The notes under the pieces are model-generated. The model was not told the DNA's origin. It saw nothing but the letters and a program-made list of their open reading frames with translations, and ran no database searches. The translations under genes and the position numbers were made by a program. DNA of 22,082 nucleotides from a virus: positions 1-22,082 of IMG/VR virus record IMGVR_UViG_3300037427_003057, one strand, 5' to 3'. Below, piece after piece: positions 1 through 22,082 of this stretch (positions are counted from its first letter, which is position 1; the number at the start of each line of letters is the position of its first letter).

Positions 1-143
1 TCTTTACCACTTTAGACTATTCAGATTTTGTTGAAGAGTTGTATGATGAAATGGACCCATTAGTACAAAACCAAATTGATGAAATTCTTGAAAAGGATTC
101 AAAGGGTGGAAATCTTAATTTTGATATATATGACTTAGTATAA
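1..143 (+). CDS. 3' end of an unidentified gene upstream of the tail sheath
   Basis: The first complete codon is at position 3 and the frame runs open to TAA at 141-143, giving 46 visible C-terminal residues, acidic and ending in FDIYDLV. The composition (Asp/Glu rich, many codons ending in A or T) matches its neighbours, so it is a real coding tail. In T4 the gene just before 18 is 17 (large terminase), but no terminase motif lies in the visible part and I cannot identify the protein. It is separated from the sheath gene by 57 nt that carry an AT-rich leader element. Confidence 0.6.
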   Translation, partial: FTTLDYSDFVEELYDEMDPLVQNQIDEILEKDSKGGNLNFDIYDLV

Positions 144-161
144 AAAGTAGTTGCTTAGTGG

Positions 162-181
162 ATATATAAAAAAACAAATAA
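162..181 (+). promoter_or_regulatory. AT-rich leader/promoter-like element before the sheath gene
   Basis: A 20-nt element beginning ATATATAAAAAAAC lies 19 nt before the sheath start codon. Exactly the same 20 nt recur before the tail tube gene at 3437-3456. It resembles the TATAAATA late promoter of T4 phages and could be the -10 region read by a phage sigma factor, or an A-rich translation-start leader of the Bacteroidota kind. The identity is seen directly; the function is inferred. Confidence 0.45.
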
Positions 182-200
182 TAAAAAAATATAATACAAG

Positions 201-3200
201 ATGGCACTAGATCCGAAAATCGCTTCTCTTAAGGCTGCAGGAACATATAGGTTTGAATTTGATAAAAGTCAAGTCGTAAGTATCCCTGCAAATCAAACAC
301 GACTTATTGTCGGTTTTTCTAAGACAGGCCCGTTTAATACACCAGTCTTTGTTCCTGATACTGCTTTCTTTAAGCAAGTATACGGTGATATAGATAGAAA
401 TTTAGAAAGAAAAGATTCTTTCTTCCATAGAAGCTGTTTGGCTGCATTGGAAAGAGGACCTATTCTTGCACTTAACTTATTAAGCTTAGATAAAGATGAT
501 AAAGTTAGAGCAAATAGGTTTGCTACATCTGCAACACCTGAAGCTCAAAAGAACGAAGGAGCAGACTATGAATACCAAAAGTTTTATAATAGAGATAAAT
601 TCTTTTACCCATCAACAACAGACTTTTTAACTAATGTTGGTGCTGATACAGATAGCTTACAATCAACATCTGTAAATGATTTATTAGATGTTACCAATTT
701 AGGACAAAATCCTATTTCTGTAATTGTTAAGAAATCTGCACCTACAAATGTTTTAGCCTTCCAAGTTACTGTTGAAGAATGGTACGGTGCTGCAAATGTA
801 CCAGGATATTTAAATAAAGATAGTTTAATTTCTGACTTCTTTGTAGATATTTTTGTACTTGAAGGAAACTTCGGAGGAGACTTTACTACAACTACTCCTT
901 ATTCAAGATTTAATGCAGATCCAACATTCCAAAAGTATTTTGATCCAACACAAGGAATTAAGAGAAAGAAATTTACTGCTGATAGTACAGATACATTATT
1001 ACAAGAATTCTTTAATGAATCAGAAGTAAATTTAAGAGCAACATATACTGCTTGTTTACTTCCTGATTTTGTTGATTTATTAGGTAACAACCTTTTTGTT
1101 GAAAAATTAGTTAATGCTGATACTGCTTCAACTGGTTTATTCGTTACAGTAAATGAAGATTTATTTAGTGGAGATATTTTAATAGATGGTGTACCTGGTG
1201 GAATTGATATGATAGGACATAATCTTGAAGCTGCCGCTGCGTTTGGTTCACAGGATGATGTTAACTTCTTATCATATAGTGGTTCTATTGTTTCTGATTT
1301 AAATTACTGTAGAGCATTTGATCCTGGAACTGTAGTAACTAACACAGGAAATCCAATAACTGTATCTACACCTACTGCTGGTGGAATACAATTACAAATC
1401 ACTGGAGCTATTGGAGATCCTCTATGGGATGCATTAGGTGCAATGACTGCAAATACTGCAACTTCAGTAGGATCATTTATATTAGATCCAGTAACAAATG
1501 AATTTGTACCAGTAACATCTGTACAAACTGTAGGTAGTACTGTAACCGTATTATTATCAGATGTAGGAACAACAGTAGCAGGTAACTTTGTAATAGGTTT
1601 AGCTGGTAGTTATACAATCCTTAATGAAAGTGATATTAATTTTGTATCAGATGAATTTGCTGCCAGTGGAGCCGCAGGAATTATAGGTTCTTATGGATCT
1701 ACAGTTATGAAGCAATTTTCTAATGGAGTATTAACTGATGGTGATGAAGCTGTTTATGTAGATGCAGGAATTCAATATACTTCTTATTTAGTAATGAATG
1801 CTGTAGATTATGGATTTGTTCATGCAGGAGATCCTAATCTTGCAGGAACTATTATTCCAATTTCAGATCCAGCTTATTTCTTACCTTCAGTAAGAATAAC
1901 ACCTTACCAGGAAGATGCATATATTAATTTAACATCACATGCTGAATTTACTTTAGATGGAACAGGATTATTCCTTAAGTCTGATGGTTCAACATATGCT
2001 GCTGCAAATTGTTTAAATGTACAAACTTTAAAAGGTGCTAATAATTTAACAGTTGATATTATTGGTGATTCATTAAATGAACCAACATTAAAGCCTAATG
2101 AAATATTAGTTGCAACAACTTCACCAGAAGCTGCTGATTTTAAAGTTGGTAATTATTTAGTTCATACAAGTGGAACTGCTACAGGTACTCCTTCTAGATT
2201 AACAAGAATGAATATAGTAGAAGGTGGATTAACACCAACAGAATATCCAATTATTCCTGCAGGAACTACTGCAATAAAAATTACATGCCAATCTGAAGTT
2301 GAAGTAAATGTTGTAACTGGACCACCTGCACAAAGAAAAGTAGAATTATACTACCCAATTGATTCTTGGATTGATTATTTAAATATTTTTGAACTTCCAG
2401 GTTTTGATTTAATTGCAACAAAACATGTACCTGATGGTTCAAATTCTAGACAGAATAAATGTTTAAGCCCAATTTTAGGTGGAACTAATTTATATAAAGC
2501 TTTAACTGATAGAGAAACTATTAACTTCCGTTATGTAGTAGATACTTATGGAAATGGAATTGAAGCAAATTGTAAAGCTATTTATACTAATTTATGTATG
2601 AGTAGAAAAAATGCATTTGCAATAGTTAACTCGCCATCAGCTAAGGACTTTAAGAAAAATACAGATCCAAGCTTTACTGATGCAACTGGGGGATTATCCT
2701 CTAAGTTTATATCGGAAGGTGGAAATCTTGCATTGAATCCAACAATTAGATTCTCATTACCTGCTGCAACTAGCGGTGGATCTTGGGGAGGATATTATTA
2801 TCCATTCTTAACAGTTAGAGATTTAGGTAAGAATATAAATGTACCACCAGCTGCTTATGTATCTAATAACTTTATTCTTAAATATGAAAACGCATTACCT
2901 TGGTCAATCGTGGCAGGTGTAAGACGTGGAGTAATAGGTGGAAATGGAGTTGTAGGTTTAGAATTAAATCTAGATCAAGATGACAGATATTATTTAGAGC
3001 CATTCGGACTTAATCCGATTGTATTCCAAAGTGGAACAGGACCAACTATCTTTGCAAATAAAACTGCACAGCAAGTTCCGAAATCTGCTTTAAGTTCAAT
3101 TAATGTTAGAGAGGTTGTAATTTATATCCAAGATGGTATTGAAGCAATACTTAAAAACTACCTATTTGAATTTAATACAGCTCAGACTAGGTTAGAAATT

Positions 3201-3419
3201 AAAACATTAGCTGATAACTTCTTAGCAACGGTTCAAAATGATGATGGTGTATATGATTATAGAAATATAATGGATGAAACTAATAATACACCAGAAGTGA
3301 TTGATCAAAATGTAGGTATCTTAGATACATATATTGAACCAGTAAGAGGAATGGAAATTCTTGTACAAAGAACAACAATTTTAAGAACTGGAGCAATTAG
3401 TACAGGAAACTTCCAATAA
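201..3419 (+). CDS. 18: Contractile tail sheath protein (T4 gp18-like), enlarged
   Basis: Predicted tail sheath subunit, which polymerises around the tail tube and contracts to drive it through the host envelope. The N-terminus (residues 1-70: a beta-rich opening with a VGFSKTGPFNTPV stretch) and the C-terminal 170 residues (an NFILKYENALPWSIVAG block, VREVVIYIQDGIEAILKNYLFEFN, and a closing strand near GMEILVQRTTILRTG) are typical of myophage sheaths. At 1072 residues it is much longer than T4 gp18 (659). The extra length seems to lie in the middle; residues about 373-480 are Gly/Thr/Val rich and look like an added beta domain on the outer surface. The tube gene follows 40 nt downstream, as in T4 (18-19). 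ATG at 201 is the first start after the upstream stop and follows an A-rich leader. Confidence 0.93.
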   Translation: MALDPKIASLKAAGTYRFEFDKSQVVSIPANQTRLIVGFSKTGPFNTPVFVPDTAFFKQVYGDIDRNLERKDSFFHRSCLAALERGPILALNLLSLDKDDKVRANRFATSATPEAQKNEGADYEYQKFYNRDKFFYPSTTDFLTNVGADTDSLQSTSVNDLLDVTNLGQNPISVIVKKSAPTNVLAFQVTVEEWYGAANVPGYLNKDSLISDFFVDIFVLEGNFGGDFTTTTPYSRFNADPTFQKYFDPTQGIKRKKFTADSTDTLLQEFFNESEVNLRATYTACLLPDFVDLLGNNLFVEKLVNADTASTGLFVTVNEDLFSGDILIDGVPGGIDMIGHNLEAAAAFGSQDDVNFLSYSGSIVSDLNYCRAFDPGTVVTNTGNPITVSTPTAGGIQLQITGAIGDPLWDALGAMTANTATSVGSFILDPVTNEFVPVTSVQTVGSTVTVLLSDVGTTVAGNFVIGLAGSYTILNESDINFVSDEFAASGAAGIIGSYGSTVMKQFSNGVLTDGDEAVYVDAGIQYTSYLVMNAVDYGFVHAGDPNLAGTIIPISDPAYFLPSVRITPYQEDAYINLTSHAEFTLDGTGLFLKSDGSTYAAANCLNVQTLKGANNLTVDIIGDSLNEPTLKPNEILVATTSPEAADFKVGNYLVHTSGTATGTPSRLTRMNIVEGGLTPTEYPIIPAGTTAIKITCQSEVEVNVVTGPPAQRKVELYYPIDSWIDYLNIFELPGFDLIATKHVPDGSNSRQNKCLSPILGGTNLYKALTDRETINFRYVVDTYGNGIEANCKAIYTNLCMSRKNAFAIVNSPSAKDFKKNTDPSFTDATGGLSSKFISEGGNLALNPTIRFSLPAATSGGSWGGYYYPFLTVRDLGKNINVPPAAYVSNNFILKYENALPWSIVAGVRRGVIGGNGVVGLELNLDQDDRYYLEPFGLNPIVFQSGTGPTIFANKTAQQVPKSALSSINVREVVIYIQDGIEAILKNYLFEFNTAQTRLEIKTLADNFLATVQNDDGVYDYRNIMDETNNTPEVIDQNVGILDTYIEPVRGMEILVQRTTILRTGAISTGNFQ

Positions 3420-3436
3420 GAAGAAAGTAAAGACGA

Positions 3437-3456
3437 ATATATAAAAAAACAAATAA
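3437..3456 (+). promoter_or_regulatory. AT-rich leader/promoter-like element before the tube gene
   Basis: Identical over 20 nt to the element at 162-181 and only 3 nt before the start codon at 3460. The short distance to the ATG makes a plain -10 promoter box less likely unless the transcript has almost no leader; a translation-start element or processing site is an alternative. Confidence 0.45.
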
Positions 3457-3459
3457 AAT

Positions 3460-4014
3460 ATGCCACTACCACATTATACCCAAGCAAGGGCCAGTAGCCA
3501 AAGGTACGAACCTATTCAGCCTAACCTATTTGAGGTGACTATATTTTCACCATTAGGAGATGATACGGGGTTAATCTTAGAGCAAGTAAAATCAATTGGA
3601 GGTTTAAATAACCTGAATCCATCAATAGATGCAGTAAATCAAAAATACAAATTTGCTGATAGATCTTATGCTGGTATGCCTGCACAGACGTTTGTAGATT
3701 TAACATTAAACTTTACGTTAAATTTAAATGATGCAAATGAAAACTACATGTACAACACTTTCCGTAATTGGAATAATTTAATCTATGATCCATTAACTGG
3801 TGAAATGGGATTAAAGAAAGATTACGTAGGAAGTATGATAGTTGTTCAATATAACAGAGCTGGAGATATCTTTAGAAAGATTACATTAAAAGATGTATTC
3901 CCTACAGGTCAACCTGATTTTGTAGATGAATTAAACTATGAAACTCAAGATCCTGCTGAGTTAACAATGACTTATCGTTGTGATCACTGGGTTGAAGAGA
4001 ACGTAGGAGCTTAA
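3460..4014 (+). CDS. 19: Tail tube protein (T4 gp19-like)
   Basis: Predicted subunit of the rigid inner tail tube. It is 184 residues long (T4 gp19 is 163), and has the usual make-up of myophage tubes: an N-terminal strand region with NLFEVTIFSP, a central segment with LTLNFTLNLNDANENYMYNTFRNWNNLIYDP, and a C-terminal strand ending LTMTYRCDHWVEE. It follows the sheath gene directly, the normal 18-19 order, and is closed by a strong hairpin terminator at 4022-4058, so sheath and tube form a transcription unit of their own. This fits the high, equal amounts of both needed in the virion. Start ATG 3460 follows the leader element shared with the sheath gene. Confidence 0.92.
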   Translation: MPLPHYTQARASSQRYEPIQPNLFEVTIFSPLGDDTGLILEQVKSIGGLNNLNPSIDAVNQKYKFADRSYAGMPAQTFVDLTLNFTLNLNDANENYMYNTFRNWNNLIYDPLTGEMGLKKDYVGSMIVVQYNRAGDIFRKITLKDVFPTGQPDFVDELNYETQDPAELTMTYRCDHWVEENVGA

Positions 4015-4021
4015 ATTTATT

Positions 4022-4058
4022 AAAAAACTGGGATTATTTAAATTTTCCCAGTTTTTTT
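4022..4058 (+). terminator. Rho-independent terminator after sheath-tube
   Basis: A 12-bp perfect stem pairs AAAAAACTGGGA (4022-4033) with TCCCAGTTTTTT (4046-4057) around a 12-nt AT-rich loop, and ends in seven T (4052-4058). It begins 7 nt after the tail tube stop codon. The sequence after the stem, TTTTTTTGTCTT, is the same as that after the terminator at 21194-21225. Confidence 0.9.
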
Positions 4059-4059
4059 G

Positions 4060-4099
4060 TCTTCACTCTAATATATAATATAAATTATATAATATAAAT
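4060..4099 (+). promoter_or_regulatory. Possible promoter for the GIY-YIG / baseplate unit
   Basis: Between the terminator and the next start codon lies an almost pure A/T stretch with several overlapping TATAAT- and TATAAAT-like sequences. An exact T4 late-promoter octamer, TATAAATA, is at 4093-4100 but overlaps the start codon, so it may be chance in such AT-rich DNA. A promoter is expected here because the preceding terminator separates the next genes from the sheath-tube unit. No precise -10 can be chosen by eye. Confidence 0.4.
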
Positions 4100-4570
4100 A
4101 TGATCATATATAAACTACAACAACAAAAAACTAATAAAGTTTATGTAGGATATTCTGTAAATGATAATCCTAATAACTTTGGGACAGGTAAATATATTAA
4201 AAGGGCTGTTAAAGATTTTGGAACTAAGGCTTTTAAAAGAGAAGTATTAGAAGAATTTGATCATGAAGAGCCTTTATCTACTATAATGACTAGAGTAGAA
4301 TATTGGATTAAAAAGTTTAAAGCTGATAATCCTAAATATGGATTTAATGAAACAGTCCAAGAACTTATTCCTCAAAAGAAAAGACTTACTAAAAAATTAC
4401 AAGTATTATTAACACCGAGTGATGAGGAAAGACTTAATCAAATTATTATTCAAAAATCAATGGAAAATGGTATAAAACCTGTAGCTATCTCACGTTATGT
4501 TAGACAATTAATAGTAGAACATATTGTAGATGAAACAAAACCAGCAAAACAATTAACAAAAATTAATTAA
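4100..4570 (+). CDS. Free-standing GIY-YIG endonuclease (homing-type)
   Basis: A 156-residue protein with a GIY-YIG nuclease domain in residues 1-90. The two signature halves are degenerate but visible (IIYKL near residue 2, VYVGYS near 14). They are followed by the FGTGKYIKRAVKDFG helix motif and the conserved catalytic Glu in RVEYWIKKF. Residues about 100-145 (beginning LLTPSDEERLNQII, with ISRYVRQLIVEHI) look like a ribbon-helix-helix or similar DNA-binding segment. Such genes in T4-like phages are usually selfish homing nucleases lying between essential genes. This one sits between tube and baseplate genes, behind a terminator, and stops 2 nt before the gp26-like start, so it is probably cotranscribed with the baseplate genes. 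A non-homing nuclease role cannot be excluded. Confidence 0.8.
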   Translation: MIIYKLQQQKTNKVYVGYSVNDNPNNFGTGKYIKRAVKDFGTKAFKREVLEEFDHEEPLSTIMTRVEYWIKKFKADNPKYGFNETVQELIPQKKRLTKKLQVLLTPSDEERLNQIIIQKSMENGIKPVAISRYVRQLIVEHIVDETKPAKQLTKIN

Positions 4571-4572
4571 AT

Positions 4573-5574
4573 ATGTCAAAAGAGCACGAAGAAAATATTA
4601 AAAAGGAATTTGCTGCTGCTGAAGGTATTCAAGATACTGATGCCGTAGAAACTCCTAATGAAGTCGTAAAGGACTTAGGTAAAGTAGATACCAGCAGACA
4701 ATTAAAATCTACATCACCAGATGATCCAGAAATCAAAAGGATCAATGAAATGGTTGGTTATACTAAATTAGATTTATCTAAATTTCCATCACAAGGAAAA
4801 TTTTATAGAGAAGATTTTGAAATTCATATTAGAGCAGCTAAGGTTGCAGAAGTAAGAGCCTTTTCTACTATAGATGAAAATAATCTAAAAGAAGTTGATG
4901 AAGGTTTAAATAATATTGTAGTATCATGTAGTAGAGTACAATATGGTAGTCAAAGAGGATCTTATAAAGATGTTCTTGAAGAAGATAGAATTTATTTAAT
5001 TCTTTCTATTAGAGAATTAACATTTAAAACTGGAGAACAAACATTAATGATGCCAGTTAGTAAAAAGAGCTGTAAAACTTCTTCATGTAAAGCACAAGAA
5101 TCTGTTGAATTAAGAACTACTAATTTACAATTTAATCATGTAGCAGATACAATTGAAAAATATTATGACCCTGTAGATAAATGTTATTCAGTAACAACTA
5201 AAAATTACGGTGTAATTAAAATGGCACCACCTACAATTGGTGTTATGAGAGCTGTAACTGAATATGTAAGAGGTAGAGAAGAAAAAGGTCAGTCATGGGA
5301 TAAATCAACCCTAGCTATTTTACCTTATCTTCAAAGAGAATGGAGAGGATGGAATGATAAAGATATATTTTCTACTATAACATCTTTCTCAGGCTGGGAT
5401 ACTACAAGGTATACTATTGTTTACCGATTAGCCGAAGATATGAAAGTTGGTGTTAAACCTGAAATGGGATTCCCATGTAAAAGTTGCGGTGAGGAGGTCA
5501 CCGTTCCGCTGACGTTTCCCGGAGGTATCAAGGCTCTCTTCATTATTCCAGATATCTCTGCTGAACTTCTTTAA
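4573..5574 (+). CDS. 26: Baseplate hub-assembly protein, T4 gp26 family
   Basis: A 333-residue protein assigned to the T4 gp26-type baseplate family. An acidic, low-complexity N-terminus (residues 1-60) precedes the family core, which includes LSKFPSQGKFY, a RIYLILSIRELTF stretch and a Trp-rich region (LQREWRGWNDKDIF). It ends with a zinc-ribbon-like CKSCGEEVTVPL motif. A second Cys pair (CKTSSC) in the middle may complete a metal site. T4 gp26 is shorter (208 residues). In T4, gp26 and gp51 act in hub assembly and precede the tape measure by a few genes; here a small protein and the tape-measure-like protein follow directly, which supports the call. The last 30 codons use far more G/C-ending codons than the rest of the gene, and a +1 frame is open across its end (see findings). 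Confidence 0.78.
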   Translation: MSKEHEENIKKEFAAAEGIQDTDAVETPNEVVKDLGKVDTSRQLKSTSPDDPEIKRINEMVGYTKLDLSKFPSQGKFYREDFEIHIRAAKVAEVRAFSTIDENNLKEVDEGLNNIVVSCSRVQYGSQRGSYKDVLEEDRIYLILSIRELTFKTGEQTLMMPVSKKSCKTSSCKAQESVELRTTNLQFNHVADTIEKYYDPVDKCYSVTTKNYGVIKMAPPTIGVMRAVTEYVRGREEKGQSWDKSTLAILPYLQREWRGWNDKDIFSTITSFSGWDTTRYTIVYRLAEDMKVGVKPEMGFPCKSCGEEVTVPLTFPGGIKALFIIPDISAELL

Positions 5575-5590
5575 GGTCAGAGTCTTACTT

Positions 5591-5824
5591 ATGGAAAAGT
5601 TGCATCTCCAGCCGACAGAGTTGGATTTGCTTCCTTTCTATGAATATGAATATACCTTAGAAATCTATAATGATTTATTAAAAGATCGTAATAAGAAAGA
5701 AGAACAACAAACTCAAGAGACATCAGATAAATACAATATGGATGGGCTAAAAAGTCAGGCCAATAGACAAATGAATTCGGTAAAAACACCGTCTATGCCA
5801 CAGATTAGAATGCCTAAACTATAA
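5591..5824 (+). CDS. Small protein in gp51 / tape-measure-chaperone position
   Basis: A 77-residue protein whose N-terminal half (residues 1-33, with TELDLLPFYEYEYTLEIYNDLL) is well ordered in composition, while the second half is Lys/Gln/Asn rich and probably disordered. Its place between a gp26-like gene and the tape-measure-like gene is where tail assembly chaperones normally sit, often in a frame reached by ribosomal frameshifting. ATG 5591 lacks the A-rich leader seen before other starts here. The frame is open upstream to 5513, overlapping the gp26-like gene in the +1 frame, so it may be made as a fusion. I do not recognise the family with certainty. Confidence 0.65.
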   Translation: MEKLHLQPTELDLLPFYEYEYTLEIYNDLLKDRNKKEEQQTQETSDKYNMDGLKSQANRQMNSVKTPSMPQIRMPKL

Positions 5825-5831
5825 AAATAAA
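5820..5831 (+). promoter_or_regulatory. TATAAAAATAAA element before the tape-measure gene
   Basis: This 12-nt core of the recurring upstream element overlaps the stop codon of the preceding small gene and lies 6 nt before the ATG at 5838. It lacks the leading CA found in the four complete copies. Promoter or translation-start role inferred only from recurrence. Confidence 0.4.
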
Positions 5832-5837
5832 ATTTAG

Positions 5838-8800
5838 ATGGCTGCCACTGTAACCTTAAGAGACTTAATGGATCCTTTGACTAAGATTCAAGCTGCGACA
5901 GAATCAACTGCTGTATCAATGGAAGAGTTAACGATGGCTGTTGCTACAACTGGTAAAGCTACTCAGATTGCTACGGAATCTACTTCTAAAGCCATAGCGG
6001 CCTTAACAGGTGCTGTGGTTGCAAGTGGTCAAGTAGGGGATGGTATTCAAAGTGCTATATTAGCAGAATTACAATTACAGACTCAATTAATGCAAAACCA
6101 AAAAGGTGGAGGATTATCTAGTTTATTTGGTGGTAGTGGTGGAGGCAGTCCAAAAGGTTTACAAGAATCAGGAGATGGGTTTAGAGCATTAGGAGCTGGT
6201 ACCTCTGCGATGGCTAAAGCATTATTGTTATTTATGCTTGTCCCTACAGGTACTATTAAAAAGTTTAATCTTTTTGTTATAGATATAGTTGAAACTTTAG
6301 GGGCTATGGATACTAAAAAAGTAGAAAATGGTGCCTTGGTTTTAGGTGATGTAGGAAGTGGAATTTTAAGTTTTGTGAAAGCTTTAGCATTATCTGCATT
6401 ACTTTTAATTCCTGCTGCAATAGGAATACCTTTACTTTATATTAGTGTTGGATTAATAGCACCTCTTTTTATGTTATTAGGAATGGGTGAAAAAACAATC
6501 CAAAAAGGAGTCACTGCTTTAGATAATATTGGTGATTCTATTAAAAGCTTTGCTTTAGGTTTAGCTGGTTTTGCTTTAGTAACTTTCTTTATCTTAATGC
6601 AACCTAGTATTTTATTAGGTATGGTAGCTTCTTTAGTTTTAATTGGAGGTGCTGTTGCATTAATAGGTCAATTTGATAAACAGGTGAATAAAGGTTCGGC
6701 TGCTTTAGCATTAACTGGTTTAGCCTTAATTGTGTTTGGTATAGGGTATGCAATTTTTGCTAGTGCCGTTGCGGCCACAGCTCCAACGATGGAAGGTATA
6801 GGAATGCAATTTTTAATATTAGCAGGTATAGGTGGTGTATTTGCTTTAGCAGGTTCTTTGATGAGTATGATTGCACAAGGAGCTTTAGCCTTTGCTTTAA
6901 TGGGTATAGGGATGATCGTCTTTGGTGTAGGATATAATCCTTTTGCAAAAGCAGTTAAAGGTACTACTTTAGAAGATGTAGGAATTCAAGCGGCATTACT
7001 AACTAGTTTAGGTTTAGTATTCTCTGCTGCTGGTGCATTAGTTGCAGCTTCTGCAGGTATAATTTTATTAGGTCCTGCAATGTATGCTGCTATTGGTGGT
7101 GCTTTATTATTACTAGCCCCAGGTTTAGAGGCAATGAAAAAAGTTAATTTTACTGAAGACGATTCTCTTAAATTAGCTACTGCTTTAGCTGGTGTTAAGA
7201 CTGCATTTATAGGACCTCCTAATGAAGGTGGTATTGGTGGATTCTTTAAAAGTATTGGAGGAGCTTTAACTGGAGCTGTAGATTCAGTTCAAATGATAGC
7301 GGCGGCTGCTGGTTTTGCTGCTGCTGGTGTAGCATTAACAAAATTATCCGCAGGATTAAAAGATTATAAAAAGATAGATTGGACGGATTCTGATAGTTTA
7401 AGATTAACAGGAGTTCTTTCAGGTATAACAACAGCATTTGCTCAAGCAGGTGGAGAAGCCGCAACACCAACAGGATTATTTGGTGCTGTATTTGGAAATG
7501 CATTTAGTCCTAATGCAACTAAAAAAGGTATTGATTCTGTAATGGGTGCTGGTAAAGCATTAACCAGTATTGCCGAAGGTTTAACTGCATTTTCTGGATT
7601 AGTAGAAAAAGATGTTGATTTTGAATACATAGGAACACAAATAGAATTAACAGTAGGATTTATTCAAAGAGCATTTGCAGCTGTAGCCGATGAAGGTACT
7701 ACTCAAGCAGGTGGATTCTTTAATACATTATTTGGAATAAAGAAAAATAAAGTTAAAGAAGGTATTGACTCTGTTAAAGGTGCAGGTAAAGCACTAAATG
7801 ATATTGCAAATGGCTTAACTGCATTCCAAGCATTAGTTGAAAAAGATGTTGATTTTGATAAGGTAGGTAAAGCTATATCTAAATCAGTTGGTTTTGTACA
7901 AGAAGCATTCTCTGCTGTAGCTGATCAAGGTAATGTACAAGCAGGAGGTTTTTGGAATTCCTTATTTAAAATTAAAAAGAATAAAGTACAAGAAGGTATT
8001 AAATCTGTAAAAGGTGCAGGTGCTGAATTAAAAACTATAGCAGATGGTTTAGCCACATTCTCTGGTATAGAAGATCCAGAAGGAGTAGCTAAAAAGATTA
8101 AAGTCGTAGTAGGAATGGTAGGTAATGCCTTTGCTGCTATTGGAGGTATGGAACAAGAAGATAGTGGATTCTTTGGATTAATTAAATGGGATGAAAATTT
8201 AGTTGAAAAAGGTATTGATGCTGTTGAAGGTGCTGGTGCTGCTCTTACAGATATAGCAAATGGTCTTAAAGCTTTTTCTAGTGATGGAATGGATGCTGAA
8301 TCTGTAGCTAAATCTATATCTTTATTACTTACATCAATCGGACAAACTTTCGCAGATCTATATACCACAAATCCTTTTATCTCAATGCAATTAGATGACT
8401 TTGCAGAATTCATTGTAACTATAGGTGATGTTGCAGAAAAAGGACAATTAGATAAAGCAGCTGATGGTATATCAAAAATAGCTGATGCAGTAAATAAAAT
8501 TGAAATTGATAAAGCAGTTGCCTTTGGAGATTTATTTAATTCAACCTCAGCACTATCATCTAATAGAGGTGCATACAGAGCATTGGCTAAAGCTGTACAA
8601 GATATACGTGATATAATGGTATCTGATTCAGGTGGTGGTGGAGAAACTGATTCAGGTGGCGGTGTTGTAGGTTATGTAAAAGATAAGATGTTTGGTAAAT
8701 CTGAATCTAAATCATCAAGCACTAGTAAAGGTGATAAGGCATTAATGTCTACTTTATCTAATATAGACCGAACATTAAAATCTTTACCAGGTGAAATCGC

Positions 8801-8840
8801 TTCAATAGAAATTACAGCAAAACCTGCTGGAAACATATAA
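5838..8840 (+). CDS. Tape-measure-like tail protein with internal repeats
   Basis: At 1000 residues this is the second longest gene in the window, placed right after the gp26-like and chaperone-position genes, which is where a tape measure is expected. Residues 1-60 are Ala/Thr rich and helical. Residues about 125-430 contain many hydrophobic Gly/Ala/Leu/Ile stretches long enough to span a membrane, as in tape measures thought to enter the host membrane. Residues 562-860 hold four imperfect repeats starting near 562, 640, 718 and 790, each opening with a GIDSVxGAGxAL-like motif. A Ser/Gly-rich linker (about 930-970) and a short helical end follow. T4 gp29 is 590 residues, so a longer tail is predicted if this sets tail length. 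No sequence signature proves the role; position, length and composition do. Confidence 0.7.
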   Translation: MAATVTLRDLMDPLTKIQAATESTAVSMEELTMAVATTGKATQIATESTSKAIAALTGAVVASGQVGDGIQSAILAELQLQTQLMQNQKGGGLSSLFGGSGGGSPKGLQESGDGFRALGAGTSAMAKALLLFMLVPTGTIKKFNLFVIDIVETLGAMDTKKVENGALVLGDVGSGILSFVKALALSALLLIPAAIGIPLLYISVGLIAPLFMLLGMGEKTIQKGVTALDNIGDSIKSFALGLAGFALVTFFILMQPSILLGMVASLVLIGGAVALIGQFDKQVNKGSAALALTGLALIVFGIGYAIFASAVAATAPTMEGIGMQFLILAGIGGVFALAGSLMSMIAQGALAFALMGIGMIVFGVGYNPFAKAVKGTTLEDVGIQAALLTSLGLVFSAAGALVAASAGIILLGPAMYAAIGGALLLLAPGLEAMKKVNFTEDDSLKLATALAGVKTAFIGPPNEGGIGGFFKSIGGALTGAVDSVQMIAAAAGFAAAGVALTKLSAGLKDYKKIDWTDSDSLRLTGVLSGITTAFAQAGGEAATPTGLFGAVFGNAFSPNATKKGIDSVMGAGKALTSIAEGLTAFSGLVEKDVDFEYIGTQIELTVGFIQRAFAAVADEGTTQAGGFFNTLFGIKKNKVKEGIDSVKGAGKALNDIANGLTAFQALVEKDVDFDKVGKAISKSVGFVQEAFSAVADQGNVQAGGFWNSLFKIKKNKVQEGIKSVKGAGAELKTIADGLATFSGIEDPEGVAKKIKVVVGMVGNAFAAIGGMEQEDSGFFGLIKWDENLVEKGIDAVEGAGAALTDIANGLKAFSSDGMDAESVAKSISLLLTSIGQTFADLYTTNPFISMQLDDFAEFIVTIGDVAEKGQLDKAADGISKIADAVNKIEIDKAVAFGDLFNSTSALSSNRGAYRALAKAVQDIRDIMVSDSGGGGETDSGGGVVGYVKDKMFGKSESKSSSTSKGDKALMSTLSNIDRTLKSLPGEIASIEITAKPAGNI
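7521..8417 (+). repeat. Four tandem protein-coding repeats (about 234 bp each)
   Basis: Within the tape-measure-like gene, units start at about 7521, 7755, 7989 and 8205, that is 234, 234 and 216 bp apart (78, 78 and 72 residues). Shared landmarks are GIDSVKGAG, an (A/E)GLTAF-like helix, a (L)VEKDVDF turn in units 1 and 2, a VGF(I/V)Q-type helix, and GGF(F/W)N. Units 2 and 3 are the closest pair. The repeats are imperfect at DNA level, so they are old duplications, not slippage products. Confidence 0.8.
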
Positions 8841-8849
8841 TAAAAGATA

Positions 8850-9293
8850 ATGTACGCAATATTTAAAATGGACAGAGGAGATATAAAGTTTAGGCTTTAT
8901 GATGAAACACCAATTCATACTAATAGATTTATTCACAATGCTACTAATGGGCATTTTAAAGGAATAAAATTTTATAGAGTAGAACCTGGTTTTTGTATTC
9001 AGTCCAGTCCATTAGAAGGTGAAGGTATAGAGCATACTCGTATGTATGATGAAATAGTAGAACCTAGAAGATCAAAAAATAATAACTTCCATGCTTACGG
9101 TGTATTAAGTGCATGTAGCACAGGAGCACCTCATACTTCAGTTGGAGCATTTTTTATTGCATTAGGAAGAAACAATACTCGTCATTTAGATGAAACACAA
9201 ACAACCTTTGGAATTGTTATTGAAGGTATGGAGTTAATAGAACAAATTCAAAAGGACGAAGTTATTCATGATATAATTCTTTCAGAATCTTAA
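8850..9293 (+). CDS. Cyclophilin-type peptidyl-prolyl cis-trans isomerase
   Basis: A 147-residue single-domain cyclophilin, which would speed cis-trans isomerisation of X-Pro bonds during protein folding. Visible family motifs are GHFKGIKFYRVEPGFCIQ (residues 34-51, with the catalytic Arg at 43, Phe 48 and Gln 51), GAFFIALG (about 99-106) and TTFGIVIEGMELIEQI (118-133). No signal peptide is seen, so it acts in the cytoplasm. It starts 9 nt after the tape-measure stop codon and so probably belongs to the tail operon, where it could help fold the sheath, tape measure or other tail proteins. A second ATG (residue 7) is possible but the first fits the fold's opening strand better. Confidence 0.87.
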   Translation: MYAIFKMDRGDIKFRLYDETPIHTNRFIHNATNGHFKGIKFYRVEPGFCIQSSPLEGEGIEHTRMYDEIVEPRRSKNNNFHAYGVLSACSTGAPHTSVGAFFIALGRNNTRHLDETQTTFGIVIEGMELIEQIQKDEVIHDIILSES

Positions 9294-9352
9294 AACTATC
9301 CCTTATTTCAGCTATATAATATTTAATAACAGTTAAAGTTAAATAGAATAGT

Positions 9353-10156
9353 ATGAAGAAAAATATAGTTTGGTTTGATTTAGAAACCACAGGAATAAGT
9401 ACAACTTCCGACCGCATAATTGAGATCTGTATGATTAAGACTGATTTTGACGGTAATGAAATAGAGACTTATAATCAATTAGTAAATCCGGGGAATGTAG
9501 CAATGAGAGCCGAAGCTGAAGAAAAGCACGGCATATCTTTAGAGATGTTAAAGGACAAACCAACCTTTGAAATGATAGCATCTGAAATCAATGACTTTAT
9601 TGGTGATAGTGACTTAGGAGGCTATAATGCTTTATTCTTTGATGTACCTTTCTTATGTGAAGAATTTATGAGATGTGGTATTGTATTTAATCATAGAGGT
9701 AGAGCTGTAATGGATCCATTCCTTATTTACAGTAACTATGAAAAAAGAGATTTAACAAATACTTATAAAAAATTTACAGGTAAAGATTTAGAAGGTGCAC
9801 ATAGAGCCGAAGCTGATGTTAGAGCTACTATGGAAATATTTCAAAAACAAAGAGAAGTATATGATATGCCACAAACTGCTGAAGAAATTGATAAGGTCGT
9901 AAATACTCGCCGTGCAGATCAGGTTGATTTAGGAGGTAAGCTAAAATTTGATGAAGTAAACGGAAAGAGAACAATAGTATTTAATTTTGGTAAAAATAAA
10001 GGTAAACCGTTTAAAGAAGTATTTGAAATGGATGCTAGGTATATTGATTGGATTATTGATAAAGGAGAATTTTCAACAGAGCTAAAAGTTATTTGTAGAA
10101 AACTTGTTGCAAAGTTTAAATCCGAAGAAAATAAAAATATAGAAATGCCATATTAA
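9353..10156 (+). CDS. DEDDh 3'-5' exonuclease with C-terminal accessory domain
   Basis: A 267-residue exonuclease. Residues 5-165 form a DnaQ-like domain: Exo I motif FDLETTG with acidic residues D9 and E11, Exo II region around YNALFFDVPFLCEEF, and Exo III HRAEAD with H150 and D155, the DEDDh pattern. Residues about 190-267 (VFNFGKNKGKPFKEVFEMDARYIDWI) resemble the small C-terminal domain of exodeoxyribonuclease X-type proteins, usually found with such nucleases. It could serve DNA degradation, proofreading in trans, or recombination, like T4 DexA, although I cannot say it is the dexA orthologue. It stands in its own short unit, with a 59-nt AT-rich gap before it and a hairpin after it. Confidence 0.88.
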   Translation: MKKNIVWFDLETTGISTTSDRIIEICMIKTDFDGNEIETYNQLVNPGNVAMRAEAEEKHGISLEMLKDKPTFEMIASEINDFIGDSDLGGYNALFFDVPFLCEEFMRCGIVFNHRGRAVMDPFLIYSNYEKRDLTNTYKKFTGKDLEGAHRAEADVRATMEIFQKQREVYDMPQTAEEIDKVVNTRRADQVDLGGKLKFDEVNGKRTIVFNFGKNKGKPFKEVFEMDARYIDWIIDKGEFSTELKVICRKLVAKFKSEENKNIEMPY

Positions 10157-10179
10157 ACTTTCAGAAAGAGAGAAAGTTT
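10155..10179 (+). terminator. Possible terminator hairpin after the exonuclease
   Basis: AAACTTTC (10155-10162) pairs with GAAAGTTT (10172-10179) around a 9-nt purine-rich loop, overlapping the exonuclease stop codon. The following stretch is TA-rich but has no uninterrupted T run, so termination would be weak. Confidence 0.5.
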
Positions 10180-10213
10180 GTTATTATTATAATATACTAA
10201 ACATATACATAAG

Positions 10214-10543
10214 ATGATAAAAAGATTAGAAAATTCAACTATACATGATTCAAGGTTTCATGGTCATTACTTTGAAACCACTAAAGAAGATTTAGAAAAA
10301 GTATGTGGAAAAGTAATGTATTATGATAATGATATAAATGAAAAAACTCAGAATGAATGGGAAATGGTTACTGAAGATGGTACTCCTTTTACTATTTATG
10401 ATTATAAAGAATATCGAGATTATGAAGATTATGAAAAGATTGAGTGGCATATAGGAACAGAAAATAGGTTTGGTTCTAAAAAAGCTTATGAGGCAATCAA
10501 AAGAGCATTTCATTTACATCCTAAAATTACTTACAATATATAA
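10214..10543 (+). CDS. Hypothetical phage protein (109 residues)
   Basis: Not identified. The 109-residue product is charged and aromatic, with TPFTIYDYKEYRDYEDYEK and WHIGTENRFGSKKAYEAIKRA. The pattern of a small alpha/beta protein with a Trp-His-Ile-Gly turn is one I associate with small phage proteins of unknown role, but no catalytic motif is visible. Codon use matches neighbours and the start follows an AT-rich leader. The end of the gene overlaps the probable tmRNA promoter. Confidence 0.7.
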   Translation: MIKRLENSTIHDSRFHGHYFETTKEDLEKVCGKVMYYDNDINEKTQNEWEMVTEDGTPFTIYDYKEYRDYEDYEKIEWHIGTENRFGSKKAYEAIKRAFHLHPKITYNI

Positions 10544-10547
10544 TACT

Positions 10548-10555
10548 GATCTTTG
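10548..10555 (+). promoter_or_regulatory. Bacteroidota-type -7 element of the tmRNA promoter
   Basis: GATCTTTG matches the Bacteroidota primary-sigma -7 consensus TAnnTTTG at all fixed positions but the first. Its last base is 8 nt before the predicted first base of the tmRNA (10563), the right distance. No clear TTG at -33 is seen. This suggests the host's housekeeping sigma may transcribe the tmRNA. Confidence 0.45.
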
Positions 10556-10562
10556 AAATTAT

Positions 10563-10915
10563 GGGGGTGCCTGGCTTTGACATTTTGATTGAAGTTTTAA
10601 ACACAGCACTGGGTGATGACCTACATCAACGCTTAAGTGGCAACACTGAGCTCGCGATGGCTGCCTAAGAGGTAAGTAACGCACGTCACCGTTCCGAGTA
10701 TACTTGTAGGAATTGATTGGGCTTTAATTAGTACCAGGACGTAAAAGGAAGTAGAACGTGTGAAAGGATATTAATAACTAACTCCGTGAACCACACCACC
10801 CAAAGAGTTCTAACAGTTGTTATTCATTTTGGAAGTTTAAGAAAACTTATCCTAAGCTGTAAAAATGTTTACTATGAATACTTAATGGACGTGGGTTCGA
10901 TTCCCACCACCTCCA
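10563..10915 (+). ncRNA. ssrA: tmRNA (transfer-messenger RNA)
   Basis: A complete one-piece tmRNA of about 353 nt. The 5' GGGGGTG (10563-10569) pairs with the 3' CACCTCC (10908-10914) as a 7-bp acceptor stem with one G-U pair, and GGCTTTGAC near 10573 is the usual tmRNA D-like region. At the 3' end GTGGG-TTCGATT-CCCAC (10891-10907) is a perfect T arm. The discriminator is A10915; the genome reads CA next, so CCA is not fully encoded and must be added. A hairpin (TGATG at 10614-10618 with CATCA at 10624-10628) sits just before the tag frame. tmRNA charged with Ala enters stalled ribosomes with SmpB, adds a degradation tag and frees the ribosome. No smpB is in this window, so host SmpB is assumed. 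Confidence 0.95.
10639..10668 (+). other. tmRNA tag reading frame (GNTELAMAA)
   Basis: Inside the tmRNA, GGC at 10639 is the likely resume codon, giving G-N-T-E-L-A-M-A-A and a TAA stop at 10666-10668. Bacteroidota tags also begin with Gly and end in Ala-(Leu/Met)-Ala-Ala, which supports this frame. The alternative frame one base later (GCA first) gives a longer peptide ending in basic residues and is unlike any known tag. Confidence 0.85.
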
Positions 10916-10928
10916 CAAAATAAAAAAT

Positions 10929-11087
10929 ATGAATATATTAGAAACACTCTTAATACTCCTTTGCTTACCAATATCTTTTTTATTTCATTTAGTCGTTTAT
11001 GAAAATCACTGGGAGCAAAAACCTTTAACTAGAATCATACTAGGATTAGTCTTAGTAGCCTTACCTTTTATTTTAATATTATCATGA
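10929..11087 (+). CDS. Small two-helix membrane protein (52 residues)
   Basis: A short ORF starting 13 nt after the tmRNA 3' end and sharing ATGA with the next start codon (11084). The product opens MNILETLLILLCLPISF, has a short charged stretch around YENHWEQKPLTR, and then a second hydrophobic run (IILGLVLVALPFILIL). It thus looks like a two-pass inner-membrane protein with a short loop. The four-base stop/start overlap with the next gene argues that it is a real, translated gene. No family recognised; small phage membrane proteins of this kind include lysis and superinfection-control factors, but nothing here proves either. Confidence 0.6.
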   Translation: MNILETLLILLCLPISFLFHLVVYENHWEQKPLTRIILGLVLVALPFILILS

Positions 11088-11269
11088 AACAAGATTATGA
11101 ATTTGTATACCGAGTATTGACTAATAAAAAGAATACTCGTAAACATTATCCAGCATTAACAACATTATTAGATTTATTTAAATCTAAATGGAAAGAAAAT
11201 AAAGACACAAGATTATATAAAGTTTATTTACGATCTCTTCAAACTGCTTTAAGAGTTAGTATATTTTAA
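11084..11269 (+). CDS. Hypothetical small basic protein (61 residues)
   Basis: Not identified. The 61-residue product is Lys/Arg/Tyr rich, probably all helical, with no metal-binding or catalytic motif. It is coupled to the preceding membrane protein gene by an ATGA overlap and ends 36 nt before the topoisomerase start, a gap holding the CATATAAAAATAAA element. Confidence 0.6.
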   Translation: MKQDYEFVYRVLTNKKNTRKHYPALTTLLDLFKSKWKENKDTRLYKVYLRSLQTALRVSIF

Positions 11270-11287
11270 ACAAAAAACAAAATTTAG

Positions 11288-11301
11288 CATATAAAAATAA
11301 A
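11288..11301 (+). promoter_or_regulatory. CATATAAAAATAAA element before the topoisomerase genes
   Basis: One of four identical 14-nt copies in the window, 4 nt before the ATG at 11306. It resembles the T4 late promoter core TATAAATA with extra A residues, but the closeness to the start codon also fits an A-rich ribosome-binding leader. Confidence 0.5.
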
Positions 11302-11305
11302 ATAC

Positions 11306-13180
11306 ATGGCAGTAAATATTGAAAAGAAATATCAAAAGTTAACAGATACGGAACATGTTCTGTTAAGACCTGGTATGTATGTAGGATCTATTAAGCCATA
11401 TACTGAAGAAGTATTTTTACCTATTAAAGGAAAGGATCAATTTCAATTAACAGAAGTAACTTATAATCCAGGGTTCTTAAAACTATTTGATGAAATAGTT
11501 TCTAACTCTGTTGATGAACATAAAAGAAATCCTAAATTAAATAAAGTTAAAGTAGAAATTAATCAAGAAACTGGATTAATATCTATATGGGATAATGGAG
11601 GTATACCTGTAGAGGTTCATAAAGAATATGATGAATGGGTACCTGAGATGATATTTTCTAACCTTAAAACAGGAAGTAATTTTGATGATAGTGAAGATCG
11701 TATTGTTGTAGGAACTAACGGTGTAGGTAGTACTCTTACAAATATCTTCAGTAAAAAGTTTACAATACAAACATGTGATGGTAAAAAACAATTTAATCAA
11801 ACTTTTACTAATAACATGTCTGATAGGACCAAGCCAAAAATTACAAGAAAGAAAACTAAACATACAGAGATAACTTATCTAACCGATTTTGAAAGGTTTG
11901 GTTTAAAAGGCATTGATAGGAATCATTATCTAATGATAACAAAAAGGCTTATTGATATTGCTGCATGTAATCCTTCTCTAAAAATATTTTTAAATAATAA
12001 TCCTGTTTCTTTTAGAACATTTAAAGATTATGCAAGTAGGTATGTAACTCCAGTATTCTATGAACAATCAGAACATTGGAAAATAGGTATAGGACATTCT
12101 ACAACTGGCTTTAAGGCTATATCATTTGTTAACTCTGTTGAAACTAAAGATGGCGGTACTCATGTTAATGATATAGACTGGCAAATAACTTCATTTCTTA
12201 GAGAAAAGATAAAAAGAAAATATAGAGTTGATGTAAAGCCTTCTGAATTAAGACAGCATTTATATTTGTTTATAAATTGTACAATTATTAATCCTGCATT
12301 CTCATCACAAACAAAAGAAAAGTTAATTACATCACCTAAAGATTTTGGTACTAAACATATTTTAAGTGATAAGGTTTTAAGACAAGTTTTAAATTCTGAA
12401 ATTATACAATCAGTATTAGATTGGATTGAGAGAAAAAAGGATGCTGAGGAAAGAAAGAAATTAAGAAGGCTCAATAAAGGTTTAGATAAAACAAAAGTTT
12501 TAAAATTAATTGATGCAAAGAAAAGAGGTATTAGGGAAAAATGTACCTTGGCTATTTTTGAAGGAGACTCTGCATCATCTGCATTTAGAAGATATAGAGA
12601 ACCTCAATATCAAGGAGCATTTCCATTAAGAGGTAAATTTATTAATGTAAGAGAACTCTCTGCATCTAAAGTTGTACAAAATAAAGAAGTACAATCTTTA
12701 ATGGCTGCTATAGGATTAAAAATAGGCCATGAACCTAAAGATCTAAGATATGGTAAAATTTTACTTTATACTGATGCAGATGTTGATGGTAATTCTATTT
12801 CAGCATTATTAATAAATTTCTTAGGTAAGTATTGGCCAGAATTATTTAGTGAAGGTAGAGTACTTAAAGTAGAAACACCTTTAATGGTTGCAAAGAAAGG
12901 AAATGAATCTTTAAATTTTTATACAGAAGAAGATTATAAAGAATGGGAATCTAAACAGAGAAGTTTAAGTAAATGGTCTATTGAATACAAAAAAGGTTTA
13001 GCTGCACTAGAAGATGCAGAATACAAAGAGATCATTAGAAGCCCGAAAACATTCATCTTAACTAAGGATAAAGAATTTAACAGTACATTAGATATATGGT
13101 TTTCTAAGAACTCTGAACCTCGTAAAAGAAAGATATTAGGTCAAGCCGTAGAAATTAAAAACAAAAAATCATTATTTTAA
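11306..13180 (+). CDS. 39: DNA topoisomerase II large subunit (T4 gp39+gp60 type)
   Basis: ATPase and Toprim subunit of a T4-type type II topoisomerase, which relaxes and untangles phage DNA in replication. The 624-residue protein carries the GHKL ATPase at the N-terminus: the N-box near residues 62-73 (EIVSNSVDEHK), DNGG near 96, and the lid GTNGVGSTLTN near 137. A transducer region follows, then Toprim motifs EGDSASSAF near 419 and DADVDG near 490. T4 splits this into genes 39 and 60; here both parts are one uninterrupted gene, the ancestral form. The stop codon overlaps the medium-subunit start by one base (TAATG), so the two are translationally coupled. Confidence 0.95.
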   Translation: MAVNIEKKYQKLTDTEHVLLRPGMYVGSIKPYTEEVFLPIKGKDQFQLTEVTYNPGFLKLFDEIVSNSVDEHKRNPKLNKVKVEINQETGLISIWDNGGIPVEVHKEYDEWVPEMIFSNLKTGSNFDDSEDRIVVGTNGVGSTLTNIFSKKFTIQTCDGKKQFNQTFTNNMSDRTKPKITRKKTKHTEITYLTDFERFGLKGIDRNHYLMITKRLIDIAACNPSLKIFLNNNPVSFRTFKDYASRYVTPVFYEQSEHWKIGIGHSTTGFKAISFVNSVETKDGGTHVNDIDWQITSFLREKIKRKYRVDVKPSELRQHLYLFINCTIINPAFSSQTKEKLITSPKDFGTKHILSDKVLRQVLNSEIIQSVLDWIERKKDAEERKKLRRLNKGLDKTKVLKLIDAKKRGIREKCTLAIFEGDSASSAFRRYREPQYQGAFPLRGKFINVRELSASKVVQNKEVQSLMAAIGLKIGHEPKDLRYGKILLYTDADVDGNSISALLINFLGKYWPELFSEGRVLKVETPLMVAKKGNESLNFYTEEDYKEWESKQRSLSKWSIEYKKGLAALEDAEYKEIIRSPKTFILTKDKEFNSTLDIWFSKNSEPRKRKILGQAVEIKNKKSLF

Positions 13181-14520
13181 TGAATAGAACAGTAACTTCA
13201 TTTTTTGATAAAGAATATTTAGAATATGCTAAATATGTTGTAGAGAACAGAGCAATACCGAGTTGTATTGATGGTCTTAAACCTACACAAAGAAAGGTTG
13301 TTTATATCGCAAATAAGATATGGAAAACTGGTAATGAAAAGCCAATGAAATTATTTCAACTTGCAGGTAGAGTAGCGGCTGAGGCATTTTATCATCATGG
13401 TAATACTTCATTAGAATCTTCAATGGTTGGTATGGCTCAAAAGTTTAAAAACTCATTACCATTATTAGAAGGTATAGGTCAGTTTGGATCCTTAAGATCT
13501 CCGGCTGCTGGTGCTCCTCGTTACATAAGTGCTAAGTTACATCCTAATTTTAGATTGCTTTACAAAGATTTTGAATTGCTTGGTAATAAAATAGAAGAAG
13601 GAGAAAAAATTGAACCAGAGTATTTCTTACCTATTGTTCCTACCGTTATTTTAAATGGTACCTCAGGTATTGCTGTAGGTTTTGCTACAAATATTTTAAA
13701 TAGAAATCCAATGGATGTGGTTAATGCATGTATCTCTGAAGTTAATGGAAGGAGAATTAAAACATTAACTCCTTGGGTTAAAGAATTTAAAGGAACTTTT
13801 ATAAGAGATGCTGAAAATCCTAAAACATGGAAGATAAGTGGTTCATATGAAATTGTAAATTCAAATACTATAAAAATAACTTCTATTCCTCCAAATTACA
13901 CATATGAAAGATATGAAGAAATTTTAAATCTTTTAATGGAGAAAGGTATTATTATTGCTTATGATGATAACTCTTCAGAAACTATTGAATATGTTTTAAA
14001 ATTTAAAAGAGCTGTTTTAAAAGATTTACTTTCAAAAGATAGATTAGAAAGAGTATTAAGATTAAATACTCAAGAAACTGAAAACCTAACAACTATTGAT
14101 GAGAACGGTGAATTAAAGATTTTTAATAAAGCTGAGGAAATTGTAAAACATTTTGTACAAGTTAGGTTAGGTTGGTATCAAACCCGAAAAGATTATTTAA
14201 TTGATAAAACGAAAAAGCAATTAGCATTAGTTACAAATAAAGCTAGATTCATTAAAGATATTATTGAAGGCAAATTAAAAGTTAATAATGTACCTAAGGA
14301 AAAGATTGTTAATTACTTAAAAACTAATGGTTATGATACAGTACATGGATCATATGATTATCTTTTATCAATGGCTATTCATTCTTTAACAAAAGAAAGA
14401 TATGAAAAACTATTAGAAGAAAAAGAAGGTTGTATTATTGCTCTTAAAACATTAAAAGCAACAGATCCTAAAGAAATGTATTTAACAGATTTGAAAAAAT
14501 TAAAGGCAGCAATTAAGTAA
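13180..14520 (+). CDS. 52: DNA topoisomerase II medium subunit (T4 gp52-like)
   Basis: DNA cleavage-religation subunit, 446 residues (T4 gp52 has 442), partner of the gene just upstream. It has the GyrA/ParC-type core: RAIPSCIDGLKPTQRKVVY near residues 23-42, the helix-turn-helix region around HHGNTSLESSMVGMAQ, and the active-site Tyr at position 115 in GAPRYISAKLHP. Further on are the FATNILNRNP loop and a C-terminal coiled coil (about 330-440). It lacks the DNA-wrapping C-terminal domain of GyrA, as expected for a T4-type enzyme. The start ATG shares one base with the preceding stop. Confidence 0.95.
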   Translation: MNRTVTSFFDKEYLEYAKYVVENRAIPSCIDGLKPTQRKVVYIANKIWKTGNEKPMKLFQLAGRVAAEAFYHHGNTSLESSMVGMAQKFKNSLPLLEGIGQFGSLRSPAAGAPRYISAKLHPNFRLLYKDFELLGNKIEEGEKIEPEYFLPIVPTVILNGTSGIAVGFATNILNRNPMDVVNACISEVNGRRIKTLTPWVKEFKGTFIRDAENPKTWKISGSYEIVNSNTIKITSIPPNYTYERYEEILNLLMEKGIIIAYDDNSSETIEYVLKFKRAVLKDLLSKDRLERVLRLNTQETENLTTIDENGELKIFNKAEEIVKHFVQVRLGWYQTRKDYLIDKTKKQLALVTNKARFIKDIIEGKLKVNNVPKEKIVNYLKTNGYDTVHGSYDYLLSMAIHSLTKERYEKLLEEKEGCIIALKTLKATDPKEMYLTDLKKLKAAIK

Positions 14521-14537
14521 ACTTTTTTAAAAATCAG

Positions 14538-14551
14538 CATATAAAAATAAA
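14538..14551 (+). promoter_or_regulatory. CATATAAAAATAAA element before the KTSC gene
   Basis: An identical copy of the 14-nt element, 6 nt before the ATG at 14558. Like the copy at 11288 it is preceded by AG, extending the identity to 16 nt. Confidence 0.5.
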
Positions 14552-14557
14552 AGAATT

Positions 14558-14785
14558 ATGATAAAAGAACAATCATCTACAGTTGAATCATCTATGATTA
14601 ACAAGTATGTTTATAACTTTAGTACAAAGACATTAAAGGTTGAATTTAATGGTGGTACTTTATATGAATATGCAAACGTAGATCCTGAATTATATGATAA
14701 CTTATGTAAAGCAGAATCAATTGGTAAATTCTTTAACGAGAAAATCAAAAACAACTTTGAATATACTCAATTATTAATAGACTAA
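14558..14785 (+). CDS. KTSC-domain protein (75 residues)
   Basis: A small single-domain protein matching the KTSC family: a Ser-Ser-Met-Ile opening (residues 11-15), TKTLKVEFNGGTLYEYANVDPELYDNL in the middle, and SIGKFFNEKIKNNFEY at the end. KTSC proteins are small, found in bacteria and phages, and have no firmly established role; nucleic-acid binding has been guessed from fusions. It follows the topoisomerase genes with its own leader element and is the first of a run of small nucleotide-metabolism genes. Confidence 0.82.
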   Translation: MIKEQSSTVESSMINKYVYNFSTKTLKVEFNGGTLYEYANVDPELYDNLCKAESIGKFFNEKIKNNFEYTQLLID

Positions 14786-14794
14786 TATACACTT

Positions 14795-15025
14795 ATGAAC
14801 AAGAATGTAATTTATGATGCCTTAAAGGCTCAATTTGAAGCAAAGAAACAAAAGGCTTTAGCAACATTAACAATTTATTTAACAAACCCAGTAGGAATTG
14901 GAGAACACCCTCAGCATATAGATGAGATGGTAAAATTAGCCGAAGAATTAGCAGAAGCTGATGATGTGGTTAAAACTTTAGAAAAAACATTTGAAACTCC
15001 AGAAACTCCAGAAACTAATGAATAA
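14795..15025 (+). CDS. Hypothetical small acidic helical protein (76 residues)
   Basis: Not identified. The 76-residue product is helical and probably a coiled coil or hairpin (residues 1-30 and 40-66) with a conserved-looking LTNPVGIGEHP turn between. The C-terminus ETPETPETNE comes from a 9-nt tandem repeat (GAAACTCCA) that also holds the start of the next gene; the two overlap by 8 nt (ATGAATAA). Phage proteins with this helix-GIGEHP-helix outline are known to me only as unknowns. Confidence 0.65.
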   Translation: MNKNVIYDALKAQFEAKKQKALATLTIYLTNPVGIGEHPQHIDEMVKLAEELAEADDVVKTLEKTFETPETPETNE

Positions 15026-15497
15026 AGTTATACTTATAGGAAAGGCCGCTGCCGGAAAAGATCATATGAGAAAGGTCTTAGAAGGTAGAGGTTTTAAGTA
15101 TGGAACTTCTTATACTACTCGACCACCTAGAAAAGGTGAAATTGACGGTAGAGATTATTACTTTATATCAGAAGAAGATTTTAAACATTATGCCGAAAAT
15201 AATTTTTGGTATGAATATGTTCAATTCAACGGTTGGTATTATGGATCAAGTGTAGAACAATTTAAAGAGACATGTAATTTATTTGTTATGACACCAAAAG
15301 GTGTAAGTGCAATCAATCCAATTGAAAGAAAAAAATGTACTATCATTTATTTAGATATACCTTTAGAAATTAGAAGAAAGAGATTAGAAGAAAGAGGTGA
15401 TGTAAATGATAAAATTGAAAGAAGATTAGCCGCTGACGAAAAAGATTTTGAAGGCTTTACTGATTTTGATATTGTAGTAAACAATCCTAACTTTTAA
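15018..15497 (+). CDS. Guanylate-kinase-like nucleotide kinase
   Basis: A 159-residue P-loop kinase of the guanylate kinase fold, expected to phosphorylate a (deoxy)nucleoside monophosphate. Motifs: P-loop GKAAAGKD (residues 8-15), nucleotide-binding SYTTRPPRKGEIDGRDYYF (about 32-52), and a C-terminal Arg-rich lid region (RRKRLEERGD). It is shorter than cellular Gmk (about 200). The residue after the P-loop Lys is Asp, not Ser/Thr. An upstream TTG at 14991 would add nine residues encoded by the repeat of the preceding gene; ATG 15018 is preferred because it places MNKVILIGKAAAGKD in the usual way. The substrate may be a modified dNMP, given the gp42-like gene nearby. Confidence 0.82.
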   Translation: MNKVILIGKAAAGKDHMRKVLEGRGFKYGTSYTTRPPRKGEIDGRDYYFISEEDFKHYAENNFWYEYVQFNGWYYGSSVEQFKETCNLFVMTPKGVSAINPIERKKCTIIYLDIPLEIRRKRLEERGDVNDKIERRLAADEKDFEGFTDFDIVVNNPNF

Positions 15498-15498
15498 A

Positions 15499-15512
15499 CA
15501 TATAAAAATAAA
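15499..15512 (+). promoter_or_regulatory. CATATAAAAATAAA element before the thymidylate-kinase-like gene
   Basis: An identical copy of the 14-nt element immediately after the preceding stop codon and 3 nt before the ATG at 15516. Confidence 0.5.
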
Positions 15513-15515
15513 CAT

Positions 15516-16127
15516 ATGAGTAAATTCATTATTATAGAAGGTACCGATAATGTAGGTAAAGATACACAACAAGATCTAATAATTAAAAAGATGGATAATA
15601 ATGTATTTCATAAATTACATTATTCATCTCTTCCTTTTAAAGATGATAAAGATAAACATGCTACTTACTCTAAAAAGATGTATGATAGTATGTTTAAATT
15701 AATGATGAAATCTAAACTAGGTGAACAGCCTACTGATGAACCTATTAATCTTATATTTAATAGATCTCATTTAGGTGAAACTGTTTATTCTCCACTTTAT
15801 AGAGGTTACTCTGGTGATTATGTTTTTGAGATTGAAAAGAAATACACTAAAGCATTAAGAGAAGATTTATATTTAATTACATTAACTAATGATCCTCATA
15901 CTATACTAAAAAGAGATGATGGTAAATCATTTTATGGTAATGAAGAAGAAGTAAAGGCAGAGGTTGATGGTTTTAGGAGAGCTCATCGTTTAAGTACAAT
16001 TAAAAATAAACTACATGTTGATGTAGGTACTATGAGTGCTGAAGAGGTTTCTAATATTATTATTGAATTTTTAAATCATGAAAATACAATAACAGGCGAA
16101 TCTAAACAATTAAATATGTTTGTATAA
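15516..16127 (+). CDS. Thymidylate-kinase-like dNMP kinase
   Basis: A 203-residue P-loop kinase with an N-terminal FIIIEGTDNVGKDTQQDLI, the Walker A form typical of thymidylate kinases (GxDxxGK(S/D)T). The central FNRSHLGETVYSPLYRGYSG stretch corresponds to the Asp-Arg-Tyr/Ser substrate region of Tmk, with Asn in place of the usual Asp. The product would make dTDP or another dNDP for phage DNA synthesis. It overlaps the next small gene by one base, so it is part of the same operon as the gp42-like gene. Substrate specificity cannot be read from the sequence. Confidence 0.8.
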   Translation: MSKFIIIEGTDNVGKDTQQDLIIKKMDNNVFHKLHYSSLPFKDDKDKHATYSKKMYDSMFKLMMKSKLGEQPTDEPINLIFNRSHLGETVYSPLYRGYSGDYVFEIEKKYTKALREDLYLITLTNDPHTILKRDDGKSFYGNEEEVKAEVDGFRRAHRLSTIKNKLHVDVGTMSAEEVSNIIIEFLNHENTITGESKQLNMFV

Positions 16128-16315
16128 TGGGTAGCTGGGAAGATGTATTCTATGAAGTCACTGCTGAAGTTGAATCACTTGGTTTAAAAAAAGAGTTTGA
16201 TAAAAAGCTAAAAGAGTTACGAAATGATGATAATTACAAATATCATGAAGTAAGAGATAGGTGGCAAGTAGCATTACAACAAATAAAAGAAGAACAGAAA
16301 AATAATAAAAAATGA
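16127..16315 (+). CDS. Hypothetical small helical protein (62 residues)
   Basis: Not identified. The 62-residue product is highly charged and helical (VTAEVESLGLKKEFDKKLKE, then RDRWQVALQQIKEE). Its gene is coupled on both sides: TAATG with the kinase before and ATGA with the gp42-like gene after. A small accessory or regulatory subunit of the neighbouring enzymes is possible but unproven. Confidence 0.6.
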   Translation: MGSWEDVFYEVTAEVESLGLKKEFDKKLKELRNDDNYKYHEVRDRWQVALQQIKEEQKNNKK

Positions 16316-17205
16316 GAACATACAGAGGAGATACATTTGCTGATGTTTATGAAAAAGCATTAAGAGATACATTAGAGAATCCTGAGTATACTTCTTCACC
16401 AAGAGGTATGGAGATTAAGGAAATATGTAATGCAGCTTTAGTAATAGATGATCCTTATTTTCCACTTTATGAAAATGAAGTAAGGAGTAGTCAATTTAAA
16501 TATATTGCAGGTGAAACTGTTTGGTATTTTACAGGCAGAAAGGATATTAATTTTATTGATAAGTTTTCAAAGTTTTGGAAACAATTAGATAATGGTGATG
16601 GTACTGTAAATTCTGCTTATGGTAATCTTATATTTAAAGAACCTCTTTCTGATGGTAGAAATCAATGGCAATGGGCATTAGATTCTTTAATAGAAGATAG
16701 AGATTCAAGGCAAGCAATTTTACATTTTAATAAACCATCTCACCAATGGCAAGGTAATAAAGATTTTGTATGTACTCTTAATGGTGTATTTCAAATCAGA
16801 GATAACAGATTAAACTTTACAGTTGATATGAGATCCAACGATCTTATCTTAGGTACAGCAACTGATATTGCATTCTTCTGTTTATTACAACAACAAATGT
16901 TAAAGCATTTACAGTTACATTATCCTAATCTTAAAATGGGTAACTATACTCACATTGTACATTCACTTCATATTTATGAAAGACATTTTGATTTAGTTAA
17001 AAGAATGTTAGCTGGCCCGTTTATTCAAATGTCCTATCCACCTTTAAAAGAAAATCTTATTACAACAAAAGGTCATCCTACTGATAATATGAATCTTTTA
17101 GAATTAGATATTTCAAATGATCCTCCATTAGGATTCTTAACAACTACTTTAGAAGATCCACTATTCAGATGGTTATCATCTTACAGTAAGGACTCTGATA
17201 TATAA
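16312..17205 (+). CDS. 42: dCMP hydroxymethylase / thymidylate synthase family (T4 gp42-like)
   Basis: A 297-residue enzyme of the thymidylate synthase fold. Catalytic Cys is C154 in DFVCT, followed by MRSND (R174, D177), and SLHIYERH near the end supplies the His/Tyr sugar contacts. Position 185 is Asp (GTATDIA), exactly 31 residues after the Cys. In dUMP-using thymidylate synthase this place is Asn (E. coli N177); in T4 dCMP hydroxymethylase it is Asp (D179), which contacts cytosine. Other gp42-like marks are FVCT instead of PPCH, and VNSAYG instead of GPVYG. The likely reaction is therefore hydroxymethylation (or methylation) of dCMP with a folate cofactor, leading to modified cytosine in DNA. 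It is longer than gp42 (246). ATG overlaps the upstream TGA. Confidence 0.82.
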   Translation: MRTYRGDTFADVYEKALRDTLENPEYTSSPRGMEIKEICNAALVIDDPYFPLYENEVRSSQFKYIAGETVWYFTGRKDINFIDKFSKFWKQLDNGDGTVNSAYGNLIFKEPLSDGRNQWQWALDSLIEDRDSRQAILHFNKPSHQWQGNKDFVCTLNGVFQIRDNRLNFTVDMRSNDLILGTATDIAFFCLLQQQMLKHLQLHYPNLKMGNYTHIVHSLHIYERHFDLVKRMLAGPFIQMSYPPLKENLITTKGHPTDNMNLLELDISNDPPLGFLTTTLEDPLFRWLSSYSKDSDI

Positions 17206-17219
17206 TAAAATAAATCAAA

Positions 17220-18431
17220 GTGTTGAAATATCTAAAACTTTTTGAACAATTTTTAACAGAAAAGAAACCTAAGGGAGCTCCTGACTTCCATCATTCTGAT
17301 GCACCTGATGCTGAAGGTCGTTTTAGAGATTTAAGTCCTAAGAAATTAGCCGCATGGTTAATTAAAACCAGAAAAAAGGATTTAAAAAGAATTAGCGGTT
17401 CTTTAACTCAGCAGGTGGTATTTAATAGAAAGAGTGATCCTAAATATGCTGATAAGATGGAAAAGACCAGAATTGAAGTATATAAACAATTAGGTAGAAA
17501 GGATTTATTAGAAGAGTCGGTTAATAATGAAAATGGTTTAGGTAAAGTTTATTTAGCTTTTAGAGAAGACAGCGGTCAGAGATGGTGGACATATAAAGGT
17601 TTTGCTGGAAATAAGTTTTTTAAACAATTACATGAAAACAACTTAGATGATATTGATATTAATCCTGATTACCCAGTTTTAACATATCATACAGATACTG
17701 TTAATAAACTAATAAAAGCTGGTAAGATTAAAAAAGAAAATGTTTATAATCATCCAGATCATATTTCAAAATCTGGATCTAAGGAAGAATTTCATAAACT
17801 TGTTGGAGAAGATGAAAATATACCTAAGACTGTTTATTCTAAAAATGATGCCTTAGAAAATTTAACCTTTCCTATTATTGCAAAACCTGCAAGAGGTCAT
17901 AGTGGAGAAGGTATACAAATTATTGAAAAACCAGATTTAATGGAAGATGTAGATGAAAAGATATTCGATACATTTTCTGAATATATTGATAAAGCCGAAG
18001 AACATAGATTTATAAACTTTAAAGGAAAGCCAATTTTTTGGATGGAGAGAACTCCTTTGAATGAAAAAGCTAAAAGTGGTAAAGGTACTGCTAAAGAAGC
18101 TATGGAATTCGGATATGCTAAAAGAGATTTAAAAGATTTACCTAAAGATTATAAAAAAGTATTAGAAAAGTTCTGTAAGATTTATGAAGATTTGCCTTAT
18201 ATGTGTTTTGATGTAATGAAAGGCAAGAATGGAAAAGTTTACATTATTGAATCTAATGCTCAACCTGGAGTACCTTTTGATTCTACTATTGAAGCTTATA
18301 AACATATCTATGAAGATTTTTATAAGAAACCTCTCGATGAAGAAAGTTTAACCAAATTAAATGAATATGCTAAAACTATGATTGAAAAGACCCTCAAGAA
18401 AGATGGGGGAAAAAGATTTTCAATTAAATAG
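17220..18431 (+). CDS. ATP-grasp protein with capsid-targeting-like N-terminus
   Basis: A 403-residue, three-part protein. Residues 1-14 (KYLKLFEQFLTE) look like the capsid-targeting peptide of T4 internal proteins, ending in the Leu-x-Glu pattern cut by the prohead protease. Residues about 15-95 form a basic, helical module (DLSPKKLAAWLIKTR, RISGSLTQQVVFNRK). Residues about 105-385 are an ATP-grasp fold: IAKPARGHSGEG (K222) and, for metal binding, D331 in CFDVMKG with E344 and N346 in IIESNAQPG. ATP-grasp enzymes join a carboxylate to an amine or thiol; the substrate is unknown. No ATG fits: the frame opens with GTG (17220) then TTG (17223), either of which could start; TTG would give a protein opening MKYLKLFEQ. 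Confidence 0.78.
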   Translation: MLKYLKLFEQFLTEKKPKGAPDFHHSDAPDAEGRFRDLSPKKLAAWLIKTRKKDLKRISGSLTQQVVFNRKSDPKYADKMEKTRIEVYKQLGRKDLLEESVNNENGLGKVYLAFREDSGQRWWTYKGFAGNKFFKQLHENNLDDIDINPDYPVLTYHTDTVNKLIKAGKIKKENVYNHPDHISKSGSKEEFHKLVGEDENIPKTVYSKNDALENLTFPIIAKPARGHSGEGIQIIEKPDLMEDVDEKIFDTFSEYIDKAEEHRFINFKGKPIFWMERTPLNEKAKSGKGTAKEAMEFGYAKRDLKDLPKDYKKVLEKFCKIYEDLPYMCFDVMKGKNGKVYIIESNAQPGVPFDSTIEAYKHIYEDFYKKPLDEESLTKLNEYAKTMIEKTLKKDGGKRFSIK

Positions 18432-18493
18432 TAAAAAAGTTCCTAAAAGCTTTTCAGTTCCCAACAAAATTGTTTATATTTAATCTGTATATT

Positions 18494-18529
18494 ATGAAAC
18501 AATATACTGTAAATCAATTATATGAATAG
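18494..18529 (+). CDS. Possible 11-codon leader ORF
   Basis: ATG 18494 opens an 11-codon frame (MKQYTVNQLYE) that stops at TAG 18527-18529, overlapping the next gene's start (18522) by 8 nt. This overlap type is common between real genes here, so translational coupling or a leader peptide is possible. With only 11 codons, chance cannot be excluded. The 62 nt before it are AT-rich with a palindrome AAAAGCTTTT at 18445-18454 and no convincing terminator. Confidence 0.3.
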   Translation: MKQYTVNQLYE

Positions 18530-19052
18530 AGAAATACCTAAAGATTTTTATATTACTTCTGATACATGGTTCGGTAGACCACAGATTCTTCAAATTGCAA
18601 ACAGACGAGATTTTCAAACTATTGAAGAAATGGATGCTGTTTTAATTAAAAATTGGAATAAGAAAGTAAAAAAGAATGATGTAGTATTTCATCTAGGAAA
18701 TTTTGCATGGGATCCAATAACAGCACGTAAAGTTCTTAAGAAATTAAATGGAACTATCTTCTTTTTAAAAGGTAGTCAAGATGATGCTTTAGTAGAGGTG
18801 ATACATGAATTTCCTAATGCTAGTTTTTTAGATAATGATATTATTGAATTAATAGATTTTGATTTAGTATTTTGTCATTATCCATTATCCGTTTGGAACG
18901 GTAAAGATTCAGGCACTATTCATATGCATGGTCATACAGTATTTTCTCATAAGACAGATCTAAAAATTGAAAACAGATTTAATGTCTGTTCCGATTTTTG
19001 GGGATTCACACCTATAAATTATCTAACCTTAAAAGACTTCATAAATGGCTAA
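18522..19052 (+). CDS. Calcineurin-like metallophosphoesterase fold, metal site degenerate
   Basis: A 176-residue protein that follows the layout of small phage/bacterial metallophosphoesterases: ITSDTWFG at 11-18, MDAVLIKNWNKKV at 37-49, VVFHLGNFAW at 54-63, FFLKGSQDD at 80-88, FCHYPLSVW at 117-125, MHGHTVF at 135-141. Nearly every metal-ligand motif is altered: D-x-H is D14-T-W16, Gly-Asp is G59-N60, Gly-Asn-His-Asp is G84-S-Q-D87, and Gly-His-x-His is G137-H-T-V140. H119 and H138 remain. The fold seems kept but two-metal catalysis is doubtful, so it may be a binding protein or act on an unusual substrate. It overlaps the sigma-factor gene by 8 nt (ATGGCTAA). Confidence 0.8.
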   Translation: MNREIPKDFYITSDTWFGRPQILQIANRRDFQTIEEMDAVLIKNWNKKVKKNDVVFHLGNFAWDPITARKVLKKLNGTIFFLKGSQDDALVEVIHEFPNASFLDNDIIELIDFDLVFCHYPLSVWNGKDSGTIHMHGHTVFSHKTDLKIENRFNVCSDFWGFTPINYLTLKDFING

Positions 19053-19683
19053 AAGAACAAAGAAGACATACAAAGAACTTGCAATAGAATTTAAAAAGAC
19101 AAGAAACGAAAAAGTATATAATGAATTATATGCTAAGATGAGACCAGGTTTATGGTCATATACAAATAATATTGTAAAAGATCCACACGTTGCTGATGAT
19201 ATTGTTTCAACAACTTTAACAACAGTGTATTTAAAAATTGATCAATATAATGAAGATTATCAAATTACAACATGGGCATATCGTATCGCATATAATGAAT
19301 GCATAGGTTGGATAAGATACAGAAATAGAAAGGTAAGTATGAATGCATTTACTGACAAAGGGATTGATCCTCCAACATTTATGTTACCAGATATTGACAC
19401 AGATAATTCAATGCCACCAACAGAAGCAGATCACTGGGAAGCTGAACATATTCTAAATGAAAAAGTAAGATTAACTAAAGAAGCAATAAAAGCTTTACCT
19501 CCAATGTATAAGAGATTTATGGAAGAAAGGTTTTTAAATAAGAAATCTTATAATGACATTTTAGACATAATGAAAACTCACGAAAAAGACATTAACTTAC
19601 AAACCGTGAAAAACCGCATATTTAGAGGAAGGAGAATAGTCAGAAAACAGCTGGAAAGCATGAAATTGTTCTTGGAGGCATAA
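19045..19683 (+). CDS. Small sigma-70 family (ECF-like) sigma factor
   Basis: A 212-residue sigma factor with only regions 2 and 4. Region 2 spans about 30-98: YTNNIVKDPHVADDIVSTT is the core-binding helix (2.2-like), and TWAYRIAYNECIGWIRYRNRK is the DNA-melting/-10 helix (2.3-2.4-like). A linker (about 100-140) is acidic and Pro-rich. Region 4 (about 145-205) contains EAIKALPPMYKRFMEERFLNKKSYNDI and a helix-turn-helix ending TVKNRIFRGRRIVRKQL. It would bind host RNA polymerase and direct it to phage promoters; T4 gp55 (185 residues) is the functional parallel for late genes. The TATAAAAATAAA elements are candidate targets. The gene overlaps the end of the phosphoesterase-like gene. Confidence 0.88.
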   Translation: MAKRTKKTYKELAIEFKKTRNEKVYNELYAKMRPGLWSYTNNIVKDPHVADDIVSTTLTTVYLKIDQYNEDYQITTWAYRIAYNECIGWIRYRNRKVSMNAFTDKGIDPPTFMLPDIDTDNSMPPTEADHWEAEHILNEKVRLTKEAIKALPPMYKRFMEERFLNKKSYNDILDIMKTHEKDINLQTVKNRIFRGRRIVRKQLESMKLFLEA

Positions 19684-19706
19684 ATACATAAAAAACAGAT
19701 AATACT

Positions 19707-20159
19707 ATGTACATAATAGATTTATATAATGAACTCCGTATTTGGAGAAAAATAAAAAAGATTGCAAAAGATGCAGAAAAGAAACTTAATGAAAAAGGAT
19801 TTAGGGTTGACTGGGTTGGTAGAATCTATACAGTTATAAATTTACCAGAGGAAGTTGTAACTGCTCCTATATCTCAAGAAGGTTATGTTTTAATGAAACT
19901 TAGAGAACATGATAAATTTTTAATGGACTTAGGAATAGCAGATTATGTTTCTCCAGAATTCAGTCCGATTGAAGGAACAGATTCATTCTTATTAGTTTTA
20001 TCAGCAGATCGAGAATATCTAAAATTAAAACCATTCCTATTTTCATTACTTAAAACAACAGGTTTGTTACTTTTACTTAGAGTATTATATGTACTCTTTG
20101 AATCACACAGTGAAAAAATAAGTGAGTTATGGAACCAAATGATAACAACGATATTTTAA
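19707..20159 (+). CDS. Hypothetical protein with C-terminal membrane segment
   Basis: Not identified. The 150-residue product begins with a basic amphipathic helix (YNELRIWRKIKKIAKDAEKKL), has a mixed alpha/beta middle with GRIYTVINLPEEV and FSPIEGTDSFLLVLSADREY, and one hydrophobic stretch near the C-terminus (LFSLLKTTGLLLLLRVLYVLF, about 113-133). The profile could suit a membrane-anchored or virion-associated protein. It overlaps the following gene by 31 nt. Confidence 0.62.
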   Translation: MYIIDLYNELRIWRKIKKIAKDAEKKLNEKGFRVDWVGRIYTVINLPEEVVTAPISQEGYVLMKLREHDKFLMDLGIADYVSPEFSPIEGTDSFLLVLSADREYLKLKPFLFSLLKTTGLLLLLRVLYVLFESHSEKISELWNQMITTIF

Positions 20160-20371
20160 AAAACATAAATGATATTGAATATAAAGTAAAAGAATTAGAA
20201 AAAGAAAAAGAAATCATCCAAGATAATTGTAAACATAAAGAATGGACAATTAATTTTGATGAACAAAGATCAATTAAAAGATATTGCTCAGAATGCAAGA
20301 GGGAGTTAGGTTATGCGACAAAACAAGAAGAGCAAAATTTTTTAAAGCCGAAAGGCTCAAAGAATACATAG
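20129..20371 (+). CDS. Small coiled-coil protein with zinc-binding-like Cys/His pairs
   Basis: An 80-residue protein overlapping the end of the previous gene by 31 nt in another frame. Residues 8-32 form a charged coiled coil (INDIEYKVKELEKEKEIIQ). It is followed by CKHKEW and, 17 residues on, CSECKRELGY, four potential zinc ligands (Cys-x-His and Cys-x-x-Cys) spaced as in small zinc fingers or treble clefs. The rest is basic and Gln-rich. It may bind nucleic acid or a protein partner; the family is not recognised. The last codons overlap two hairpins (AGCC-GAAA-GGCT at 20346-20357, and 20366-20388). Confidence 0.65.
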   Translation: MEPNDNNDILKNINDIEYKVKELEKEKEIIQDNCKHKEWTINFDEQRSIKRYCSECKRELGYATKQEEQNFLKPKGSKNT

Positions 20372-20388
20372 GAAAAGGTTTTCTATGT
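20366..20388 (+). terminator. Hairpin at the end of the sigma-factor unit
   Basis: A 10-bp stem including one G-U pair, starting ACATAGGAAA and closing TTTCTATGT, with a 3-nt loop. It straddles the stop codon of the 80-residue gene. No T run follows, so it may instead stabilise or end-protect the transcript. Confidence 0.4.
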
Positions 20389-20390
20389 TA

Positions 20391-20406
20391 GGGGAAATAG
20401 TTCCCC
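20391..20406 (+). terminator. Second tandem hairpin, GGGGAA-ATAG-TTCCCC
   Basis: A perfect 6-bp stem with a 4-nt loop, 2 nt after the preceding hairpin. It is G/C-rich in an AT-rich genome. The following bases (GCTTAATTAAATT) lack a proper T tract, so this could be a weak terminator or part of the leader of the next gene. Confidence 0.4.
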
Positions 20407-20442
20407 GCTTAATTAAATTAATAACAAAAAAAAATTTTAAAA

Positions 20443-20868
20443 ATGAAAAAATTAATTTTAAGTTTGATGTTAGTAGTTGGAATTACACTTTCAACTTCTG
20501 CGCAAAATGCAAAAGGAGATTGGTACGTAGGTACAGGTGACATCGCTGATGTTGCATGGACTGAGTGGTCAGTTTCACCGACTTTAGGTTACGGAGTATC
20601 CGATAAGTTAATGGTTGGTTTATCTTTAGCACAAGCTGATTCGTCTGAGGACTTATCAATGGATTTGCATGCTAGATACTTTTTAAATGCAATGGGACAA
20701 GACTTTTTCTTGTACGCTGCAATGGGCGACATGGAAACTGATAACCTTTCATTAGGTTTAGGTAAAATGTTTACTATACACAAAAGTGTTTTTGTAGAGC
20801 CAAAGGTTGTTTATCACACGAGTGAAAAAACAACAAACATGATGTTAGGTTTCGGATTGAAATTTTAA
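20443..20868 (+). CDS. Secreted outer-membrane beta-barrel-like protein
   Basis: A 141-residue protein with a classical signal peptide (MKKLILSLMLVVGITLSTSAQ, likely cut after Ala 20), the form usual in Bacteroidota. The mature part alternates polar and hydrophobic residues in short strands (SVSPTLGYGVSDKLMVGLSLAQ, LSMDLHARYFL, FFLYAAMG, LSLGLGKMF, VFVEPKVVYHT, MMLGFGLKF) and ends in Phe, as outer-membrane beta-barrels do; an eight-strand barrel would fit. It has an A-rich leader like strongly expressed Bacteroidota genes and uses more C-ending codons than neighbours, hinting at host origin or high expression. A cargo gene changing the host surface, for example to block superinfection, is a reasonable guess only. 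Confidence 0.75.
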   Translation: MKKLILSLMLVVGITLSTSAQNAKGDWYVGTGDIADVAWTEWSVSPTLGYGVSDKLMVGLSLAQADSSEDLSMDLHARYFLNAMGQDFFLYAAMGDMETDNLSLGLGKMFTIHKSVFVEPKVVYHTSEKTTNMMLGFGLKF

Positions 20869-20889
20869 TAACATAAAAACCAAAAGTAT

Positions 20890-20921
20890 AAGGAGACCAG
20901 GTCATTAGATCTGGTTTCCTT
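20890..20921 (+). terminator. Terminator-like hairpin after the beta-barrel gene
   Basis: AAGGAGACCAG (20890-20900) pairs with CTGGTTTCCTT (20911-20921) in an 11-bp stem with one G-U pair and a 10-nt loop. The T-rich tail is short (TTTAATT), so readthrough into the next gene is likely. Confidence 0.6.
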
Positions 20922-20948
20922 TAATTAAAAACAAAAAAAATCAAAATT

Positions 20949-21173
20949 ATGAAAGATATATTTTCAAAAATAGGTGACTTCTTAGGAGGTCTTACAACAG
21001 TTTTGTTATCATTTGTTTCATTAAGTATCTTAGCTGAAGTTATTTTCGGTTTAGGTATTTTCGGAACGTCTGTAGTAACAAACGTGATGGAGATTGTTAA
21101 AGTATTAGGTGACGGTGGTTTCATCGGCTTAGTTGCTTTATTAATCCTTTGGTCAGTATTTGATAAAAAATAA
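20949..21173 (+). CDS. Small two-helix membrane protein (74 residues)
   Basis: The 74-residue product has an amphipathic start (MKDIFSKIGDFLGG), one long hydrophobic helix (LTTVLLSFVSLSILAEVIFGLGIFG, about 15-40) and a second near the C-terminus (GGFIGLVALLILWSVF), then DKK. This topology fits an inner-membrane protein with both ends on one side. Holins can look like this but no family match is recognised and no endolysin is next to it. It is paired with the secreted beta-barrel gene, has the same kind of A-rich leader, and is closed by a strong terminator, so the two form a small independent cassette. Confidence 0.68.
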   Translation: MKDIFSKIGDFLGGLTTVLLSFVSLSILAEVIFGLGIFGTSVVTNVMEIVKVLGDGGFIGLVALLILWSVFDKK

Positions 21174-21193
21174 TACTTAAACTAATTCATATT

Positions 21194-21225
21194 AAACCAG
21201 TAGCAGCAATGTTACTGGTTTTTTT
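21194..21225 (+). terminator. Strong rho-independent terminator
   Basis: AAACCAGTA (21194-21202) pairs perfectly with TACTGGTTT (21213-21221) over a 10-nt loop, with seven T at 21219-21225. It ends the membrane cassette. The stretch after the stem, TTTTTTTGTCTT, is the same as at the sheath-tube terminator. Confidence 0.9.
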
Positions 21226-21249
21226 GTCTTAAACTTTATTAATTTTTTG

Positions 21250-21263
21250 CATATAAAAATAAA
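21250..21263 (+). promoter_or_regulatory. CATATAAAAATAAA element before the last operon
   Basis: The fourth identical 14-nt copy, 25 nt after the strong terminator and 10 nt before the ATG at 21274. Because it directly follows a terminator and opens a new unit, this copy is the best argument that the element is a promoter. Confidence 0.55.
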
Positions 21264-21273
21264 CAAATTATTA

Positions 21274-21417
21274 ATGAGTAGTACAGAACATGGAACTGGC
21301 CATCCACATACTAATGATACCAGAAAACAATTTAACAATAAAATAGAAAAGTTAGCAATTCTAGGAAAAACTAAAAAAGTTGCCTGGGATGGTAAACGAA
21401 GAAATAGATCTATATAA
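21274..21417 (+). CDS. Hypothetical small basic protein (47 residues)
   Basis: A 47-codon gene with an upstream CATATAAAAATAAA element, whose TAA shares one base with the ATG of the exonuclease gene. The product is His/Lys/Arg rich (HGTGHPHTND, then VAWDGKRRNRSI), without recognisable domain. The coupled overlap and leader support real translation. Confidence 0.6.
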   Translation: MSSTEHGTGHPHTNDTRKQFNNKIEKLAILGKTKKVAWDGKRRNRSI

Positions 21418-22082
21418 TGGCAACAGCAGAGTCTTTAGCAACAACTGAAACAATAAACGGAAAAAGATACTATAACCTTGGTGAAGGGATAAAGTATCCT
21501 TCAGTAACTACTATCTTAGGTGCCATGACAGACAAGTCAGGTATTGATAAATGGAGAAAAAGAATAGGTGAAGAAAAGGCAGATGCTATTTCTAAATTTT
21601 CAGCCAACAGAGGAACTGTTATGCATCAGCTTTGTGAATACTTTTTAGGTTCTGATAAAGAAACTCAGAGAGATAGATTAATTGAGGCGCAAACAAAGAT
21701 AGGGCCGTTTGTAGAAGAAAATGGTTTTACTGAAGAAGAAACTATCATAGGTAGAAAACTTTTCTTTAATTTCTATAATTCTAAATGTTTTGACCGTATT
21801 AGCAATGTAGTGTCCATAGAAGATACTCTTTTCTCACCTCTAATGGGAGGGTATGCTGGTAGGGTAGATATTATATACGAAAATGAAAAAGGGCATCTAG
21901 TGATCTTAGATTTTAAATCTTCTAAAAAACCAAAAAAAGAAGATTGGATAGAAAATTATAAAATGCAAATTGCTGCATATTCTTTAGCTTATTGGGAAAT
22001 GAATAAAAGAAAACCTAAAGGTGGAGAAATATGGATAAGTAATGAAGCTGATGGTTTTCCCCAAGTATTTGAAATGTCATTT
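21417..22082 (+). CDS. PD-(D/E)XK exonuclease, 3' end outside the window
   Basis: The first 222 residues of a RecB/Cas4/MGME1-like nuclease; the gene runs off the right edge. Visible motifs are KYPSVTTIL (residues about 26-34), NRGTVMHQLCEYF (helix with the conserved His), GGYAGRVDIIYE supplying the first catalytic Asp, ILDFKSSK with the Asp-x-Lys pair, and YKMQIAAYSLAY, the Gln-x3-Tyr motif of the RecB nuclease family. It is expected to be a metal-dependent single-strand or end-acting DNA exonuclease for phage replication or recombination. It begins a new unit behind the terminator at 21194. Confidence 0.87.
   Translation, partial: MATAESLATTETINGKRYYNLGEGIKYPSVTTILGAMTDKSGIDKWRKRIGEEKADAISKFSANRGTVMHQLCEYFLGSDKETQRDRLIEAQTKIGPFVEENGFTEEETIIGRKLFFNFYNSKCFDRISNVVSIEDTLFSPLMGGYAGRVDIIYENEKGHLVILDFKSSKKPKKEDWIENYKMQIAAYSLAYWEMNKRKPKGGEIWISNEADGFPQVFEMSF

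Follow-up and report, generated by a model that had tools for sequence, protein, structure and literature searches.

A phage tmRNA lineage with a compact PK1 region and a boxA-like leader

Does the complete tmRNA gene lying among the genes of a viral contig belong to the phage, is it maintained as a working tmRNA, and what might a phage gain from it? To our knowledge, phage tmRNAs have often been listed but hardly studied for selection or mechanism. The locus studied here lies in IMGVR_UViG_3300037427_003057, a linear viral fragment of 22,082 bases; this whole stretch of DNA is called the window. A preliminary description of the window had considered tmRNAs uncommon in phages. This was overstated: tmRNAs were counted in 402 of 18,146 phage genomes in 2021, about 2% (PMC9004378), huge phages carry them with SmpB (PMC7162821), mycobacteriophages and Bacillus phage G carry ssrA (PMC4131195), and Cellulophaga phage Calle has one (PMC8776804).

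The genes of the window include those for a tail sheath, a tail tube-like protein, a split topoisomerase II, thymidylate synthase and a sigma factor. When named genomes were ranked by tail sheath, the nearest was the 462-kb megaphage LR756500 (46.6%), followed by other megaphages of 635-735 kb and then by Flavobacterium phage MaF61 and Tenacibaculum phages pT24, PTm1 and PTm5. The topoisomerase has 55-56% identity to its nearest named genomes, which are metagenomic megaphages. Calling the phage T4-like is therefore correct in a broad sense, given the split topoisomerase II and the tail sheath, but its nearest named genomes are metagenomic megaphages of 462-642 kb and then Flavobacterium and Tenacibaculum phages. 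Elsewhere in the window, an ATP-grasp-like protein (YheC/D family, weak match) is encoded at 17220-18431 within the phage nucleotide-metabolism block. The motif (CA)TATAAAAATAAA recurs 20-30 nt 5' of the starts of at least four ORFs (window 5838, 11306, 14558, 15516) and may serve the phage as a promoter or as a signal for translation. The sequence TTCTTTRA occurs 18 times in window 1-22082, compared with 9.1 copies expected and a number that none of 100 shuffles reached; its copies are mostly intragenic.

ARAGORN reported a single tmRNA at 10563-10916 on the plus strand, with the tag GNTELAMAA*. The Rfam family RF00023, the sole family matching in the window, covers 10563-10918 and model positions 1-374 in full, with a score of 71.4 bits (gathering 47) and an E value of 3.1e-26. 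Thus, both tools that the preliminary description had named as checks recover a complete one-piece tmRNA, and its claim of a real, complete tmRNA in a phage was borne out by their agreement and by a contig that is that of a myovirus. The features of the locus, all on the plus strand, are as follows.

201 to 3419, plus strand: tail sheath (phrog_34521, E 8e-120), which marks a contractile-tailed phage
10548 to 10562, plus strand: boxA-like leader GATCTTTGAAATTAT, one mismatch to the clade consensus GTTCWTTGAAWWWWT, abutting the tmRNA; from motif counts
10563 to 10915, plus strand: one-piece tmRNA gene (ssrA) with A73 at 10915; from ARAGORN, Rfam and sequence reading
10563 to 10569, plus strand: 5' strand of the acceptor stem, GGGGGTG, pairing with 10908-10914 (7/7)
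10611 to 10628, plus strand: compact PK1 element GGGTGATGACCTACATCA; from the phage tmRNA alignment
10633 to 10636, plus strand: TTAA tetramer at the frame-setting position, -6 to -3 of the resume codon; from sequence and alignment
10639 to 10668, plus strand: tag frame GNTELAMAA with TAA stop; from ARAGORN
10683 to 10742, plus strand: stem-loop 3' of the tag (10683-10687/10738-10742 and 10691-10695/10709-10713); from covariation in 27 relatives
10891 to 10907, plus strand: T arm GUGGG-UUCGAUU-CCCAC; from sequence and Rfam
11306 to 13180, plus strand: DNA topoisomerase II large subunit (phrog_543, E 2e-187), the conserved neighbour downstream of the tmRNA

The gene is flanked by same-strand ORFs at 10214-10543 and 11084-11269, and an unlisted ORF of less than 60 aa possibly begins at about 10931, 3' of the tmRNA. 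Since position 10915 is the discriminator A73, the end given in the preliminary description is the mature end without an encoded CCA. The third acceptor pair is G3-U70 (G10565/U10912), the alanine identity pair. The resume codon, GGC, lies at 10639, and the frame closes with TAA at 10666-10668; at the frame-setting tetramer position before the resume codon, AUAG and AUAA are reported to be preferred (PMC4236655). Membership in RF00023 was indicated by the full-model match above gathering, by G3-U70 together with the T arm, and by a resume codon with a stop-terminated tag. As to helix 5 and PK2-PK4, the analysis showed a covarying stem-loop after the tag and did not bring out distinct PK2-PK4 elements.

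Relatives were fetched with the topoisomerase as bait, which yielded 54 viral loci. A tmRNA was found 5' of the topoisomerase gene, mostly in close proximity to it, in 23 of the 24 loci with 85-97% topoisomerase identity, 20 of them by ARAGORN and three (L002, L053 and L055) by Rfam; neither ARAGORN nor Rfam found one in the remaining locus, L013. The sister clade, with 74-78% topoisomerase identity, had a tmRNA in 7 of 30 loci (L030, L038-L041, L044 and the contig of L043), a count that fragments could make too low. Hence the tmRNA is core in one phage clade and accessory in its sister clade, where incomplete fragments may hide further copies; the 23 of 30 fragments in which no tmRNA was found indicate that some phages can dispense with the gene. 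In several relatives, the tmRNA is immediately followed by tRNA-Ala(TGC) or heads an array of 22 tRNAs. A search of 50,697 phage records found no DNA relative, near or distant, of the window tmRNA, and the tmRNA of a relative matched these records in T-arm pieces only.

Selection was assessed on 29 distinct sequences of this type of phage tmRNA, and 146 distinct chromosomal tmRNAs, read from Bacteroidota genomes sampled across the phylum and from the order of one Chitinophagia MAG, served for comparison. G3-U70 is retained in all 29 phage tmRNAs, and a G-U pair stands there in 143 of the 146 Bacteroidota tmRNAs. Tag codons 6-9 read AMAA in 29/29, with synonymous third-base changes by which Ala6 is encoded through three codons and Ala8 through two; the tag ends with TAA or TAG in every copy. 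Positions -5/-4 relative to the resume codon hold the dinucleotide UA in 28/29, the exception having TCAAGT. In the stem-loop after the tag, 95.8% of cells were paired among 27 relatives, and two-sided changes affected 7 of 14 pairs. Two-sided changes were counted in 36 cells, where shuffling gave a mean of 10.3, and pairing fell to 33-43% once the partner was shifted by 1-3 columns. The second T-stem pair occurs as TA, AT, CG and GC among 29 relatives. Together, the compensatory pair changes and the synonymous tag changes imply that the gene has been selected as a tmRNA, unlike a relic. The tmRNA belongs to the phage and is conserved in the phage lineage.

PK1 is usually thought necessary in a tmRNA. 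In the phage lineage it takes a compact form, which in the window ends 10 nt 5' of the resume codon. Its core, GGGUGAUGRCC-NN-CAUC, is invariant in the lineage save for one A/G position, and was found in 0 of the 146 sampled Bacteroidota tmRNAs. The tag begins at nt 75-82 in the phage lineage, compared with nt 90-104 in the 146 Bacteroidota tmRNAs apart from six exceptions (two at 82, one at 86 and three at 126 or later, several of them plainly misread tags). The earlier start is due to nucleotides missing from PK1, a region that is about 20 nt shorter. The Rfam score of the window tmRNA is 71 bits, compared with about 98-200 bits for Bacteroidota tmRNAs. The element can be drawn as an H-type pseudoknot (S1 GGU/ACC, S2 GAUG/CAUC) or as either of two hairpins, and because it is invariant, covariation cannot separate pseudoknot from hairpin; with such short loops, a fully formed pseudoknot appears doubtful. 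A functional compact PK1 is nevertheless plausible, since E. coli PK1 is reported to be reducible to a hairpin without loss of tagging (PMC4236655, PMC3968760). How efficiently a tmRNA with so reduced a PK1 would tag is uncertain.

The megaphage LR756500 has the ordinary long form, with its tag at nt 102, which makes the short form a trait of the lineage of the window. When whole tmRNAs were placed in a tree, the 21 short-form phages sampled all fell into one clade (support 100/99) with a long stem of 0.57 changes per column. Naming the tmRNA donor from this tree was rejected, because support for the position of the clade within Bacteroidota is weak and there is attraction between several long branches. 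Judged by sequence, the 29 distinct phage tmRNAs are one short-PK1 lineage, set apart from the Bacteroidota tmRNAs and from the other phage tmRNAs that were fetched.

The stretch that immediately precedes the tmRNA has, in most of the phages, the form GTTCWTTGAAWWWWT, with GTTCWTTGA about 15 nt 5' of the gene. The motif GTTC[AT]TT[GA] was found 10-25 nt 5' of 22 of the 29 phage copies, where shuffling gave a mean of 0.03, and at the same distance from 40 of the 146 chromosomal Bacteroidota tmRNAs (shuffled mean 0.2); among the phage copies it is missing in the group L135/L155/L156/L166, in L139 and in L170. Of 11 distinct Bacteroidota genomes for which 350 nt of 16S leader was available, 10 have an extended motif, GTTC[AT]TT[GA][AT], 88-293 nt 5' of 16S, the region in which boxA is located, compared with 0-3% in shuffles. 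The E. coli boxA consensus of rRNA leaders is GYTCTTTAANA (PMC5725501); the leader of L038, GTTCTTTAACA, fits it in full and the window copy fits with one mismatch. The boxA-like motif also stands 25-26 nt before tRNA-Ser or tRNA-Arg (L030:1844 and 2896, L038:2141 and 2959, L139:7071), where in L030 and L038 it precedes the first tRNA of a second array and in L139 one tRNA. In L101, the upstream neighbour differs and the motif still accompanies the tmRNA. Its presence in Bacteroidota 16S leaders and at phage tRNA arrays makes the motif read as a boxA-like antitermination site. The leader thus looks like a boxA-like antitermination element for operons of untranslated RNAs, a processing signal being a possible alternative, and the copies before tRNA genes suggest antitermination of phage tRNA operons generally. 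A T4 late promoter (TATAAATA) was rejected as a feature of the window tmRNA: it is absent there, and the window has 2 copies compared with 6.4 expected. The same sequence does stand before the tmRNA in L038 and L044.

The tag of the phage tmRNA was compared with those of the 146 chromosomal tmRNAs, of which 57 end in ALAA and 57 (39%) in AMAA. Tags of the form xNx[EQD]xAMAA were carried by six genomes of the sample (G063, G149, G229, G047, G121 and G236), all from the order sample of the Chitinophagia MAG, whose own chromosomal tag is GNTEFAMAA. A degenerate tag pattern was found in 44 viral contigs and in one contig among the genomes of 84,980 species, the viral pattern being slightly wider. 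A phage-private tag was ruled out as a strong claim, as AMAA makes up 39% of Bacteroidota ends and a Chitinophagia chromosome has GNTEFAMAA. The phage tag is of Bacteroidota type and probably of Chitinophagales type, from which a host within Chitinophagales is a reasonable inference. No Shine-Dalgarno motif was found at any of the 23 window ORFs (0/23), and such absence is usual in Bacteroidota. The link to Bacteroidota made in the preliminary description is therefore supported by the tag type, the leader motif, the nearest isolated phages and the lack of Shine-Dalgarno sites. The tmRNA of L038-L041 (2156-2537) has an unusually long tag, GEEKSSFTWEDAMAFIGADYAVAA, and those of L106 and L111 have tags of 26 residues. 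One Bacteroidota genome has a second tmRNA-like match beside its normal one (G133:C1:772761-773172, L329; 49 bits, not called by ARAGORN), which is perhaps a prophage copy.

No SmpB gene was found in the 22-kb window, as the preliminary description had observed, and none in the tested clade fragments of up to 181 kb or in the tag-sharing contigs of up to 198 kb. A full SmpB with the conserved C-terminal region is encoded by the megaphages LR756502, LR745206, LR756504 and LR756501, and SmpB is present in three of the four nearest complete megaphages related by topoisomerase. In LR756500, the nearest megaphage when tail sheaths are compared, a tmRNA was found and SmpB was not detected. A scan of viral contigs for SmpB gave six loci, and only the 117-kb contig G240, which is not tied to the clade of the window, also has a tmRNA match (divergent, 33 bits, 22289-22660). 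Dependence on host SmpB, as proposed in the preliminary description, is thus one of two possibilities, as megaphage relatives show both arrangements, a tmRNA with and without an SmpB of their own. LR756502 (W01) and LR745206 (W02), of 635-642 kb, have a full SmpB, but none of their sequence passes the Rfam cut-off as a tmRNA. Their SmpB may work with the host tmRNA, or their own tmRNA may have diverged too far, as in G240 and in LR756501, which has a 21-bit tmRNA match at 718388-718731.

Comparison with known tmRNAs places the window copy in a familiar kind. The chromosomal ssrA of Chitinophagales (Bacteroidota) is likewise one-piece, with G3-U70, with the leader GTTCWTTGA in 40/146 Bacteroidota, and with tags (GNTQYAMAA, GNTDYAMAA, GNTEFAMAA) near the phage form (G/D)NxExAMAA; in the phage, however, the normal PK1 is replaced by the compact core, the tag begins earlier and the Rfam score is lower. 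Huge-phage tmRNAs (PMC7162821; LR756500, LR756504) come from large myoviruses with related sheath and topoisomerase, and that of LR756500 shares the leader motif of the window clade and has the tag GNNAEMRMAA, but differs in its full-length PK1 region. By their descriptions, the marine megaphage Mar_Mega_1 (OU342829; PMC9723777), with one tmRNA and 50 tRNAs, and Cellulophaga phage Calle (PMC8776804), another Bacteroidota phage, with one tmRNA and 20 tRNAs, are comparable, although Calle is a 73-kb phage with a different gene set. The tmRNAs of mycobacteriophages and Bacillus phage G (PMC4131195) are, again by description, phage-borne ssrA of other hosts. The T4-like marine Methylophilales phage Melnitz (PMC9004378) also has ssrA within an operon, but its tmRNA is two-piece (permuted), of alphaproteobacterial type and linked to a glutamine riboswitch. 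Phage tmRNAs of this kind are thus already known, and the compact PK1 and the boxA-like leader are the new features of the lineage of the window.

The reading that we consider probable is that of a functional, Bacteroidota-type phage tmRNA that acts with SmpB in ordinary trans-translation during infection. For this phage tmRNA we infer transcription, charging, use of SmpB, tagging and a benefit, as follows. The tmRNA would be transcribed as part of a phage RNA operon that has a host-like boxA at its head; RNase P and the CCA-adding enzyme of the host would process it, and it would be charged with alanine through G3-U70. It would bind SmpB, either that of the host or one encoded by the phage outside the window, enter ribosomes stalled on broken mRNA in infection, switch them to the GNTELAMAA frame and release them. 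The tagged fragments would then pass to the host protease for ssrA tags, presumably ClpXP; a tag of Chitinophagales type makes delivery to a host protease probable. The likely gain would be ribosomes kept available as mRNA decay and heavy phage translation increase stalling. A more specific joint proposal, which we hold tentatively and at rather less than even confidence, is that a minimal-PK1 tmRNA lineage evolved in phages, long separate from host tmRNAs, and is expressed from phage RNA operons, in which a boxA of the rRNA type, copied from the host, protects untranslated RNA from Rho.

Other explanations of the locus differ in how they fit these observations. A bacterial tmRNA misassembled into, or contaminating, a phage contig deserves almost no credence: nothing was found in its favour, more than 20 viral contigs from independent assemblies have this tmRNA 5' of the same topoisomerase gene, and the compact form was seen in 0 of 146 sampled Bacteroidota tmRNAs. 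A passenger or decaying gene acquired from the host would accord with the patchy presence across the sister clade, but is very improbable in view of the compensatory pair changes, the synonymous tag changes and the single well-supported clade of 21 rows on a long stem.

A tmRNA under selection might still serve another purpose. If, during infection, host nucleases or defence destroy the tmRNA or tRNAs of the host or leave them in short supply, a diverged phage copy could escape and restore rescue; the strong divergence of the phage tmRNA from host tmRNAs points that way, as do relatives that pair the tmRNA with tRNA-Ala or 22-tRNA arrays, as if rebuilding a translation apparatus. Yet the determinants that are kept are the common ones and no nuclease or target was identified, and we regard such replacement as unlikely, though deserving more weight than any other alternative. 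Less probable still, with only a slight chance of being right, is a competitor that, owing to its minimal PK1, is poor at tagging while it binds well to SmpB, EF-Tu and ribosomes, damping host trans-translation, for example to shield phage proteins or late mRNAs. A shortened PK1 region is unique to the phage lineage among the tmRNAs compared, and in mycobacteriophage DS6A a molecule consisting of the tRNA-like domain alone has been discussed as a possible SmpB-titrating inhibitor (PMC4131195). A decoy, however, would not need the tag frame, stop, resume-site UA and protease-type tag end, which are kept with synonymous changes; this upkeep of the tag makes a competitor role less likely.

Ordinary trans-translation thus remains the reading that we favour. 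The lineage supplies over 20 diverged copies in which selection is evident, with a leader motif common to phage tmRNAs and host rRNA operons. The SmpB genes of related megaphages correct the idea that such phages must rely on host SmpB. A compact PK1 has been retained in nature despite the usual view that a tmRNA requires PK1, which raises the questions of whether a minimal PK1 can tag and whether boxA guards phage tRNA/tmRNA operons from Rho. If the more specific joint proposal is true, the lineage would be a natural test of the minimum PK1 needed in trans-translation, and these would be phages that use boxA for stable RNA genes.
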